NCBI RefSeq assembly: GCF_000266885.1
Contig: NC_018020.1
Coordinates: 3,348,001 to 3,412,000, forward strand
DNA: 64,000 bases
From: Turneriella parva DSM 21527
GTDB lineage: Bacteria > Spirochaetota > Leptospiria > Turneriellales > Turneriellaceae
Reading direction: 5' to 3'
Shown here: piece by piece, positions 1 through 64,000 of the stretch
Layout: every line of letters starts with the position of its first letter
Position numbering within the stretch: the stretch's first letter is position 1
Notes under the pieces: generated by a model
Told to the model about the DNA's origin: nothing
Seen by the model: only the letters and a program-made list of their open reading frames with translations
The model's database searches: none
Program-made: the position numbers and the translations under genes

Positions 1-1
1 G

Positions 2-967
2 GTCATCAAATCGGGTAAAATCTACCTGCTGTTTTCTTCGATTCTGCTCTCGATCTTTCAGAAAAAGATGGGCGACCGCCTCACCTCTGCTCCTGGGGCT
101 GAATTCAAAAAAGCGATCGAAGTCGCCGAAGCCAAAAAAATCTCCGTCGAATTTATCGACCGTGAAATTCGTATTACGCTGAAGCGCGCCTGGCAGAGCG
201 TCGGCTTTTGGGGCAAATTGCGGCTCATGAGCGAGCTCATCGCTTCACTTTTCGTCAGCGAAGACATGCAAAAAGACGACATCGAGAAGCTCAAAGAAAA
301 AGATGCGCTGCAATCTCTGCTCGATTCACTGCCGCCGACTTTCAGAAAGATCAGGGAAATTATCATCGACGAACGCGACCAATACATGGCGCAAAAGGTC
401 CGTGATTCGGTGCTGCACGGAAAAAAACACCCGCGCAAGGTACTCGTCGTGATCGGGGCAGGTCACCTGCGGGGCATGACAGAGGCGCTCTCAATCGAGC
501 ACAACCTCAATACGCTCACTTACATTAAAGAAGCCAGGCTCTGGCGCTCGCTCGTCGCGTTTCTTGCGCCGATCGTGATTATCGTCGCGCTGCTGACCTA
601 TTTCACTCTGAGCGGCAACAAGACGCTCGACATCGCGGCCACCCTCAAAGCTTGGATCATCATCAAGTGCTCGGTGACGGCAGTCGTCACCATTATCTGG
701 TCTCCGCATATTCTGGCATACCTGGCGGGAATTATCGTCTCGCCAGTGAGTACGTTTTTACCAGTAATTAAATCAGGCTGGGTAGCGGCGTTGCTCGAAG
801 CCATGTTTCGTAAACCCGAGGTAACCGACTTCGAATCGATGCCCGAAGCGACCACACGGTTCAAGAGTTTCTACCGCAACCGTATTTTTCGTATATTTAT
901 GGTGTTCTTTCTCGGCCAGTTTTCGAGCATGCTGGGCTACTGGGTCTTCATTTGGTACGTGAAATAA
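2..967 (+). CDS. TraB/PrgY-family membrane protein, 5' end outside window
   Basis: The frame is open to the first bases of the window, so the true start lies upstream; an internal ATG at 68 is not the natural start. The visible N-terminal half, about 150 residues, resembles the C-terminal part of a TraB/PrgY/GumN domain, including the stretch around FIDREIRITLKRAW and a VVIGAGHLRGM segment near residue 145. After this come about four hydrophobic segments, so the protein ends in an inner-membrane domain, the usual layout of bacterial TraB proteins. The family is linked to inhibition of peptide pheromones in enterococci, but its role in spirochaetes is not known. It is convergent with mpl. The family call is fairly sure; the function is open. 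Confidence 0.75.
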   Translation, partial: VIKSGKIYLLFSSILLSIFQKKMGDRLTSAPGAEFKKAIEVAEAKKISVEFIDREIRITLKRAWQSVGFWGKLRLMSELIASLFVSEDMQKDDIEKLKEKDALQSLLDSLPPTFRKIREIIIDERDQYMAQKVRDSVLHGKKHPRKVLVVIGAGHLRGMTEALSIEHNLNTLTYIKEARLWRSLVAFLAPIVIIVALLTYFTLSGNKTLDIAATLKAWIIIKCSVTAVVTIIWSPHILAYLAGIIVSPVSTFLPVIKSGWVAALLEAMFRKPEVTDFESMPEATTRFKSFYRNRIFRIFMVFFLGQFSSMLGYWVFIWYVK

Positions 968-993
968 CCTGCCAGCGCTTTGCGAGAGTCGTT

Positions 994-2400
994 TTATTCC
1001 CGCGCGGCAAGCGCAGCGACGGTTTCGTCGATTAATCCGCCGAAGCTGCCGTTGGTCATAAAGCAGACCACGTCACCTGGGCGAATATGCGAGAGCAAGA
1101 ATTTCAGGCGCGATTCAGCGGGCAGTTCATCGGCGGCTTTGCCAGCTGCGCGAATATCTGCAATCAGCTCACCCAGATTCAATCGCTCTGATGCCGCATA
1201 CTTCTCGGGGCGATAGATCTGGGTGATCAGCGTTTCGTCGCTGAGCGCAAGTGTTTCAGCCAGCTCTTTCTGAAATATATTGCGCACCATAGTGTTGCTG
1301 CGCGGCTCGATGAGCAGCATCAGCCGCCTGCCGGCGTAGCGCTGTCTTAAAGTCCCGATGTTGGCGCGTATCGCCGTGGGGTGGTGCGCAAAATCTTCTA
1401 TAACGGTCAGCGAATCGCTTTCATATCGTTTTTCGAGCCGGCGCCTGACGCCTTTAAAATTCTGCAGCGCTGCAGCTAATGCCGCTTCTGGCAACTTCTG
1501 CGCCGACAGTAGCGCTATGGCTGCGAGCAGATTGAGTGCATTGTGCTCACCTGGCAGGGCGAACTGGTAAGTATGTTCTTTGCCTGCGTGAGAGAAAGTG
1601 ACACGATTGGTTGACGCGTCGTGGTGAAGCAACCTGTAATCAGCAGATTCGCTGCGGCCAAATGTCAGAACCTGCGAACGTGCCGTCGCCGCAAGCTGCA
1701 TGCACGCGGCGTTGTCGGCATTCGTTACCAATAAGCCGTTTTCGGGTATAATTTTGACGAGGCGTGCAAAGGCAGCCTGAACCGCCGCAAAATCGGCAAA
1801 AATATCAGCATGGTCAAACTCAATATTGTTCATGAGCACATGCGAAGGACGGTAAGAGAGAAATTTCGGCCTGGGGTCGAAGATCGATGTATCGTATTCA
1901 TCCCCCTCGATAACAAAGTTGTTTGCCGTGCCGAGATCGGCGCTGCGCGCAAAATCAGGGGCAACGCCGCCAATCATATAACCCGCGTCTATGCCGGCGC
2001 TCCGCAGAATGTGCGCCACAAGCGATGTGGTCGTCGTTTTCCCGTGCGTGCCGGCGATCACGATGGAATCCCGGCGTTTTATCACAAACCGGGCAATAAA
2101 TTCGGGCAGCGACAGAATTTCGAGGCGGGCATTGAGCGCCGCTTCAAGCTCGACATTTCCGCGACTGATGGCGTTGCCAAGAACTACCAGGTCAGGCCGG
2201 TCAGAGAGGTTCTCTGCAGCGTAAGGCTGCCTGAATGGAATCGCTGCGGCTTCGAGTTCATGGAGTGTCGGCGGATATACGTTCGCGTCGGCGCCACGAA
2301 CCTCAAAGCCCAATTGGCGAGCCATGACGGCAGCGCCAGCCATCGCAGTGCCGCCAATGCCGATAAAATAAATTGATTTCTGCGCCGCAGGTTCTACCAT
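994..2400 (-). CDS. mpl: UDP-N-acetylmuramate:L-alanyl-gamma-D-glutamyl-meso-diaminopimelate ligase
   Basis: Mur ligase of the Mpl branch, which joins recycled murein tripeptide directly to UDP-MurNAc in the cytoplasm. The N-terminal Rossmann part begins YFIGIGGTAMAG, the ATP loop is GTHGKTTTT, and IEGDEYDTSIFD followed by NNIEFDHADIF is the Mpl-type central signature. Length of about 470 residues fits the family. It implies meso-diaminopimelate in the cell wall, as in leptospires. An in-frame GTG at 2409 is an alternative start three codons upstream, with a weak GGTGAG close to it. It is divergent from the cyclase gene at 2473 and stands alone. MurC is the nearest alternative, but the EGDEYDT segment favours Mpl. 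Confidence 0.9.
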   Translation of the reverse strand: MVEPAAQKSIYFIGIGGTAMAGAAVMARQLGFEVRGADANVYPPTLHELEAAAIPFRQPYAAENLSDRPDLVVLGNAISRGNVELEAALNARLEILSLPEFIARFVIKRRDSIVIAGTHGKTTTTSLVAHILRSAGIDAGYMIGGVAPDFARSADLGTANNFVIEGDEYDTSIFDPRPKFLSYRPSHVLMNNIEFDHADIFADFAAVQAAFARLVKIIPENGLLVTNADNAACMQLAATARSQVLTFGRSESADYRLLHHDASTNRVTFSHAGKEHTYQFALPGEHNALNLLAAIALLSAQKLPEAALAAALQNFKGVRRRLEKRYESDSLTVIEDFAHHPTAIRANIGTLRQRYAGRRLMLLIEPRSNTMVRNIFQKELAETLALSDETLITQIYRPEKYAASERLNLGELIADIRAAGKAADELPAESRLKFLLSHIRPGDVVCFMTNGSFGGLIDETVAALAARE

Positions 2401-2472
2401 CGCGGACACGACTCACCGGCCGCACAGGGTGAAAAACTCTTGCTTGAGTACGTGTGCCTGATACATAAGGCC

Positions 2473-4635
2473 ATGAGCCGTAAAAGCAGAACTGCCGAAC
2501 TTCAGCAGGTAACCGATGTGAGCGGAGTTAAAGTGCCGCGTATCGAACTGTCGATGCGCTGGAGCATTGTCTCGCTGCTGACGCTGCTCATCGTCTTATC
2601 TGCAGGCCTCATTATTCTCGTCTCGTATCTCGGCGGCCGCCAGTCGACGCAGTTTCTGGTCGACACGCTCATGGAAGACAAGGCTTACCGTTTTATCGAC
2701 AAGGCTTCGCAATTTCTCGGCGAGGCGCGTTCGCTCGCCGGCGATGCCCGCGAAGCGATTGCGAAGCTGAACGTTGCCTCGCAGCGGCAGCAGGTTGAAG
2801 AAGAGCTCAAAGACATTTTCGAAGAAGAACCCTATCTTTCCAGCGCCTATCTGATTCGTAATGGTCGGGTGCTCGTTGCCGTCAACAAGTCTGTGCCGAC
2901 CGGCAACCACCAGAACCTGCTCGAAGAGATCGACGATCAGAAAGAGGCTGAGAAAAAAAAGTTGGATATCCAGTTTGAAGAAAGGCCACTCGGCAATTTG
3001 TCGCCTTACCCCTGGGCAGCACCCTCAAAGCCGGGTAACAAACAGATTACTCCCGTTCACAAGACATTCGTAAACGGGGCGCCGGGGTTCACCTTCTGCT
3101 CGGCAGACAATCTGCAACGGGGAGCAGCCGCAGGCGGCGTGTGTGTCGACATTACGCTCGGCGATCTGTCGCTCTTCATCGGCGACGTTAAGGTGGGTGA
3201 AACCGGCAAGGCGTTCATCGCAGACAAAACGATGCACATGCTGGCGGCGCCGCAAGAAACACGCGACTCGTCGCCCTTCATCAAAGAGGGGGCCAGCACG
3301 CTCACTCTGAAAAATATCACGGAGTTCGTGAACCCCGAAATTCAGGCGGCGCACACGGCAATGCTCAAGAAGCTCAAGAAATTGCAGAAGAACAAAAAAT
3401 GGCTCAAGAGCAAGAAACCATTTTACTTTGATTTCAAACTCAACAGCAATCGCTACGTCGGTATCTTTGCGCCTTTTCCGGCTTACACAGGGCTCGACTG
3501 GCAGACAGGCGTCATTATTCCCGAAGATGAGTTTTTCTTTTTCGTGCGCCGCAACACACGGCTTGTTATGGCGGCCTCATCTGTTTTGATTCTGCTCGCC
3601 ATCGTCATGGGGTACATATTTTCGCGCCGCCTCGCGAAACCGCTGAGCGATCTTTCCCGGGAAATGGATAAGATTCAGCAGTTTGATCTGCAGTCAGAGA
3701 AAACCATTGTTTCATCGATCACCGACGTGCAGAACATGGTGCTTTCATTCTACAAGATGAGGCAGGGGCTTAGATCATTCGGTAAATTCGTACCGGCTGA
3801 CATTGTGCGCCAGTTGATCGCGCAAGAGGGCGATGCGCACCTGCAGGGTGAAAAACGCGAACTCACGGTGCACTTTTCTGATATCGAAGGTTTCACAACC
3901 GTTTCTGAATCGCTGAAGCCCGAAGAACTTGTCGAACTTCTGGCCGAATACCTCGGCGAGATGAGCCGCATTATCGCCGAAGAGAGCGGCACGGTCGACA
4001 AATACATCGGTGACGCAGTCATGGCATTCTGGGGTGCCCCGCAGCCGGTCGACGACCATGCTGTTAAGGCTGCGCGTGCCGCGCTTAAATGCCAGAAGCG
4101 CCTCGTTGAACTCGAAGCCAAATGGCAGGGCGAGGGCAGGCCTGTCTTCAGGGCCCGCATTGGCCTCAACACGGGCGAGATTATCGTCGGCAATATGGGC
4201 TCAGCAGAACGCCTGAACTATACCGTCATCGGTGACGCGGTAAACCTTGCCAGCCGCCTCGAAGGCATCAACAAATACTACGGCACGCGTATTATCGTCG
4301 GCGAAAAAACGCAAGAGCTGATTCGCAACCAGTTCGTGACCCGCCTGCTCGATTTTGTCGCGGTAAAGGGCAAGAACGAAGCGATCCGTATTTATGAACT
4401 CGTCGGTGAAAAGGGCAGCGTCGATACGACGACATTGACCTTTATTTCGCTCTTCGAATCGGGCCTTGAAGAATACCGCAAGCGCAGCTGGGACAAAGCC
4501 GAAGAATACTTCAAAAATGCCAAAGCCAAAAAGGTCGACAAAGCCTGCGATCTCTTTCTGCACCGAATAGCCGAGTACAGGGTAAATCCACCACCTGTGG
4601 CCTGGTCGGGTGAATACGTCATGACCTCAAAGTGA
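2473..4635 (+). CDS. membrane sensor class III adenylate/guanylate cyclase with HAMP domain
   Basis: Makes cyclic AMP (possibly cGMP) in response to an extracytoplasmic signal. After a short cytoplasmic tail, a first membrane segment (about residues 31-54) is followed by a periplasmic sensor of some 300 residues, a second membrane segment (about 362-382), a HAMP linker, then a class III cyclase domain from about residue 455. The domain has the metal site FSDIEGFT, a lysine before IGDAVMAFWGAP, and the YTVIGDAVNLASRLEG motif. About 80 residues after the cyclase domain carry a helical, TPR-like tail. An upstream TTG at 2440 would extend the frame by 11 codons; the ATG at 2473 is preferred. dprA starts one base after the stop, so the two are probably cotranscribed. 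Confidence 0.88.
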   Translation: MSRKSRTAELQQVTDVSGVKVPRIELSMRWSIVSLLTLLIVLSAGLIILVSYLGGRQSTQFLVDTLMEDKAYRFIDKASQFLGEARSLAGDAREAIAKLNVASQRQQVEEELKDIFEEEPYLSSAYLIRNGRVLVAVNKSVPTGNHQNLLEEIDDQKEAEKKKLDIQFEERPLGNLSPYPWAAPSKPGNKQITPVHKTFVNGAPGFTFCSADNLQRGAAAGGVCVDITLGDLSLFIGDVKVGETGKAFIADKTMHMLAAPQETRDSSPFIKEGASTLTLKNITEFVNPEIQAAHTAMLKKLKKLQKNKKWLKSKKPFYFDFKLNSNRYVGIFAPFPAYTGLDWQTGVIIPEDEFFFFVRRNTRLVMAASSVLILLAIVMGYIFSRRLAKPLSDLSREMDKIQQFDLQSEKTIVSSITDVQNMVLSFYKMRQGLRSFGKFVPADIVRQLIAQEGDAHLQGEKRELTVHFSDIEGFTTVSESLKPEELVELLAEYLGEMSRIIAEESGTVDKYIGDAVMAFWGAPQPVDDHAVKAARAALKCQKRLVELEAKWQGEGRPVFRARIGLNTGEIIVGNMGSAERLNYTVIGDAVNLASRLEGINKYYGTRIIVGEKTQELIRNQFVTRLLDFVAVKGKNEAIRIYELVGEKGSVDTTTLTFISLFESGLEEYRKRSWDKAEEYFKNAKAKKVDKACDLFLHRIAEYRVNPPPVAWSGEYVMTSK

Positions 4636-4636
4636 C

Positions 4637-5455
4637 ATGACGGCGGCCCTCTGCCTTGCGCTGCATCTCGGTAACCGCTTTTTGACCGAAACCATTCGGC
4701 GGCAGCTTGAGCTGACGCCGGGATTCGAACAGTTTACGCGCATTCAGCTCGGGCAAAGGTATTCGGCGCTGCTTGCTTCCGCTGAAAAAATTCTAGCGAA
4801 TATCAGCCCGGCGTCGGTTCTCACCCCGCACGACGCAGACTATCCGCATCTCTTGCGGGAAACTGCGCACGCTCCGTTTGCGCTGTTCTTAAAGGGAGAC
4901 AGGTCTTTACTCATGCGCGATAAGGTATCGATGGTCGGCACGCGCGAACCGTCGGCCGCGGGGCGCGAAGCGGCAATTGCGCTCGCGCGCGATTTCTCGC
5001 GCTCTGGCAAAACCATTGTCTCGGGCATCGCGCGCGGCATCGATTCGTTGTGTCACCACGCAGCGCTCGAAGCTGGCGGCTCAACAATTGCAGTTTTGCC
5101 GAATGGCCACAACCATCTTTATCCGCTTGAAAACCGGGATATTTATGAAAAGGCGCGCGAAGGTCGGCAAATTCTGCTCGTGTCCGAATATCTGCCCGAC
5201 CAAAAGCCGATGAAGCACCATTTCGTGAGGCGCAACCGCATCATCGCAGGCCTCTCTGACCTGACGGTTTTCGTCGAAGGCCCGCTGAAGAGTGGTGCCA
5301 TGATCACAGTCGGTGTTGCGCTCAGCGAGGGGCGTGATGTCGCCGCGCTTCGGCATCCAAACCTTTTGGCCAATGCGGGTGGTGAGAAACTCATTGCAGA
5401 AGGAGCTATCGACGTCACCGATCGGGCATTCTGCGCTCAAACTCTGCCAGAATAG
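4637..5455 (+). CDS. dprA: DNA-processing protein DprA (Smf)
   Basis: Binds incoming single-stranded DNA and loads RecA in natural transformation. The Rossmann-like core shows SMVGTREPSAAG (about residue 98), SGIARGIDSLCHHAAL (about 135) and FVRRNRIIAGLS (about 200), all typical of DprA. At 272 residues it is short: the C-terminal winged-helix domain present in many DprA proteins is missing and the N-terminal helical domain is only partly recognisable. It begins one base after the stop of the cyclase gene, and its last 41 bases overlap the 3' end of the opposing deacetylase gene. No other competence gene lies in the window. Confidence 0.9.
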   Translation: MTAALCLALHLGNRFLTETIRRQLELTPGFEQFTRIQLGQRYSALLASAEKILANISPASVLTPHDADYPHLLRETAHAPFALFLKGDRSLLMRDKVSMVGTREPSAAGREAAIALARDFSRSGKTIVSGIARGIDSLCHHAALEAGGSTIAVLPNGHNHLYPLENRDIYEKAREGRQILLVSEYLPDQKPMKHHFVRRNRIIAGLSDLTVFVEGPLKSGAMITVGVALSEGRDVAALRHPNLLANAGGEKLIAEGAIDVTDRAFCAQTLPE

Positions 5456-6158
5456 ACCGCACCTGCTCGCGCGAACCAGAACCCATAACCGTAAACCTCG
5501 GAATAATCTTCGCTATATCGGCGGCCCGGGCGACGCGATAGTCAACGGAGAACAGGTAGCTGAACCCTGCCGCCCGTGCTGCCCCGGCGCTCGGCTCAGA
5601 CCAGCTGCCATAGGGCCAGGCAAACAATTGCGTGGGTCTGCCCGCAAGCTGCGCGAGATGTTCGCGCGAGAGATAGAGCTCCCGAAAAAGTTCTGCACCA
5701 GGGGCCTCGCCGAGCGAACTGTGCGACCATGAATGGCTGCCGATATCATACGCTGCAGGTAGTTGTTTCAACGCGGCCCGCCATTTCTTGTCACCCAGCA
5801 ATTGCTCGTTATAAAAGAAGAAAGTTGCCCCATAACCACGCTTTCTGAGTTCGGGCAAAACGATATCTCGGTGCGACGCATAACCATCATCGAATGTCAG
5901 CACCACCTGTTTGCGGGTGGTATTCGCGTCAGGCGTACGCAGCCATTCGCCGGCCGAAACAACTTCATAGGGTTTCAGGTCGTCGAGAATACCCGAAAAA
6001 GTATCGAAGGTAATCGCGTACCTTCCGACCCGGCCGATATCGTGAAAGCAGAGTATGACTGCGTCGGGGCTCACACCCACCATAAATTCTACTTTGGGTT
6101 TACAGCAGAGGGCGAGACTGAGGCTCAGAGCGAGGCCTGGCAGAAACCGGTATGACAT
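5415..6158 (-). CDS. polysaccharide deacetylase (NodB-type) lipoprotein
   Basis: Carbohydrate esterase family 4 domain that would remove N-acetyl groups from a surface or wall polysaccharide. The NodB signature LTFDDGYASH gives the catalytic and metal aspartates, and SHSWSHSSL supplies the metal histidines; FHDIGRVGRYAITFD precedes them. The start is the ATG at 6156-6158, which gives a lipoprotein signal (a hydrophobic stretch ending LALCC, lipid on a Cys near residue 17); longer readings of the frame have no signal logic. The start codon overlaps that of the divergent Smr gene within a 7-base sequence. The 3' end overlaps dprA. Confidence 0.85.
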   Translation of the reverse strand: MSYRFLPGLALSLSLALCCKPKVEFMVGVSPDAVILCFHDIGRVGRYAITFDTFSGILDDLKPYEVVSAGEWLRTPDANTTRKQVVLTFDDGYASHRDIVLPELRKRGYGATFFFYNEQLLGDKKWRAALKQLPAAYDIGSHSWSHSSLGEAPGAELFRELYLSREHLAQLAGRPTQLFAWPYGSWSEPSAGAARAAGFSYLFSVDYRVARAADIAKIIPRFTVMGSGSREQVRSILAEFERRMPDR

Positions 6159-6430
6159 ATCTTCCGCAAATCTATATCCGCCAGATGCGCTACGAAGAGG
6201 CAAGAACAAAACTGCTGAACGAGATTGAAAGCCTGTTCTTCGCGGGCACCCCAGAAGTCGAGGTGGTACACGGTATCGGCAACTACATTCTGCGGCGAAT
6301 GGCTGAGAAAGAGCTCGGGCATCTCGATTACGTCGAAATTCTAAGCCCCGGCTATTACGCAAACCCAGGCAGCATGCGCGTGCGACTGCTCATACCCGAC
6401 CCGGGCACGCTGCAGAGCTACCGCGCCTGA
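6152..6430 (+). CDS. small Smr-domain protein
   Basis: A 92-residue stand-alone Smr domain, the module found at the C-terminus of MutS2 and known in other proteins for nicking or binding nucleic acid. It has the expected order: an N-terminal strand (IYIRQMRYEEA, in place of the usual DLHG), a helix, then VEVVHGIGNYILRRMAEKEL, which corresponds to the HGxGxxxLR core, and a final strand. The residues DLH of the first motif are not conserved, so nuclease activity is uncertain. It starts divergently from the deacetylase with overlapping start codons and converges on ribE with a 13-base overlap. Confidence 0.75.
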   Translation: MTYLPQIYIRQMRYEEARTKLLNEIESLFFAGTPEVEVVHGIGNYILRRMAEKELGHLDYVEILSPGYYANPGSMRVRLLIPDPGTLQSYRA

Positions 6431-7005
6431 TTCAGGCGAACATAATCGAGTGATTTGATGATGTAGTCGACTTCGATGTTGACGCGCGAGCCGGCTTTCC
6501 AGTCGCCAATATTCGTATTCATTTCGGTTTCAGGGATTATCTGCACTCTGAAAGTATCTGGCGAAATTTTCTCCATTACCGTGAGGCTGATTCCATTGAG
6601 CGTCACCGATCCTTTCGGAATTATGTAGGCGCTGTCATACCGTATAATGATATCGAGGCCTTTACCGCGCTCTACCCGCAGAATTTCAGCCGTGCCCTCG
6701 ACATGCCCCTGTACCAGATGCCCGCCGATTCGGTCGCCGAGTTTCAGCGCGCGCTCAAGGTTCACGCGTGTGCCGGGCAGCAGCTCTGAAAAATTCGTGA
6801 CCGCCAGCGTCTCAGGAATCGAAAAAATGGTGAACGAAGCCGCATCAAAGACCTCAACGGTCTGGCAGGCACCATTGACCGCGATACTGTCACCACGCTT
6901 CATGTCGGCGAGAATGCGGCTGCAGCCGATGACAAAACGCACACCATCGGGGTGCTTTTCGGCTGACAGCACCGTTCCCACTTCTTCAATCAGGCCGGTG
7001 AACAT
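6418..7005 (-). CDS. ribE: riboflavin synthase, alpha subunit
   Basis: Dismutates two 6,7-dimethyl-8-ribityllumazines to riboflavin, the last step of riboflavin synthesis in the cytoplasm. The protein starts with the classic MFTGLIEEVGTV and contains two lumazine-binding repeats, about residues 1-97 and 98-195; the second opens with GHLVQGHVEGTAEI. The substrate-binding region of repeat 1 includes NGACQTV and that of repeat 2 NGISLTV. At 195 residues it has a normal length. No other rib gene lies nearby, so it is a scattered pathway member. It sits just downstream of the tRNA-Gly gene on the same strand. Confidence 0.95.
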   Translation of the reverse strand: MFTGLIEEVGTVLSAEKHPDGVRFVIGCSRILADMKRGDSIAVNGACQTVEVFDAASFTIFSIPETLAVTNFSELLPGTRVNLERALKLGDRIGGHLVQGHVEGTAEILRVERGKGLDIIIRYDSAYIIPKGSVTLNGISLTVMEKISPDTFRVQIIPETEMNTNIGDWKAGSRVNIEVDYIIKSLDYVRLNQAR

Positions 7006-7031
7006 TTGCGCTTTGTTGTATAATTAGAGAA

Positions 7032-7045
7032 GGGGGATATCCCCC
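7032..7045. repeat. perfect 14-bp GC palindrome
   Basis: GGGGGATATCCCCC lies between the 3' end of tRNA-Gly and the ribE start. It can form a 5-bp all-GC stem with an ATAT loop but has no following T run, so it is at best a weak processing or stop signal for the tRNA transcript. Confidence 0.4.
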
Positions 7046-7057
7046 GAATTGTGATTG

Positions 7058-7128
7058 AGCGGGCAAAGGGACTCGAACCCTCTCTAAAAGCTTGGAAGGC
7101 TTTTGTGCTACCGTTACACCATGCCCGC
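7058..7128 (-). tRNA. tRNA-Gly (anticodon UCC)
   Basis: Read on the minus strand, a full cloverleaf of 71 bases can be drawn. The acceptor arm pairs GCGGGCA with TGCCCGC, with U73 as usual for bacterial tRNA-Gly. The D arm begins GGTGTAACGGTAGCAC, the anticodon stem is AAAGC/GCTTT with the loop CTTCCAA (anticodon TCC), and the T arm contains GGTTCGAGTCC. CCA is not encoded; the bases after the discriminator are CAA. It lies between actF (downstream) and ribE, on their strand. Confidence 0.95.
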
Positions 7129-7168
7129 GGGATACAATATGTGACGATAGCCACGCCACCACCGGACG

Positions 7169-8368
7169 TTAAAACGTCTGGTGAAAATGGCGCGACTCTT
7201 CGTAATCGACATCGCCCGTCGGAGCTTCGTTACCTTTGGCAAACGCCTTAAAATACAGCAGGGCAAATGCGCCCACCGCGCCGATGAAAGCGCCGATCTC
7301 AAGCGGGCCTACGGGAAAGCTGTTAACCTTATTTTCAGCACCGGCATGACCGAGCGCCGAACCGTAAACAACCCAGACCACATCGAGAAAGCTGACAAAC
7401 AGAATATACCAGGCAACCTTCACCAACCGCTGCGGGGCGCGCTTAATGTCGCGCGACAGCAGAATGAGGAACGGAATTACAAAGTGCAGCATCCAGAGGC
7501 CGATAGTAAAACCTTTCCAGACTCCCTTGAGGCGCAGTTCGAGCAAGTATGTCTCTTCTGGCATGTTGGCATACCAGGTCAGCATATGCATGCTAAAACC
7601 GATATAAGCCCAGAAAACCACCGACATAAACTGCCACTTTCCGAGGTCATGCAGGTGCTCTTCGTTCACGTCTTTGAGACCGCCATTTTTCTGAATGGTC
7701 ACGAGAATAATGATGATCGAAGCAATTGCCCCAAACCAGCCGTTTGCAAAGCAATAAACCGGAAACATCGTTGTGAACCAATGTGGTTGCAGCGACATTA
7801 CCAGGTCGATCGACGCGAGCATAAACGAGTAGGCAAAGAAGAGCGTATAAATCGCAGAGAATTTTACGAGCTTCGATTTAGTTGCAGCGTCTTTGGCGCT
7901 GTCTTGAGCGGCTGAGGTCTTGCGAATCTGGTGGCCTAAGTAGAGCCATGCCGAGAAATAGATGACCAAACGAACGATAAAGAAAGGAACATTGAGGTAG
8001 CCCTGCTTGTGCTGCAGAATTTCGTCTGAGGCCACGATCTTGGCATCTGCCCATTCGTAAACATGGTTCAGGTGCAGAGCAGTACCGATTGCCACGACGG
8101 CAATAATGCCTGCGGCAAGCACCAGCGGAGCCGCGAAAGTTTCAGGAATCCGTCGCAGCACGATCGACCACTTTGCGCCGGCGATAAACTGAATCGTGGC
8201 AAAAAGCAGACCGACGAGTGAAATCGTCATGATAAAATAGCCGACGGAAAGCAGCGCCAGCCATGCCCGGTCAGCGGCGAGAATAAAACCGCCCGCCAGT
8301 GAAAGCACACCTATGGCGATCATGCCATAGAGTATCTTGGTGTATTTTTCGGGGAGTGCAAATTTCAT
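7169..8368 (-). CDS. actF: alternative complex III subunit ActF, quinol-oxidoreductase membrane subunit
   Basis: Integral membrane subunit of alternative complex III, the quinol:electron-acceptor oxidoreductase that replaces cytochrome bc1 in many bacteria. It is about 399 residues with roughly ten transmembrane helices, beginning near residue 12 (ILYGMIAIGVLSLAGGFIL), and is distantly related to ActC/NrfD. It is the last gene of the operon: actE ends seven bases upstream. After it comes tRNA-Gly, not the terminal oxidase genes that often follow actF elsewhere. The assignment rests on length, topology and position in an otherwise complete act operon. Confidence 0.88.
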   Translation of the reverse strand: MKFALPEKYTKILYGMIAIGVLSLAGGFILAADRAWLALLSVGYFIMTISLVGLLFATIQFIAGAKWSIVLRRIPETFAAPLVLAAGIIAVVAIGTALHLNHVYEWADAKIVASDEILQHKQGYLNVPFFIVRLVIYFSAWLYLGHQIRKTSAAQDSAKDAATKSKLVKFSAIYTLFFAYSFMLASIDLVMSLQPHWFTTMFPVYCFANGWFGAIASIIIILVTIQKNGGLKDVNEEHLHDLGKWQFMSVVFWAYIGFSMHMLTWYANMPEETYLLELRLKGVWKGFTIGLWMLHFVIPFLILLSRDIKRAPQRLVKVAWYILFVSFLDVVWVVYGSALGHAGAENKVNSFPVGPLEIGAFIGAVGAFALLYFKAFAKGNEAPTGDVDYEESRHFHQTF

Positions 8369-8375
8369 ATCAGCC

Positions 8376-8945
8376 TCATTTCTTTTTCTGCAGCTCGTTT
8401 TTTACGTACGCTGCGACATTCCATCGGTCTTGTTCTTGAATCTGCGGGGCATAACCCTGCATCGCACCCTGACCCGCGGTGGCTATGTGATAAATCTTGG
8501 CGAGAGAAAAGCCTTCGGCCCGCTCAGCAGCCTTGCCCGGTGCTGTTGCCAGCGGACGCACACCGGCAAACTTCTTCGCCACGAGGCCGTCTGCATAGCC
8601 CTGAGCGCCATGGCATGGTGCGCAATAGATTTCATACTTTTTCGCGCCTTTCTTCAGATCAAACGTCGCCGGGGTCTTGAGCTCGCGCGCCGCCGTTTCG
8701 ACATCGACGTCTTTCTTGTACGGATACGCCGGCGAGCCATTGTATGTTATCGTATTTTCAGGTTCGTACATGTCGTACTGGCGCTTGCCGATACCGTCAA
8801 ATTTTGCCGTATCACCCGCGGGTGAATAGTGCATATCCAGAAAGTATTTGTATTCGCGACGCGTTTCAGCGCAGGCCGTTACCGCGATGGCTGCTATTAC
8901 CAGCGCGATGCCGCGGCCGGCTTTTGATGCAAAAGAACTTTTCAT
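8376..8945 (-). CDS. actE: alternative complex III subunit ActE, monohaem cytochrome c lipoprotein
   Basis: Monohaem c-type cytochrome of alternative complex III. The N-terminus is a lipoprotein signal (hydrophobic to AVTAC, lipidated Cys near residue 25), and the haem site is CAPCH near residue 127, followed by a typical class I cytochrome c C-terminal half (YHIATAGQGAMQGY supplies a likely axial Met, then WNVAAYV). Residues 30-90 carry the MYEPE-type segment seen in ActE proteins. The start overlaps the actD stop by four bases, so translation is probably coupled. It would pass electrons from the ActA/ActB side to a soluble carrier or an oxidase. Confidence 0.9.
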   Translation of the reverse strand: MKSSFASKAGRGIALVIAAIAVTACAETRREYKYFLDMHYSPAGDTAKFDGIGKRQYDMYEPENTITYNGSPAYPYKKDVDVETAARELKTPATFDLKKGAKKYEIYCAPCHGAQGYADGLVAKKFAGVRPLATAPGKAAERAEGFSLAKIYHIATAGQGAMQGYAPQIQEQDRWNVAAYVKNELQKKK

Positions 8946-9493
8946 GCCTTTACCTCTTCAATCTGGGCGTTCAGCCCCGAAAGAATTCTTTCTACGTCGG
9001 CTTTAGATATGCCTTTGTCGCCTATCCAGATTGCAAAGACGTCTGATGTCACACCCTGAGCCGGTACCTTGCGGTTAATAAAACCCAGTCTGCCGAGTAC
9101 CAGAACCGCTACTACGGTGAATACCGCTGCAAAGTAAATGGTCAGCTCAAACAGAATCGGAATATAAGCTGGCCAGGAGAAGAAGGGCTTACCGCCGAAA
9201 ACGATCGGCCAGTTAAAAACGTCGATAAACGTGATATACGTGAGACCCAGTATCGCAGCCATGATGCCACCGACAAACGTGAGTACCGGAATCCACGAGC
9301 GGTGCAAGCCCATCGCCGTATCGAGTCCGTGAATAGGGCACGGCGTGAAGCAGTCGAAAAGTTTGACGTTCGCCGCTTTGGCCTGCTTAGCCGCTTTCAA
9401 GAGGTCGGCAGGTGTTTTCAGAGAGGCGACATAGCCCCCTGATACTTCGTCGTAAGAGAAGAGACCGCGTTTTATTTCTGCAATGGATAACAT
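8942..9493 (-). CDS. actD: alternative complex III subunit ActD (DUF3341)
   Basis: Small membrane subunit of alternative complex III. The N-terminal cytoplasmic part of about 70 residues contains DCFTPCPIHGLD, a conserved feature of DUF3341, followed by two transmembrane helices (about 72-92 and 110-133) and a short cytoplasmic tail. At 183 residues it matches the family. It overlaps actE by four bases and lies nine bases after actC. Confidence 0.9.
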   Translation of the reverse strand: MLSIAEIKRGLFSYDEVSGGYVASLKTPADLLKAAKQAKAANVKLFDCFTPCPIHGLDTAMGLHRSWIPVLTFVGGIMAAILGLTYITFIDVFNWPIVFGGKPFFSWPAYIPILFELTIYFAAVFTVVAVLVLGRLGFINRKVPAQGVTSDVFAIWIGDKGISKADVERILSGLNAQIEEVKA

Positions 9494-9502
9494 GTTTCCT
9501 CT

Positions 9503-10888
9503 TTAGTGGTGGCTCAGCGAAGCATTCGCCTCGTCAGCTTTGACTTCAGCGAGCGCTATCGATGGTATCGTGCGAATGAACATTAAGAACAACGTGAAGA
9601 AGATACCAAAACTGCCGATGAGTACGGCGTAGTCTGCCCAGGTCGGATCGTAAGAATCCCAGCTTGAAGGCAGGTAGTCGCGGTGCAGCGAAATAATGAC
9701 AATCACGAAGCGCTCAAACCACATACCGATGTTGACCACGATCGATATGACAAAGAGCATTTTGATGTTCGTGCGCAGTTTCTTGAACCACAGAAAGTGC
9801 GGAGATACAACGTTGCACGTAAACATAATCCAGAACGCCCAGGCAAATGGCCCGGTCATGCGGTTGATGAAGGCATACTGTTCATTGTGGCTCGCAGAAT
9901 AAGCGGCCATAACGAATTCTACAGTGTAGGCAAATGAGACCATCATGCCGGTTACCAGAATAACAATCGCCATATTCTCAAGGTGCTTGATTGTGATATA
10001 TTCTTTCAGCTTAAAAACTTCGCGTGTGATGATCATGAGGGTCATCACCATCGCAAAACCTGAATAGATCGCACCGGCCACGAAGTAAGGTGGAAAGATC
10101 GTAGCGTGCCAGCCTGGAATAACCGAGGTAGCAAAGTCAAATGAAACGATGGTATGTACAGAAAGCACGAGCGGTGTTGCAAGCGCCGACAGAATCATCA
10201 CCATCTTTTCATAGTGGTGCCATGTTTTTGCTGACCCCACCCAGCCGAGCGCGAGCACGCGGTATGAGATGGATTTTACCTGAAGTAAGAAGGCGCCGAT
10301 TTTGCTGTTCGCCTTGTAGCGTTCAAAGCGGTCACGCAGTGTTGCGAAGTCGGGTACAAGGCCCATGTACCAGAAGATCAATGAAACTGAAAAGTATGTT
10401 GAAATGGCAAATAAGTCCCAGAGCAGCGGCGAACGAAAGTTTGCCCACAGTGGCCCCCGTTCGTTCGGGTAAGGGAAAGCCCAGTAAACAAACCATGGCC
10501 GACCAATGTGGATCAACGGGAAAATCGCCGCAACAATAACGGCAAAAATCGTCATCGCTTCAGCTGCGCGGTTAATCGATGTTCTCCATTTCTGTCGAAA
10601 CAGAAACAGAATCGCTGAAATGAGCGTACCCGCGTGACCGATGCCTACCCAGAAAACGAAGTTCACGATGAAGAAACCCCAGCCGACCGGATTGTTGATC
10701 GCGAAGATACCGAGACCAACGAACCAAGAGTAGAGAATCGTCGCAATGCCCAAAACGGCGGCAGCTATCGAAACACCGAAAGCTCCCCACCAGAGTTTGG
10801 TCGGGAAAGCTTCAATCGGACGCATGACATCGTCGTCCATCGCCGCGAACGGCTTGCCAATGTGGTAAATATTTTTTTCCGTTGCCAT
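9503..10888 (-). CDS. actC: alternative complex III subunit ActC, NrfD-type quinone-binding membrane subunit
   Basis: NrfD/PsrC-family membrane subunit that carries a quinol site and anchors the iron-sulfur subunit ActB. It has 461 residues and about ten transmembrane helices. The early segment [27 protein letters not shown] is characteristic of NrfD-like ActC proteins, and the histidine there is a candidate for the quinol site. actB ends nine bases upstream and actD starts nine bases downstream, consistent with one transcript. Confidence 0.92.
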
Positions 10889-10897
10889 TCTTTTACC

Positions 10898-13800
10898 TTA
10901 TGCCTTTGCTTCGGGGCGGTTTTTGACGCGCACCATGTATTTTACCGAAGGTTCAACGTTAATCTGCGCGAGAATCTTGTAGGTTCTCATGTTATCGTTT
11001 GCCTTCTTCACCTGCGTATCAGCGCTGTTAATGTTGCCAAACGTAATCGCGCCGGCCGAGCAGGCCTGCTGGCATGCCGTTTGAATTTCGCCGTCGCGTA
11101 CCGCGCGGCCCTCAACTTTGGCGAGTTGGCGCTTCTCAGAGATACGCTGCTGGCAGAATGAGCATTTTTCAATCACACCGCGCGAGCGCACAGTTACATC
11201 GGGGTTCAGAGCGTACTGCTGCGGGTCGCGCAGCTTATCTTCCCAGTTTTCGAACCAGTTGAAGCGGCGCACTTTGTACGGGCAGTTGTTTGAGCAATAG
11301 CGGGTACCGATGCAGCGGTTGTAAGCCATGTAGTTGAGGCCGTCAGAGCTGTGGCCTGTCGCGCCAACCGGGCAGACGTTTTCGCACGGTGCATTTTCAC
11401 AATGCTGGCACATGACTGGTTGAAAGAACACGTCGGGGTTTACAAGGTCGGCATCTGCTTTCTCTGCCGCGTCGTTTTCGTAGATGTAATAGCGATCGAT
11501 GCGCAGCCAGCTCATTTCGCGGCCGCGGTTGATCTCTGATTTACCGACTGCTGGAATGTTATTCTCAGAATAGCATGCCATAACGCACGACGAGCAGCCT
11601 GTGCACTTGTTGAGGTCAATATTCAGGTTCCAGCGATAACCTTCTTCGTAGTTATGCTTGTCGTAGAGGCCTTTCGCTTTGCCCCCAAATGGCTTTTCTT
11701 CGTGCTCGTGCAGCAGTTCTGGCTTTTTCTCGCGGGCTGCTTTTTCAAAGGTCTTGAGGTCAACCTGGCGTGCGAGGCCCCGAATAACTGCGAACTCATA
11801 ATGCCGTTGCGTTGAAGCCAGCATATCATACTTACCAATCTTCTCTAGGGTAACGCTGATACCTGACGAACCGATCTGGCCAGCATTGTAGGTCTGCAGC
11901 GCGTAACCGTTCTGTCCGACGCCTGCGCCGACTTTGCCAATGTGGCTCTGGCCGAAACCGATCGCGAGTGCAAGCGAACCGCGGCGCATGCCCGGCTGCA
12001 CAAACGCAGGTATCTCGAATGTAACTTTGCCGGCGCTGACCCGCAGCAGGTCTTGCGTCTTGATTTTCAGTGTCTTCGCGTCAGCAGGGCTGATGAGAAG
12101 AACGTTATCCCACGTGATTTTGGTCACCGGGTCTGGAAGTTCATGGCGAAACGAGATGTTGGCGCCCGCGCCATCGCCGAGGCCTACACTTTCGATGAGG
12201 TTCAGGCGATAGCCCACCTGAGCTTCAACCGGGGGTTTTACATCTTTGAGCGCCGCTGAGCGAAAGGCCCGCGCAGCGCCCGCACCCGGTTGCTCGACAA
12301 CCGCAAAGCCAGAAGCAAGTGTGGAGTTCCACGACTGGCCACGCGCATTTGCAGCATGGCTTTTCTTGACCTGTTCGTATGCCGAGGTATTATTGCCTGT
12401 CAGGCGGCCGTAAATTTCGAGCACTGGCATCGTGTCTGACAGCGGGCGAATTACCGGCTGAACGATTCCGTAAACACCATGAGCCGCTGCATCTGACCAG
12501 GCCTCCAGAAAGTGGCTCACCGGCAACACCTGCGTTGCAAGCACTGCCGTGTCATTCAGGTGGTCACCGATAAAGATAACATTCTTTACTGATTTTATCG
12601 CCTCTGCAAAACCCGAAGCGACGGGCAGATCATAGACCGGGTTGCAGCGATCGACGACCAGAGTTTCTACCTTGCCGGCCTTCATGTCGGCAATGAGTGC
12701 CTCGAGCTGAGCGGCGTCGCTGATGTTGAGGTTGCCCTTGAGGGCAGCTTTGGTTGAAACTGTCTTGCCTTCGTTACCAAGAATGGCGTTCAGCAGGTTG
12801 ACTGCAATCTGCAGCTCGCCCGCGAGCGCGGTGCGTGCGTTCACGCCACCGCCCACAACCAGCGAACGGCCTTTGAAGTTTTTGAGATCTTCTGCGAGCG
12901 CTATAATTTGTTTTTCTTCGAGGCCGGTAACTTTAGCAACTACCGCAGGAGTATATGCCTGCACTGCCGCGCGCACATTACCATCACCTGCAAGCGCCGA
13001 GCCCGGCAGCAGCAGATTGGCAAGCCCGAGAGCAAACGTAGTGTGTGAGCCTGCAACGAGCGCCAGGCGGCGGTCTGCGTTACTGCCGGTGAGCGACATC
13101 GCTGATTCAGCCACAAACAGTTGATTCATCTTGCCAGCGGGGTCGCGGCGCGACGCGAACTGTTTAGTATAGAGGTCAGAAGCCAGCCATGTACCCAGAA
13201 AATCAGCTTCGATTGCGAGAATGGCGTCAGCTTCGTCGAATCGGTGGGCAGGTATCGCGGCACTGCCGAAGCTCGCCTTATTGCCGGCCACGACTTCGCT
13301 GAGCGTGCCCGTAGCGTCATAAACCACAGCCGCACCGAGGCGAGCCCGGGCGCTCTCTTCAGCAGGTGAGAAAGTGGGGCTGGCGATGACGCGTGCTTTG
13401 CCCTTCAACAGGGCAGCCGCTTCGGCAATTGCTTCATCCCATTTGGCGGCTTTGAATGACGAGCCGTCTTTTTTCAGCGGTGACTTGACACGGTCTGGGT
13501 CGTAGAGATCCCAGATTGAGGCGAAGGTATCTGCAGTCGTAGCACCTTTGTAAAGTGGGTGCTCCGCAAGGCCTTCGATCTTGATTGGTTTGCCTTCGCG
13601 GGTTTTAACCAGTATAGGCGTGATGCCGCGATTGCTGATGCGTGTGCTGGCAAAATACCGCGCCTGGCCGGGCTGGTATTCCATCGGGCGGTCGACATAG
13701 GGCACAATCTTTTCAACGGGCTCGCGGCAGGCAGCCAGCGTCGCCATCGAAATCGAGGCGCCCATAAAGGTGAGAAAGCTCTTGCGGTCGAGGTTCGCGT

Positions 13801-13951
13801 TTACACCGCGCTCGATCATCTCTTCGATGTTCGAGGGAAATTCGCTTTTGCCGTTCCAGAGCGCCAGATCTTGCTGCGCTTCTTCTGGCGTTGCGCCCAC
13901 TTCTTCAAATGAGCGAAAAACTTTGGTCTGGGCTGTTGTCTCGTTTGACAT
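10898..13951 (-). CDS. actB: alternative complex III subunit ActB, molybdopterin-family and iron-sulfur fusion
   Basis: Large periplasmic subunit that joins a molybdopterin-oxidoreductase-like domain (about residues 60-700) to a ferredoxin-like domain with cysteine clusters NKCTGCSSCVMAC, CQHCENAPCENVCP, NRCIGTRYCSNNCPYK and CSFCQQ...TACQQAC, enough for four clusters. It would carry electrons from ActC to ActA. The export signal near residue 53 reads DRKSFLTFMGAS: one arginine of the Tat twin pair is lysine, and it ends in LAAC, which looks like a lipobox. The ATG at 13949-13951 is chosen because AAGGA lies seven bases upstream; a GTG five codons earlier is possible. About 1017 residues, normal for ActB. 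Confidence 0.93.
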   Translation of the reverse strand: MSNETTAQTKVFRSFEEVGATPEEAQQDLALWNGKSEFPSNIEEMIERGVNANLDRKSFLTFMGASISMATLAACREPVEKIVPYVDRPMEYQPGQARYFASTRISNRGITPILVKTREGKPIKIEGLAEHPLYKGATTADTFASIWDLYDPDRVKSPLKKDGSSFKAAKWDEAIAEAAALLKGKARVIASPTFSPAEESARARLGAAVVYDATGTLSEVVAGNKASFGSAAIPAHRFDEADAILAIEADFLGTWLASDLYTKQFASRRDPAGKMNQLFVAESAMSLTGSNADRRLALVAGSHTTFALGLANLLLPGSALAGDGNVRAAVQAYTPAVVAKVTGLEEKQIIALAEDLKNFKGRSLVVGGGVNARTALAGELQIAVNLLNAILGNEGKTVSTKAALKGNLNISDAAQLEALIADMKAGKVETLVVDRCNPVYDLPVASGFAEAIKSVKNVIFIGDHLNDTAVLATQVLPVSHFLEAWSDAAAHGVYGIVQPVIRPLSDTMPVLEIYGRLTGNNTSAYEQVKKSHAANARGQSWNSTLASGFAVVEQPGAGAARAFRSAALKDVKPPVEAQVGYRLNLIESVGLGDGAGANISFRHELPDPVTKITWDNVLLISPADAKTLKIKTQDLLRVSAGKVTFEIPAFVQPGMRRGSLALAIGFGQSHIGKVGAGVGQNGYALQTYNAGQIGSSGISVTLEKIGKYDMLASTQRHYEFAVIRGLARQVDLKTFEKAAREKKPELLHEHEEKPFGGKAKGLYDKHNYEEGYRWNLNIDLNKCTGCSSCVMACYSENNIPAVGKSEINRGREMSWLRIDRYYIYENDAAEKADADLVNPDVFFQPVMCQHCENAPCENVCPVGATGHSSDGLNYMAYNRCIGTRYCSNNCPYKVRRFNWFENWEDKLRDPQQYALNPDVTVRSRGVIEKCSFCQQRISEKRQLAKVEGRAVRDGEIQTACQQACSAGAITFGNINSADTQVKKANDNMRTYKILAQINVEPSVKYMVRVKNRPEAKA

Positions 13952-13977
13952 GACTGTATCCTTCACGGTTATCTCTC

Positions 13978-14544
13978 TTAGTAATGGCAGGTGTTACAGT
14001 TAATGTTCACACCGTGGTTCTTGTATTCTGCATCGTTGCGGTAATCTTTGTGGCAGTTGACGCAGAAGCCCATGTTGAGCGACTGAACCTGTTCAACCAC
14101 CTTCATGTTGGCAACATCACCGTGGCACGGCGTGCAGGCCGTTTTGGTCGGCTGGCCGTCTTTCAGAAGCTGCTTAATGTGGGGCGCATGCGGAAAGCGC
14201 ACGTGATCGGGCAGATTATGAATGCGAACCCACTCGAGCGGCTGCTTCTTTTCGTAGAATTTCTTGAGCTTCTCGACACCCGGTTTCCCGTAGCCAACCG
14301 AAACGTGGCAGTTCATACACGTGTTCATGCTGGGCACGCCGGCCTTTTTGCCGGTTGTGACGCCGGTGTGGCAATATTGGCAATCAATGCCATATTCACC
14401 CGCGTGTTTTGCGTGGCTATAGGCTATCGGCTGCTCAGGCGCGTAACCGACCCGGGCCGGGGGGGCCCAGATAATCCACGCCGCCAGCGCGACGAGAACG
14501 ACGGGAGTTCCGTACTTTATTGCTTTGAAGAGTCGTGGATCCAT
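13978..14544 (-). CDS. actA: alternative complex III subunit ActA, pentahaem cytochrome c
   Basis: Periplasmic pentahaem cytochrome c held by one N-terminal helix (about residues 11-27). Five haem-binding sites are visible: CQYCH, CMNCH, CTPCH, CVNCH and a C-terminal CNTCH, the number expected for ActA. Several distal histidines (SHAKH, HNLPDHVRFPHAPH) can serve as axial ligands. The start has AGGAG about ten bases upstream. actB follows after 26 bases. The upstream neighbour is a small cytochrome c lipoprotein on the same strand that may be a partner. Confidence 0.92.
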   Translation of the reverse strand: MDPRLFKAIKYGTPVVLVALAAWIIWAPPARVGYAPEQPIAYSHAKHAGEYGIDCQYCHTGVTTGKKAGVPSMNTCMNCHVSVGYGKPGVEKLKKFYEKKQPLEWVRIHNLPDHVRFPHAPHIKQLLKDGQPTKTACTPCHGDVANMKVVEQVQSLNMGFCVNCHKDYRNDAEYKNHGVNINCNTCHY

Positions 14545-14582
14545 CCGGGGGTGCTCCTGATTAATTGAAAAAAAAGGGGGAT

Positions 14583-14960
14583 TTAGTTCTTGCCACCGAG
14601 CTTGCGCACGTGCTCAGCTACGGCTTTGATTTCTTCATCTGAGAGAACGCCTTTGTAAGGTGCCATGCCAGAACCCGCTATACCAGTTTCAATCGCCTTG
14701 ATGACTGAAGCGAGGTCGGTTCCGTTTTTCCACTTTGCATCGGCAAAGTTACGGGGCTTGGGTTTCAGTGCAGCGCCCACCGGGCCATCGCCTTTACCTT
14801 GAGCGCCGTGGCAGGTGACGCAACCTTTTTCATTGTAGACGGTTTCGCCAGAGATCGCGGCAGCTGCACCAGGTGCCGCATCAGCTTCAGGCTTTTTGCC
14901 GCAGGCAGTTGCTGCCATGGCTAGCGCAGCCATAGTGAGGAAGATATATTGCTTTTTCAT
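14583..14960 (-). CDS. small monohaem cytochrome c lipoprotein heading the act operon
   Basis: A 125-residue class I cytochrome c with one haem site (CVTCH, about residue 57) and a likely axial methionine in GSGMAPYKG. The N-terminus, MKKQYIFLTM to AATAC, is a lipoprotein signal with the lipidated Cys near residue 20. The start at 14958-14960 is supported by AAGGAG seven bases upstream; longer readings of the frame have no signal peptide. It is the first gene of the act transcript, so it may take electrons from alternative complex III and deliver them to an oxidase encoded elsewhere. That job is inferred from position only. Confidence 0.85.
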   Translation of the reverse strand: MKKQYIFLTMAALAMAATACGKKPEADAAPGAAAAISGETVYNEKGCVTCHGAQGKGDGPVGAALKPKPRNFADAKWKNGTDLASVIKAIETGIAGSGMAPYKGVLSDEEIKAVAEHVRKLGGKN

Positions 14961-15014
14961 GGGTTTCTCCTTGGCGAAAACTCTCGTTCTGCCAGTAGGC
15001 TCAAGTTTGCTTTT

Positions 15015-15043
15015 GAAATAGAGCGTCGATTTTTTTTTGACAA
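15015..15043 (-). promoter_or_regulatory. putative promoter of the cytochrome c-act operon
   Basis: On the minus strand TTGTCA (15038-15043) and TATTTC (15015-15020) are 17 bases apart, about 55 bases before the cytochrome gene start. The spacer contains an A run. The match at -10 is moderate. Confidence 0.35.
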
Positions 15044-15074
15044 TTTGATGACAAGCCGGGCCGCGCGTTCTCAT

Positions 15075-15383
15075 TCAACCCAGCGAAGCTGTTAATCCGC
15101 TTTTTTCGAATATCGTGCGCAGAGCAGCCGGAGGATTCAGCAGTTTGAATTCGATCTCTTGATCGGCGCAGCTTCGAACCGTCTGCAGCAACACGGCGAT
15201 GCCCGCCGAATCGATGTGCGTGAGCAATTTCAGGTCGATATGTATACCGGTGACGCCAGGTTCAATCCAGGCAGTGATTCTATTCTTGAAATCGGGAGCC
15301 GTGAAGAAGCCCAGCATGCCATTGGCCGTGGCAGAGATTAATCCTCCATTATAGCGGACGTCGAAATAGAGCTTTTCTGCCAT
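15075..15383 (-). CDS. STAS-domain protein, anti-sigma factor antagonist type
   Basis: A 102-residue single STAS domain like SpoIIAA/RsbV. The signature LKLLTHIDSAGIAVLLQTV holds the serine (in DSAG) that partner kinases phosphorylate in this family. The reading frame extends upstream, but the only start that gives a normal STAS N-terminus (MAEKLYFDVRYNGG) is the ATG at 15381-15383. It is divergent from ileS. No anti-sigma kinase gene lies near it, so its partner is elsewhere. Confidence 0.85.
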   Translation of the reverse strand: MAEKLYFDVRYNGGLISATANGMLGFFTAPDFKNRITAWIEPGVTGIHIDLKLLTHIDSAGIAVLLQTVRSCADQEIEFKLLNPPAALRTIFEKSGLTASLG

Positions 15384-15492
15384 AAGTAACGGGTGTGTGA
15401 GCGACCGCCCGTTTGCCCCGTCGCGCGCGGCGCGTAAAGCAAGTTTGGCTGTGCAGCCTGTTTCTTTTTCCGTTTTCTTCCTTAACAGACAC

Positions 15493-18459
15493 ATGGAAAA
15501 AGAAACGAAGCAGAAGAATCCGTGGGAGCACACGATTGCGCTGCCGCAGACAACATACCCTATGCGCGCAGATCTCGCCAAGCGCGAGAACGACATTTTG
15601 GCAATCTGGAAGAAAGAGAGCCTGTTCCAGAAGATCAACGCGAAGCGCAAAGCCGAAAACGCGCCGCTCTTTCTGTTGCACGACGGACCTCCCTACGCCA
15701 ACGGTGAGTTTCACACCGGCCACGGCCTGAATAAGGTACTGAAAGATATCTTCAATAAATACAACCTGCTACGCGGTAAGCGCGTGCCGTACGTTCCTGG
15801 CTGGGATTGCCATGGTCTGCCGATCGAACTTGCCGCTATCAAGAAGCTCGCCAATAAGAAAGACGGTTCCGACAAAGACCCGATTCGCATTCGTCAGGCA
15901 TGCCGCGAATACGCCGCTGAATACATCAAAATTCAGGCAGAAGACCAGACGCGGTTTGGGGTTTTCTGGGACGATTCTGATGTAAAGACTGCGCAGAACA
16001 ATGAATCCGCATTGTTCTACGCTACCATGTCGCCGAAATACGAGGCCTCGATTCTCAAAGCCTTCCGGGATCTGTTTCTGAAAGACCTGATTTATAAAGG
16101 AAAGAAGCCGGTGTATTGGGACGCGACGACCGCCTCAGCGCACGCTGAAGCAGAGATTGAATATCAAGAGCATGAATCTCCCTCGGTTTATGTGAAATTT
16201 CCGGTGCAGGGTGAGAAAGAACTGTATGTCGTGATATGGACGACCACGCCATGGACGCTACCGGCCAACCTCGGGGTCAGCTTTGGGGAAAAGATCCAAT
16301 ACGAAATTGTCGAAACCGAGCAGGGCCGCCTCGTGCTCGCGGTTGAACTGGCACCCAAGGTGCTCGAGGTCGCCGGGCTATCGGCCAAGTCGCGCAAACC
16401 CGTGTCGATCGACGAAATCAAGGCGCTGCACGTCCGCCATCCGTTCATCGACCGCGAATCGAAAGTCTTGTTTGGCGACCACGTGACGGTCGAAGCCGGT
16501 ACCGGCATCGTCCATACCGCCCCCGGCCATGGACAAGATGACTATGTCGTTGGTCTCAAGTATGGCCTCGATGTTTTGTCGCCCGTCGACCACCGCGGGC
16601 GTTACACGAAAGAATTCGCCGAAATGGAAGGCAAGAGCGTATTCGAAGCCAATCCACTCATCATTGAAAAACTCAAAGGTCTGGGGTTGCTCCTGCAGGC
16701 TTCAACATTTAAACACCAGTACCCACACTCATGGCGCTCGCACAAGCCTCTGATCATGCGTGCCACGCCGCAGTGGTTTCTCAAGATCGACCCGCTGCGT
16801 GACAGAGCACTCGAAGAAATAAAAAAAGTCGAGTGGATTCCTGAATGGGGCGAAAGCCGTTTCACCGCGGCAGTCAAAACCCGGCCCGACTGGTGCCTCA
16901 GCCGCCAGCGCTACTGGGGCGTGCCGATTCCGGCATTCCAGTGTAAAGACTGCGGCCATGTACACCTCGATGAGGGTGGGCTTAACTATGTGATCGATCT
17001 GGTGGAAAAATCGGGCGTCGAAGTCTGGTATGAAAAGCAGGCGGCTGAACTTTTGCCCCAGGGTACGAAGTGCGGTGAGTGTGGTTCGTCCAACTTTGAA
17101 AAAGAAAGCGACATTTTAGACGTCTGGTTTGACAGCGGTGTCAGCTGGTATGCAGTCTTGAAGCAGAACCCTGAGCTGGGTTTCCCGGCGGATGTATATC
17201 TTGAGGGTTCGGATCAGCACCGTGGCTGGTTTCAATCTTCTCTTTGGCCGGCACTGGCCCTTACTGGCAAAGCACCCTTTAGAAAGGTCGTCACGCACGG
17301 CTATATTCTCGACCAGCAGGGCAGGGCGATGTCGAAGTCCCTGGGCAATGGTATGAGCCCGCGCGCCGACATCATCAACAAGTTTGGCGCCGACATTCTG
17401 CGCCTGTGGGTGTCTTCAGAAGACTACCGCACCGACAACAAGATCGGCCCCGAGATGATTAACCACCTCGGCGACGCGTACCGCAAGATACGCAATACAC
17501 TGCGCTACCTGCTGGGCAATACGCAGGATGGCAAAGCGCTTGGAGCGCAAGGGCTGACGCCTGACACGACGTCATCTTCGGCGTCCAGTGCGCTCGGAGC
17601 GCAAGGGCTGACGCCTGACACGACGTCATCTTCGGCGTCCAGTGCGCTTGGAGCGCAAGGGCTGACGCCTGACACGACGTCATCTTCGGCGTCAGCAATC
17701 GAGCTCGATAAACTGATTACCCAGAAACTGGACAAGTGGGTGCTCGCCGAAGCGGCCGAGCTGGTGAAGCAGGTGACCGACGCCTACGACAAGTCGGAGT
17801 TCCACCTCGTCTACCACCGTACCCTCCAGTTCTGTACCGTGACGCTGTCGAACCTGTACCTCGACATGGTGAGGGACAGCCTCTATTGTGATGCAACTCC
17901 GGTGTCCCCCTCCACCACTGGCACCCGCCGGCTCCGCCCGCCGGAGCGCCCCGCAAGCGGGGGAGGCCGGGAGGGGGAGCTCGTTGCCGCGTCCGAACGC
18001 CGCAACTCCACGCTGCGCACGCTGCAGATCCTGACCGAAACGCTGGTGACGCTTTTGGCGCCCGTGCTGTCGTTCACCGCTGAAGAGACGCAGCGCGTGC
18101 TGACGCCGAACCATAGCGTGTTCGAGAACGCATGGCCCGATCTTACGCGCTTTGCCAACGCAGATCTCATCAAAGAATTCGAGCAGCTGAAGCAGGTTCG
18201 TGCCGAGGTCAATACTGCGATTGAGCCGATGCGCAAGGCCGGCGAAGTGGGCTCAGACGTTGAAGTTGAGGTCGAAATACCGCAACAGGCCGAAGAGGGC
18301 ACGCTGCTGCGCTTTCTTGGGGTATCAAGCGTCAAGACCGGCGCCAGCGCCCTGAAGGTGCGTAAATCCGCCAAGCCTAAGTGCCCGCGCTGCTGGCTGC
18401 ACCGCGACCTCAGGGCCAGCGGGTTGTGCGAGCGTTGCGACGCAGTCGTTAACGCGTAG
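15493..18459 (+). CDS. ileS: isoleucyl-tRNA synthetase with two repeat-derived inserts
   Basis: Charges tRNA-Ile. The HIGH motif appears as HTGHG (residue about 75), the KMSKS loop as AMSKSLGN (about 614), and a C-terminal zinc finger as KCPRCW...LCERC. The editing domain lies between about residues 180 and 400. The ATG at 15493 gives the natural N-terminus; upstream frame is not part of the protein. Two stretches are foreign to the family. Residues about 682-734 are a tandem repeat (LGAQGLTPDTTSSSAS three times), and about 800-835 are a proline, arginine and glycine-rich segment (RRLRPPERPASGGG). Both coincide with DNA repeats, both keep the frame, and all catalytic motifs are intact, so the enzyme is probably active. 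Confidence 0.95.
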   Translation: MEKETKQKNPWEHTIALPQTTYPMRADLAKRENDILAIWKKESLFQKINAKRKAENAPLFLLHDGPPYANGEFHTGHGLNKVLKDIFNKYNLLRGKRVPYVPGWDCHGLPIELAAIKKLANKKDGSDKDPIRIRQACREYAAEYIKIQAEDQTRFGVFWDDSDVKTAQNNESALFYATMSPKYEASILKAFRDLFLKDLIYKGKKPVYWDATTASAHAEAEIEYQEHESPSVYVKFPVQGEKELYVVIWTTTPWTLPANLGVSFGEKIQYEIVETEQGRLVLAVELAPKVLEVAGLSAKSRKPVSIDEIKALHVRHPFIDRESKVLFGDHVTVEAGTGIVHTAPGHGQDDYVVGLKYGLDVLSPVDHRGRYTKEFAEMEGKSVFEANPLIIEKLKGLGLLLQASTFKHQYPHSWRSHKPLIMRATPQWFLKIDPLRDRALEEIKKVEWIPEWGESRFTAAVKTRPDWCLSRQRYWGVPIPAFQCKDCGHVHLDEGGLNYVIDLVEKSGVEVWYEKQAAELLPQGTKCGECGSSNFEKESDILDVWFDSGVSWYAVLKQNPELGFPADVYLEGSDQHRGWFQSSLWPALALTGKAPFRKVVTHGYILDQQGRAMSKSLGNGMSPRADIINKFGADILRLWVSSEDYRTDNKIGPEMINHLGDAYRKIRNTLRYLLGNTQDGKALGAQGLTPDTTSSSASSALGAQGLTPDTTSSSASSALGAQGLTPDTTSSSASAIELDKLITQKLDKWVLAEAAELVKQVTDAYDKSEFHLVYHRTLQFCTVTLSNLYLDMVRDSLYCDATPVSPSTTGTRRLRPPERPASGGGREGELVAASERRNSTLRTLQILTETLVTLLAPVLSFTAEETQRVLTPNHSVFENAWPDLTRFANADLIKEFEQLKQVRAEVNTAIEPMRKAGEVGSDVEVEVEIPQQAEEGTLLRFLGVSSVKTGASALKVRKSAKPKCPRCWLHRDLRASGLCERCDAVVNA
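17536..17693 (+). repeat. 54-bp tandem repeat, three units, inside ileS
   Basis: Units start at 17536, 17590 and 17644; the last is about 50 bases. They are nearly identical (a C/T change in the first bases of unit 2). Each unit contains GACGCC...GGCGTC arms that can pair. A unit of 54 bases adds exactly 18 codons, so copy number could change without a frameshift. Confidence 0.9.
17905..17978. repeat. palindromic repeat inserted in ileS
   Basis: Outer arms TCCCCCTCC (17905-17913) and GGAGGGGGA (17970-17978) pair perfectly. Inside lie CCGGCTCCGCCCGCCGG and the hairpin CCCCGCAAGCGGGG (17949-17962). It resembles the intergenic CCCCCTC/GAGGGGG elements elsewhere in the window. Confidence 0.75.
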
Positions 18460-18474
18460 GCGATGGCCGGGCGG

Positions 18475-18885
18475 CTACAGGTCTTTGCTGTCGCGCTGCA
18501 TGATGGCAGCAACAGCCTGCAAAGTGCGGCTTCTGAGCAAGGTACTCGAAATACCCTGTGTGCGCGGCAGTATCGCCAGCCGTCTCTCGCTGATCTTGTT
18601 GGAGTTGTCGTGGCCATGCACCAAAAGGTCAATCTTGTGCTGGTCGAGAAATGACTCTTCAATCAGCCAGGGGCTGGGTACCACTTCGTCCACGTAACGC
18701 AGTGCCTCGAGCACCTCTTTGCGCTCTTCAAATCGTAGTTCGGGGTCGTATCCCTTCTTGGTACGAATTTCGTCGTCCGTTGTGAGGGCAACGACCACGT
18801 GTCCCAGTTCTTTCGCTTTTTTCAGCAGGCGCACGTGGCCATGGTGTATCAGTGTGGCCGACATATCGACCATGATGCGTTTCAT
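18475..18885 (-). CDS. cytidylyltransferase-like nucleotidyltransferase
   Basis: A 136-residue Rossmann-fold nucleotidyltransferase of the glycerol-3-phosphate cytidylyltransferase/TagD type. The N-terminal loop carries the HxGH motif (IHHGHVRLLKKAKELG), followed by the segment RFEERKEVLEALRYVDEVVPS typical of the family, a VHGHD strand, and ISSTLLRSR in the place of the ISTTxI motif. It would activate a small phosphorylated alcohol or sugar with CTP. The substrate cannot be read from the sequence: glycerol-3-phosphate, ethanolamine phosphate and sugar phosphates are all possible. It converges on ileS. Confidence 0.75.
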   Translation of the reverse strand: MKRIMVDMSATLIHHGHVRLLKKAKELGHVVVALTTDDEIRTKKGYDPELRFEERKEVLEALRYVDEVVPSPWLIEESFLDQHKIDLLVHGHDNSNKISERRLAILPRTQGISSTLLRSRTLQAVAAIMQRDSKDL

Positions 18886-18955
18886 GGTTTGTAGTTGAAG
18901 GTCGCAATGGCCAGTAAACCGATTTGGTTTGTAAAAATGCCTGTGGTAAATACGA

Positions 18956-18984
18956 TTGACAATCTGACCAATATGACCTAAACT
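18956..18984 (+). promoter_or_regulatory. promoter of the toxin-antitoxin-metG operon
   Basis: TTGACA (18956-18961) and TAAACT (18979-18984) are 17 bases apart. The expected start of transcription, seven bases after the -10, is the A of the antitoxin ATG, so the mRNA may be leaderless. The spacer has TGACC repeated (TGACCAATATGACC), a candidate operator for autoregulation. Confidence 0.6.
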
Positions 18985-18990
18985 GTCAGG

Positions 18991-19260
18991 ATGGCGAATT
19001 CAACTGCGGCGGTATCTGAATTCAAAGCACACTTAAGCGAATATTTGCGCCACGTGCAGAATGGCGACGAGATCACGATTCTCGACCATAAGCGGCCGAT
19101 TGCGAGAGTGGTACCAATAGAGAAGGAGTCATTGAGAGACCGGTTGGGAATTATTCCCGCCAAAAAGAAAAAGTTTCGCGATATCAGACCCAAAGGAATA
19201 AAGCTGGATATCGACCCGGCGCAATATGTCATTGAAGATCGCGAAGACCGTTTACCTTGA
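18991..19260 (+). CDS. Phd/YefM-family antitoxin
   Basis: An 89-residue antitoxin. Its N-terminal half matches the Phd/YefM fold, which binds DNA and represses its own promoter: AAVSEFKAHLSEYLRHVQNG is followed by EITILDHKRPIARVVPI. The C-terminal half, rich in lysine and acidic residues, is the part that usually wraps the toxin. It overlaps the PIN-domain toxin gene by 35 bases, the common arrangement for such pairs. No strong ribosome binding site precedes the ATG, in line with a leaderless start. Confidence 0.85.
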   Translation: MANSTAAVSEFKAHLSEYLRHVQNGDEITILDHKRPIARVVPIEKESLRDRLGIIPAKKKKFRDIRPKGIKLDIDPAQYVIEDREDRLP

Positions 19261-19663
19261 CGCGTCTTCAGCCCTGCGCTGGATTCTGAACACACCGGAT
19301 ACCACTGCCGGCTTTGGCGAATGGGATATCGCGGGTTCAAGTGTTCTTTTTGAGGTGGAATGCTGCCGAACGCTGGAGCGGCTGCTCAATGAGAGAAAAA
19401 TGACTCCGGAACAATACGCCGCCGCCGCCAGCCAGCTGCAGGACCTGTGGGATTCAATGGAAAAAATTCCCGTTAAAGAAGATGTAATTGCTCTGGCAAA
19501 ACAGCGTTTCGTTGCCCCGATGAAGACGCTGGACGCCCTCCATGCCGCGAGCGCCCAGCTTTGGAGCAGGGCGCTGGACAAAGAGGTCATGGTGATCTCA
19601 CATGACAAGAAATTGAACCTCATCGCTAAATCCCTCGGACTCAAAACATTGGAATCAAAATGA
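19226..19663 (+). CDS. VapC-type PIN-domain toxin
   Basis: A 145-residue PIN-domain ribonuclease. The acidic metal-binding residues are in place: Asp in VYLDASSAL (about residue 12), Glu in LFEVECCR (about 43), Asp in KTLDALHAAS (about 99) and Asp in VISHDKK (about 121). It forms a type II pair with the upstream Phd-like antitoxin. Its stop codon overlaps the start of metG (ATGA), so the toxin-antitoxin module is cotranscribed and probably translationally coupled with an essential gene. VapC enzymes studied in other bacteria cut initiator tRNA or rRNA; the target here is unknown. Confidence 0.85.
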   Translation: MSLKIAKTVYLDASSALRWILNTPDTTAGFGEWDIAGSSVLFEVECCRTLERLLNERKMTPEQYAAAASQLQDLWDSMEKIPVKEDVIALAKQRFVAPMKTLDALHAASAQLWSRALDKEVMVISHDKKLNLIAKSLGLKTLESK

Positions 19664-21285
19664 AACAGAAAATCTTTATCACCACCCCGATCTACTACGT
19701 GAATGCCCGGCCGCATATCGGCCATGCGTACACGACAATCGCCTGCGACACGTGGGCGCGTTACCAGCGCCTCGCCGGGAAAGAAGTGTTCTTTCTGACC
19801 GGCACCGACGAGCACGGGGACAAGATCGTCAAAGCTGCTGCAGCCGAGGGCAAAACTCCCGGGGCGTACTGCGACGAAATTTCGGGTGCGTTCAAATCAG
19901 CCTGGCAGAAGCTGGGGCTCACCCCCGACGACTTCATTCGCACCACCGAACCGCGCCACAAGGCAGTCGTGCAGCAGATTCTGCAGAAGATCTACGACGC
20001 GGGTGACATCTATGCCGGTGAGTACACCGGCAAATACTGCTTCGGCTGCGAGCGCTATCTCACAGACAAAGAGCTGAACGAGAAGGGCGAATGCGCCACC
20101 CACCTGGCCGTGCCGCAGGTCATTTCAGAGAAAAACTACTTCTTTCGGATGCAGAAGTACCTGCCCATCTGGAAGGCGGAGCTTCAACAAAACCCCTCTC
20201 ACGTGGAACCACAGGGCTTTCGAAACGAAGTTTTGGGCACTATAGATGAACTCATCAAGAACGGCGAAGATCTTTCGATCTCACGCCCCAAGACGCGTTT
20301 GGAGTGGGGAATCGAGATCCCGTTTGACAAAGATTATGTCACCTACGTTTGGTTCGATGCGCTGATCAACTATGTGACTGCTGCAGGATATCCAGTCCCC
20401 CTTCGACAAGCTCAGGGTGACAAAGACTCCGCGGTCGTCCTGAGCCCGTCGAAGGGCGCCGCGGGAAATTCATTCAATGAGCTGTGGGCTAACTCATACC
20501 ACATGATCGCCAAAGACATCGTGAAACCCCATGGTGTCTACTGGCCGACGATGCTCATCGCCGCGGGCATCCCGGTCTATAAGCGCCTCTCAGTGCACGG
20601 CTACTGGCTCGGCTTCGCCGACCAGAAGATGTCGAAAAGCCTGGGCAACGCGAAAGACCCGCTCGAGCTGGCGGGCAAGATCGGCAACGATGCGCTGCGT
20701 TTTTTTCTGATGCGCGAAATGAATTTCGGTTCTGACGCGCGCTTCTCTGAAGAGATCATGATCAACCGCCTCAACGCCAACCTCGCGAACGATCTCGGCA
20801 ACCTCGTGCAGCGCACGCTCTCAATGCTCAAAAAATACGAGTGCGGCCCAAACCCTGCCTCGGCGCCACATGCGAGCGCTGCGGGTATCGATGCCTCGCT
20901 AAAAACCTTGAAGGCGGATTACATAAAGTACTTCGAGAACTTCGAATTCCACAATGCAATCGAAGCGGTGTTCACGGTTATCCGCAGTCTCAACAAGGTC
21001 GTCGACGACTACAAACCCTGGTCGCTTGCAAAAGAGAACATGGCAGAGTGTGCGTTGCTGCTCAACACGCTGTTCAGGGCGATTAGTGTGGTACTCATCT
21101 ATCTAAAGCCGGTTCTACCTGAAAAGACCGAAGCGCTGTTGCCGCTCTTGGGTGTGACGACCGAACAAAGTTACCCTGAGTCTTTGGTTGAAGTGAAATT
21201 TCCAGAGCAGAAGCTCGATACCTGGCCTATGTTGTTTATGCGGATGGAGTTGGAGACGCCTCACCCCCCAACCCCCTCTGCTTAA
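19660..21285 (+). CDS. metG: methionyl-tRNA synthetase with repeat-derived insert and C-terminus
   Basis: Charges tRNA-Met, including initiator tRNA. HIGH appears as PHIGHAY near residue 19 and KMSKS as QKMSKSLGN near 325. A zinc-binding knuckle is visible at CFGCERYLTDKE...CATH. It is the short MetRS form, without the C-terminal EMAP/dimerisation domain (541 residues). About 20 residues near 246-266 (PLRQAQGDKDSAVVLSPSKG) are encoded by an inverted repeat and are foreign to the family. The last residues, PHPPTPSA, are encoded by another repeat that contains the stop codon. The start overlaps the toxin stop (ATGA). Confidence 0.95.
   Translation: MKQKIFITTPIYYVNARPHIGHAYTTIACDTWARYQRLAGKEVFFLTGTDEHGDKIVKAAAAEGKTPGAYCDEISGAFKSAWQKLGLTPDDFIRTTEPRHKAVVQQILQKIYDAGDIYAGEYTGKYCFGCERYLTDKELNEKGECATHLAVPQVISEKNYFFRMQKYLPIWKAELQQNPSHVEPQGFRNEVLGTIDELIKNGEDLSISRPKTRLEWGIEIPFDKDYVTYVWFDALINYVTAAGYPVPLRQAQGDKDSAVVLSPSKGAAGNSFNELWANSYHMIAKDIVKPHGVYWPTMLIAAGIPVYKRLSVHGYWLGFADQKMSKSLGNAKDPLELAGKIGNDALRFFLMREMNFGSDARFSEEIMINRLNANLANDLGNLVQRTLSMLKKYECGPNPASAPHASAAGIDASLKTLKADYIKYFENFEFHNAIEAVFTVIRSLNKVVDDYKPWSLAKENMAECALLLNTLFRAISVVLIYLKPVLPEKTEALLPLLGVTTEQSYPESLVEVKFPEQKLDTWPMLFMRMELETPHPPTPSA
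20397..20457. repeat. inverted repeat inserted in metG
   Basis: Arms CCCTTCGACAAGCTCAGG (20398-20415) and CCTGAGCCCGTCGAAGGG (20439-20456) pair at 16 of 18 positions. This CTTCGAC..GCTCAG type of repeat is widespread between genes in many bacteria. Here it lies in frame, and a half copy recurs at 62531-62546. Confidence 0.85.
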
Positions 21286-21319
21286 GGAGAGGGGGAGGAG
21301 CGAAGCGGAGGGGGTGAGG
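21259..21319. repeat. palindromic repeat spanning the metG stop, abutting bfr
   Basis: Outer arms CCTCACCCCC (21259-21268) and GGGGGTGAGG (21310-21319), with inner arms CCCCCTCT (21272-21279) and AGAGGGGG (21288-21295). The metG stop lies in the inner loop and bfr ends at the next base, so the element fills the convergent gap and may stop transcripts from both sides. Confidence 0.8.
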
Positions 21320-21796
21320 TTACTCCGCAGCCGGAGTTTGCAATTGCACGTAATTCTGCAGGCCCATGCGTTCGATCAGGCCCAGCTGGGTTTCGATGAA
21401 GTCGACATGGCCTTCTTCTGATTCGAGAATGTCGGCGAAAACCTTGCGCGTGACGTAGTCATTGACCGTCTCGCAATACGAAATAGCTGCTTTCAGCTGC
21501 GGCAACACATCGAGCTCGAGCGCGAGGTCGGCTTTGAGTATTTCTTCAACTGTTTCGCCGATGCGCAGTCGCCCGAGGTCTTGCAGGTTGGGCAGGCCTT
21601 CGAGAAACAGAATGCGCTCGATAATTGTGTCTGCGTGCTTCATCTCGTCGATCGATTCTTTGTGCTCGTAAGAGGCTAGTTTTTCCATGCCCCAGTTCTT
21701 GAGAATCTTGGCATGTAGAAAATACTGATTAATGGCAGTGAGTTCGTTCTTTAAATGGGAGTTCAGCAGTTCGATGACCTTTTTGTCGCCTTTCAT
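21320..21796 (-). CDS. bfr: bacterioferritin
   Basis: Iron-storage protein of 158 residues forming a four-helix bundle. The start [26 protein letters not shown] is typical. Ferroxidase ligands are present: Glu in NELTAINQY (about residue 18), the E..H pair in [19 protein letters not shown] (about 51-54), Glu94, and [11 protein letters not shown] (about 127-130). Met in [14 protein letters not shown] corresponds to the haem-binding methionine region. The frame extends far upstream, but the ATG at 21794-21796 has GAGG about eight bases before it and gives the family start. It is convergent with metG. Confidence 0.93.
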
Positions 21797-21886
21797 GCTG
21801 CTAACCTCAGAAGCGTTGCGGCCCTGAACAGAAAAAAGTGGATTCTGCCCCCGCATCTGCGACTGAGAATTGCCTTCAAATAACGA

Positions 21887-21944
21887 GGCTGCGCGGCAGG
21901 TCGCAAAACGACGAATTTCAAATAAAGCGACCTGTCGCGCAGCC
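21887..21944. repeat. long inverted repeat upstream of bfr
   Basis: Arms GGCTGCGCGGCAGGTCGC (21887-21904) and GCGACCTGTCGCGCAGCC (21927-21944) pair at 17 of 18 positions around a 22-base AT-rich loop. It lies between the divergent bfr and the gene at 21998 and could be an intergenic repeat or a regulatory site. Confidence 0.65.
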
Positions 21945-21997
21945 CGAGGGGCGAAAAAGGTATCAAAGAAACGACATAACTCCACGATAATTAGAAG

Positions 21998-22666
21998 GTG
22001 GAGTACATAGCATTCTTGTTTCTCGGAATCGGCGTATTGCTGGTCGCCGCCGGCATCATGTTGCAGGCGAACGAAAGGCAGCGCGGCAGCCTGTCGCCCC
22101 TCGAGGCCTACGCCCGGCCGACAGAATCTACGGCGCCAGAACGCATGAGCATGCTGAAAACCACGCTGACCTCGCAAGACCTGGCGCCCAAAGTGGCCTC
22201 GACAGTAGTCTCACACGCAGCACCGGTTCAGCAGACGGTGCCCGGGCCGTTTCAGTTTGTGCAGGATGCACCCGCAGAGCCCACCTCGCCACCAACCCCT
22301 TCAGTCGCGGTGAGCGTCGGCAAAGCCAACCCAAGGCTTTTTGAAAAGTTCGCATATCTTTATCTGGATTCGAGTGCACGCAATATTTATGACGGAACCG
22401 GTTCGGTTGCATCGTTTGATCTCAGCGAAGTGAATGGCATTCGCCGCTTCGGCCGGGGAGTGTTTTCGTATGATGGTTTTGGCTTCTATTTTGACCACAA
22501 CAGCGGGCAGGAGAGATTTCCATTACAAAACCTGAAGACTATCGGATTTTACCCCAACTGTATTGCTTTGACGTTTCGCACGAATCAGCCCGTTGCTTTA
22601 CTGTTCATGGAAGAAACAGAAAGCATCCGTAAGGTACTGGAAACTTTCAGAACCGAGGTTGGTTAA
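21998..22666 (+). CDS. unknown single-pass membrane protein
   Basis: I do not recognise this 222-residue protein. It begins with one transmembrane helix (about residues 3-24, [18 protein letters not shown]), followed by a proline- and alanine-rich linker to about residue 105, then a globular C-terminal domain of about 115 residues rich in aromatic residues ([45 protein letters not shown]). The end resembles small PH-like domains in its strand pattern, but this is only an impression. The start is a GTG at 21998. A TPR-like membrane protein gene follows 30 bases later and may share its transcript. Confidence 0.65.
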
Positions 22667-22696
22667 AAACCGCCCGTTAGGGCGTTTCATCAGAGC

Positions 22697-23728
22697 ATGC
22701 GGTCTTATGATTTCAGCGCGCACAATAAAACTGTAAAACGGGATAAAAGCCGTTACTTCAGCTATGCTTTTATTATCTTGCTTGTTGCTGCGCTGGCAGC
22801 GTTTATCTACTATGTCGTTCTGAACTCCCCCCGTATTCTTTATTACTTCAGGGAAAACAAGTATTCAGAAATTGAGCGGCTGCACGCTCAGGCGATTGAG
22901 GCGCTGCCGGTGAGCGTCAAAAAGGCAAAAGACACCCTGACGCAGGGCGATGTGGCAGATTTTCTGGATCTTTCGCGGTCGTTGCAGAAAGACCACCGCG
23001 AAGACCCGATTCTGCATTTTCACGAGGCGACGCTCCTGGACGAGATTCTGCGCCGCCAGATTGCAGAGCAGAACCAGGCTTTACTTGCGCTGCTGTTTCG
23101 GGATTTTATCGGCAGACCGCAGTTTTCGGCAGCGTTCGACCAGGAAATCTGGCAGCGCGCGCTATTGACGGGCCGGCGGGCGCGGGCACTGGGTTTACCC
23201 GAAGTACTCTCGCAAAAACTCGCAGAAGCTGAAGTCGACGTCTATCTTCTGGGCGGCAAACCGTGGTGGGAAAGCGCGCAACAGCTGGTGCAGCCGAATT
23301 CACCGGCGAAAAAGCTGCCAGCCTGGCACCTGATGCAGGCAGGCCTTAACCGGGAAACTCCTGATTTTGAGCTGATCAAGACGGCGTATGGTGCGAGCCT
23401 CGCTACCTTTGCCAAGGGCGTCTATTATACGCGCTCCGGCAATTCGCCCCTCGGCATTTCAAGTTTTCGCGACCTGGCCAAGAGCGAAACTGATGCGTTC
23501 GCGCGCGATCATGCACTTTATGCGCTGGCTCACCTCAGTGCCCGCGATAAGCGCATTCGCGACCAGCTTTCATACCTCAGGCAGATTCGCTTCGCTGAAT
23601 TTGCGCCCGAATACCCGCACTTTGTGGGGGAATACAATTATCTGCTGCGCTTCTTGGGTTCCAAGTCAGAGGCCGACCAGATGATGAAGGCGTGGGAAGA
23701 CCTGAAGGCGTCGGCGCCAAAAAATTAA
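22697..23728 (+). CDS. unknown membrane-anchored helical-repeat protein
   Basis: A 343-residue protein with a basic cytoplasmic N-terminus, one transmembrane helix (about 20-42, AFIILLVAALAAFIYYVV), and a long, helix-rich extracytoplasmic part with TPR-like spacing (SEIERLHAQAIEAL, DPILHFHEATLLDEIL, AFARDHALYALAHLSARD). No catalytic motif is visible. Such anchored solenoids usually mediate protein contacts in the envelope. It lies between two other uncharacterised membrane-protein genes in the same direction. The function is unknown. Confidence 0.65.
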   Translation: MRSYDFSAHNKTVKRDKSRYFSYAFIILLVAALAAFIYYVVLNSPRILYYFRENKYSEIERLHAQAIEALPVSVKKAKDTLTQGDVADFLDLSRSLQKDHREDPILHFHEATLLDEILRRQIAEQNQALLALLFRDFIGRPQFSAAFDQEIWQRALLTGRRARALGLPEVLSQKLAEAEVDVYLLGGKPWWESAQQLVQPNSPAKKLPAWHLMQAGLNRETPDFELIKTAYGASLATFAKGVYYTRSGNSPLGISSFRDLAKSETDAFARDHALYALAHLSARDKRIRDQLSYLRQIRFAEFAPEYPHFVGEYNYLLRFLGSKSEADQMMKAWEDLKASAPKN

Positions 23729-23815
23729 CGAAATCCTTCGTACAAAACCTGGCATCAGCTGAGCCAACCCGGGCAAATTCAGTTGACCGACGCCGCGCCA
23801 CCTGCTGACTGGGGT

Positions 23816-24553
23816 ATGGATATTCTTTCGAATCCTTATCTGAACGTGCTCTTTAATGCGCTCATCAGCGGCGGGGCGTTTCTCTGTTTTGTGCTGGGGC
23901 TCGCGACGCTGGCGCTGAAATATCCGCGGCGCTCAGTGCCCTACCTGACGCTGCTCTGCTTCGTGATGGGTGTCACGCAGCTCTATGCATGGTTTAACCT
24001 CAATACAATATTCTTCAAAGTGCAGTGGGTGAACTATATTTTCGTAGGGGCAAACTTTCTGATTGGCCCGGGGGTTTACTATTTTTACAAAGCCACCGGT
24101 GATGAAAAATTTCAGGCTAACCGGCGCACGCAACTCGCGTTTCTGCCGGGATTATTCGTGCTGATTCTGATTCCCCTCATCAACCTCGTTGCGCCTCAGG
24201 TTATGCCGCGCGATCCGCGCCAGTTCTTCTATATCGGTGAACCGAGCTTTATCGATGTGATCTTCAGCGTCGCGATGATACACAACGCCGCCTATTATGT
24301 GAAGCTTTTCATGGAAACGCGTCCGGTCATTGCCGCCAACAGCGAGATGAAGAAGAACGGGGGATTAACCGCGTTTCTAATGTTCTTCGGTATCATAACC
24401 TTCATCAACTTATATGGACTCATCGCCTATGCGACGCGCGATATTCGCCATTTTTATGCAGATTCGTGTATTATCACGCTGCTGATCGTGGCGTTCTTGA
24501 TCTTTTCTCTGAGATATCCGCAGTATTTTCTGCGTGTAAAACCTGAAAGCTGA
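23816..24553 (+). CDS. unknown seven-helix-type integral membrane protein
   Basis: About 245 residues, almost entirely hydrophobic, with around seven transmembrane helices starting near residue 12 and ending with a short tail (SLRYPQYFLRVKPES). The layout resembles the membrane half of proteins in which such a domain is fused to an AraC-type or other cytoplasmic output module, but the output module is absent here. The adjacent gene, 11 bases downstream, is a membrane-bound adenylate cyclase, so the two could act together as sensor and effector; this is inferred from order only. A TTG at 23783 is an alternative start. Confidence 0.65.
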   Translation: MDILSNPYLNVLFNALISGGAFLCFVLGLATLALKYPRRSVPYLTLLCFVMGVTQLYAWFNLNTIFFKVQWVNYIFVGANFLIGPGVYYFYKATGDEKFQANRRTQLAFLPGLFVLILIPLINLVAPQVMPRDPRQFFYIGEPSFIDVIFSVAMIHNAAYYVKLFMETRPVIAANSEMKKNGGLTAFLMFFGIITFINLYGLIAYATRDIRHFYADSCIITLLIVAFLIFSLRYPQYFLRVKPES

Positions 24554-24564
24554 GGCCGGTTGTT

Positions 24565-25788
24565 ATGGCGTCAGTTCTGAATTTCTTCAGGCGCCAGCTT
24601 ACCGCATATCGTAATCTTGGGGTCGAGCCAGGTATGGCTGACTTTGAGAAGCGCTCGCATTATATATTCAACTTTATGCTCGCGCTGACGCTCGCGATTA
24701 CAGTAGTCTACGCGACGATCCCATACTTTGTTCTGAATATCACGCACGTGGGGCTGAACCATGTGATCAATGGCTCGCTCTTTATCGGCTATGCGTTTTG
24801 TGTCGCTCTGGTCTATTTCCGCAAACCACTGGCATCGCGCCTCATCTTTACGACACTCGTGCAGGGACATATCTTCGTGTTTACGCTGCTCTTAGGCTGG
24901 CAGATTGGCAACTATCTGTTTTATCTTGCATTGCCGGCGTTGCCCTATGTGCTGTTCCATAAAAGCCGTTTCGGCATTGCCTATGCCTTCTTAACGGGCA
25001 TTCTCGGGTTCGGCGCGAGTTTTGCCGTGAAAAAATACAATCTCCAGTTCGTCGCGGTGACGCCTGCAATGTACGATGGACTGTTTCTGATCGCCTTTGC
25101 TTCGAGTTTTAGTGTTGTCTTTATGGTTGTGCGGCTTTTCTTCAAATTGTCACGCGAAACTGAAATTCGGCTGCAGCATGAGAAACGCCGCTCTGAAAGG
25201 CTGTTGCTGAATATTCTGCCAGCAGAAATCGCCGAGCGTCTGCAGAACGGAGAAAACACGATCGCCGACCATTACCCCAAAGTCTATGTATTGTTCGCCG
25301 ATATTGTGGGCTTTACGCAGCTCTCGTCGCAGACCACGCCTGATGAAGTCGTGCGACGGCTGAACGAAGTCTTTTCACTGATTGATATTCTGGTCGAAAA
25401 ATACGACGTCGAGAAGATAAAAACCATTGGCGACGCATACATGGTAGTCGCGGGAATTCCCAAAAGCCGCCATGACGACGCCGGGCGTATACTAGGTTTT
25501 GCCAAAGAGATGCTTGAAATGGTGAAGACCATGAATGCGCTCGAATTGCGCATTGGCATCGATGTCGGCGAAGCAACGGCTGGCGTCATCGGTACCAAAA
25601 AGTTTATTTTTGATCTTTGGGGTGATACGGTCAACACCGCCAGCCGCATGGAAAGCCATGGCGAACCGGGCAAGATTCACGTCACTGAGCGGGTGGTTGC
25701 GGGGCTTGGTGGAGAATTTGCCATAGAAGAGCGCGGCAAGATAATCATTAAGGGCAAGGGCGAGATGAAGACGTTTTTTGTGAGGTGA
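24565..25788 (+). CDS. membrane-bound class III adenylate cyclase
   Basis: A 407-residue cyclase with about six transmembrane helices (residues 33-195), a short coiled-coil linker (ETEIRLQHEKRRSERLLLNILP, known in other membrane-bound cyclases), and a catalytic domain from about residue 240. Metal ligands lie in LFADIVGFTQL and IGDAYMVVAG. The lysine in KIKTIGDAY and the aspartate in FDLWGDTVNTASRME match the adenine-selecting pair, so ATP is the likely substrate. It is the second cyclase in this window and differs in sensor type from the one at 2473. Its stop is adjacent to the 3' end of the opposing barrel gene. Confidence 0.9.
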   Translation: MASVLNFFRRQLTAYRNLGVEPGMADFEKRSHYIFNFMLALTLAITVVYATIPYFVLNITHVGLNHVINGSLFIGYAFCVALVYFRKPLASRLIFTTLVQGHIFVFTLLLGWQIGNYLFYLALPALPYVLFHKSRFGIAYAFLTGILGFGASFAVKKYNLQFVAVTPAMYDGLFLIAFASSFSVVFMVVRLFFKLSRETEIRLQHEKRRSERLLLNILPAEIAERLQNGENTIADHYPKVYVLFADIVGFTQLSSQTTPDEVVRRLNEVFSLIDILVEKYDVEKIKTIGDAYMVVAGIPKSRHDDAGRILGFAKEMLEMVKTMNALELRIGIDVGEATAGVIGTKKFIFDLWGDTVNTASRMESHGEPGKIHVTERVVAGLGGEFAIEERGKIIIKGKGEMKTFFVR

Positions 25789-28242
25789 TCAAAAATTCAT
25801 GCCCAGTCCGATACGCAGCGTTCTCGCAATGCCCTGTTCGACCGGGTCGCGAAACGCAGTGCCCTCAAGTGGATATTCGGTGAGTTCGGTGCGCGAGTTG
25901 ATCAGGTTGTAAACGTCGAGAAACGCCCATGCCGGGTTGCCGGAAAAAACGGTCTCATAGCGCAGCCTTAAGTCCCACGCGAGCGAGTAGGTGTAGCGGC
26001 CCACGCCGGTGAGACCACCGCCGCGCTCTTCGAACGGCACGAGAATCGGGCCCTGCGAAAGGCCGGTGACGCGGCGGTAGCCAGCGAGCGATTCGCCGTC
26101 GCGGTAACGGAGTACATTCATCACGGTAAAGGCTTTCGCGAAACGGCGGCCGAAGATAATTTTGCCGATATAACCCCGGTCGTTGTCAAGTCGCCCGAAG
26201 CGGTTCTCGCGAAAATTCGGGTCGGCCGTCGACTCGTTATAGACACCGACGTCGTTATAAAACATGCCCATGCCCTGCGGCGTGTAGCCGGCGCCGAAGT
26301 AACCGCCGATCGACGCGCGAATGATCCAGTCGCTGCGCCTGTCGCTCTGTGCGAGCGTGATTTCGGTGTGTGCGTAATAGGCATCTTTTTCGGCGTTTCG
26401 CAGCTCATAAATTTCATTGCCTGTGCCGGTCTTGTCGTAGACGGCGACTGTGCCGCCGGCAGAACTTGGCGCAAACTGCGGTGAGGTGCCGTCGGCGTAG
26501 CGCACTTCGAAAAGTTTTCTGTAGATGCGGCCATTCAAATTGAACTCAAGCAGCCAGCCCTTGAAGCCGGCATAACCCACAGAAAGATTCAGCTCTTCTT
26601 TCTGCGGCGCTTCGAGGCCCTTTTGGCCAGTGCTGTATCTCGCACCGGTGCGAGACGGCAGCGAGAGCTCGCCTGCGTCAGCTACCCCGTTGCCATTGGT
26701 GTCGGCCCAATTGTAGCGCGTACCGCTGAGGCCGTCGCGGTTGAGGTAAGAGACTTCTTGCAGGGTGAAACCCAAGGTGTCGTGTTGCAATCCCCCTGAG
26801 ACAAAATAGCCTGAACTGCCGAGCATCGTTTTGCCCGAGATGAGCGCTGCCGGGTGCACGAAGCCGATTTTAGAACCGGCGTCGGTGAAGCCCCAGTCGA
26901 TGTGCGCGTTGGCGCCGGCGAGAAATTCACTGCGCGCGTATTTTTTCTGCGCGCGCACAAACGGCTGCCAGCGCATGAGGTAATTTGCCTCGGCAGATGC
27001 GGATTCATACTGTGTGACAGCCAGCGGCGCATTGTAGAAAGTTTCGCTGAGCAGGTTCGCGGGCGGCGCCACGCGGCGGTGTTCGAACTCAACGCGGGAG
27101 TTGATGCCGTATTCAAGATCGTACGACTCACCCGGTAATTTCTTGAACCCGGATGCGTCGAAGAACATCGTGTGGGTGGCCGTTGGCAGAAATGCTGGTG
27201 CCTGAATCAGCGAATCAACCGCAGACCGTTGCAGGGCTGCGCTGTTCAGCGTCGTGTTTCGATTCGCATAACCGAGCGCGAGCGTTCCCTCTGCTTTCGC
27301 GGTCGAAAAGCGGTAATTGGCGACACCTGAAATCTGATCACTTTTCAGCGTCTGTGATTCTGCAAACCAGTATTCTGCCCCAAGGTTCGTGCGCGAGCGG
27401 TATTGCAGCGTCGTGTGCAGCTCATCGCCCGCGACGAAACCCGGCCTGAACATACCCATGAGCGTCGATTCAACAGCCGTTTCGGGTGAAGCGAGATTGT
27501 TGAAATGACGGCTCTTGCGGTAGCCATCGGCAAAGATGAGCGCATTCGATTCACCCGTTTTGAAAGCATAACTTGCCCTTGCCTCGAAACTACCGGGCTC
27601 AAAACCGCGCGCCTTTTCGGGGGCACCCCAGTCGCTCGCCGGTTCGCGGTCAGCAACCGCACGGGGTATCACGGCAAAACCGCCGACCTGCAATGGCATC
27701 GAGAGTGCAACTTCTGATTTTTGATCTGGCGCTGCAAGCGGCTGCATGTGGTAGCCGTTCTTCTGCGTGTTTGACACACCATATTTTTCTGCGCTGAAAC
27801 CCGACAGCGCGGCGAGCGGCATATAGACCAGCGGCTCGCCGGGATTCGACGGGTTTGAAATATCGGCACCGGCAAAATACCAGCGCTGCCATTTGTACGA
27901 TTCACCCAGCTGCGAAATCTGAACATTCTCAGGCCTTGAAAAACCGCCGGTATCGGTGTTCGCCATGACCGCAGGCAGATAGAAGAATTCGAGTATCGAA
28001 GCAACATGCCCGCCGTTCGGCAGATTTATCGCTGATTCGCGGTCAAATTTCCAGGCTGAGCCGGGTAATTGCGGAACGCCCTTTGCGGCAGAAAATTCTG
28101 CGAGATCTGGGGCAGCGTTGGTCTCTGTTTTCGCTGTCGCGGATTTTTCATTCTGCGCGCGCGCTGCCGGCGTGATCGCGGCGGCAACGAAAAGAAACAA
28201 GATGATCGGGTTCGCTTTGCTTGCCAAGGCATTCAGTTTCAT
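25789..28242 (-). CDS. TonB-receptor-like outer-membrane barrel protein
   Basis: An 817-residue protein with a signal peptide (hydrophobic to about residue 29, AAITPAARA), a region around 60-230 with loose similarity to receptor plug domains (YFAGADISNPSNPGEPLVYMPL), and a long run of amphipathic strands ending in LRIGLGMNF. A terminal Phe fits assembly by the BAM machinery. No clear TonB box is seen. It probably moves or binds a nutrient at the outer membrane, but the ligand is unknown. The start overlaps the stop of the upstream gene at 28239 by four bases, so the pair is coupled. Confidence 0.72.
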   Translation of the reverse strand: MKLNALASKANPIILFLFVAAAITPAARAQNEKSATAKTETNAAPDLAEFSAAKGVPQLPGSAWKFDRESAINLPNGGHVASILEFFYLPAVMANTDTGGFSRPENVQISQLGESYKWQRWYFAGADISNPSNPGEPLVYMPLAALSGFSAEKYGVSNTQKNGYHMQPLAAPDQKSEVALSMPLQVGGFAVIPRAVADREPASDWGAPEKARGFEPGSFEARASYAFKTGESNALIFADGYRKSRHFNNLASPETAVESTLMGMFRPGFVAGDELHTTLQYRSRTNLGAEYWFAESQTLKSDQISGVANYRFSTAKAEGTLALGYANRNTTLNSAALQRSAVDSLIQAPAFLPTATHTMFFDASGFKKLPGESYDLEYGINSRVEFEHRRVAPPANLLSETFYNAPLAVTQYESASAEANYLMRWQPFVRAQKKYARSEFLAGANAHIDWGFTDAGSKIGFVHPAALISGKTMLGSSGYFVSGGLQHDTLGFTLQEVSYLNRDGLSGTRYNWADTNGNGVADAGELSLPSRTGARYSTGQKGLEAPQKEELNLSVGYAGFKGWLLEFNLNGRIYRKLFEVRYADGTSPQFAPSSAGGTVAVYDKTGTGNEIYELRNAEKDAYYAHTEITLAQSDRRSDWIIRASIGGYFGAGYTPQGMGMFYNDVGVYNESTADPNFRENRFGRLDNDRGYIGKIIFGRRFAKAFTVMNVLRYRDGESLAGYRRVTGLSQGPILVPFEERGGGLTGVGRYTYSLAWDLRLRYETVFSGNPAWAFLDVYNLINSRTELTEYPLEGTAFRDPVEQGIARTLRIGLGMNF

Positions 28243-29207
28243 GTAGGGGTTCCCGTAGCGAGATTGTTTTGCTGAAAAGTCTGCCAGATCGAATGGTCGA
28301 TTGCCAGCATATCTGAGCGGTATTGCTCAAACTTTTCAAAATTCTGCATCTGTTGCGCGTGTATAATCAGCATCGCCAGAAGCTGTAAGAGGCGTGGCTC
28401 GAATGCTTTCTTGTGCACGCGCGCTGCCGCGTATTCATTGTGCAATTTGCGGTATTCAGCTTCAATCGCGCGCGCTTCGTCGATTTTAAGTTTGCGGCGG
28501 TGTTTGTAGACCCCGTTCACTTCAAGCAAGAGCGCATAGATGCGGTCGCGCACCCCCTCACCGTATTCTTCGTCGTGAACGAGTTTGTAGAGTTCTTGAA
28601 ATATACCTGCCGGCAAAAACTCAGGGTATTCAGAAACAACCTCGGGCCTTAGATAAAGCGCGTCGCGGTAGTGCTCGAAGAATGCCGTTTCATTGCCGCT
28701 GACATTCGCAGCATGTGCCGACAGGTAATGCGCCGCTGCCTGACCCGGGTGGTTCGCCAGCATGAACGCCAGCACCTCGCGCGCCGAAGTCACATTGCCG
28801 ATCATGAGCAATGAATACGCGAGCTGCAGCATGTCTTTCGGGTTCAGCTGGTAGTTTTTCTGCCCGGCAAAGTCACGTGCAAAGTTATCGGCGATCTGTG
28901 CATGGCAGAGCATGATTGCAGCGCGACGCACCAGCGTCGCGTAGCGGTTCTGCAACAGAAAGTGCAGAATCTCTTCAAAAGCGCGCGCGCGTTCAATACC
29001 GGGGCTGAGCGTTGTCAGTCGTTCGTGGCGGTGCGCGAGGTAGCGGGTGAGTTCATAAGCTTCGTCGGCTTCGGCTTTTTCGGGGGTTGCATCTCGGCTT
29101 GTCATTGCCGGCAATTCGCGCAGCCACATCTCTGCAAGCCCGGCCGCCCGCGGAAAGTTGCCGCCGAGTATCTCGTCTGCTATCGCCTGCGAATAGCCTT
29201 GTTCCAC
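28239..29207 (-). CDS. unknown helical (TPR-like) protein paired with the barrel protein
   Basis: A 322-residue, helix-rich protein without signal peptide or membrane segment. The middle region (QLAYSLLMIGNVTSAREVLAFMLANHPGQAAAHYLSAHAA) has the spacing of TPR repeats. No catalytic motif is visible. It begins with GTG and its stop overlaps the start of the TonB-receptor-like gene downstream (four-base overlap), suggesting that the two products work together or are made in fixed ratio. The function is unknown. Confidence 0.65.
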   Translation of the reverse strand: MEQGYSQAIADEILGGNFPRAAGLAEMWLRELPAMTSRDATPEKAEADEAYELTRYLAHRHERLTTLSPGIERARAFEEILHFLLQNRYATLVRRAAIMLCHAQIADNFARDFAGQKNYQLNPKDMLQLAYSLLMIGNVTSAREVLAFMLANHPGQAAAHYLSAHAANVSGNETAFFEHYRDALYLRPEVVSEYPEFLPAGIFQELYKLVHDEEYGEGVRDRIYALLLEVNGVYKHRRKLKIDEARAIEAEYRKLHNEYAAARVHKKAFEPRLLQLLAMLIIHAQQMQNFEKFEQYRSDMLAIDHSIWQTFQQNNLATGTPT

Positions 29208-29249
29208 CGTTGGGCAGGGTGCATAACAAAGAGGACACGTAAACTGTTG

Positions 29250-30497
29250 TCAGAGGTAAACAAGCCGGCAGTGCCGCATCAGAAACGGAATAAACTTTGA
29301 GCGCGCCTGGCCGGTTTCCCAGCCGACGAAGCCGAGAAACCTGCGCGCCCGGGTGAGAGCCACGTAGAGCAGTCTGACCTCTTCGTCGTATTGATTGTCG
29401 CGGTGGGGCATGCTGTTCTCGGCGATGCCGAACACGACGACGTGATCGAATTCGAGTCCCTTGCTTTTGTGGATCGTCATCACTTGCAAACCTTGTGGCG
29501 CAGCGCGTTCGAGAAGCCGCCGCTGTGCATTGGTTCGCACTAAAACGGTGATAGTTGCCAGATCTGGCACTTTTCGCAGCTTCGGGTATTGCGTTAAGAA
29601 GCGTTGCCAGGCTGCCGTTGCAGATTCGGCCTGGCCAAAGAAGAAAACGGGTTTGTTCTCACGGGAGCGGGTTGCGTTGAGTCGTTTGCGAACATAGTCA
29701 GACGAAAGCCTTATCGCCTTGTTGCCGAGTAAGACAATCTCTTTTGCGCTGCGGTAGTTATGCAGCAGAAAAACACGGTGAGAATTTGCAAAGACAGATT
29801 GAAAGTTGCGTGTGAGCGCTACATCCGCACCACGAAACGCGTAGATGCTCTGCCAGTCATCGCCGACCACGAAGTATTTCTCTGCCTTCAGGGCCTGAAC
29901 GAAGCCTGCCTGGTCGGGTGAAGTGTCTTGAAATTCATCGACAAAAACGGCCTGGTACCGCCCGGCAATTTCGGGTAATGCTGCGGCCTCGGCGATCATC
30001 GTGTCAAAATCGAGGTATTGGTTTTGTGCCTGGTGGCCCGCGAAAAAATTTCGCCAATCATCGCTGTCTGCTTCTGAGAGAAATTCAGCACGCGCGAGAA
30101 CACGGTCGGGCAGATGACGAAACTGGGGGTGCCGCTGCCGCAGCCAGTCGGCGCGCAGCTTCGCTGTTTCTCTGAGAATACGAAACTCGCGGCCGCTGTT
30201 TTTGAGCAGGCGGTATGCCAGCGCGTGAATTGTACCACAGAAACCGACGCGAATCGCTTTTGCTTCGAGCCTCTCTTTCAGCTCATGGGCGGCGCGGCGC
30301 GAAAAAGTCAGAATCGCGATGCCTTCGGCGGCTAAGCCGTGCGCGACAGCAGATTCGACGGCCGCAATCAACGTCGAAGTTTTGCCGCTGCCCGCACCGG
30401 CGACAACCTGAAGAGCCTTGAGGCCAGTTGACCAAAGCTTGGTCGCAGCCTCGGTCTGCTGGCGATTCAGATTCGGGTGCGGCGCCTGGCCTGGCAT
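29250..30497 (-). CDS. compact UvrD/Rep-type superfamily 1 helicase
   Basis: A 415-residue superfamily 1A DNA helicase. Motifs are complete: Q-motif region LNRQQTEAA, Walker A GAGSGKTST, motif Ia LTFSRRAAHEL, motif II VDEFQDTS, motif III VGDDWQSIYAFRGA, motif IV HNYRSAKEIV, motif V TIHKSKGLEFDHVVV and motif VI LLYVALTRAR. UvrD, Rep and PcrA are about 650-720 residues; here the 1B and 2B subdomains are much reduced and the C-terminal tail is missing. It looks like a minimal motor rather than a fragment, since both ends are intact. It starts three bases after the RimK-like gene on the same strand. Confidence 0.88.
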   Translation of the reverse strand: MPGQAPHPNLNRQQTEAATKLWSTGLKALQVVAGAGSGKTSTLIAAVESAVAHGLAAEGIAILTFSRRAAHELKERLEAKAIRVGFCGTIHALAYRLLKNSGREFRILRETAKLRADWLRQRHPQFRHLPDRVLARAEFLSEADSDDWRNFFAGHQAQNQYLDFDTMIAEAAALPEIAGRYQAVFVDEFQDTSPDQAGFVQALKAEKYFVVGDDWQSIYAFRGADVALTRNFQSVFANSHRVFLLHNYRSAKEIVLLGNKAIRLSSDYVRKRLNATRSRENKPVFFFGQAESATAAWQRFLTQYPKLRKVPDLATITVLVRTNAQRRLLERAAPQGLQVMTIHKSKGLEFDHVVVFGIAENSMPHRDNQYDEEVRLLYVALTRARRFLGFVGWETGQARSKFIPFLMRHCRLVYL

Positions 30498-30500
30498 CGC

Positions 30501-31451
30501 TCACGCTTTGCGCGATTCTTCAAGGTAGTCAATCACTCTTTCAGCGATGTTAACTCCCGTTGCGGCTTCGATACCCTCAAGGCCTGGGGATGCATTCACT
30601 TCGAGAATCATCGGGCCGCGTTTCGATTCGATGAGGTCGACGCCTGCAAAATTCAGCCCCAGAATGCGTGCCGCGAGTTTTACCGTGCGCGCGGCCTCAA
30701 TCGAAAGCTCAACCTTCTCGGAAAGCGCACCCCGGTGAATGTTCGAGCGAAAATCATAACCTGTGGCCTGCCTGCGCATCGCGGCGATCAGGTTGCCATG
30801 CAGAATAATCGCACGAATATCTGCGCCCTGCGCTTCGGCGATGAATTCTTGCACAATCACCTGCAGCCCCTGGTCGAGCAAAACTTCGATGAAGCTGCGG
30901 CCGGCCGATTTCGAATCGGCGATCATAACCCCGGTGCCCTGCGAACCGGTGGGTATTTTCAGAATATAAGGCGGATTTCCGATTTTTTCAAAAGCATTGT
31001 CGATATGCAGCGGATCGTCAATGATCACGCTGCGCGGTACGGCAATTTTATTCTGCGCGAGAATCTGCATTGTGACGAATTTGTCACGGCAGCGCATCAT
31101 CGGCAGGCTGCCGTTCAGTGATTTAACGTGCAGCGACGATGAGCCTGGCCTCACCATCATCTCGTACTGACGGATAATCGCAAGCGTATGCTCGGGCTTT
31201 TTTTGCCCCAGACGCGGGATGATACAATCGGGCGTTTCAATCTTCTGGTCCTGGTAATAGAGTTCGAGTGCATTACGCTCTAAATATGCAGACATCTGCA
31301 TCGGCGGATATACCCGCATCTTGTGCCCGCGCTTGTAACCTTCTTCAAAGAAGCGGCGCGTCGAGTAGAGCGTGCGCGCATTCGAGAGAATATGAATCGA
31401 CAACGGATTGCTGTTGGGTTGAGAGTGGAGCGCCACGTGCGGTAGGGTCAA
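30501..31451 (-). CDS. RimK-family ATP-grasp glutamate ligase
   Basis: ATP-grasp ligase of the RimK type, which adds glutamate or a related amino acid to a protein or small-molecule carboxylate. Features include IHILSNARTLYSTRRF at the N-terminus, MRCRDKFVTMQILAQNKIAVPRS, the glycine-rich loop TGSQGTGVM, VQEFIAEAQGADIRAIIL and the metal site MILEVNASPGLEGIE. About 316 residues, close to RimK. The start is a TTG (31449-31451) with AGAG nearby; another TTG 16 codons downstream gives the typical RimK start and is possible. It is followed after three bases by the helicase gene. The actual acceptor is not known. Confidence 0.85.
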   Translation of the reverse strand: MTLPHVALHSQPNSNPLSIHILSNARTLYSTRRFFEEGYKRGHKMRVYPPMQMSAYLERNALELYYQDQKIETPDCIIPRLGQKKPEHTLAIIRQYEMMVRPGSSSLHVKSLNGSLPMMRCRDKFVTMQILAQNKIAVPRSVIIDDPLHIDNAFEKIGNPPYILKIPTGSQGTGVMIADSKSAGRSFIEVLLDQGLQVIVQEFIAEAQGADIRAIILHGNLIAAMRRQATGYDFRSNIHRGALSEKVELSIEAARTVKLAARILGLNFAGVDLIESKRGPMILEVNASPGLEGIEAATGVNIAERVIDYLEESRKA

Positions 31452-31508
31452 ACTGCTCTACAATGCGAAAAGAGTTATTCAGGCTGATGCAGAACGAAGA
31501 ACTGAGCC

Positions 31509-32186
31509 ATGGCAAAAAAATCTGAATTTCCCGCTCCGTGGACGCTTACCGGCACAGGCGTCATGATATTTTTTCCCGCGCATAAAAAGAATGTGCTCGA
31601 ATCGCCCTTCATCGGGGCTGAAAACAAACAGAGCTTTCGCGGGGGCATGGGCGCCGTGATGCTGGTGCACTATGAAAACGCCAACTGTGGGCCATACGAT
31701 GAGCTTCTTTATATACCCGGCTTTTTCGAACATAACAACAAGACTTACCTTCGTATTACGAAAATCTACGTCTCTTCTCAGGCTTCGGTTGAATGGGGCC
31801 GCCGCAACTGGGCGATACCCAAAGAACTCGCCGATTTTGACTGGCGACAGGGTAAAAAAGAATGGCACATCGACGTGCGCCAGCCGAAAACGGGCAACAG
31901 CATCTATTCGGTTTCACTATCCCCCCGATTTTTTTCTTTTCCGATCACAACTTCGCTCTTGCCCTGGAACCTGTTGCAGAAGCAAGAGCCACAATATTCT
32001 GAGGGTGAGGATTTCTACCTCGAGACAAAACTCGATGGTCGGGGTTCGGCGCGCATTTGTTTCATCGACCGGGTTGAAGGTTCAAAAGATTTTCCCGACT
32101 ACCACGAAATGTCGCACGGCCCGCGCATCGCCGTTGCGATTGATCCGTTCAAGATGACTTTTCCGGTTGCCGGCAAAGTGCGTTAG
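31509..32186 (+). CDS. acetoacetate decarboxylase-like protein
   Basis: A 225-residue protein of the acetoacetate decarboxylase-like superfamily, judged by GPYDELLYIPG, the strand pair ITKIYVSSQASVEWGRRNWAIPKELADF, and a mostly beta pattern. In true acetoacetate decarboxylase a lysine forms a Schiff base with the substrate; I cannot identify that lysine with certainty, so this may be a non-enzymatic or differently acting member. The ROK kinase gene follows after six bases, and the two are probably cotranscribed. The substrate is unknown. Confidence 0.65.
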   Translation: MAKKSEFPAPWTLTGTGVMIFFPAHKKNVLESPFIGAENKQSFRGGMGAVMLVHYENANCGPYDELLYIPGFFEHNNKTYLRITKIYVSSQASVEWGRRNWAIPKELADFDWRQGKKEWHIDVRQPKTGNSIYSVSLSPRFFSFPITTSLLPWNLLQKQEPQYSEGEDFYLETKLDGRGSARICFIDRVEGSKDFPDYHEMSHGPRIAVAIDPFKMTFPVAGKVR

Positions 32187-32192
32187 CAGCCA

Positions 32193-33110
32193 ATGCAGCG
32201 CCGCATTCTCGGCATCGATATCGGCGCCACAACGGTGAAGTTTGCCGCCGTGACGCCTGAGGGCAGCGTCGCGCATAGAGGGGCATTGCCCGTCGCCTCG
32301 GCGGGCAATGAACAATTCGTCGCACAACTCGCGTCGGTCATCGCGCGCCCCGAATTCTCTGATATCGACCAGGTTGGCATTGGTTCACCTGGGCCGCTTG
32401 ACCTTGAAGCCGGCAAGATCATCACCTCGGCGAATATGCCAGGCGTTAAAGACTTGGCGCTCGTCGCTGAATTGAGCGCGTTATATCCGCGAAAACAAAT
32501 CAGGCTCGAAAACGACGCCAATGCCGCAACGCTCGGCGAGAAATATTTCGGCGCTGGTAAGAATCTGGGTGATTTTGCAGTGCTGACGCTCGGCACCGGT
32601 GTCGGCGGCGGTTGCGTCTTCAATGGTAAACTTCAGCGCGGGTTCAGGGGAAATTTCTTCGAAGTCGGTCACGTGAATGTTGCCGGCATTTTTGCCGACG
32701 AGCCACGGCGCTGTGGCTGCGGCAGCGACGGCTGCCTCGAAGCGTATGCTTCGGCAACGGGTATTGCGAAATCTTATGAGCTTAAGACCGGCGAGCGCAG
32801 GTCTGCGGCAGATATATCTGCCCTCGCCATGGGCGGCGATGGCGCTGCGATCGAATGTTACAGAACCGCGGGCAGGGCGTTGGGGTTTGCGATGGCGGCG
32901 ATCACGCAACTTCTGAATGTGCGAAAATTCGTTCTGACAGGTGGTGTCGCAGTCGCAGAGCCCCTGCTCACACCCACGCTGCGGGCAGCGTATTTGCAGC
33001 AGACGCTCGGGGTTTTTCATGATTCGTTTCAACTCATCTTTACCCGGGGTGATGAGAACGCCGGCATTTTGGGTGCGGCGGCACTCTTTCTGGAGGCCGA
33101 AGAATCATGA
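32193..33110 (+). CDS. ROK-family sugar kinase, probably glucokinase
   Basis: Phosphorylates glucose or a related sugar in the cytoplasm. The N-terminal phosphate loop is LGIDIGATTVKFA, the substrate region has NDANAATLGE, followed by LTLGTGVGGGCVFNG, and the ROK zinc site is GHVNV...CGCGSDGCLE. About 305 residues, the usual length. Glucose is the most likely substrate from the family, but N-acetylmannosamine or other sugars are possible. It overlaps the next small gene by four bases (ATGA). Confidence 0.88.
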   Translation: MQRRILGIDIGATTVKFAAVTPEGSVAHRGALPVASAGNEQFVAQLASVIARPEFSDIDQVGIGSPGPLDLEAGKIITSANMPGVKDLALVAELSALYPRKQIRLENDANAATLGEKYFGAGKNLGDFAVLTLGTGVGGGCVFNGKLQRGFRGNFFEVGHVNVAGIFADEPRRCGCGSDGCLEAYASATGIAKSYELKTGERRSAADISALAMGGDGAAIECYRTAGRALGFAMAAITQLLNVRKFVLTGGVAVAEPLLTPTLRAAYLQQTLGVFHDSFQLIFTRGDENAGILGAAALFLEAEES

Positions 33111-33604
33111 GGCTATATATCCGCCTGCTGCTGTTTTTCGCCCCGTTCGGGCTAATCTTCGCCGCGATGCCTGAAACCTCAAAGCTCCGCACCGTCAGCG
33201 ACCGCCTGCGCTGCGATATCAATTTTTTTGAGGCACACTTTAACTTTCCCGTTGGGTATGACCAGCGTAAAGACGTCTGGATGGTCGATGAAAAATTGCA
33301 CCGGATATTCAAAAAGGCACCGCTTGCATCGTATGTGTATTTTCGCAAAGTCGAAAGCAGCCAATGGCATTTGGAATTGCTAAAACCCGTACGACACGAG
33401 TTTAGCTTTTTGAAGCGGTACGAGCTCACGTTTCTCGAATCGCGTCTCACAAGCCTTGGCCAGACTCTTTACCGCTTTGAACACAAGGTGAATCATTTAC
33501 GCAGTGTAGAATTCAGCCTCGATGAACTTGAACCTTCGGCGATCTTTCTGCGCCACGACAAAACGCATGATTACTTTTTGCATTTGACGTGCTTGCCAGA
33601 GTAG
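33107..33604 (+). CDS. unknown secreted protein
   Basis: A 165-residue protein with an N-terminal signal peptide or anchor (about residues 5-20, IRLLLFFAPFGLIFAA) and a mixed alpha/beta remainder with many aromatic and charged residues. I do not recognise the family. It is translationally coupled to the ROK kinase (ATGA overlap) and followed after ten bases by another unknown gene, so the three form a short operon. Confidence 0.6.
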   Translation: MRLYIRLLLFFAPFGLIFAAMPETSKLRTVSDRLRCDINFFEAHFNFPVGYDQRKDVWMVDEKLHRIFKKAPLASYVYFRKVESSQWHLELLKPVRHEFSFLKRYELTFLESRLTSLGQTLYRFEHKVNHLRSVEFSLDELEPSAIFLRHDKTHDYFLHLTCLPE

Positions 33605-33614
33605 AGAAACAGCG

Positions 33615-34055
33615 ATGCGCAGAAAGAGCATGAGAGCCGGCAACCGCACAAATTCAGAATTTCTTCAATGGTCGCTGCCGCGACTCGTCGGGGCGGGCTA
33701 TGGCATTCTCTCACGCCGCGCCGCAAACCCCCGCTGGCCCGAGTTTTTCATCACTGCCTTTGTGCTCAAGAAATACCGCAAGAAGAGCTCATTCTGGTTC
33801 ATGATCAGCCATGGCTACCGGGGAATGAGGCGGCACCAGTTGCCAGGCGGCGAAATCAAAACCTTGCTGGCTCATCTCATCGGTGCCAACCCGCGGCAGC
33901 TCTTTCAACTCGCGGGCATCTACACCGGGCTCAGCGCCGAACAGGGGCCGGCGGTCGCGACAGCTGCGCTGTTTGAAATCATCAAGATCACGAATGAAAA
34001 ACGAAAAAAGCTGGTTTCACGCCGCAAGGGCAAATTACAGCAAAAACGAGGTTAA
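33615..34055 (+). CDS. unknown small basic protein
   Basis: A 146-residue, strongly basic protein without membrane segments, ending in a Lys/Arg-rich tail (KRKKLVSRRKGKLQQKRG). Central segments (GGEIKTLLAHLIGANPRQLFQLAG) look helical. The charge suggests contact with nucleic acid or membrane surface, but no known motif is visible. It sits between the secreted-protein gene and a quinone-oxidoreductase gene, which starts two bases after its stop. Confidence 0.55.
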   Translation: MRRKSMRAGNRTNSEFLQWSLPRLVGAGYGILSRRAANPRWPEFFITAFVLKKYRKKSSFWFMISHGYRGMRRHQLPGGEIKTLLAHLIGANPRQLFQLAGIYTGLSAEQGPAVATAALFEIIKITNEKRKKLVSRRKGKLQQKRG

Positions 34056-34057
34056 GA

Positions 34058-35083
34058 ATGCGCGCAATACCATTTCACAGAGCAGGTGATGCCGACACTC
34101 TACGTGTCGAAGAATGGCCGAACCCCGAGCCGAAAGACAACGAGATTCTCATTCAGGTTAAGGCGTTCGGTCTGAACTTTGCCGACATTGTTGCGCGCAA
34201 AGGCCAGTACAACGACGCACCCAAATTCCCTTTTGTGCCGGGCTATGAGGTTTCAGGTGTTGTCGTTTCAACCGGCAAGAATGTGAAAAACTTTCGGTCT
34301 GGTGATGAAGTCATTGCGTTTACGCTCTTCAGCGGTTACGCCGAACTTGCGGTTGCAGACGAACGCGCGGTCGTCAAAAAACCTGCATACCTGAGTTTTG
34401 CCGATGCAGCTTCGATACCCGTAAACTTCGCCACGGCCTACCATTCGCTCTTTGAGACTGGCACGCTGCGCCCCGGGGCGAAAGTGCTGATTCATGCAGG
34501 TGCTGGCGGCGTGGGCCTTGCAGCCATACAAATGGCGAAGAATCGCGGCTGCACGGTTTTTGCCACGGCCGGCTCGGCAAAGAAGATCGAACTTCTGCAA
34601 GAATTCAAGGTCGACTACCCGATCAACTACCAGCAGACAGATTTTGAACGCGAAGTCAAACGCATCGCCGGCCCGGCGCCGTTAGATGTGGTGCTCGATT
34701 CCGTCGGTGGTTCATACTTTAAGAAGGATCTCAACTTGCTGAGGCCCCACGGGCGTGTCGTGGCATTCGGCGCCGCTGCCTTTTCAGAGCGAAACATCTT
34801 CAAACTGCCGGCGCTGATTCCGCAGGTTGTCAGCATGCTGACGCTTTCGATGATCGAGCTGATGCTGAACAGCAAGGGTTTTTACGGAGTCAACATGCTG
34901 CGTGTCGCGAAAGAGAACCCTGAACTGTTGCAGCATGAAATGCAGCAGATCATGGAAATGTTTGCAGCCGAAAAAATTAAAGCGGTCGTTTCGCGGCAAA
35001 TGTCATGGCACCAGATAGGTGAAGCGCACAACCTGCTCGAAAGCAGGGCCTCGACCGGCAAGATAGTTCTGATGATTGATTGA
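34058..35083 (+). CDS. NADPH:quinone oxidoreductase-type zinc-free medium-chain dehydrogenase
   Basis: A 341-residue MDR-superfamily enzyme of the quinone oxidoreductase/VAT-1 branch. The N-terminal GroES-like domain has GLNFADIVARKGQYNDAP and PGYEVSGVV; the nucleotide site is HAGAGGVGLAAIQMAK, whose AxxGVG form suits NADPH. Structural and catalytic zinc ligands of true alcohol dehydrogenases are absent. It likely reduces quinones or enones in the cytoplasm. The gene ends 60 bases before the cobalamin riboswitch, which marks the next operon. Confidence 0.85.
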   Translation: MRAIPFHRAGDADTLRVEEWPNPEPKDNEILIQVKAFGLNFADIVARKGQYNDAPKFPFVPGYEVSGVVVSTGKNVKNFRSGDEVIAFTLFSGYAELAVADERAVVKKPAYLSFADAASIPVNFATAYHSLFETGTLRPGAKVLIHAGAGGVGLAAIQMAKNRGCTVFATAGSAKKIELLQEFKVDYPINYQQTDFEREVKRIAGPAPLDVVLDSVGGSYFKKDLNLLRPHGRVVAFGAAAFSERNIFKLPALIPQVVSMLTLSMIELMLNSKGFYGVNMLRVAKENPELLQHEMQQIMEMFAAEKIKAVVSRQMSWHQIGEAHNLLESRASTGKIVLMID

Positions 35084-35114
35084 CGGCATGTCAAATCAGC
35101 GATACGTAACGTAA

Positions 35115-35137
35115 GCGATGCGTAAGTTACGCATCGC
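35115..35137. repeat. hairpin just before the riboswitch
   Basis: GCGATGCGTAA and TTACGCATCGC are perfect arms around one base, followed by seven A. It may end transcription of the upstream gene on the opposite logic (no T run on the plus strand) or simply separate it from the riboswitch. Confidence 0.45.
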
Positions 35138-35142
35138 AAAAA

Positions 35143-35278
35143 AAGAGGAAGTCCGGTGAAAATCCGGCGCTGACCCGCAACCGTAATGGATAATCTTGTT
35201 TGGGGCCGCAGGCCCCAAACAAGATTATCCTAAGTCGGGAACTCTTGTTGCTGCACCCCGAGGACACGGGTGCAGCAG
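35143..35278 (+). promoter_or_regulatory. cobalamin riboswitch
   Basis: The conserved core is present: GGAAGTCCGGTGAAAATCCGG, then CTGACCCGCAACCGTAA, then TAAGTCGGGAAC. Outer pairing of AAGAG (35143-35147) with CTCTT (35242-35246) closes the aptamer. A 10-bp hairpin with arms TGCTGCACCC and GGGTGCAGCA (35249-35277) follows, with a nine-base loop that could form the kissing contact or act as expression platform. The variable arm between the core halves is a perfect 20-bp hairpin (35188-35230), unusually long and regular. It should switch off the downstream lipoprotein-receptor-lipoprotein genes when B12 is plentiful. Confidence 0.88.
35188..35230. repeat. 20-bp perfect palindrome inside the riboswitch
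   Basis: GGATAATCTTGTTTGGGGCC pairs perfectly with its complement across the loop GCA. It fills the peripheral arm of the aptamer and resembles in form the other perfect palindromes in this window. Confidence 0.85.
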
Positions 35279-35358
35279 CGAAAAGCTTTTGAAAAATCCA
35301 GCATTTCAGAAGCCAGCGGGCTCTATGGGGTTGATAATACAACCAACAGGGGCAGCAA

Positions 35359-36201
35359 ATGCAGAATCGAATCTCTTTTCTAATGGTGGGTAGCGCCCTC
35401 ATCGCATTCACGGTGCACTGCGCGCAGATCGAGAAAGAAGACACCAATAGCGGCAATGGCAACAGCAATTCTGTCGCGACAAGTGCGGCCAAGCCGGGTG
35501 TTTACCTGGCTGACCAGGTCGTCGAAGCACCGGGCAATACCGGCACGGGCTTTGGCAACACGAACCTTGTGATCAACGGCGTACGCGGCAGCGGCCTCAC
35601 AGCCGGCGGACTCGACGTCTATTCGCTCGAGAACACCGGTGCGACAACGCACATCGTGCTCGCCTGGAATGGCAAGAAGGTCAAGAATGTAGCGGGCGCC
35701 GACTTTGCCGTTTATGAGAACGCCTTCAATTCAACCCCGGGGCCCGGTCGGTTCATGGAACCGATGTTTGCAGAGGTCAGCAATGACAATGTGAACTATT
35801 GCGGTTTTGCACCAGACTTCACGAACACACCCGAAACGACTTATTCCAACGACCCCGGGCATTGGCTGCGTTTTGCGGGCAAGGCGCCTGTGGTCTACAA
35901 TGTTACGAATTCTGCCAATAATTTTACGGCTGCAGAACTCTTTACCGACGCGGATGCAGACGGTGAGGGTGATGTCGGTGGTGGAGATCTGTTTGATCTC
36001 GACAATCTCTCAGACAGCAACGCCTTTGCTACAGGCTGCACAACGCCGCTGCGCGATGAGTTACGCAGTAATGGCTTTCGCTATCTGCGATTGGTTTCAG
36101 CCGCAAGAAGGATTAACCCCGACACGGGTGCGGCTTTCGTGACCGATGCAATTTCGTCTGGGCCAGACATCGATGGCGCGGTAGCACGATCCGTTGAATA
36201 G
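35359..36201 (+). CDS. B12-regulated surface lipoprotein, LIC_13355-like
   Basis: A 280-residue lipoprotein with signal MQNRISFLMVGSALIAFTVHC (lipid on Cys near 21), a short Asn/Ser-rich spacer, and a beta-rich domain with AGADFAVYENAF and MEPMFAEVSNDNVNY. That pattern recalls the surface lipoproteins found beside B12 receptors, such as the Leptospira LIC_13355 group (from memory; not searched). It is the first gene after the cobalamin riboswitch, with GGGG seven bases before the ATG. The likely job is to capture or hand over cobalamin or a related corrinoid at the cell surface, inferred from context. Confidence 0.75.
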   Translation: MQNRISFLMVGSALIAFTVHCAQIEKEDTNSGNGNSNSVATSAAKPGVYLADQVVEAPGNTGTGFGNTNLVINGVRGSGLTAGGLDVYSLENTGATTHIVLAWNGKKVKNVAGADFAVYENAFNSTPGPGRFMEPMFAEVSNDNVNYCGFAPDFTNTPETTYSNDPGHWLRFAGKAPVVYNVTNSANNFTAAELFTDADADGEGDVGGGDLFDLDNLSDSNAFATGCTTPLRDELRSNGFRYLRLVSAARRINPDTGAAFVTDAISSGPDIDGAVARSVE

Positions 36202-38191
36202 AAGCGCAACGGCCGGCTGCCTGCTCTTTGCGCTGGTATCCTTGAGCCAGAACGTTCACGGCGATGAAGCAGAAGAATTGCGGGTGCAGGCGAAACTCAA
36301 ACGCATTAAACCGATTCGTCTGATATCCTCATCGGATGCGCGGGCAGCCGGCAGTTACCGGGAGATACCTCTTGCAACCGCCGCTGAAGCGCCGCTGTCA
36401 GAACGGGCTTCCGATGTTTTGCAAAAGCAAACGGGAGTGCAGGTGAACCGTGCCGGGGCGCCCGGTACGCAGAGCGTGCTCGCGATCAGGGGCATGAGCC
36501 CCGATCAGGTTGAATATTTCATTGAAGGTGTGCCGCTGCCGAGGCCACTCGCGACGCCGCCAAATCTCGAGATGCTGCCGCTGCCGCTTTTTTCAGCCGT
36601 CGATATCTATCCGTCATTTGTGCCGTCGCATTTGCCCGGTGCCAATATCGGCGGAGCCCTGAATTTTCGGCTGCTGCGGCCTGAAGGCGAGTCGGCACGC
36701 TATCTGACGCAGGTATCACAGAATTCACTGCTCGGCACCTCTGTTATCGCGGCCCGGCAGACAGGCAGTTCGCTCAACTTTGTTTCGTTCGAACAGAGCC
36801 GCAATCGCTACGAATACGTTTCTAACAATGGTACCCCTGAGAACCGGTCAGACGACCGTGTTTTGCAGCGGCTCAATGAAGATTTTACGCGGGCGGGCTA
36901 TACGGGTTTTGGCACGCTTGCTGCAGGTAAATGGCAAATTGCCGGCCTCGCTGATTTCTACCATAGCGACCGGGGAATCCCCGGCGTGCAGAATTTGCCG
37001 ATAGAATCGGCCCGGCGCAGCGAGCAGCGCATGAGCGGCGCGGTAAAGGCCGCACGACCGCTCAGCGAAACCCTGAACGTGCAGCTCATCGCTACAACCT
37101 CGTTCGACCGCTCTGAACTGACCGACCCAAAGCGCGAACTCATCGCGGCTACCCGTCAACTGTCTGAATCACCGCAATTGCTCGCTGGGGCTTCGCTGGC
37201 ATTTCGCACCAACACAGTCGATGCCGCTGTGCACACCCGGGCCAAGTACCAGTCTATCGCGGTCGATCGTGGCAATATCGCTGCGCGCCATGAAGGGCAG
37301 GGCACAGCAAACGCCGCCTATGATACAAGTCTCTTTCGTGTCGCCGCGCAGACGGGTTTTACGGCAACCCAGGACAACGCCGCGCAGAATGCGTTTTACG
37401 CATCGCGTGAGACCGTTTTTAGCACAACGGGTGTCAGCGCCTCGGGCTTTGTTGCGCTGCGTCCGCTGGCCCTCTTTGACGCCTCGGCTGACCGCAGCGC
37501 GCTCGAAGTTTATGCCCAGGCCACGAGTGCCTTTAGAAGCCCGACGCTTTATGAGCGCTTCGGCGACGGACTGTTCGTTACGGCCTCTGAATTTCTGCGC
37601 AGCGAGCGTGCAATTACGAATGCCGCAGGTGTGCGCGGGGCTCTAAATTGTCCGGCGAGTATCATCTGTTCATGGCGCAGCGAAGCGTGGCTTACCGGTG
37701 CGAAAGACTTTATTCTTTTCACACAGAACTCGTCGCGTACGCTTATCGCGGTCAACGCGTCGAGCGCGCAGATCGCGGGTCTCGAAAACGAAGTGCAGCT
37801 TCACCTGCCTGAGAAATTCTTGCTCTCGCTGCGATACACCTATCTCGATGCGCGTGACTATGGCAGCATACCCTATTATCAGGATAAATACCTGCCGTTC
37901 AGACCGAGGCACCACGCAGTGGCGACGCTCACGCTGCTCTTTGGCCAGCTGCGATCGATTACGTCGGCCGAATTTCGGGGCGCAGTCTTTCGCGATCGCT
38001 ACAACAGTTATGGTTTCTATTTGCCGTCGAAGATACTCGTCGACAGCGGTATCGACTATACGCTGAGCTCAGGTGCGACGCATATTCTGAATTTTACCGT
38101 TAAGAATATCACCGATGATCGCGAAACCGACTTCATCGGCTACCCGCTGCCCGGCAGGTATTATCTTGTAAGATGGACGGCTCAATACTGA
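36194..38191 (+). CDS. TonB-dependent receptor, probable cobalamin transporter (BtuB-like)
   Basis: A 665-residue outer-membrane receptor. After a signal peptide (to about residue 24) there is a plug domain: ASDVLQKQTGVQVNRAGAPG, SVLAIRGMSPDQVEYFIEGVPL, then GANIGGALNFR. A 22-strand-type barrel follows. It probably imports vitamin B12, based on the riboswitch in front of the operon and the receptor family. The start is a TTG at 36194 that overlaps the end of the lipoprotein gene. The final strand ends YLVRWTAQY, with an aromatic last residue as usual. No tonB or ABC transporter gene is in the window. Confidence 0.88.
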   Translation: MNRSATAGCLLFALVSLSQNVHGDEAEELRVQAKLKRIKPIRLISSSDARAAGSYREIPLATAAEAPLSERASDVLQKQTGVQVNRAGAPGTQSVLAIRGMSPDQVEYFIEGVPLPRPLATPPNLEMLPLPLFSAVDIYPSFVPSHLPGANIGGALNFRLLRPEGESARYLTQVSQNSLLGTSVIAARQTGSSLNFVSFEQSRNRYEYVSNNGTPENRSDDRVLQRLNEDFTRAGYTGFGTLAAGKWQIAGLADFYHSDRGIPGVQNLPIESARRSEQRMSGAVKAARPLSETLNVQLIATTSFDRSELTDPKRELIAATRQLSESPQLLAGASLAFRTNTVDAAVHTRAKYQSIAVDRGNIAARHEGQGTANAAYDTSLFRVAAQTGFTATQDNAAQNAFYASRETVFSTTGVSASGFVALRPLALFDASADRSALEVYAQATSAFRSPTLYERFGDGLFVTASEFLRSERAITNAAGVRGALNCPASIICSWRSEAWLTGAKDFILFTQNSSRTLIAVNASSAQIAGLENEVQLHLPEKFLLSLRYTYLDARDYGSIPYYQDKYLPFRPRHHAVATLTLLFGQLRSITSAEFRGAVFRDRYNSYGFYLPSKILVDSGIDYTLSSGATHILNFTVKNITDDRETDFIGYPLPGRYYLVRWTAQY

Positions 38192-39318
38192 TGCAAAGGC
38201 GCAGAATGGTCAATAATTTCGCGTGTGCTGTGCTGATTTTTCTGGGGGCATGCGCTGATTTTGAGCGCCCGCAGAAGCCCGATGCGCCGGCGAGCGGCGT
38301 TGTGCTTGCGGTCGGCTCCGATTTTTCTACGGGCTTTCTGAGCGCGGTCGACCCTGCAGGCTCGAAAGCGTACCGGGATATCGTACCCATTTACCAGGAT
38401 TCAGGCGTGCACTACGATTCTGCTTCTGTGGCGTCATTCGTCTTGCAACGCCTCGGAGCAGATTCAGTCATGCGCGTGGACCATAGTTCAGGGTACATGA
38501 TTCAATATGAGGTTTCACTCGGTTCAAAGCTGAATCCTCAAAGTATTGCATTCTTGCCCGGTGGACTTTTCGCTGTTTCTTACTTTAATGCGAACCACAT
38601 CGACATTCGCAGCCGAAATTCTGGCGCGCTATCAGCACAGATCGGTATTTCGGCTTATGCCGACGGCGACGGGTATGCCGAAGCCGGCGACATGCTCTAC
38701 CACGCGGGATTCTTATACGTAGCGGTACAAAGGCTTGCGCGAAATGCAACCGATGCGCTTTGGCCGCCCGAAGGTACAAGTTACCTATTGAAAATTGACG
38801 TCTCAAACTATGCAGTCGTGGCCACAACGCTCTCGCATACGAATCCGATTTCGCGCCTGCATTACAATGCTGCGCGCAATTCCATCATCTTTGCCGCCGC
38901 GGGCAGATTCGCCGCCAACTACCAGCTCGATGGTGCCTGCCTGGAATTCTCGGTGGCTTCGGGTGCTCTGCTCGCTCCGCTGATATCTGAAGCGCAGGCA
39001 GGTTACGAGATTGCGGATTGTGAATTAACTGCCGGCGGTCAGGGAATTTTCATTGGCTACGATGCAGGGTTAAACAGCATCTTTGGTTCGTTCAACACGA
39101 CCACGCCGGCGGTAACGGGTGTCGCCGCGTTCTTGAATCGCAATAATGGTGGTTACCTTGCGGGCTTTTTGCTGCACTCAAACGGCAATGTCTACCTGGC
39201 AGACCGCAATATTTTTCAGCCGGGCGTTCGTATTTTCGACGGGGTCTCGCTCAATGAGCTCACGACCAAGGCGCTCAGCGTCGGTTTGCCGCCGCTGAGC
39301 CTGGAAGAAGTGCCTTGA
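38191..39318 (+). CDS. propeller-like surface lipoprotein of the B12 operon
   Basis: A lipoprotein of about 375 residues; the start at 38191 overlaps the receptor stop (TGATG) and gives a signal ending FLGAC, lipid near residue 20. The rest has repeated beta units of about 45 residues (NPQSIAFLPGGLFAVSYFNANHIDIR, GDMLYHAGFLYVAVQRL, NSIIFAAAGRF), which suggests a beta-propeller. In Bacteroides, the propeller lipoprotein BtuG sits on BtuB and captures B12. This protein has the same position, so an analogous role is likely, though the sequence relation is not established. Confidence 0.7.
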   Translation: MQRRRMVNNFACAVLIFLGACADFERPQKPDAPASGVVLAVGSDFSTGFLSAVDPAGSKAYRDIVPIYQDSGVHYDSASVASFVLQRLGADSVMRVDHSSGYMIQYEVSLGSKLNPQSIAFLPGGLFAVSYFNANHIDIRSRNSGALSAQIGISAYADGDGYAEAGDMLYHAGFLYVAVQRLARNATDALWPPEGTSYLLKIDVSNYAVVATTLSHTNPISRLHYNAARNSIIFAAAGRFAANYQLDGACLEFSVASGALLAPLISEAQAGYEIADCELTAGGQGIFIGYDAGLNSIFGSFNTTTPAVTGVAAFLNRNNGGYLAGFLLHSNGNVYLADRNIFQPGVRIFDGVSLNELTTKALSVGLPPLSLEEVP

Positions 39319-39323
39319 GCGAT

Positions 39324-39809
39324 CTATGAATATTTGATGCCGACTTTGCGAAAAATAAAGCCGAGCAACCAGGCAGGCCCGATCAGCAAGAACTGCAGGT
39401 CTTTAAAGAATGACGGCTTTTTGCCTTCGATCTTATGGCCGATGAACTGGCCGATCCAGGCGATGACGAAGAGCGTCAGACAGGTTACCCAAAGCGGAGC
39501 GAGCTCGATCTTGGCAACCTCGCGCACACCAAAGAGCATCGCCACCGAAATTACCGTCATACCCAAAAACATCATGAATGACAGGCGCAGGTAGAAAAGC
39601 CCGGCGAGCAGGACGACGACCCCTGCCCAGTTCGCGAACACCTGAATGCTTTCAGGCGCCCAGTTAAAGAGCCCTGCCGTGGGTATTGCCGCCAGCAGGC
39701 CCAATACGCAGAACAGAATCGTCGGCACGCAGATCCAATGGATCAGCTTGTTGGTCTTATTGCGGTGGCTCTCACCATATTCTTCAAGCCATTGGTCGAT
39801 TGTTTTCAT
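39324..39809 (-). CDS. Mpo1-like (DUF962) membrane protein
   Basis: A 161-residue protein of the DUF962/Mpo1-like family. The hallmark TIDQWLEEYGESHRNKTNKLIHWICVP is at the N-terminus, followed by four or five membrane helices, with the metal-binding type motif GQFIGHKIEGKKPSFFKD before the last helix. The yeast member is an iron-dependent dioxygenase acting on 2-hydroxy fatty acids; whether the bacterial protein does the same is unknown. The ATG at 39807-39809 gives the family start. It converges on the B12 lipoprotein gene. Confidence 0.85.
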   Translation of the reverse strand: MKTIDQWLEEYGESHRNKTNKLIHWICVPTILFCVLGLLAAIPTAGLFNWAPESIQVFANWAGVVVLLAGLFYLRLSFMMFLGMTVISVAMLFGVREVAKIELAPLWVTCLTLFVIAWIGQFIGHKIEGKKPSFFKDLQFLLIGPAWLLGFIFRKVGIKYS

Positions 39810-39862
39810 GCCCGATGTTGCCGAGCCAAAGCTCAGCGTCAAATCAAATTGGGGCAGCGGGG

Positions 39863-40073
39863 GTGACTCGGCGGGAACTCGCGAAGCCAGAACAACGGGC
39901 GATATTTTTTCGCACTTTTCGGCGCGATTTCGCCGAGAGGCGAAAAATCGGCGAGAATTCTGGCGTCCTCGCCACTTGCAGAGCGAATCGCTACCGATTC
40001 GCGGGGGAATTTCCGCCGATTAGCGCCGAAAATTGCGGAAAATAATCGCACCAGCGAGTTCCCGCCGAGTCAC
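39863..40073. repeat. about 210-bp structured repeat element, copy 1
   Basis: Bounded by the perfect terminal inverted repeats GTGACTCGGCGGGAACTCGC and GCGAGTTCCCGCCGAGTCAC. Internal hairpins include TTCGCC-GAGA-GGCGAA and GCGAATCG-CTAC-CGATTCGC. It lies between the Mpo1-like gene start and the ppk stop, 8 bases from the latter. It is in the opposite orientation to copies 2 and 3. Confidence 0.9.
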
Positions 40074-40081
40074 GGGAAGCG

Positions 40082-42220
40082 TTACTTGCGCGGGTTCTTG
40101 ACTTTGCGCAGGTGCTTGGTTTTCGCCAGGGCGGCCTTCTGCTCTTCTTGCGATGACCGGCATTCATCGATAAACACGCGCTGCGCGTTGACTGCATCTT
40201 TAGCCTCAGGGCGAAGGCGGCTGTAATTGCCGGTTGCATCGAGAACCCGGGCTGAATCGTTGTCGTTGAGGTAGACCTGAAGAATATTCTGAATTATTTT
40301 TTCTTTAATATGTTTGTTCTCAATGGGAAAAGCAATCTCAACGCGGCGAATAAAGTTTCGGGGCATCCAGTCGGCGCTCATCAGATAGACCTGCGGGTCG
40401 CCGCCATTCTGCGCGACGAGAATGCGGCTGTGCTCGAGCAGCCGGCCCACGACACTGCGCACCCTGATGTTTTCAGAGACTCCCGCGATACCGGGTCGCA
40501 GGCAGCAGATGCCGCGCACGACCAGATCGATCTGAACTCCCGCCTGCGAAGCGCGGTAGAGTTCGTCGATCACCTCACGGTCTACGAGGGAATTCATCTT
40601 GGCAATCAGACGGCCTTTTTTGCCGCCTTGCGCATGCGTGATTTCGCGGCGTATCATTTTGAGCACAAGCGCCTTGAGGTTACCGGGCGCTGTTGAGAGC
40701 TTTTGCATCGCTGGCAATTTTGAGTATCCGGTGATCGAATTAAAAAGATGGGTAGCATCTTGCGCGATCGCCTTGTCGACGGTAATAAGGCTGAGGTCGG
40801 TGTATATTCTCGCTGTGGCGGAGTTATAGTTACCCGTCGACATGTGCACGTAGCGAACGATCTTGTTCGCTTCTTTGCGCACAATCAGCGCGACTTTGCA
40901 GTGCGTCTTAAAACCGATGAGGCCATAAACCACATGAACGCCTTCGTCTTCCATGCGTTTGGCCCACTGTATGTTGGTCTCTTCGTCGAAGCGGGCTCTC
41001 AGCTCTACCAGCGCGGTGACTTGTTTGCCATTGCGCGCGGCGCGAATCAGCGCGTCGACGATTCGCGATTTCACGCCGGTGCGGTAGAGGGTAATTTTAA
41101 TACCAAGCACGGTTGCATCGTCCGATGCCGCCTGAATGAGATCTTCAACGAGCGCGAACGAATGAAACGGATGGTGCAGCAAAACATCGCCCGCGCGAAT
41201 CAGCGAAAATAAATCGGCCGGCCGGTCGTATTTGAATGGCGCTATCGGTGTAAAGGGCTTGAAGGTTTCATTTGCCACGAGCGGGTCATCGAGAATTGCC
41301 TTCAGCCCCGCAAAAGGCAGCTGGCCATGGCAGGTATAGACGTCGTCAGCTTCGAGCTCGAGTGCTTCGGTGAGCCTCGAGACGATTTCTGCCGGCATGG
41401 TGTCGCGCACCTCTAAGCGAACCGCCGCACCTTTTTCACGGCGGCGCAACTCAAGCTGAACGATCTTCATGAGACTTTCTCCCTCGTCTTCTTCGATCAC
41501 GAGGTCTGAGTCGCGGGTAAGCCTGAAAGCATGCGTTTCGACGACTTCGAAACCCTTAAACATGCGGTGCGAAAAGAGTTCAATGATGTCTTCGAGGTAA
41601 AGGTAGTGTCGTTCGTTCGGCTTTTCGCTAACGAGAAACAGCCTCGGCAGCACTGAGGGTATCTGCACGACGGCGAAATAGTCGGGAGAGTCGGCCTTGT
41701 TCTTGCGCCTCAGAGTCACTGCCAGATTGACCGAGCGGTTCGCAAGCCTCGGAAAAGGGTGCCCCATGTCGATTGCCAGAGGGGTTAAAATCGGAAATAT
41801 CTCGGTGTCAAAGTATCGCCTGACGGCACCCATCTCGGCGGCAGTCAGGTGCTCTGCGCTTTTCAGATGAATACCCCGTTCGGCGCAAGCAGGTAGCAGC
41901 ACCTTGTTCATTAGCTGGTAGGCATTCTCGAAATAATCCGCGACGCCGGTGTGAATCTTTTTCAGCACCTCGTGCACCTGCATGCCGTCGGCGTTTTCGA
42001 CATCGATGTCGTTAAAGAGCTTCTGCTTGAGGCCCGCGACCCGCACCATAAAGAATTCGTCGAGGTTCGTTTCCGTAATCAGAAGAAAGCGCAGGCGCTC
42101 GACAAGCGGGTTCGATTCATCGAGCGCCTCTTCGAGTACACGCTCGTTAAATTTGAGCCATGACAGCTCGCGGTTGATATAGTGCTCCGGAGCAAAGTCG
42201 ATGCGCGGTGGTTTTTCCAT
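40082..42220 (-). CDS. ppk1: polyphosphate kinase 1
   Basis: Makes polyphosphate from ATP reversibly, at the inner side of the membrane. It has 712 residues with all four PPK1 regions: the N-terminal YINRELSWLKFNERVLEEA, the head domain, and the two phospholipase D-like catalytic domains. The phosphorylated histidine is in RYVHMSTGNYNSATARIYTD; another conserved stretch is ALVELRARFDEETNIQWAKRMEDEGVHVVYG. The carotenoid oxygenase gene lies upstream with a three-base gap, so both may be transcribed together. Confidence 0.95.
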   Translation of the reverse strand: MEKPPRIDFAPEHYINRELSWLKFNERVLEEALDESNPLVERLRFLLITETNLDEFFMVRVAGLKQKLFNDIDVENADGMQVHEVLKKIHTGVADYFENAYQLMNKVLLPACAERGIHLKSAEHLTAAEMGAVRRYFDTEIFPILTPLAIDMGHPFPRLANRSVNLAVTLRRKNKADSPDYFAVVQIPSVLPRLFLVSEKPNERHYLYLEDIIELFSHRMFKGFEVVETHAFRLTRDSDLVIEEDEGESLMKIVQLELRRREKGAAVRLEVRDTMPAEIVSRLTEALELEADDVYTCHGQLPFAGLKAILDDPLVANETFKPFTPIAPFKYDRPADLFSLIRAGDVLLHHPFHSFALVEDLIQAASDDATVLGIKITLYRTGVKSRIVDALIRAARNGKQVTALVELRARFDEETNIQWAKRMEDEGVHVVYGLIGFKTHCKVALIVRKEANKIVRYVHMSTGNYNSATARIYTDLSLITVDKAIAQDATHLFNSITGYSKLPAMQKLSTAPGNLKALVLKMIRREITHAQGGKKGRLIAKMNSLVDREVIDELYRASQAGVQIDLVVRGICCLRPGIAGVSENIRVRSVVGRLLEHSRILVAQNGGDPQVYLMSADWMPRNFIRRVEIAFPIENKHIKEKIIQNILQVYLNDNDSARVLDATGNYSRLRPEAKDAVNAQRVFIDECRSSQEEQKAALAKTKHLRKVKNPRK

Positions 42221-42223
42221 TTC

Positions 42224-43810
42224 TCAGTTGCGGTGCTGCCGCCAGGTGCCGTGAAAACCATAGGGAACACGGTGCGGCAGCCAGATTTCGCAGAGCGGCT
42301 TTTTATCGGGTTTTGCTACGTCGAAAACCGCAAGGTAAGAACGGTTGTCTTCGGTTGAGTAAATAAGGTTCAGCAGGTAACCTTTGCGCTCGCCCGGTTT
42401 GCCCGTGGGAACAAAAATCGGCTCCCCGCCAAAATGCCCGCGCGGAAAATCATGAATATCTGCTTTGACCTTACCCCGGCTGAGCTCGTAGCTCACCTGA
42501 CCGTCGAAAATACCCGCGGCCGAGCTGTTATTGCCCGACGCGCTGGCCGCAAAACTGTGCTCGTATTTTTCGCCCACGAGGCGGGGATCAATCACGGGAA
42601 ATTCTGCATAGTGCTCGCTGTGTAAAACCTGCGTCTCGGTTTTGCCCGAAGCGAGATCGATGCGAAAGCGCGTCAGGTAACCGTTGTTTGCCTGTTCGAA
42701 AAGCTCGGCGCGTATTTCAGTGTCGCTGCCCATCAGCGGTACCCGCTCGTAACGAATTGCATCCACAACGATCGCCTTGCCGTCTTCGTATGCGTTGGCG
42801 TAGTGGTACACATAACCCACCGGCAGTTCGAACCTGCGCAGCGACGCGGTATCGCCATCTTTGTTCATGACGATGACAGATGCTCCCTTTTCGGGCTGCC
42901 ATTCGGCGATGCGGCCCCTGCGTATCGAGGCAAGCGAAGTGACTGCGGGAAAAACCGGCACAACAGCATAATTGCGCGTAATGGCAAAATCGTGAATCAT
43001 CGCCGCGTAATCGGTTTCGACTGCCGTGCGGCTGACAAGTTTACCATGGGGATTAATCACGTAATATTCGAGTCTGGGCCCGCCCGCGACCCGGTAGCCA
43101 AAAGCATACAGGTATCCCGTCTGCGGGTCAGTCTTCGGGTGCGCCGTGAAGGGTGCCATAAACCCCGCGTCGAATTTCTCAAAACCTTCGCTCGCGAGGG
43201 TTGTGGGCTGCAGGCGAATTGGCGGGCTGCTTTCGACCAGAGCGAAAAGTTCTTCGCGAAACGCGAGTACTGAAGTGTTTGCCTTGGCAATGAGGCGCGT
43301 GTAGGCATCGGCGTTCTTGTCACGGATCAGACCGGAGATCAATGAAATGAGGTTACCGCCGACGAGCTGCAGATTCGCAAGCATATTCGTGCGTTGCCCG
43401 AGAAAGAGATTACGCCCCGCGCGGCGTTCGAGCTCAAGCGTCGGCGTGGCAACATAGCGGTTCAGATACGAGACTTCACCGCGCTGCAGGTGAAAGGCGT
43501 GCAGCATGCCGTCGCCGAGAAACCAATGGTAAAACGGGCCCGGCTCAAACTGCGGGTTGGGGCCATTGCGGTAGAAGCTTCCGTTGAGGTCGCGCGGTAC
43601 CTTGCCCCGAATCTCGAATTGCCGGGTCTTCGCCAGATTAAATTCATGTCGCAAAGGAGCAAAATTACCTTCGAGAAAAAGATTGGCGGGTGCTGTCGGC
43701 ATGCGTTTCGCGTGCGAATTCGCCTTCGGCACGTCGATTGATTTACCGACGAAACGCTGCTCGTTTTCAGCGGCAGAAGCGCCAGAGGTGTCCTTGCCAG
43801 AAACCAACAT
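42224..43810 (-). CDS. carotenoid cleavage oxygenase family protein
   Basis: Non-haem iron enzyme of the carotenoid oxygenase (RPE65-like) family, 528 residues if the ATG at 43810 is used. Typical stretches are GSFYRNGPNPQFEP, FLGDGMLHAFHL, FTAHPKTDPQTG, MIHDFAITRNYAV, YHYANAYEDG and the C-terminal PYGFHGTW; the four iron-binding histidines lie in the last five. It likely splits a carotenoid or related polyene. The start is uncertain: the ATG at 43810 is inside a perfect inverted repeat and lacks a ribosome binding site; an in-frame ATG at 43702 would give a 492-residue protein. ppk1 follows. Confidence 0.88.
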   Translation of the reverse strand: MLVSGKDTSGASAAENEQRFVGKSIDVPKANSHAKRMPTAPANLFLEGNFAPLRHEFNLAKTRQFEIRGKVPRDLNGSFYRNGPNPQFEPGPFYHWFLGDGMLHAFHLQRGEVSYLNRYVATPTLELERRAGRNLFLGQRTNMLANLQLVGGNLISLISGLIRDKNADAYTRLIAKANTSVLAFREELFALVESSPPIRLQPTTLASEGFEKFDAGFMAPFTAHPKTDPQTGYLYAFGYRVAGGPRLEYYVINPHGKLVSRTAVETDYAAMIHDFAITRNYAVVPVFPAVTSLASIRRGRIAEWQPEKGASVIVMNKDGDTASLRRFELPVGYVYHYANAYEDGKAIVVDAIRYERVPLMGSDTEIRAELFEQANNGYLTRFRIDLASGKTETQVLHSEHYAEFPVIDPRLVGEKYEHSFAASASGNNSSAAGIFDGQVSYELSRGKVKADIHDFPRGHFGGEPIFVPTGKPGERKGYLLNLIYSTEDNRSYLAVFDVAKPDKKPLCEIWLPHRVPYGFHGTWRQHRN

Positions 43811-43833
43811 TTCGTGATTTGACGAAATGTTGG
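43804..43833. promoter_or_regulatory. perfect 12-bp inverted repeat over the carotenoid oxygenase start
   Basis: CCAACATTTCGT (43804-43815), a six-base centre, then ACGAAATGTTGG (43822-43833). The annotated start codon is in the left arm. This looks like an operator for a dimeric regulator or an mRNA hairpin. Confidence 0.55.
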
Positions 43834-43948
43834 GGCGACCGTCGCTGTCGAGTCATTTCATAATTCACGCAGGTGGGATTTTTAGGCCTCATGCCACATC
43901 TGCCCAAGAACTGTTTGAACCTCTGTTTCTGTTCTGCAATCAGTCCCC

Positions 43949-45997
43949 ATGTCTGACATGGCCTCGCAGCACTCTCGTTATCCGCATTTTCTTGAACCTC
44001 TCGATCTGGGGTACACGCGCCTGCGTAACCGGTCGATTATGGGGTCTATGCACACTGCGCTTGAAGAGACTGAAGGGGGCTTTAAACGGCTGGCAGCCTT
44101 CTATGCAGAGCGGGCGAGGGGCGAGGCAGGGCTCATCGTCACGGGCGGTATAGCTCCGAACCCTGCGGGGCGGGTTTTTACCGGCGCCGCCAAGATGGAT
44201 ACGGAGCATGAATCTGACGAGCACCGCGTTATAACCGAGGCAGTCCATGCCAATGGCGGGCTCATCGCGATGCAGATTCTGCATACCGGGCGTTACGGTT
44301 ACCACCGCGAAGCCGTGGGTGCGTCTGAAATTCAGGCGCCGATTAATTTTGTGAAGCCGAAAAAGATGACGAGCGAAGAGGTCTGGCAAACGGTCGCCGA
44401 TTACGCGACCTGTGCCAAACTCGCGCAGCGGGCCGGGTATGACGGCGTCGAAATTATGGGGAGCGAAGGCTATCTCATTAACCAGTTCACCGCCGTGCGC
44501 ACCAACAATCGCGACGACGAATGGGGCGGCAGTTACGAAAAGCGCATGCGGTTTCCCATCGAAGTTGTGAAGGCCGTGCGTAAAGCCGTCGGGGAAAAAT
44601 TCATTATCATCTATCGCTTGTCGTTGCTCGATCTCGTCGATGGCGGCTCAAGCTGGGAAGAGGTTGTCGAACTCGGTAAAGCGATCGAGGCAGCCGGGGC
44701 AACGATTATCAACACCGGCATCGGCTGGCATGAAGCACGCATACCGACGATTGCGATGGTCGTACCGCGCGGTGCTTTCAGCGCCGTCACGGCAAAGCTC
44801 AAGAAAGAAGTCAGACTACCGGTCGTGACATCGAACCGCATCAATAATCCAGAGCTTGCCGAAGCGATCATTGCGCGCGGCGATGCCGACCTCGTCTCGA
44901 TGGCGCGTCCCTTTCTCGCGGACGCAGAATTTGTCGCCAAGGCCCGTGCAGATAAGGGACACCTGATCAACACCTGCATCGCGTGTAACCAGGCCTGCCT
45001 CGACCATACATTTGGCGGCAAACTCACGAGCTGCCTCGTGAACCCGCGCGCGTGTAACGAGACGAATCTGAACTATGTCAAGACAGCGGCGCCGAAAAAG
45101 ATCGCGGTTGTCGGTGCAGGCCCGGCAGGTCTATCTGCGTCCACGGTGCTAGCCGAGCGCGGCCACAACGTGACCCTGTTTGACGCCGCCAGCAAAATCG
45201 GCGGGCAGCTGAATGTTGCGCGAGAAATACCCTCCAAAACCGAATTTGATGAAACGATTCGCTATTTTGGCAACATGCTGAAAGAACACAACGTGCACGT
45301 CGAACTCGGCAAGAAGGTGACGGCAGCCGAACTTGTGGCCGGCGGCTTTCAAGAGGTGATTCTGGCTACGGGCATCATTCCGCGTAAGCTTGCGATTCCC
45401 GGTGGTGATTCGGTACGCGTGCTGAGCTATCTCGATGTGCTGCGCGACAAAAAGCCTGTCGGCAAAAATGTCGCAATCGTGGGCGGCGGTGGTATCGGTT
45501 ACGATACGGCGCTCTACCTCACCGACGGGGGCCATGCGACCTGGGCAAAGCCTGACGAATTTGCGAAAGAATGGGGCTTTGACCTCACCGTTTCGACGCG
45601 TGCCGGCCTGAAAGAAAAATCAGCCGAGCACAAGAAATCTCCGCGCAGCGTGACCATGTTCAAGCGCAGCAAGGGCAAATTCGGCTCAACGCTTGGCAAG
45701 ACCACCGGCTGGGTGCACAAGATCACCCTCGAAGAGCGCGGCGTTGCGCAGGTTTCAAACGTGACCTACGAAAAAATCGACGACCAAGGCCTGCATTACG
45801 GACTCAAGGGCGAAACGAAAGTTCTGCCCTGCGACACGGTAGTCGTCTGCGCGGGCCAGGAACCCAACCGTGAACTCGAAGCGCCTCTGAAAGACGCCGG
45901 CATCAACGTTCACATTATTGGCGGCGCCAAAGAAGCCGGCGAACTCGACGCCAAACGTGCCATCGCCGAAGGGGCAGAGTTGGGCGCAAGATTGTAG
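43949..45997 (+). CDS. 2,4-dienoyl-CoA reductase/NADH:flavin oxidoreductase (FadH type)
   Basis: A 682-residue flavin and iron-sulfur enzyme. The N-terminal TIM barrel (about 1-350) is of the old yellow enzyme type (PLDLGYTRLRNRSIMGSMHT, EIMGSEGYLINQFTAVRTNNRDDEWGG). A 4Fe-4S site follows at CIACNQACLD...CLVNPRAC (about 345-370), then FAD and NAD(P)H domains with VVGAGPAGLSAS and IVGGGGIGYDTA. This is the layout of FadH, which reduces dienoyl-CoA in breakdown of unsaturated fatty acids. Related enzymes act on other substrates, so the name is by family. It is monocistronic as far as can be seen. Confidence 0.88.
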   Translation: MSDMASQHSRYPHFLEPLDLGYTRLRNRSIMGSMHTALEETEGGFKRLAAFYAERARGEAGLIVTGGIAPNPAGRVFTGAAKMDTEHESDEHRVITEAVHANGGLIAMQILHTGRYGYHREAVGASEIQAPINFVKPKKMTSEEVWQTVADYATCAKLAQRAGYDGVEIMGSEGYLINQFTAVRTNNRDDEWGGSYEKRMRFPIEVVKAVRKAVGEKFIIIYRLSLLDLVDGGSSWEEVVELGKAIEAAGATIINTGIGWHEARIPTIAMVVPRGAFSAVTAKLKKEVRLPVVTSNRINNPELAEAIIARGDADLVSMARPFLADAEFVAKARADKGHLINTCIACNQACLDHTFGGKLTSCLVNPRACNETNLNYVKTAAPKKIAVVGAGPAGLSASTVLAERGHNVTLFDAASKIGGQLNVAREIPSKTEFDETIRYFGNMLKEHNVHVELGKKVTAAELVAGGFQEVILATGIIPRKLAIPGGDSVRVLSYLDVLRDKKPVGKNVAIVGGGGIGYDTALYLTDGGHATWAKPDEFAKEWGFDLTVSTRAGLKEKSAEHKKSPRSVTMFKRSKGKFGSTLGKTTGWVHKITLEERGVAQVSNVTYEKIDDQGLHYGLKGETKVLPCDTVVVCAGQEPNRELEAPLKDAGINVHIIGGAKEAGELDAKRAIAEGAELGARL

Positions 45998-46076
45998 ACA
46001 GACTGGCCGATACTTGAAATGTTACGTTTAAGGCTGGCCCGAACAGAAGCTGTGAACGACGGGGATACATAAAGTC

Positions 46077-46433
46077 ATGTCAGATAAGCTGTTATACGAC
46101 GCGAAAGAGCCGTTGCTGATCGCGGGCAAACGCCCGCTCAACGAGGCTTTTCTGAATCAGTTTCACAGCACCATCAGTCCGGCGCAGATTCACCAGTTCG
46201 AAAAACTCTATCGCGAGTTAAAGACTGAAATCGGCATCATTGGTATGAAACCTGCTGATTATATCACGCAGATCAACATGGGCTACCAGCGCTACCAGGA
46301 ACACCGTGGCCTCGATGCGTTTCACCCGATGGATGACAAAAGCCTTAAGTACGTTCTCGAGTTTCTTGAAGAATCTATCAAAGATGTTGCCCGCGAGGTT
46401 CAGAAGAACGCCGCAAAGCAGCTTATCCGTTAA
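46077..46433 (+). CDS. unknown small soluble protein
   Basis: A 118-residue, mostly helical protein without signal peptide or membrane segment; ends in an amphipathic helix (YVLEFLEESIKDVAREVQKNAAKQLIR region). I do not recognise it. It opens a run with a FlgD-like lipoprotein (15 bases later) and a PorV-like outer-membrane protein, so it may be linked to envelope function. Confidence 0.6.
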   Translation: MSDKLLYDAKEPLLIAGKRPLNEAFLNQFHSTISPAQIHQFEKLYRELKTEIGIIGMKPADYITQINMGYQRYQEHRGLDAFHPMDDKSLKYVLEFLEESIKDVAREVQKNAAKQLIR

Positions 46434-46448
46434 CACCACAGGAGCACT

Positions 46449-46829
46449 ATGAAATTTCTTCGCTATGCAATTATCGCGGCGGTCACGCTGCAAGCCGGGT
46501 GCAGCAACATGCCGCAAGACGACGCCAATATCATCAAGGCATACCCAAACCCTTACAACCCGACAGCGGGAGTGCTCACGATCGAGCGCACTGACGGATC
46601 GGCGTTTGCCGCACAGAACGACCTCATCATTTACGACTTCAACCTCGCCGAAGTCTACCGGGCAAATATTGCCCCGATCGATACCGGTACCAACAAGAAA
46701 CTTGTCTGGGGTGGCGTCGATTCAGGCGGTACGCGCGTTGCGCCGGGTGTCTATTATGTGAAAGTCATCACGACGAGTGCAACGACTGTCACGAATGCCG
46801 ACAGCATGTTCAAGCTGATCGTACAATAA
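46449..46829 (+). CDS. small lipoprotein with FlgD-type Ig-like domain
   Basis: A 126-residue lipoprotein; signal MKFLRYAIIAAVTLQAGC puts the lipidated Cys at 18. The remainder is one FlgD-like immunoglobulin domain, starting with the hallmark AYPNPYNPTAG, then VLTIERTDG, LIIYDFNLAEVYR, and GGVDSGGTRVAPGVYYVKV. Such domains occur as C-terminal modules of surface proteins in Bacteroidetes and other phyla; a free-standing lipidated one is unusual. AGGAG lies just before the ATG. The outer-membrane barrel gene follows 10 bases downstream and is the likely partner. Confidence 0.78.
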   Translation: MKFLRYAIIAAVTLQAGCSNMPQDDANIIKAYPNPYNPTAGVLTIERTDGSAFAAQNDLIIYDFNLAEVYRANIAPIDTGTNKKLVWGGVDSGGTRVAPGVYYVKVITTSATTVTNADSMFKLIVQ

Positions 46830-46839
46830 CTGAGGATCT

Positions 46840-47886
46840 ATGAAATACATCAAAATATTGACCCTCGCGCTGCTTTCAGCAACGGTGCTCGAAGCCCGAA
46901 CCTCATCGGCAGAATTCTTAGAACAGGGCTTCGGCGCCAAGAGCGTCGGACTCGGCAATGCGTACGGCGTGGTCGTGTCAGACCCGTCAGCCGTCTACTG
47001 GAACCCAGCAGGCCTCGCGCAGATATATTCTGAAAAGCGTACGACGCAGACAATCGAAGCCCCTAAAACGGCTGAAAAGCCAGCGGGCGACGACGAAGAG
47101 TTTAACAAATTACTCGAAGACCAGAACACTTCGGGCAGCAAAGAATCAAAAACAGTCGAAATCACCGAACGTGGCTTTCAGGCGCAGCTGAACACTTCAG
47201 CGGGTTACCTTTCAAACGGGCGCCTCATGTACTTTGGCGCGGCGGGTGTTTCAGCGCTGGGCGGCGGGCTTGCAGCAGGTGTCGGTGGAACGCGAATTCA
47301 GTCGATATCGACCTACGATGCGGCGGGTAATGCGACTGGCAGCACAGCAAACAATTCATATGCGGGTTATCTCGGCTATGGCTGGGGTTCTGGCCCCGTG
47401 AGGCTGGGCCTCAGCGGTTTTGCCGTGCGCGAAGACCTTGCGGGGGGCGCTGTCAACGGTGCCGGCGTGAACGTCGGTGCGCAGGTCGTCGTGTTGCCGC
47501 CGCTTCTCGCCGTCGCCGCAGATATCAAGAATCTCGGCGCCATACAAAGCCGTACCAACTCAGGCTTTAAAGAAGTCGGTAAGCTCGATACGCTTTTCAG
47601 CTTCTCGATGCAGATTCAGGCACCGCCGCCGAATTCAAACTTCAAGCTCGTGCTTGGCTTTACGGCAAACCTCGATAAACCCGAAGGCGACGGCGTCAGG
47701 CTCAACATGGGCATGGCTTATGGATTCAATAAATACATGTACGCGATGCTGGGCCTCAACGGTTCACGCCCGGCGATTGGCCTCGGCGCAAATATCGGCA
47801 AAACTTTCCAGATGGCCATCTCTGCGAACCGTGACGTACTCGGTCGCGAGTTCCAGTATTTTGGCGAATTGAATTTTGCATTCTGA
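46840..47886 (+). CDS. PorV/UPF0164-like outer-membrane protein
   Basis: A 348-residue outer-membrane beta-barrel with signal peptide (to about residue 19). After it comes GFGAKSVGLGNAYGVVVSDPSAVYWNPAGLAQI, the signature shared by the UPF0164 proteins of spirochaetes and by FadL/PorV-type barrels. The last strand ends YFGELNFAF with terminal Phe. It is cotranscribed with the FlgD-like lipoprotein. The role is not known; family members act as lipid or protein export channels or surface antigens. An internal insertion at about 65-105 is rich in Lys, Glu and Ser. Confidence 0.85.
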   Translation: MKYIKILTLALLSATVLEARTSSAEFLEQGFGAKSVGLGNAYGVVVSDPSAVYWNPAGLAQIYSEKRTTQTIEAPKTAEKPAGDDEEFNKLLEDQNTSGSKESKTVEITERGFQAQLNTSAGYLSNGRLMYFGAAGVSALGGGLAAGVGGTRIQSISTYDAAGNATGSTANNSYAGYLGYGWGSGPVRLGLSGFAVREDLAGGAVNGAGVNVGAQVVVLPPLLAVAADIKNLGAIQSRTNSGFKEVGKLDTLFSFSMQIQAPPPNSNFKLVLGFTANLDKPEGDGVRLNMGMAYGFNKYMYAMLGLNGSRPAIGLGANIGKTFQMAISANRDVLGREFQYFGELNFAF

Positions 47887-47890
47887 TAGC

Positions 47891-47956
47891 TCTCTGTCCC
47901 CCCTCGGCCCTGCGGGCTCCTCACCCCGCGTGCGGGGAAAGGGCGGTAGGGGGGAG
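47891..47956. repeat. palindromic repeat before folP
   Basis: Outer arms TCCCCCCT (47897-47904) and AGGGGGGA (47948-47955), with the inner hairpin CCCCGC-GT-GCGGGG (47924-47937). It lies between the barrel gene stop and the folP GTG; its right arm forms the purine-rich site just before that GTG. Confidence 0.75.
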
Positions 47957-47959
47957 CGA

Positions 47960-48760
47960 GTGCAGCTCTGGGGAGTCATCAATCTTACGCCCAATTCGTT
48001 TTTTGCGGGTTCACGCGCTGAGGGTTTAGGTGCGCTGAACCGCGCTGCGCAGATGCTTGCCGACGGTGCTGCCAAAATCGACGTCGGCGCCGAGAGCACG
48101 AGGCCGGGGGCTGAGACGATTTCAGCGACCGACCAGCTGAACGTACTTTTCCCCTTTATTGATCAATTTGCCGCAGTTCACGGGCAGAACAATCTCAGCA
48201 GAATCTCTGTCGACACGCGCGATATTGCCGTGATGCGTGCCTGCCTCGACAAGGGCGTCACGACGATCAATGACGTGAGCGGCGGCGATGACGCGATTTA
48301 CGAGCTCGTGGGCAAGAGCGGCTGCGACTATGTACTGATGCATACCAAAGGCGACCCGAAGACGATGCAGCAGGCGGCAACCTATGGCAATGCCACAGCC
48401 GAAGTGCTGGCATACCTGCAAGAGCACACTGAGAAGCTCGCCGCGGCCGGCGCAAAAAGGACACAGATCATCTGGGATACCGGCATTGGTTTTGGTAAAC
48501 TTGCAGAGCATAATCTTGAACTGATTGCCCGGCATGAAATATTCTCGGCGCACGGTGTGAGGCTGCTCGCGGGAGTTTCGCGAAAATCGTTTATTGGCCA
48601 CTTTACAGGCAAGAGTGACCCGGCTGACCGGCTGATCGGTACATTGGCCGTGCAAACGTATTTAACTTTACGCGGCCTCGATATTCTGCGTGTTCACGAT
48701 GTGAAAGAGATGGCCGAAACACTAAAGGTGATTTCAGCGATTCAGCACTATGAACTTTAG
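47960..48760 (+). CDS. folP: dihydropteroate synthase
   Basis: Joins p-aminobenzoate to the pterin pyrophosphate in folate synthesis. The TIM barrel starts LWGVINLTPNSFFAGS (usual GILNVTPDSF), with IDVGAESTRPGAE, ISVDTRDIAVMRA, TINDVSGGDD, LMHTKGDPKTM, and the C-terminal LAGVSRKSFIGH and LRVHDVKEMAE. I choose the GTG at 47960: it begins the family sequence and has GGGGGAG just upstream. A longer frame from 47876 only translates the repeat element. At about 266 residues the length is normal. The 3' end overlaps cdaA by 11 bases. Confidence 0.92.
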   Translation: MQLWGVINLTPNSFFAGSRAEGLGALNRAAQMLADGAAKIDVGAESTRPGAETISATDQLNVLFPFIDQFAAVHGQNNLSRISVDTRDIAVMRACLDKGVTTINDVSGGDDAIYELVGKSGCDYVLMHTKGDPKTMQQAATYGNATAEVLAYLQEHTEKLAAAGAKRTQIIWDTGIGFGKLAEHNLELIARHEIFSAHGVRLLAGVSRKSFIGHFTGKSDPADRLIGTLAVQTYLTLRGLDILRVHDVKEMAETLKVISAIQHYEL

Positions 48761-49511
48761 CCCGCGAGACATCGTTGACATCGTTCTCGTCACACTGGTC
48801 GTCTATTACGGTTACCGGCTCGTGAGGCAAAGCCGTGCCGTACCGATCTTGGGTGGCGTGGCGCTCTTTCTGGCGCTGACTTTTCTAAGCCACCGCGGTC
48901 AGCTCGAAACCCTGAGCTGGCTCTTCGATTCTATCTCGGCGTATTTTGTGATTGCGATTCTGGTTGTCTTGCAGCCCGAACTCCGCAGGTTGTTTTACCA
49001 GATTGGCCAGGCGCGCTGGTACAGAACGCTGATTCAGGTGCAGCAGGTGCCGGTAGACGAAATAATCGCCGCATGCAAACAAATGGGCGAAACCCGCTGT
49101 GGCGCGCTGATTGCGATTGTGCACAAAGTAGGGCTGAGGCAATACAGCGAGTCGGGGGTGCAGATCGCCGGCCGTGTCTCGCGCGAACTGCTTGCAGCGA
49201 TTTTTCACGGCAAGAACCCGCTGCACGACGGCGCGGTGATTCTTGAAGGGCAGACGCTGATTTCGGCCGCGTGCTATTTGCCCATGACGGCCTCGGCTGA
49301 AATCAAAAGATCTTACGGCGCCAGGCACCGCGCCGCTCTGGGCCTCAGCGAAGATTCTGACGCGCTCGTGATCGTGATCTCTGAAACCAACGGCAAAATC
49401 GCGCTCGCGTTTCTCGGTGAAATGAAAGAGAACGTCGACCTGGCCGAGCTGCGCCGGTTGCTCAATGCCTTTAACCTCAACACGCTCGCTGAAGAGTGGA
49501 AAGCGAAATGA
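48750..49511 (+). CDS. cdaA: diadenylate cyclase CdaA
   Basis: Makes cyclic di-AMP from two ATP at the membrane. Three transmembrane helices lie in residues 5-80, then the DAC domain with the motifs HDGAVIL (about 159-165) and RHRAALGLSE (about 192-201). The length of 253 residues is typical. It overlaps folP upstream and the YbbR-domain gene downstream (ATGA), forming the conserved cdaA-cdaR pair. Confidence 0.94.
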   Translation: MNFSPRDIVDIVLVTLVVYYGYRLVRQSRAVPILGGVALFLALTFLSHRGQLETLSWLFDSISAYFVIAILVVLQPELRRLFYQIGQARWYRTLIQVQQVPVDEIIAACKQMGETRCGALIAIVHKVGLRQYSESGVQIAGRVSRELLAAIFHGKNPLHDGAVILEGQTLISAACYLPMTASAEIKRSYGARHRAALGLSEDSDALVIVISETNGKIALAFLGEMKENVDLAELRRLLNAFNLNTLAEEWKAK

Positions 49512-50503
49512 TACGCCGCATATTGTACTATATCTTTATCGAAGATTACGTGGCGAAGATTGTGTGCTTCGTTATCGGTTGTGGCCTGTGGTTTTATGTC
49601 GAGGTTGCGCGCGTGACGCAGACTTCGCTGAACATTCCGGTCGAATATATCAAAAAGCCGGCAAACCTTTATTTGAAGCAGGGGCAGGCACGTTTCGTGA
49701 AGATCACGGTCAGGGGTCGTGATGAATTTCTGAAATTTTCGACGACGGGCATCAAGGCCGAGGTGAATCTCGCCAATGCGCGCGGCGGCGATGCGAACTA
49801 TCCATTGATATTTGACGCACGGCAGTTGCCCGAACGTGTCGAGGTCGCATCGAAACCCGACACGCTTACCGTCGGCCTGGAAGCGGGCGCATCGAAGGTT
49901 GTGCCGGTCAAAGTCGTGACGAGTGGAAATCCTGATGCAGCATTTAAATTGCAGAAGGCGGGCGCGAATCCGCAGCAGATCGAAATCGACGGGCCTGAAG
50001 CTGTGGTGTCGTCTCTGCAGGCGCTCGATACCGAAGCGGTCGACATCGAAGGCGCGTCTAAAACCATTACACGCAAAATAAACCTGCGCATACCCGATCA
50101 GGTTTCAACCGACAAAGTGCGCAGCGTGAACGTGCGCATCGACTTTGTACCAAAGACGTACAGCGAAGAGCAGCAGTTCGACCAGATTTCGGTCAGGGTG
50201 CAGAATCTTGACGCTGCCCTCAACGCAGCGCTCTCAGACCAGACCGTGCAGGTTCAGGTTCAGGGTGAGAGCGCAGCGGTTAAGAAACTCAAGCCCAGCG
50301 ATATTTATATATACGTCAACGCCGAAGACACACGCTACAACAGCCGCACCGGCAGTATCTTGCCCTACGCGAATGAATCGGGTGTGCCGGTCAAAGGCCG
50401 AATTCTGAACGGTTCGCGCAAGGTGCAGATCTTGAGCATCACGCCCGACCGGGTCAACATTCGTTTTTCTGTAAAACCCGAATATGCAAAGAAAGACCCT
50501 TAA
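49508..50503 (+). CDS. cdaR: YbbR-domain protein, CdaA regulator CdaR
   Basis: Membrane-anchored regulator of CdaA. One N-terminal helix (about 13-30, AKIVCFVIGCGLWFYVEVA) is followed by about four YbbR-type beta domains of 70-80 residues (e.g. LNIPVEYIKKPANLYLKQGQ, VVPVKVVTSGNPDAAFKL). The start at 49508 shares bases with the cdaA stop. A longer frame from 49496 is not needed. Gene order and domain content match the CdaR partner in other bacteria. Confidence 0.9.
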   Translation: MIRRILYYIFIEDYVAKIVCFVIGCGLWFYVEVARVTQTSLNIPVEYIKKPANLYLKQGQARFVKITVRGRDEFLKFSTTGIKAEVNLANARGGDANYPLIFDARQLPERVEVASKPDTLTVGLEAGASKVVPVKVVTSGNPDAAFKLQKAGANPQQIEIDGPEAVVSSLQALDTEAVDIEGASKTITRKINLRIPDQVSTDKVRSVNVRIDFVPKTYSEEQQFDQISVRVQNLDAALNAALSDQTVQVQVQGESAAVKKLKPSDIYIYVNAEDTRYNSRTGSILPYANESGVPVKGRILNGSRKVQILSITPDRVNIRFSVKPEYAKKDP

Positions 50504-50517
50504 AGGAAACCCCCGAC

Positions 50518-51255
50518 ATGCCTTTTGAAAATGCGATGATAAAACTCGGCGTGAATATTGACCATGTCGCGACGCTGCGCAATGCACGAGGAGAAAACGA
50601 CCCGGCGCTCATTGAACTTGCGCTCATCGCGCAGAATGCGGGTGCCGACCTTATCACGGTGCATCTGCGCGAAGACAGGCGGCATATTCGTGACGCCGAC
50701 GTCTTTGATCTCAAGAAACACCTGAAAGTACCGCTGAATTTTGAAATGGCACTCTCAGAAGAAATTCTCGCGATCGCGTTGAAACTGCAACCCTCGACCG
50801 CATGCATTGTGCCCGAAAGGCGCGAAGAGATTACGACTGAGGGAGGTCTCAATGTCGGCCAGTTTGCCGACACGGTAAAGAGCTTCACGGAGCGCCTGCA
50901 GGCAAAGGGCATCGAAGTGTTTCTTTTTATTGAGCCCGACATTTTTTCGGTCAAAGCCGCCGCAGCGACAGGGGCGCGTGGTATCGAATTCCATACCGGC
51001 GCTTATGCACGTTCTTTCACCCACCTGCCGCAGCGCAAGAATGAGCTGAAACGCCTTGAATCGGCAACCACTGCCGCGCTCGAGTTTGGTCTCGAAGTAC
51101 ACGCCGGCCACGGCCTGAACTATTTTAATGTCACCGAAATTGCTGCGATTGAAGGTATTACCGAACTCAATATCGGCCATGCGATTATTGCGCGCAGTCT
51201 GGCCGTAGGGTTAGACGAAGCAATCTTTGAAATGCGCACGGCGATGAGCCGGTAA
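50518..51255 (+). CDS. pdxJ: pyridoxine 5'-phosphate synthase
   Basis: Forms pyridoxine phosphate from deoxyxylulose phosphate and aminoacetone phosphate in DXP-independent numbering of the long B6 pathway (PdxA/PdxJ route). The N-terminal IKLGVNIDHVATLRNARG is the signature, with DLITVHLREDRRHIRD, ACIVPERREEITTEGGLNV, IEFHTGAYA and the phosphate site ELNIGHAIIARSLAVGL. It has 245 residues. GGAAA precedes the ATG. It follows cdaR by 14 bases. Confidence 0.95.
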   Translation: MPFENAMIKLGVNIDHVATLRNARGENDPALIELALIAQNAGADLITVHLREDRRHIRDADVFDLKKHLKVPLNFEMALSEEILAIALKLQPSTACIVPERREEITTEGGLNVGQFADTVKSFTERLQAKGIEVFLFIEPDIFSVKAAAATGARGIEFHTGAYARSFTHLPQRKNELKRLESATTAALEFGLEVHAGHGLNYFNVTEIAAIEGITELNIGHAIIARSLAVGLDEAIFEMRTAMSR

Positions 51256-51286
51256 TGCCAGGCAGACGGCGCGGCGTCAACTGATT

Positions 51287-53116
51287 ATGGGCTACGCGAC
51301 TCTTTATGATACCGTAAGAGACCTCGAGAAACACGGCCGGCTGATTCGCGTCAGTGAAGAGATCGACAGCGATTTAGAGATGGCCGCCGTGCACCGGCGC
51401 ATCAATGCGCAGCAGGGCCCCGCGCTGTTTTTTGAGAATATCAAGGGCAGGGATTTTCCCGCGGTATCGAACCTTTTCGGTACGGGCGAGCGTTCGCATT
51501 TTCTGTTTCGTGATTCATTTTCGGCCGTGCGCGAAGTTCTGCAACTCAGAAAAAGACCGATGTCGGTTCTGAATCCGCGTACTTTTTTCAGCGCGATCAA
51601 GATCGGCGTGCTTGCGCTGCCACGCCCCGCAATCTTTGCGGGCAGCTTTGACCCCGTGTCGATCACGCGGGTGCCGGTCACCAAGTCGTGGCCCAAAGAC
51701 GGTGGCAATTTTGTCACGCTGCCGCTTGTCTATACCGAGCACCCGGAACACCCCGGCGTTATGCGCTCGAATCTCGGTATGTACCGCGTGCAAACGAGTG
51801 GCAACAGCTACAGCGACGATCAGACGATGGGGATACACTACCAGCTGCACCGCGGTATTGGCATTCACCACACCGCGGCGGCGAAAATGAAGCAGCCGCT
51901 CAAGGTGACGGTGATTGTCGGTGGCCCGCCGGCGCTGATGCTCGCGGCGGTAATGCCGCTACCTGAAACAATTTCAGAGCTCATCTTTGCCTCGATGTTA
52001 GGCCGGCGCATGTTCAGGTACCGGCGCCGCCAGGGTTATCTTCTTTCGCCTCAGGCGGATTTTTTTATTCACGGCGAGATCTCACCCAATGAGACGCTGC
52101 CCGAAGGGCCGTTCGGCGACCATCTCGGTTATTACAGCTTGACGCATGATTTTCCGGTATTGCGCGTCAAAAAGATTCTGGCGCGCAGGCGTCATGCGAT
52201 CTGGCCGTTTACGGTGGTCGGCAGGCCCCCGCAAGAAGATTCAGCGTTTGGTAGACTTATTCACGAACTGACAGACGGTCTGATTGAAAATGAGATACCG
52301 GGAGTGCGCGCAGTGCACGCAGTCGATGCAGCGGGTGTGCACCCGCTGCTTCTGGCAGTCGGTTCTGAGCGGTACATGCCATATCTGGCTCCGCAACCTC
52401 GTGAAATTCTGACGCAGGCAAATGCGATTCTGGGGTTCAACCAGATGTCGCTCGCGAAATATCTGTTCATCGCGGCTGAAGAAGGTGCAGCCCGCCTCTC
52501 GGTGCACCGCGTTGAAGAGTTTTTGCGCTACGTACTCGAGCGTCTCGACTTCTCACGCGATCTGCACTTTCAGACACGCACAACGATGGATACGCTCGAC
52601 TATTCGGGTGGTAGCCTAAACGAAGGCTCAAAGCTCGTGCTGGCTGCGTATGGGCCCAAACTTCGCGAACTCGCCACCGAAATTCCGGCACGTTCGATCA
52701 GCCGATACAATTTTCGCGACGTGAAACTGGCAATGCCCGGTGTTCTCGCGGTGCGCACGACCGCCTTTAAAGACTACAAGGGAAGTGAATTCGAAATGCG
52801 CACAGTTGCATCGGCTGCGCGGCCGCTCGCCGAGGCGGGCATTGCCCTCGTGGTGCTCGTCGACGATGCAGAATTTGCCGCGCAGTCGCTGGATAATTTT
52901 CTCTGGGTCACGTTTACGCGCTCAGACCCAGCGCGCGATATTTACGGTGTTGAAGCGAACGTGCAGCATAAACACTGGGGCTGTAAGGCGCCGCTCATCA
53001 TCGATGCACGGGTGAAGCACCACCACGCAGGTGTTTTGACCGAAGACCCTAAGGTGACGCAGCGTATCGAAAGGTTCTTTCGCCGCGATGCCTCACTGGG
53101 TAAGTTCTCCCTTTGA
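51287..53116 (+). CDS. UbiD-family decarboxylase
   Basis: A 609-residue member of the UbiD family, which uses prenylated FMN to decarboxylate aromatic or unsaturated acids. Visible features are LRDLEKHGRLIRVSEEIDSDLEM at the N-terminus, the central PTSGNSYSDDQTMGIHYQLHRGIGIHH region (reads VQTSGNSYSDD), IHGEISPNETLPEGPFGDHLGYYS and the E-rich catalytic area. It is longer than UbiD of enterobacteria (about 490), mostly in the C-terminal part. A role in quinone synthesis is the usual assignment in organisms of this kind, but other substrates are possible. It lies 31 bases after pdxJ. Confidence 0.85.
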   Translation: MGYATLYDTVRDLEKHGRLIRVSEEIDSDLEMAAVHRRINAQQGPALFFENIKGRDFPAVSNLFGTGERSHFLFRDSFSAVREVLQLRKRPMSVLNPRTFFSAIKIGVLALPRPAIFAGSFDPVSITRVPVTKSWPKDGGNFVTLPLVYTEHPEHPGVMRSNLGMYRVQTSGNSYSDDQTMGIHYQLHRGIGIHHTAAAKMKQPLKVTVIVGGPPALMLAAVMPLPETISELIFASMLGRRMFRYRRRQGYLLSPQADFFIHGEISPNETLPEGPFGDHLGYYSLTHDFPVLRVKKILARRRHAIWPFTVVGRPPQEDSAFGRLIHELTDGLIENEIPGVRAVHAVDAAGVHPLLLAVGSERYMPYLAPQPREILTQANAILGFNQMSLAKYLFIAAEEGAARLSVHRVEEFLRYVLERLDFSRDLHFQTRTTMDTLDYSGGSLNEGSKLVLAAYGPKLRELATEIPARSISRYNFRDVKLAMPGVLAVRTTAFKDYKGSEFEMRTVASAARPLAEAGIALVVLVDDAEFAAQSLDNFLWVTFTRSDPARDIYGVEANVQHKHWGCKAPLIIDARVKHHHAGVLTEDPKVTQRIERFFRRDASLGKFSL

Positions 53117-53325
53117 GGAGTCTTAAAAGTCACCGCTCAGCCGAAAACGCTGCATTTACCAGCGGCAAATACACGCGAAACGGCCTATTCAGGCCGGTTT
53201 CCGCCAGAGCGCCGCGCTTGTTCAGCGCGGTTCGCGACCTTTAAGACATCCTTTAGTGACATAACGTTTTCCTGAATCTTCAATTTCACACCCAATGCCT
53301 GTCGATACTTGTATGCGGAGAGCGT

Positions 53326-53499
53326 ATGCAAGCCACAGACAACACCAACGATCAAATGGAAGACAAACTGCTCGATCTGGATAAATACCGGTTGAAGCTG
53401 AAGCTGCGCGACTCGGGTGTTGAATGGCATGAAGACAAGGCCGGTAAGTTCAAGATTTGGCTGCGGCTCGGTGCGCAGCAAAACGCGGCGCACACCTGA
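53326..53499 (+). CDS. 57-residue protein coupled to the Nudix gene
   Basis: A short reading frame, ATG at 53326, stop at 53497-53499 overlapping the Nudix ATG (TGATG). The product is hydrophilic, with alternating acidic and basic residues ([20 protein letters not shown], then [19 protein letters not shown]). The close stop/start overlap and the balanced composition suggest it is translated; I do not recognise the family. A GGAGAGCG sequence sits right before its ATG. Confidence 0.55.
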
Positions 53500-53954
53500 T
53501 GCTAAAAAACCTTTTCGGCGCCTTTCGCACCCCTAAGACGCACCGCAACCCTGTACCGACAGTTGACATCATTATTGAAATCGGCGGTAAGATTGTGCTG
53601 ATCGAACGGCGCCATGAGCCATTCGGCTGGGCGATTCCCGGCGGATTCGTTGACTATGGCGAAAGCCTTGAAGACGCCGCACGGCGGGAGGCTAAAGAAG
53701 AGACGAGCCTTGATGTGAGGTTAAAATCGCTGTTGGGTGTTTATTCGAAGCCCAGCCGCGACCCACGTAGGCACACCATTTCGGCAGTCTATTTAGCGTC
53801 TGCAAAAGGCAAACCCGAGGCGGCAGACGATGCGAAAAATCTCGGTCTCTTTTCGCTGAACGCTTTGCCGCCCGCGCTGGCGTTTGACCATGCGGAAATT
53901 CTGAGCGACTATCGCCGTTTCAGAAAATCGGGTAAATTGCCGCCGCTGGGGTGA
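53499..53954 (+). CDS. Nudix hydrolase
   Basis: A 151-residue Nudix protein. The Nudix box is complete: [22 protein letters not shown] (about residues 50-71), with the metal-binding REAKEE core. The segment [12 protein letters not shown] is typical of ADP-ribose pyrophosphatase-like and other nucleotide hydrolases; the substrate is not determined. The longer frame starting at 53457 is the overlap with the upstream small gene. The stop codon (TGA at 53952-53954) is part of the terminal repeat of element copy 2, so the last residues next to it may have been changed by the insertion. Confidence 0.85.
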
Positions 53955-54160
53955 CTCGGCGGGAACTCGCTGGTGCGATTTTTTTCCGCAATTTTCGGCG
54001 CTAATCGGCGCAAATTCCCCCGCGAATCGGTAACGATTCGCTCTGCAAGTGGCGAAGACGCCAGAATTCACGCCGATTTTTCGCCTCGCGGCGAAATCGC
54101 CCCGAAAATTACAAAAAAAATCGCCCGATGTTATAGCTTCGCGAGTTCCCGCCGAGTCAC
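53951..54160. repeat. about 210-bp structured repeat element, copy 2
   Basis: Same terminal repeats as copy 1, in the reverse orientation relative to it; close to 90 percent identical to copy 1 by eye. Internal hairpins TTCGCC-TCGC-GGCGAA and GCGAATCG-GTAA-CGATTCGC keep their stems but have other loops. The left end overlaps the Nudix stop codon. Confidence 0.9.
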
Positions 54161-54219
54161 TGGGGTGAGATTCGCTGCAGCGCTTGTCGCGGCGGGCCGG
54201 TTCTGCAGTTTAATCGTTC

Positions 54220-54840
54220 ATGATCACCGGCAAGAAAGTTTTTAATGACGGTGATCGCATTCGCGCAACTTATCTCGGTAAATTCAGCGAAGCAAAACTT
54301 TTACCCCCAGCCGCGACTGAAATTGCCTTTATCGGCCGTTCGAACAGCGGCAAGTCTTCGCTGCTTCGGGCGTTGATCAACGCCGACAAGATGCCGCAGG
54401 TTTCGGCGAAACCTGGCAGCACTCGGCTCATGCATGCATATCGACTGGGCAACGACGCTGAAAATCAGAATGGCCTCATGCTTGTGGATTTTCCCGGTTA
54501 CGGTTATGCGAAAAGTTCGGCGGTCTTTCGCGCCCGTTTTTCTGAAATGCTGCTCGACTATCTGCAGAGTAAACGTAACGTTCGCGCGCTCTGCCTCATG
54601 ATGGACTCAAGGCGCATGCCCGAAGAAGAAGAGCTTGAAATTGCGAAAATCGCACGGCAGAGGCATACATCCTTATTACTATGTTTAAACAAGGTCGACC
54701 AGCTGAACCAGAAAGAACTCGCAGCGCTTACCAAAACCTGGGCGGGTAACAAGACATTCTTTGAAATTCTCGCGGTTTCGGCGGCTAAACGGCAGAATCT
54801 CGATTACCTGCGCACGTTTATTCTCTCATCGGGAACCTGA
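54220..54840 (+). CDS. engB: ribosome biogenesis GTPase EngB (YsxC)
   Basis: Small GTPase needed for assembly of the large ribosomal subunit. G1 is GRSNSGKSSL (about residue 39), the switch region has KPGSTRL, G3 is DFPGYGYAKSS (about 88), G4 is LNKVDQL (about 148) and G5 is VSAAKRQNL. Length of 206 is normal. The gene is flanked by two copies of the 210-bp element: copy 2 ends 59 bases upstream and copy 3 begins two bases after the stop. Confidence 0.93.
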   Translation: MITGKKVFNDGDRIRATYLGKFSEAKLLPPAATEIAFIGRSNSGKSSLLRALINADKMPQVSAKPGSTRLMHAYRLGNDAENQNGLMLVDFPGYGYAKSSAVFRARFSEMLLDYLQSKRNVRALCLMMDSRRMPEEEELEIAKIARQRHTSLLLCLNKVDQLNQKELAALTKTWAGNKTFFEILAVSAAKRQNLDYLRTFILSSGT

Positions 54841-54842
54841 TG

Positions 54843-55044
54843 GTGACTACGCGGGAACTCGCTGGCGCGATCCTTCTCCGAAATTTTCGACGCTAATCAC
54901 CGCAAATTCCCCCGCGAATCGTTGTCGATTCGCTCTGCAAGCTATTGGAATTTGCGCCGATTTTTCGCCTAGCGGCGAAATCACGCCGAAAATTCCGGGA
55001 AGAATCGCTGCTTAATTTGGCTTCGCCAGTTCCCGCGTAGTCAT
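54843..55044. repeat. about 205-bp structured repeat element, copy 3 (diverged)
   Basis: Ends read GTGACTACGCGGGAACTCGC and CCAGTTCCCGCGTAGTCAT. Compared with copies 1 and 2, CTCGGC has become CTACGC on the left and the right end has changed to match, so pairing is kept. Hairpins TTCGCC-TAGC-GGCGAA and GCGAATCG-TTGT-CGATTCGC are present. Same orientation as copy 2. Confidence 0.88.
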
Positions 55045-55085
55045 TAAGCTGATTTACGGCGCAGGTCGCCTTCACATTCGTTCGC

Positions 55086-55991
55086 ATGCAGATTGAAACC
55101 GCGGTGACGCGCATGCTGGGCATAGACCTGCCGATTATCGGCGCGCCGATGTTTTTGGTGTCGTACCCCGATCTCGTTTGCGCGGTTTCGAATGCGGGCG
55201 GTATCGGCACGATGCCCGCTCTGAACTACCGCACAACCGACGAACTGCGCAAAGGCCTCAGCGAAATCAGAGCCCGCACTTCAAAACCCATAGGCATCAA
55301 TCTTATCCTGCACAAAGAGCATAACCCGAAATGGGCCGAACAGTTTCAGGTATGCCTCGAGTTCAAGGTTGAACTTCTGATCACGTCGCTCGGTTCGCCT
55401 CGTAGCATCGTGAAAGAAGCTAAGTCCGTTGGCTCAAAAGTTTTCTGTGACGTCACGACGCTGAAACACGCGAACATCGTCGCCAAGTCGGGCGCCGACG
55501 CGCTGATCGCCGTAGCGCAGGGGGCAGGGGGGCACGCTGGCGCGATCAGCCCCTTCGCGCTCATACCATACCTCAAACAAGAGCTGCCCGATCTACCCGT
55601 CGTCGCCTCGGGCGCGATCTCAAACGGCAGGCAGATGGCAGCGGCACTTGCGCTCGGCGCCGACGCGGTTTATGTGGGGACGCGCCTCATCGCGACACCC
55701 GAAGCGAACGCATACGACGAATACAAACAGATGCTGATTGATTCTGCGCCTGAAGAAATTATCTATTCACCGAAGATTTCAGGCATACCCGCGAACTGGC
55801 TCAAGCGTTCGATCGATAAACTAGACCCTGACTTCAAGCCAGACACTGGTCTAAACGTCGATGCGAAATCATGGAAAGAAGTCTGGTCTGCGGGTCACGG
55901 CGTCGCGCAGATTTCAGATATCCGTCCGGCAGGCGACATCATCACCAGCATGGCAGACGATTACCAGCAAGTCAAAAAGGGGCTACCATAA
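55086..55991 (+). CDS. nitronate monooxygenase family protein
   Basis: FMN-dependent TIM-barrel enzyme of the nitronate monooxygenase/2-nitropropane dioxygenase family, 301 residues. It begins VTRMLGIDLPIIGAPMFLVSYPDLVCAVSNAGGIG, has KPIGINLILHKEHN, the active-site region AVAQGAGGHAGAISPFALIP (the His is the likely base) and the FMN phosphate site GAISNGRQMAAALALGADAVYVGT. It oxidises alkyl nitronates, or serves an enoyl reductase-like role in some relatives. The stop overlaps the tatC start (TAATG). Confidence 0.88.
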   Translation: MQIETAVTRMLGIDLPIIGAPMFLVSYPDLVCAVSNAGGIGTMPALNYRTTDELRKGLSEIRARTSKPIGINLILHKEHNPKWAEQFQVCLEFKVELLITSLGSPRSIVKEAKSVGSKVFCDVTTLKHANIVAKSGADALIAVAQGAGGHAGAISPFALIPYLKQELPDLPVVASGAISNGRQMAAALALGADAVYVGTRLIATPEANAYDEYKQMLIDSAPEEIIYSPKISGIPANWLKRSIDKLDPDFKPDTGLNVDAKSWKEVWSAGHGVAQISDIRPAGDIITSMADDYQQVKKGLP

Positions 55992-56887
55992 TGCCGCTGG
56001 ATCAGCAATACGGAGAGAATAGTGCAGCGGCAGCCCGTGCCCCACGAGGTGGCGGGGCTGACGCAGCCATGGACGGCGTAGCGGCAGCGAATTCTGATAT
56101 CAAAAAACTGCGGCAAGAGCAGGGCTACATGCCGATGGCCGAGCACCTTGGCGAACTCAGAAACCGCCTCATGCGCGCCGCGCTCTGGATCGTGGCTTTT
56201 GCTGCCTTGAGCTACATTTTCTACAGCGAAGTCTGGCAGTTCATCATGGGCCCGGTCGCCGACCTCATTCGCAAATCGCGCGAACCTGGCATGCCGGCAG
56301 TCAAGATCATGACCACACGCCTCGGCGATAACTTCGCGATCGAATTCAAGGTGCTGCTGCTTTCGGGGTTTATCGCGGGCTTTCCGATGATTCTTTTCGA
56401 GATCTGGCGGTTCATCACGCCCGCCCTCACGGCTGGCATTCGCCGCTGGGGCAGCGTGATTCTGATCTCATCGGTATCGCTCTTCTGGTGCGGCGTGCTG
56501 TTCGCGCGCCTTGTCACCTGGAAAACCGTTGCGGATTTCTTGGTCTTTCAATGGTTGCCGCCTGCGCTCGTCATCTCAGCCACCGAAACAATTCGGCCCG
56601 AGATCAACCTGACGGTTGGCGACTACCTCTCATTTTTCACCGGCTTTCATGTTGCGTTCGGCCTCAGCTTTCAGCTGCCGATTGTCTCTGTGATTCTGGG
56701 CTCGATGGGTATTATCTCAAGCGGTTTATTCTTCCGTTTCTGGCGCCACGCGATCGTTATTCTCTGTGTTTTCTCGATTGTCGTGATGCCACCCGACGTC
56801 TTTGCGATGCTCTCGCTTATGGTGCCGATGCTCGGTTTGTATTTTCTATCGGCGCTGCTGGTGCGCATGATTGAACGGCGGGCATGA
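55991..56887 (+). CDS. tatC: Tat translocase subunit TatC
   Basis: Core of the twin-arginine translocase that exports folded proteins. Six transmembrane helices are expected; the first is preceded by the hallmark MAEHLGELRNRLMRAALW. The region LLLSGFIAGFPMILFEIWRFITPAL is the conserved loop/helix 2-3 area. There is an extra N-terminal stretch of about 45 residues (low-complexity, Ala/Gly-rich). Start 55991 overlaps the upstream stop; longer frames read through the preceding gene. No tatA or tatB is adjacent. ActB of the complex III operon is a likely substrate type. Confidence 0.92.
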   Translation: MPLDQQYGENSAAAARAPRGGGADAAMDGVAAANSDIKKLRQEQGYMPMAEHLGELRNRLMRAALWIVAFAALSYIFYSEVWQFIMGPVADLIRKSREPGMPAVKIMTTRLGDNFAIEFKVLLLSGFIAGFPMILFEIWRFITPALTAGIRRWGSVILISSVSLFWCGVLFARLVTWKTVADFLVFQWLPPALVISATETIRPEINLTVGDYLSFFTGFHVAFGLSFQLPIVSVILGSMGIISSGLFFRFWRHAIVILCVFSIVVMPPDVFAMLSLMVPMLGLYFLSALLVRMIERRA

Positions 56888-56919
56888 AGCAGAATGCCGG
56901 GTTGACCGCGATCTGCGAG

Positions 56920-57273
56920 TCATTCGGGTGAGTTCAACTGCCGGCGCCATTTGCCCGAAAAGACAAACCGCCAGAACGTGAATAGGTTTTCCATGGAGAA
57001 GCGGGCGATAAAATCTAACGGAGACTGAAATCGCTCAGGCGGCACTTTTTCCCGCTTGTGCCCGAATCCCTGTACCAACAGTACAAACACCATGGCGCCA
57101 AACGACGCTGCGGCCACAGGCCATTCGACCAATGCAAGGTGAACGGTAAGAGATACCGTTGCGGCAAAAAAGATCGGCGCTGTCAGTATATGGATGAACA
57201 AATTCACTCGGTTTGCATGGTACTTCGCATAGCCCTCATATTGCCAGCGGATAAGATTGGGAGTAATGAGCAT
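56920..57273 (-). CDS. small membrane protein, possibly DUF962/Mpo1-related
   Basis: A 117-residue protein with about two membrane helices (residues 28-62) and the polar motif YEGYAKYHANRVNLFIHILTAP near the N-terminus, then GFGHKREKVPPERFQSPLDFIARFSMENL. The Y..YH..N...H arrangement and the following G.GHK/E resemble the DUF962 protein at 39324, though overall similarity is low. The ATG at 57271-57273 is chosen; a TTG at 57306 is possible. It converges on tatC. The function is unknown. Confidence 0.6.
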   Translation of the reverse strand: MLITPNLIRWQYEGYAKYHANRVNLFIHILTAPIFFAATVSLTVHLALVEWPVAAASFGAMVFVLLVQGFGHKREKVPPERFQSPLDFIARFSMENLFTFWRFVFSGKWRRQLNSPE

Positions 57274-57471
57274 GCACTTTGCTGCCGATGCCTCAGGGGC
57301 TGTCAAGCGACTGTGGGCGCGAGGGGTTGAAATCGGAATTTACGGAGAATATGGCGACAACCCTGTGAATCCTGCTTATGCATGACTTCCCATAAGGTAT
57401 CTTATGTCACATCGCCAGAGCAGGGCAAAAGCGGCAGGCAGAAGGCTACGGCCGCCGCAAGTCGGCACGGG

Positions 57472-58305
57472 TTAGATTTTGTTTTCAGGCAGCACGCTGC
57501 CATGGTCAACAATTGTCGCCAGCATCAGTTCGACTTCATCTGCCTGGTAGAAATGCCGGTGGTGTTCTGGATACTCCACACCGGGCCTGGTTTCGAGGTG
57601 CTTCAGCGGACACCAGCCTGCTTCAATCTGGCTGAGAGCGTATGCCAGGCGAATGATGAAGTGCTTCTCAAAGCGCACGACGCGCATGAACCAGCTATGG
57701 GTGTCTGCATAGGCCGGTAATTCATCGAGCTGCTGCCGGGCTGCGTTTGCGGGTAGATTGCGCAGGCCTAAGGGCGTTGCGACCAGCAGCTCATAGATGA
57801 TGTGCAGTGTTACCCACTGTGCGATGACCAGCACCGGAATGTACATGAGCAAGAACGGCAGCGCGATCAGCTTCTGGCGCAGCGTAATGCGTGGCGCTGC
57901 TGCGGCTACTTCGTCGAGCCAGCAATTCAAGAAATGCACGCTGCCATTGGCGTATCCGCAGAATGCGCAGTTGACCTTGTCCATGAAGGTTAAGCCCGCT
58001 ATGCGGTAGCGGTCGATAATCACGTAATCGGCGATGGCGCGCCGGCTGAGTGCATAAACAGGATTCAGAAAATATTGAATCAGCAGCATAAGCCCTGTGA
58101 CGTGAATCATAACAAAGAACGGCAAACTGAGGTACATACAGGTGCCACCAAAAGCCACACGCGTAAACCCAAGCCGCTTTACATGGCTGCCAAAGATATT
58201 CCAGATAATCGGAATTTCGAACCCTCTGCCAAGAACACGCACTGGAATCAAAAGTCTGGGCACGGCGGTATCGGCATCCCGAGGTATATATGACCGATCG
58301 TTCAT
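57472..58305 (-). CDS. unknown membrane protein with CxxC motif, likely under TetR-type control
   Basis: A 277-residue protein with about four membrane helices (around 48-80 and 146-180). Between them is DKVNCAFCGYANGSVHFLNC, containing CxxC (about 113-116) and a third Cys (about 128), which could bind metal or react with redox partners. I do not recognise the family. Two near-palindromic operator-like sites straddle its start: the start codon is within the left site. The upstream secreted protein gene is divergent. The function is unknown. Confidence 0.68.
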   Translation of the reverse strand: MNDRSYIPRDADTAVPRLLIPVRVLGRGFEIPIIWNIFGSHVKRLGFTRVAFGGTCMYLSLPFFVMIHVTGLMLLIQYFLNPVYALSRRAIADYVIIDRYRIAGLTFMDKVNCAFCGYANGSVHFLNCWLDEVAAAAPRITLRQKLIALPFLLMYIPVLVIAQWVTLHIIYELLVATPLGLRNLPANAARQQLDELPAYADTHSWFMRVVRFEKHFIIRLAYALSQIEAGWCPLKHLETRPGVEYPEHHRHFYQADEVELMLATIVDHGSVLPENKI

Positions 58306-58331
58306 GTGGCTCTTTATGAACGGTCGGTCAT
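58290..58331. promoter_or_regulatory. pair of TetR-type operator sites
   Basis: ATGACCGATCGTTCAT (58290-58305) and ATGAACGGTCGGTCAT (58316-58331), ten bases apart. Each is an imperfect palindrome, and together they form a larger inverted repeat with one mismatch per arm. The GACCG..CGTTC form is common for TetR-family operators. The left site covers the start codon of the minus-strand gene. Confidence 0.65.
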
Positions 58332-58424
58332 ATAGTCAACCTGAATCCTTATGTAGTCTCGATATCAATCCGCCTGGCAATTCTGCTTTACTTGCCAACC
58401 CGGCTCATGCAGCAATATGACGCA

Positions 58425-59735
58425 ATGAGAAAGCTGTTTTTTATTTCCGTACTTGCCCTCACTCTTGCCACGGGTGCCAACTCAGGTTCGCTGAAATTTC
58501 CCCCTGTTAACCGCAATGGTTCAAATGCGGTCGATCCCGCATCGGCGTGGCGTGTCGCTGCACGGGTAAAACCTCAGATCGACGGGCAGAATATCTACAG
58601 CTTTAAATACCTGCCTGACGGCAAATCGCTGCTGATCTCAACGACGGATTTTTATCTCTTCAGGGTCAACGCCGCAGACGGTGTACAACTCTGGAAACAG
58701 CCGGCAAAGATGATGTACCAGAAAGAATTCGATGGCCCGGAGATTTTTGACGTCTCACCCGACGGGCGAACTTTCGCCAGCAATGCACAGACACGGCCTG
58801 ACGTACAGGCTTCAGAGCGCTACCTGGTCATTCGATCGTGCGCCGATGGTTCGGTGGTGAAGGCCTTTGCGCCTGAGAATTCGACCTTTTACAGTGTGCG
58901 GGCTGACAAAGACCACCGTTTTCCCGGTGCCGCTGCGGCAAAAGAGCACCTCGAATCCGGAGGCGCCTACTGGCTGATGTCGATCGACAGCGCGCGCTTT
59001 ATCGAAGGCGGCCGCCGCATCGTCGCCTCGTATAAAAACAATATGGAAGGCCCGAACCTCTACGACCGTCGCCTCGTGATCTATGAGGTCTCAGGCAAAA
59101 AGAGCGCCGACGTGCAAATCGTCGCCGACCCGCAGACTGCCAATTGGGATCAACCTGCCGGTTTCGAAATCGGGCACATGCAACTGCCCTATGCCTATAA
59201 CCCGCGCAAGAAGAGCCTCATTTTCGGCACCGCGCATGGCCGCGTGCACGAGATCGAACCTGCCGCAATGGCGCAGAACCAGCGTACCGCGCTTGCCGAA
59301 GCGAAGAGTGCCGGCACTGTCGTCTTCACGCCGCTGAGCAGCTCAGATGATATGCAGACCAAAGACCGCCAAACGAGCCGCCACCTCGCCATATCTGGCG
59401 ATGGCCAAACCGTTTTTCTGTCTGCTGGTTTTGAAGGCGGTTATGTGCAGCTCTATGCATTCGGCCTCGCGACGCGGCGTGAGATATTTCACAGCACGCT
59501 TTTTGACGCAGGCAGCATACAGGTTATCGGCAATGACACGCTTGCCGTGGGTGGCATGTTCTCGGGTGCAAAATTTCTCATCGCCAATATCCGTGGCGGC
59601 AAATTACTCTTTGTCTCAGAAGACCATTCGGCTGAATATATACACCCGGCAATTTTTGCCGTAAACCCTGCCGCGCGTGAAGTCGCGGGGCTCGGCAGCG
59701 GCAGCACCATTTTACTGCTCAGGCCGCCCGCATAA
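58425..59735 (+). CDS. secreted propeller-like protein of unknown function
   Basis: A protein of about 436 residues with a signal peptide (MRKLFFISVLALTLATGANSG) and a mainly beta structure with repeated units resembling WD40/YVTN-type blades (IYSFKYLPDGKSLLISTTDFYLFRVNAADG, IFDVSPDGRTFASNAQT, LAISGDGQTVFLSAGF, VQLYAFGLATRREI). No catalytic residues can be named. An upstream ATG at 58392 would extend the frame by 11 codons but breaks the signal peptide. The next gene begins 11 bases after its stop, so they are likely cotranscribed. Confidence 0.72.
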   Translation: MRKLFFISVLALTLATGANSGSLKFPPVNRNGSNAVDPASAWRVAARVKPQIDGQNIYSFKYLPDGKSLLISTTDFYLFRVNAADGVQLWKQPAKMMYQKEFDGPEIFDVSPDGRTFASNAQTRPDVQASERYLVIRSCADGSVVKAFAPENSTFYSVRADKDHRFPGAAAAKEHLESGGAYWLMSIDSARFIEGGRRIVASYKNNMEGPNLYDRRLVIYEVSGKKSADVQIVADPQTANWDQPAGFEIGHMQLPYAYNPRKKSLIFGTAHGRVHEIEPAAMAQNQRTALAEAKSAGTVVFTPLSSSDDMQTKDRQTSRHLAISGDGQTVFLSAGFEGGYVQLYAFGLATRREIFHSTLFDAGSIQVIGNDTLAVGGMFSGAKFLIANIRGGKLLFVSEDHSAEYIHPAIFAVNPAAREVAGLGSGSTILLLRPPA

Positions 59736-59745
59736 CCCTCGATTC

Positions 59746-61638
59746 ATGTCTTTCGCAATCCGCACGTTCGCGCTTTTGTTTTTCTGGCACCTCTGCTGGC
59801 GGTTCGTTTTCAGCGGCGTGATTCGCCAGAGCGGGTTTGCGAGCGACGGCTGGGCATTCTTCAAGAACGGGTTTGTATCAGATCTGGTGTTCGTCACGAT
59901 TCTCACGGGGGCGCTGCTTTTGATCGATCGCTGGTCGAAACGTGCAGGCCGGTTTGCGTCTTATTTGCTGTTCGGAACCCTGGTTTTAGGATTCATTTTC
60001 GTCACGGGATATTTTCAGATTTTTGAAAAACCCGCTGAGTTCGCGACAGTCGGCGCGGGCCTTGGCACGATCGCCGCCGAGTTCTTTCACTCGGCGCTCA
60101 AAGAGATTTCACCCGAAATTGCCACGTTTGCCGTTGGGCTCTTGCTTTCATGGGCGCTCATCATCGCGCGGCACCACAGCCGCAGGCTCGGTCTGCATTT
60201 TGGCGGCGCCGCGCTCGCTCTGCCGGTGATCGCAATTCTGGTTTCGCACAACCTCATGATTTTTCCCGAGGCGCCGACACGCGAGGCCGCGCGCTGGCAA
60301 GGCAGCGAACACACGAACCCATTTGTCTATGCGCTGCTAAAATCTTATTCCCGTAAAAAGGTGGATGCACCGCCGCAAGAGGCCGTCGCGGCTGCGGGCG
60401 AACTCTGGCGCTCGCGTTCTGTGCTCGATTCCGCAGAGATACCGGCGACGCAGGTCAAGCGTAAGCATTATAACGTCATTTTCTATATCATGGAATCGAC
60501 TTCATCGAAGTACACCTCGATGGTCGTCAAAGGCAAACAGGTGATGCCGGTCTTTCAAAACCTGAGAAAGCAGGCCTTCGTGACGCGGCGGCACTACTCG
60601 CAGTTTCCGCTTTCAGTGAACGCGCGGTATAACGCCCTCATGTCGGCGTACAATCCGCCGAATAAAAACTGGCTGCCGATGAGCGAACCGAACTTTCCCG
60701 CGCCGACGGTGTTTGAGGTTTTCAAAGACGCCGGCTACAGAACTGCGGTCTTGCACACCGCGAGCCTCGACAACTGGAGCTACCGCGACTTTCTAAAGAA
60801 CCGCCGCATCGACTACCAGGCTGACATGGTCACGCTGGCGGGCCCGGGTGTCGTCAAAACCAGCGGTTTTTCAATCGACGACCGGGCCTATATCGCTCCC
60901 GCGATGAAGTTTATCGCTGACTCAAAAGAGAAGCCGTGGTTTATCACGTTTATTCCGGTGATGCCGCACCACCCCTACACGATTCCGTTTGCAGAATATG
61001 AACTCTATTCGCCCGCAGAAATTGAAGCAACGCCGTCGCGCAGCGAGCGTCTGCTCAAAGAATACCTGAATGGCCTGCACTATGCCGACGCGACGCTCGG
61101 CGAACTTGTGAGGGCGCTAGAAAACGCCAACCAACTCGACGACACCCTGCTCTGTATCTTCGCCGACCATGGCGAAGCTTTTTACCAGCATGCCGGCAAC
61201 TATCTGCACGCGCTGCAGCTCTATGAAGAAAATGTCGCGATACCGTTTATTATCTATAACCGAAAGCTGTTTGCCGAAAAAAAAGTCTACCCTGGCATCT
61301 CGCGTAACATCGACGTCGCCCCCACGGCGCTTGATCTCGCTGGCATTAAAGCTCCCCCTTCGTTCATGGGAGTGTCACTCGTCAGGGCGCACCGCCCTAA
61401 CCTTGCATATTTTCACACCGACTGGGAAAATGACATCTCGGGCCTGCGTGACGGTAACTTCAAGTACATCTATCGGGCGACAGAAAACCGCGAAGAACTC
61501 TACGATCTCGCAGCAGACCCCGACGAAAAGCACGACCTTATCACCAAACGCTTCGACATCGCCGCAAAGCTCAGGTCCGAAGCGCTGAAGGCCCGGCAGA
61601 CGCAGCGTGATTGGTATATGAAATATCGTGGGCGGTGA
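59746..61638 (+). CDS. LtaS/sulfatase-family membrane enzyme (phosphoglycerol transferase type)
   Basis: A 630-residue enzyme with about five N-terminal transmembrane helices (up to residue about 175) and a periplasmic alkaline phosphatase/sulfatase-superfamily domain from about 240. YNVIFYIMESTSSKYTSMV contains the metal-binding Glu and the region of the catalytic Thr/Ser. FADHGEAFYQHAGNYLHALQLYEE gives the Asp-His metal pair. DLAADPDEKHDLI ends the domain. Such enzymes transfer phosphoglycerol or phosphoethanolamine to lipids or glycans, or cut sulfate esters; the substrate cannot be decided here. The frame upstream of the ATG at 59746 overlaps the previous gene and is not coding. Confidence 0.82.
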   Translation: MSFAIRTFALLFFWHLCWRFVFSGVIRQSGFASDGWAFFKNGFVSDLVFVTILTGALLLIDRWSKRAGRFASYLLFGTLVLGFIFVTGYFQIFEKPAEFATVGAGLGTIAAEFFHSALKEISPEIATFAVGLLLSWALIIARHHSRRLGLHFGGAALALPVIAILVSHNLMIFPEAPTREAARWQGSEHTNPFVYALLKSYSRKKVDAPPQEAVAAAGELWRSRSVLDSAEIPATQVKRKHYNVIFYIMESTSSKYTSMVVKGKQVMPVFQNLRKQAFVTRRHYSQFPLSVNARYNALMSAYNPPNKNWLPMSEPNFPAPTVFEVFKDAGYRTAVLHTASLDNWSYRDFLKNRRIDYQADMVTLAGPGVVKTSGFSIDDRAYIAPAMKFIADSKEKPWFITFIPVMPHHPYTIPFAEYELYSPAEIEATPSRSERLLKEYLNGLHYADATLGELVRALENANQLDDTLLCIFADHGEAFYQHAGNYLHALQLYEENVAIPFIIYNRKLFAEKKVYPGISRNIDVAPTALDLAGIKAPPSFMGVSLVRAHRPNLAYFHTDWENDISGLRDGNFKYIYRATENREELYDLAADPDEKHDLITKRFDIAAKLRSEALKARQTQRDWYMKYRGR

Positions 61639-61655
61639 TTACACTGATTTCGTTT

Positions 61656-61691
61656 TCTTTTTGCTATGGGCTTAAGCCCATAGCAAAAAGA
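61656..61691. terminator. perfect 36-bp palindrome after the LtaS-like gene
   Basis: Arms TCTTTTTGCTATGGGCTT and AAGCCCATAGCAAAAAGA pair completely around CTTAAG. Placed 18 bases after the stop of the LtaS-like gene; T-rich and A-rich flanks on either side allow it to work as a terminator in both directions. Belongs to the GCTATGGGCTTAAGCCCATAGC family. Confidence 0.6.
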
Positions 61692-61784
61692 TTGTGAAGC
61701 AGAGAAATATTCGCAGATCAGAATATAGCATGAAAGGAAATCTAATTGAAGCGGCGAAAGGGGCTATTCATTCCCGAAGGCCTT

Positions 61785-61816
61785 CTTTAGCTATGGGCTT
61801 AAGCCCATAGCTAAAG
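61785..61816. repeat. GCTATGGG palindrome, copy 2
   Basis: CTTTAGCTATGGGCTT and its exact complement, 32 bp, centred on CTTAAG. It lies just downstream of the small gene ending at 61844 (minus strand) and may end its transcript. Confidence 0.8.
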
Positions 61817-61843
61817 GATTGAGGGGCCCGGGGTGCCCAAAGC

Positions 61844-61966
61844 CTATTTGGCATGGCGACTTTTTTCAATATTGTGTGAAACTACTGCGGCGATACCACG
61901 AGCAATGAGGTAAAACGCGCTGGCCATGGCGATGACGAACATCGTGTAAAAATAAAGATCGCTCAC
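61844..61966 (-). CDS. 40-residue single-pass membrane protein, family member A
   Basis: Reading from GTG at 61964-61966: a short N-terminus (MSDLYFYT), one hydrophobic helix (MFVIAMASAFYLIARGIAAVV) and a basic tail (EKSRHAK). It shares MSxL, YLIA.G and the tail character with the two related genes at 62053 and 62752. A promoter with 17-base spacing places the expected transcription start at the GTG itself. The family is not known to me; the size and form are like those of type I toxins or small regulatory subunits, but nothing proves either. Coding status is supported by the relatives. Confidence 0.6.
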   Translation of the reverse strand: MSDLYFYTMFVIAMASAFYLIARGIAAVVSHNIEKSRHAK

Positions 61967-61972
61967 ATGAAC

Positions 61973-62001
61973 AATCTACATACACGAAGACTGTCTGGCA
62001 A
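61973..62001 (-). promoter_or_regulatory. promoter of small gene A
   Basis: TTGCCA (61996-62001), 17 bases, TAGATT (61973-61978) on the minus strand. Seven bases past the -10 is 61966, the first base of the GTG start. Confidence 0.55.
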
Positions 62002-62052
62002 ATGATTTTGCGGCAATTCTCAGGCTCTCTCCCCTGACTTATGGCCGTGAAT

Positions 62053-62169
62053 CTATTTACTATCCCGACGTAATCGGTTAGACACCTGTTCAGCTATCAG
62101 GCGCAACATGCCGACGGCGATTAAATATCCCGCACCAGTGAACGTGACGAGAAACGCAATCGTTGCCAA
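62053..62169 (-). CDS. 38-residue single-pass membrane protein, family member B
   Basis: Start taken as TTG (62167-62169), preceded by AGGAG four bases upstream; an in-frame GTG at 62184 would add five residues but lies before the expected transcription start. The product is one hydrophobic helix with the basic tail RLRRDSK; its core is TIAFLVTFTGAGYLIAVGM. It aligns without gaps to member C over 38 codons, with 19 synonymous and 6 amino-acid-changing codon differences by hand count, strong evidence for selection on the protein. The function is unknown. Confidence 0.72.
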   Translation of the reverse strand: MATIAFLVTFTGAGYLIAVGMLRLIAEQVSNRLRRDSK

Positions 62170-62184
62170 TGGGCTCCTGCGCAC

Positions 62185-62213
62185 ATTCTAACAAGATTTA
62201 TCAGCCCCGTCAA
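62185..62213 (-). promoter_or_regulatory. promoter of small gene B
   Basis: TTGACG (62208-62213), 17 bases, TAGAAT (62185-62190) on the minus strand; five of six -10 positions fit the consensus. The spacer CTGATAAATCTTGT is shared with the promoter of gene C. Confidence 0.65.
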
Positions 62214-62221
62214 GAAATTGG

Positions 62222-62449
62222 CTAAGCCGCCCGCTGTGTTCGCGACCTCAACGCACGAGTCGCGAGCAAGACCGCAACCCCCACCAGCGGGCCACCGTGC
62301 AGCAGCAAATCGAACCAATCCATTGGCTGGTGCAGATAGCCGTCTTTGAGCAGCAGTAGCTTCTGCCACAGATGCGGAGTTTCACCGAACGGTAACAGCG
62401 CCATGATAACGGCTCCAATGATCAGATAAGTGAAGTTGGGGGATTTCAT
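62222..62449 (-). CDS. 75-residue two-helix membrane protein
   Basis: Start ATG at 62447-62449. Two membrane helices (about 6-22 and 47-63) flank a conserved-looking loop: LLPFGETPHLWQKLLLLKDGYLHQPMDWFDLLLHGGPL. This PHLWxKLxxLxxGxLxxPxDxFDLxxHGxP pattern matches, from memory, a family of short proteins often labelled RND transporter in databases although they are far too small to be one. The real role is unknown. It lies upstream of member B on the same strand and is part of the small-protein cluster. Confidence 0.7.
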   Translation of the reverse strand: MKSPNFTYLIIGAVIMALLPFGETPHLWQKLLLLKDGYLHQPMDWFDLLLHGGPLVGVAVLLATRALRSRTQRAA

Positions 62450-62510
62450 GAGTGTAAGATAATCAGGCTGTGGCCTGGCGGCCACTATTATACCGTGGCG
62501 GGTATGTATT

Positions 62511-62558
62511 CAGCTATGGGCTTACTTGTGGTGAGCTTGTCGAACCAAGCCCATAGCT
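62511..62558. repeat. GCTATGGG palindrome, copy 3, split by a 23-bp insert
   Basis: Arms AGCTATGGGCTT and AAGCCCATAGCT are separated at the exact centre by 23 bases (62524-62546) that include GTGAGCTTGTCGAACC, half of the CTTCGACAAGCTCAG repeat seen in metG. One repeat appears to have entered another. Confidence 0.8.
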
Positions 62559-62590
62559 AAATGAGTTGGGGCCACAAATAGCATAGATCT

Positions 62591-62755
62591 CTATTTCTTC
62601 TTGATAAAGTCATAGATCGCCACCAACGATGTGGTCAGTGCAAGAAGGGTAATGAGAGTCTCAACGGTCTTCGCGTATTCTTTGTAGCTTTGTAAAAGCA
62701 AGACTCCGCAAGCCAAAATTGCGAATCCGATCAATAACAGAATTCGTGAATTCAC
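62591..62755 (-). CDS. 54-residue two-helix membrane protein, coupled to member C
   Basis: GTG start at 62753-62755 overlaps the stop of member C (GTGA). The product has two hydrophobic helices (ILLLIGFAILACGVLLL and TLITLLALTTSLVAIYDF) joined by a polar loop (QSYKEYAKTVE) and ends in KKK, which suggests both ends in the cytoplasm. No ribosome binding site of its own is clear, in line with coupling. I do not recognise the family. Confidence 0.62.
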   Translation of the reverse strand: MNSRILLLIGFAILACGVLLLQSYKEYAKTVETLITLLALTTSLVAIYDFIKKK

Positions 62756-62877
62756 TTGTTATCACGATTGAGTCGGCTTGCTACTTGTTCAGCGATTAGC
62801 CGCGACATACCAACGGCAATTAAATAACCGGCGCCGGTGAAGGTTATGAGAAAAGCAATAGTTGCCAGCACGCTCAT
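62752..62877 (-). CDS. 41-residue single-pass membrane protein, family member C
   Basis: ATG at 62875-62877. One hydrophobic helix (TIAFLITFTGAGYLIAVGM) and a charged tail (EQVASRLNRDNK). Closely related to member B: most codon differences are silent. The promoter upstream puts the transcription start on the A of the ATG, so its mRNA is predicted to be leaderless. A second small membrane protein is coupled to its stop codon. The function is unknown; possibilities are a type I toxin, a small regulatory subunit of a membrane complex, or a prophage-derived protein. Confidence 0.8.
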   Translation of the reverse strand: MSVLATIAFLITFTGAGYLIAVGMSRLIAEQVASRLNRDNK

Positions 62878-62883
62878 GTATGC

Positions 62884-62912
62884 AATCTAACAAGATTTAT
62901 CAGACCTGTCAA
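62884..62912 (-). promoter_or_regulatory. promoter of small gene C
   Basis: TTGACA (62907-62912), 17 bases, TAGATT (62884-62889) on the minus strand. Seven bases past the -10 is 62877, the first base of the ATG. Confidence 0.68.
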
Positions 62913-62990
62913 GAATTTGCCTAAGCCCCGAAACGGCGGTCGAGGGCTGTGTTTTCCTTTTTGCCCACGAATGAATTCGGCAATGCCTTT

Positions 62991-63016
62991 CAGCTATGGG
63001 CTTAAGCCCATAGCTG
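62991..63016. repeat. GCTATGGG palindrome, copy 4
   Basis: CAGCTATGGGCTT and its exact complement, 26 bp, centred on CTTAAG, about 80 bases upstream of the gene C promoter. Confidence 0.8.
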
Positions 63017-63030
63017 GAAGATTGGCGCAC

Positions 63031-63149
63031 CTCACCCTCCCAGCCTCCCTCTCCACTATGTGGAGAGGGAGGAGAAAGACAGGTTACGCGAATCGGCAAA
63101 ATGCGTTCTGGCTCCCCTCTCTACATCGTGGCGAGGGGCTGGGGTGAGG
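63031..63149. repeat. composite palindromic element of about 120 bp
   Basis: Outer arms CTCACCCTCCCAGCC and GGCTGGGGTGAG, with an inner perfect hairpin CCTCCCTCTCCAC-TAT-GTGGAGAGGGAGG (63044-63072). The GGGGTGAGG end is the same as in the element after metG. Further CCCCC/GGGG-rich palindromic sequence continues to about 63210; no gene is seen in it. Confidence 0.7.
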
Positions 63150-63213
63150 TTATATCCCCCGCCCTTCGGGGACGCCCTCTCCTTTAGGAGCGGGTCACGC
63201 GGTGAGGTGCCTT

Positions 63214-63247
63214 CCTTTTGCCCCCGAATCAATTCGGGGGCAAAAGG
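63214..63247. terminator. terminator-like hairpin before the surface-protein 3' end
   Basis: Perfect 15-bp arms CCTTTTGCCCCCGAA and TTCGGGGGCAAAAGG with a TCAA loop. It lies about 60 bases past the stop of the minus-strand gene that enters from the right edge. Confidence 0.55.
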
Positions 63248-63307
63248 GAAAGTTTCGGCAAAATATCTTTGTTTAGCATCGCAGCGGTGGTTGGCATGAC
63301 CTTTGCG

Positions 63308-64000
63308 CTACGGGCCGCTTATGATTTTTAACTCATCTAATCGTAGCACCCCTGTTGAAGCAATGGTGCCACCGGCTTGCGAAGTGGTATTTGTTGGTGC
63401 GACCCTAAACGTGACTGTTGCCGGGCCATCAATAGTAGGTACTGCGGACAAATCAGAAGTCCATTGATTAAAATTAGTGTTTGCTATGCTGCTAATGCTC
63501 CCGATTGCCGATGCATATCCGTCAACGCTGTAGTAAAGACTAAGATTTCCTGGGCCAGTGCCCGATACACGCACGGCGGCTCGAAATGTTTTCAGTTTCA
63601 GCGAATAACCCGCAGATATATCAACGACAAACTGCAGGTACTTCACTGTTGGCCCCACTGTACCATCGAGAGCAGTTACGCCAGCCGAAAAATTTCCAGC
63701 GGTGGAAGCTGCAGGTAGTGCCTGTGCAGCAGATACGCCCAAAACACAACCTAAAGTTATGCCACTCGCAGTCAGAGAAGAAATTGAATTTATTCCGGTG
63801 ACGGCGCTGGCCTGATTCGCGGTTGAAAAACCACTTGTCGCACAAGGTGCCTGCACAGAGGTCGGTGGTGACGCCGCCGTTGCAAAACCGAAGTACGTAA
63901 TATCGGTGTCCGCAGCGATTGGTGTCGGCCCTGCCCCCGTACCTGTAAACGTAGCCACGCCGGGACTTGTCGCGAGCAGCGCGCCATCACTACTGCGCGT
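63308..64000 (-). CDS. C-terminal part of a surface or secreted repeat-poor protein, 5' end outside window
   Basis: The frame is open to the right edge, so the protein starts beyond the window; an internal GTG at 63958 is not the natural start. About 230 residues are visible, rich in Ala, Thr, Ser and Gly with few charges, typical of exported proteins. The last half has the pattern of a carbohydrate-binding or lectin-like sandwich (VKYLQFVVDISAGYSLKLKTF, LSLYYSVDGYASAIGSI, ATVTFRVAPTN, then ASTGVLRLDELKI at the end), as found at the ends of many cell-surface proteins. The function is unknown. Confidence 0.65.
   Translation of the reverse strand, partial: TRSSDGALLATSPGVATFTGTGAGPTPIAADTDITYFGFATAASPPTSVQAPCATSGFSTANQASAVTGINSISSLTASGITLGCVLGVSAAQALPAASTAGNFSAGVTALDGTVGPTVKYLQFVVDISAGYSLKLKTFRAAVRVSGTGPGNLSLYYSVDGYASAIGSISSIANTNFNQWTSDLSAVPTIDGPATVTFRVAPTNTTSQAGGTIASTGVLRLDELKIISGP

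Follow-up and report, generated by a model that had tools for sequence, protein, structure and literature searches.

A predicted BtuH-like/BtuB-like/BtuG-like operon behind a cobalamin riboswitch in the spirochaete Turneriella parva

Introduction

Among the closest described systems is BtuB1-BtuG1 of Bacteroides thetaiotaomicron (8blw; PMC10404256), in which a TonB-dependent B12 receptor is joined by a propeller lipoprotein that serves as its lid and by a BtuH domain. A similar set of parts is predicted for the locus described here, from the free-living aerobic spirochaete Turneriella parva (PMC3746428). In B. thetaiotaomicron, however, BtuG1 carries the BtuH domain as a fusion, whereas in T. 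parva its counterpart is a separate lipoprotein, encoded by the first gene of the operon (gene A); the B. thetaiotaomicron loci contain additional genes for B12 transport, unlike the T. parva operon. A second relative is BtuH2 (7biz; PMC8941943), whose C-terminal B12-binding domain matches the predicted fold of the A protein, at 14% identity. BtuG has been reported as exclusive to Bacteroidetes, and its emergence has been linked to gut competition (PMC6143338).

Two further families bear on the comparison. The LIC_13355 lipoproteins of Leptospira (NF033170; PMC11891782), of which A is a full member, were published without a B12 context, and in the Leptospiria loci read their genes often lie beside genes for LIC13354-like and DUF6580 proteins, not beside genes B and C of the present operon. 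The DUF4465 (BtuJ) proteins (PMC13398666) are secreted, B12-binding jellyrolls encoded near TonB receptors and propellers and reported from Spirochaetota as well, but the T. parva genome has no DUF4465 match. No paper linking BtuG or BtuH with LIC_13355 or Turneriella was found in our literature search.

Organization of the locus and its riboswitch

The window analysed was a stretch of 64,000 nt from T. parva DSM 21527, positions 3,348,001-3,412,000 of contig NC_018020.1 (C1), in a genome of 4,409,302 bases on two contigs. The features of the locus, in window coordinates, are as follows.

35132..35283, plus strand: cobalamin (AdoCbl-type) riboswitch aptamer (RF01482, RF00174, and aptamers upstream of orthologous operons in relatives)
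35284..35358, plus strand: leader from the aptamer to gene A, with a predicted hairpin
35359..36201, plus strand: gene A, LIC_13355-family lipoprotein with a predicted BtuH-like domain at about residues 44-280 (NF033170, fold match)
36194..38191, plus strand: gene B, BtuB-like TonB-dependent outer-membrane receptor (PF07715 plug, family profile)
38191..39318, plus strand: gene C, BtuG-like propeller lipoprotein (predicted fold, Foldseek, VIA)

The products are of 280 amino acids for A (lipobox TVHC), 665 for B (likely start TTG at 36194) and 375 for C (lipobox LGAC). Gene A starts 75 nt after the aptamer ends, and the gene ends overlap as an earlier note on this DNA had described, by 8 nt between A and B and by 1 nt between the stop of B and the ATG of C. 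The arrangement is that of genes coupled in translation within one operon. A scan of the locus for promoters and terminators gave nothing above chance level, and gene C was encoded by no plasmid record searched. The scanned flanks carry no link to B12: a zinc-type oxidoreductase gene lies upstream, and Mpo1-like and carotenoid-oxygenase genes lie on the opposite strand. The latter gene (42224-43810, minus strand) places the carotenoid-oxygenase (RPE65) family in a spirochaete.

The aptamer scored 50.1 bits with RF01482, against a gathering score of 50, a margin of 0.1 bit, and E = 1.8e-8 in a 351-base search of the aptamer region alone. At the same site RF00174 scored 36.0 bits against a cut-off of 31.5, so that both models passed the Rfam gathering score for a cobalamin riboswitch. 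In the Turneriella family, 10/10 genomes had a cobalamin aptamer on the strand of A and upstream of it, counting only those with the start of A and its upstream DNA on the contig. Scores in the family ranged from 27.5 to 85 bits, some of them below the gathering score, and in one genome (G156) the aptamer lay about 1.7 kb upstream of A with other genes of the set in between. Synteny in relatives thus backs a call that is marginal on its own score. The reading of the operon as led by a cobalamin riboswitch stands, with its start moved to 35132, 11 nt before the position of 35143 given at first. In the leader, a predicted hairpin pairs the Shine-Dalgarno-like AGGGGC (MFE fold of 35232-35375; z = -3.8, a value driven mostly by the aptamer's own 3' hairpin). 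This pairing suggests a translational mode of control.

The BtuB-like receptor

The B protein has the TonB plug domain PF07715. When the profile of its family was compared with the PDB, the ten best matches were BtuB1, BtuB3, BtuB2 and E. coli BtuB, with E values from 3e-41 to 6e-34 and BtuB1 (8blw_A, E = 3.2e-41) at the top; an unspecified receptor (5e-30) and the colicin I receptor (3e-22) followed. B is therefore a plug-and-barrel protein whose closest relatives are B12 receptors, in line with the earlier proposal of a BtuB-like TonB-dependent receptor. Scores with the NCBIfam BtuB equivalogs were below cut-off (TIGR01779, 52.1 against 599.7 bits; PRK10641, 39.8 against 836 bits). As a single sequence, B gave weak matches to mixed receptors, the highest being the siderophore-receptor model MxcH at 76 bits.

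The BtuG-like propeller

The C protein was modelled by AF2 at pLDDT 90, from an input of 14 relatives of which none was labelled Bacteroidetes. Comparison of the predicted propeller with BtuG had been set beforehand as a check, which the BtuG-like reading passed: all of the Foldseek matches in the PDB at ranks 1-13 were BtuG, as were all entries at ranks 1-11 with VIA (Z = 30.0-32.1; for 8bmz_B, Z = 32.1 over 309 residues, rmsd 2.7). The margin is modest, because other propellers reach Z = 29.3. The protein is thus a predicted propeller lipoprotein, as had been proposed for the third gene, and its nearest solved structures are those of BtuG; it also lies, as a lipoprotein gene overlapping a btuB-like gene, in a locus with an upstream cobalamin riboswitch. 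These results agree with the idea that the B12 uptake operon encodes a BtuG-like cap.

At the sequence level, the three best PDB matches of the C family profile were BtuG, though weak (E = 0.005), and comparison with a profile of Bacteroidales BtuG gave 93.6% probability over 172 columns. C matched no family in Pfam or NCBIfam, and hence is not a member of PF16819; a single-sequence phmmer search with C of the solved structures found no BtuG chain. Since the similarity is seen only at profile level, we term C BtuG-like and not BtuG, its cobalamin binding and capping of BtuB being putative functions. More generally, the suffix is used because B and C fall short of the sequence thresholds for BtuB and BtuG, and the name that suits the locus best is BtuH-like/BtuB-like/BtuG-like operon, the likeness being one of fold, position and regulation.

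An operon of this make-up might import something other than B12, be it a xenosiderophore, heme or a tetrapyrrole that is not a cobalamin, with a propeller that is XusB-like and not BtuG-like. The MxcH match of B would fit such an operon, and XusB, a siderophore-binding propeller lipoprotein, is found among the fold matches of C. XusB nevertheless scores Z = 25.5 against C, compared with 30-32 for BtuG, the family profile of B places B12 receptors first, the best fold match of A is BtuH, and the operon has cobalamin aptamers upstream of it in relatives. Import of another ligand is, in our view, highly improbable.

The BtuH-like lipoprotein

Gene A had been described as encoding a lipoprotein with a Leptospira-like beta domain. 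That label proved right, because A matches the NCBIfam family LIC_13355 (NF033170) at 247.3 bits, with a cut-off of 120. Its AF2 model (pLDDT 89; input of 38 sequences, none labelled Bacteroidetes) shows residues 44-280 as one domain, the remainder being of low confidence. Ranked by Z, its best structural match was BtuH2 (7biz), through the B12-binding domain, with Z = 13.1 over 165 residues; next came the BtuH part of the BtuG1 fusion (8blw_B residues 388-660, Z = 12.9). Later matches had Z = 9.6 and lower and were mostly domains of the discoidin/CBM32 type. The predicted fold is therefore that of the C-terminal, B12-binding domain of BtuH. The view of A as an extra lipoprotein, in addition to a BtuG-like cap, does not hold, as its predicted fold best matches these two BtuH domains. 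DUF4465 (BtuJ, PF14717) was considered as an identity for A and rejected on the whole-genome search mentioned above; DUF4465/BtuJ structures are also absent among the listed structural matches of A, an absence that excludes nothing.

The sequence link between A and BtuH runs through intermediate homologues. A mixed profile of A and wider homologues (A8) found BtuG1 in the PDB (8blw_B 393-497, E = 2.3e-4), whereas BtuH was not found with a profile of A alone (A7), with a profile of Bacteroidetes homologues only, or by single-sequence phmmer against solved structures. The link exists but is thin, as only the mixed profile finds BtuH. The spirochaete and Bacteroidetes families of A, aligned from disjoint sets, matched each other at 99.2% with E = 1.2e-19 (hhalign), and in two Bacteroidales loci (L164 and L168) homologues of A directly precede BtuG-family (PF16819) genes. 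The evidence leaves A as a predicted BtuH-like lipoprotein with putative cobalamin binding.

Common propeller and jellyroll folds could instead have been recruited independently in spirochaetes. Such convergence would accord with low sequence identity (13-17% for A and C with BtuH and BtuG) and with a C-BtuG profile comparison that reaches only the 93.6% over 172 columns given above. It is at odds with the sequence-level link for A, with the homology of B to BtuB1-3, and with the occurrence of the same neighbours in Bacteroidales and in intermediate phyla, and we regard it as unlikely. Of the two options first offered, a parallel or a related solution to that of Bacteroides, the data lean to the related one, with the A homologues that precede PF16819 genes in Bacteroidales pointing the same way.

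It is also conceivable that B and C import B12 and that A is a general surface adhesin, co-transcribed with them by chance. The LIC_13355 protein of L. interrogans, made in recombinant form, binds laminin, plasminogen and endothelial cells and was published as an adhesin, in a paper without mention of B12 (PMC11891782), and several Leptospiria show no linkage of A to B and C. Those assays, however, used protein refolded from inclusion bodies (PMC11891782), and T. parva is free-living. The fold of A best matches two B12-binding domains, A is riboswitch-led in relatives of Turneriella, and its homologues stand beside B and C in Myxococcota, Deltaproteobacteria and WOR-3, and beside BtuG in Bacteroidales. 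A purely adhesive A thus seems quite unlikely. With A taken as BtuH-like, the LIC_13355 'adhesin' family of Leptospira may instead bind B12. If so, the adhesin of pathogenic Leptospira would be a B12-capture protein, and a family present in Leptospira and studied for adhesion would gain a testable function.

A second aptamer and the inner-membrane step

No FecCD (BtuC-type) permease was found in the T. parva genome, while 13/14 control genomes had one; the T. parva genome does encode proteins with B12-binding domains. Since no such permease was found, the inner-membrane step is probably not carried out by BtuCD. A second cobalamin aptamer, on the minus strand at C1:408774-408935 (L189:6775-6936), scored 31.3 bits, just under the cut-off of 31.5. 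It precedes genes for a lipoprotein with a weak match to the LIC13354 exoprotein family and for a DUF6580 membrane protein. This gene pair recurs beside LIC_13355-family genes in Leptospiria. In G156, a genome of the Turneriella family, one cobalamin riboswitch leads a row (L067:2939-8697) of genes for a LIC13354-like protein, a DUF6580 protein, a LIC13354-like/LIC_13355 fusion, B and C. DUF6580 was present in 37/48 genomes of the class, and FecCD above cut-off in 17. The DUF6580 protein is a candidate for the inner-membrane B12 step, and the family would gain a testable function, as a possible cobamide transporter in genomes lacking FecCD; our literature search found no paper naming it. In host-adapted L. 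interrogans, LIC13354 and LIC13355 rise together, by 3.8- and 3.7-fold respectively (PMC3953431).

Proposed mechanism

We consider it very probable that this operon is repressed by cobamides and serves B12 capture and outer-membrane uptake, with A, B and C in the roles proposed here. The features computed are the riboswitch, the arrangement of the operon, the lipoboxes, the predicted folds, the closest relatives of known structure, the conserved gene linkage and the absence of a FecCD match. One solved complex is common to the three proteins, 8blw (BtuB1-BtuG1) being the best Foldseek match of A, the best profile match of B and among the top matches of C. From these we infer a ligand, a sign of regulation and a lid mechanism. 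At low cobalamin levels inside the cell, the riboswitch would let A, B and C be expressed. At the presumed surface location, C would act as a lipid-anchored propeller, binding cobamide and forming a lid on the transporter B, in the manner of BtuG on BtuB. A, also lipid-anchored and with a BtuH-like jellyroll fold, would be a second cobamide-binding lipoprotein that scavenges the ligand and hands it over, and B would then import the cobamide using TonB energy. Passage across the inner membrane could be the task of the DUF6580 membrane protein behind the second cobalamin aptamer.

A broader proposal is that B12 scavenging in Leptospiria is largely distinct from that of E. coli, with LIC_13355 and LIC13354-like proteins and a BtuG-like lid loading a BtuB-type receptor and DUF6580 replacing BtuCD. 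We hold this tentatively, at slightly less than an even chance.

Distribution in other genomes

Homologues of C occurred in 45/247 sampled spirochaete genomes, nearly all of them in the class of T. parva. Of the 25 spirochaete loci read, 19 had B no more than 500 nt from C. Across Leptospiria the gene set is found again behind cobalamin riboswitches, with exceptions in which C or A is located away from B.

Because the alignments of C diverged too strongly to be used in a scan of related loci, the single genome scan was anchored on A. Both B and C were near A in 12 of the 64 non-spirochaete loci found in this way, from Myxococcota, Deltaproteobacteria, WOR-3 and others. The likeness of the three T. 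parva products to BtuH, BtuB and BtuG suggests that the B12 capture strategy of gut Bacteroides is not confined to Bacteroides. If a BtuB/BtuG/BtuH-like set does operate in a free-living spirochaete, in Myxococcota and in Deltaproteobacteria, lipoprotein-assisted capture of B12 would be wider than supposed and not specific to the gut.

Some individual loci deserve mention. Outside Spirochaetota, two BtuG-like propeller genes occur beside or around a homologue of A at L151:6205-8858, L144:11139-13586 and L122:8850-12657. A homologue of A at L143:590-1267 is on a contig labelled as a metagenome-assembled genome of a Thermoplasmatota archaeon, and is either real or a binning error. In one further genome (G137), matches to large-subunit rRNA (L073:773-1379) lie a few kb from the B12 locus.
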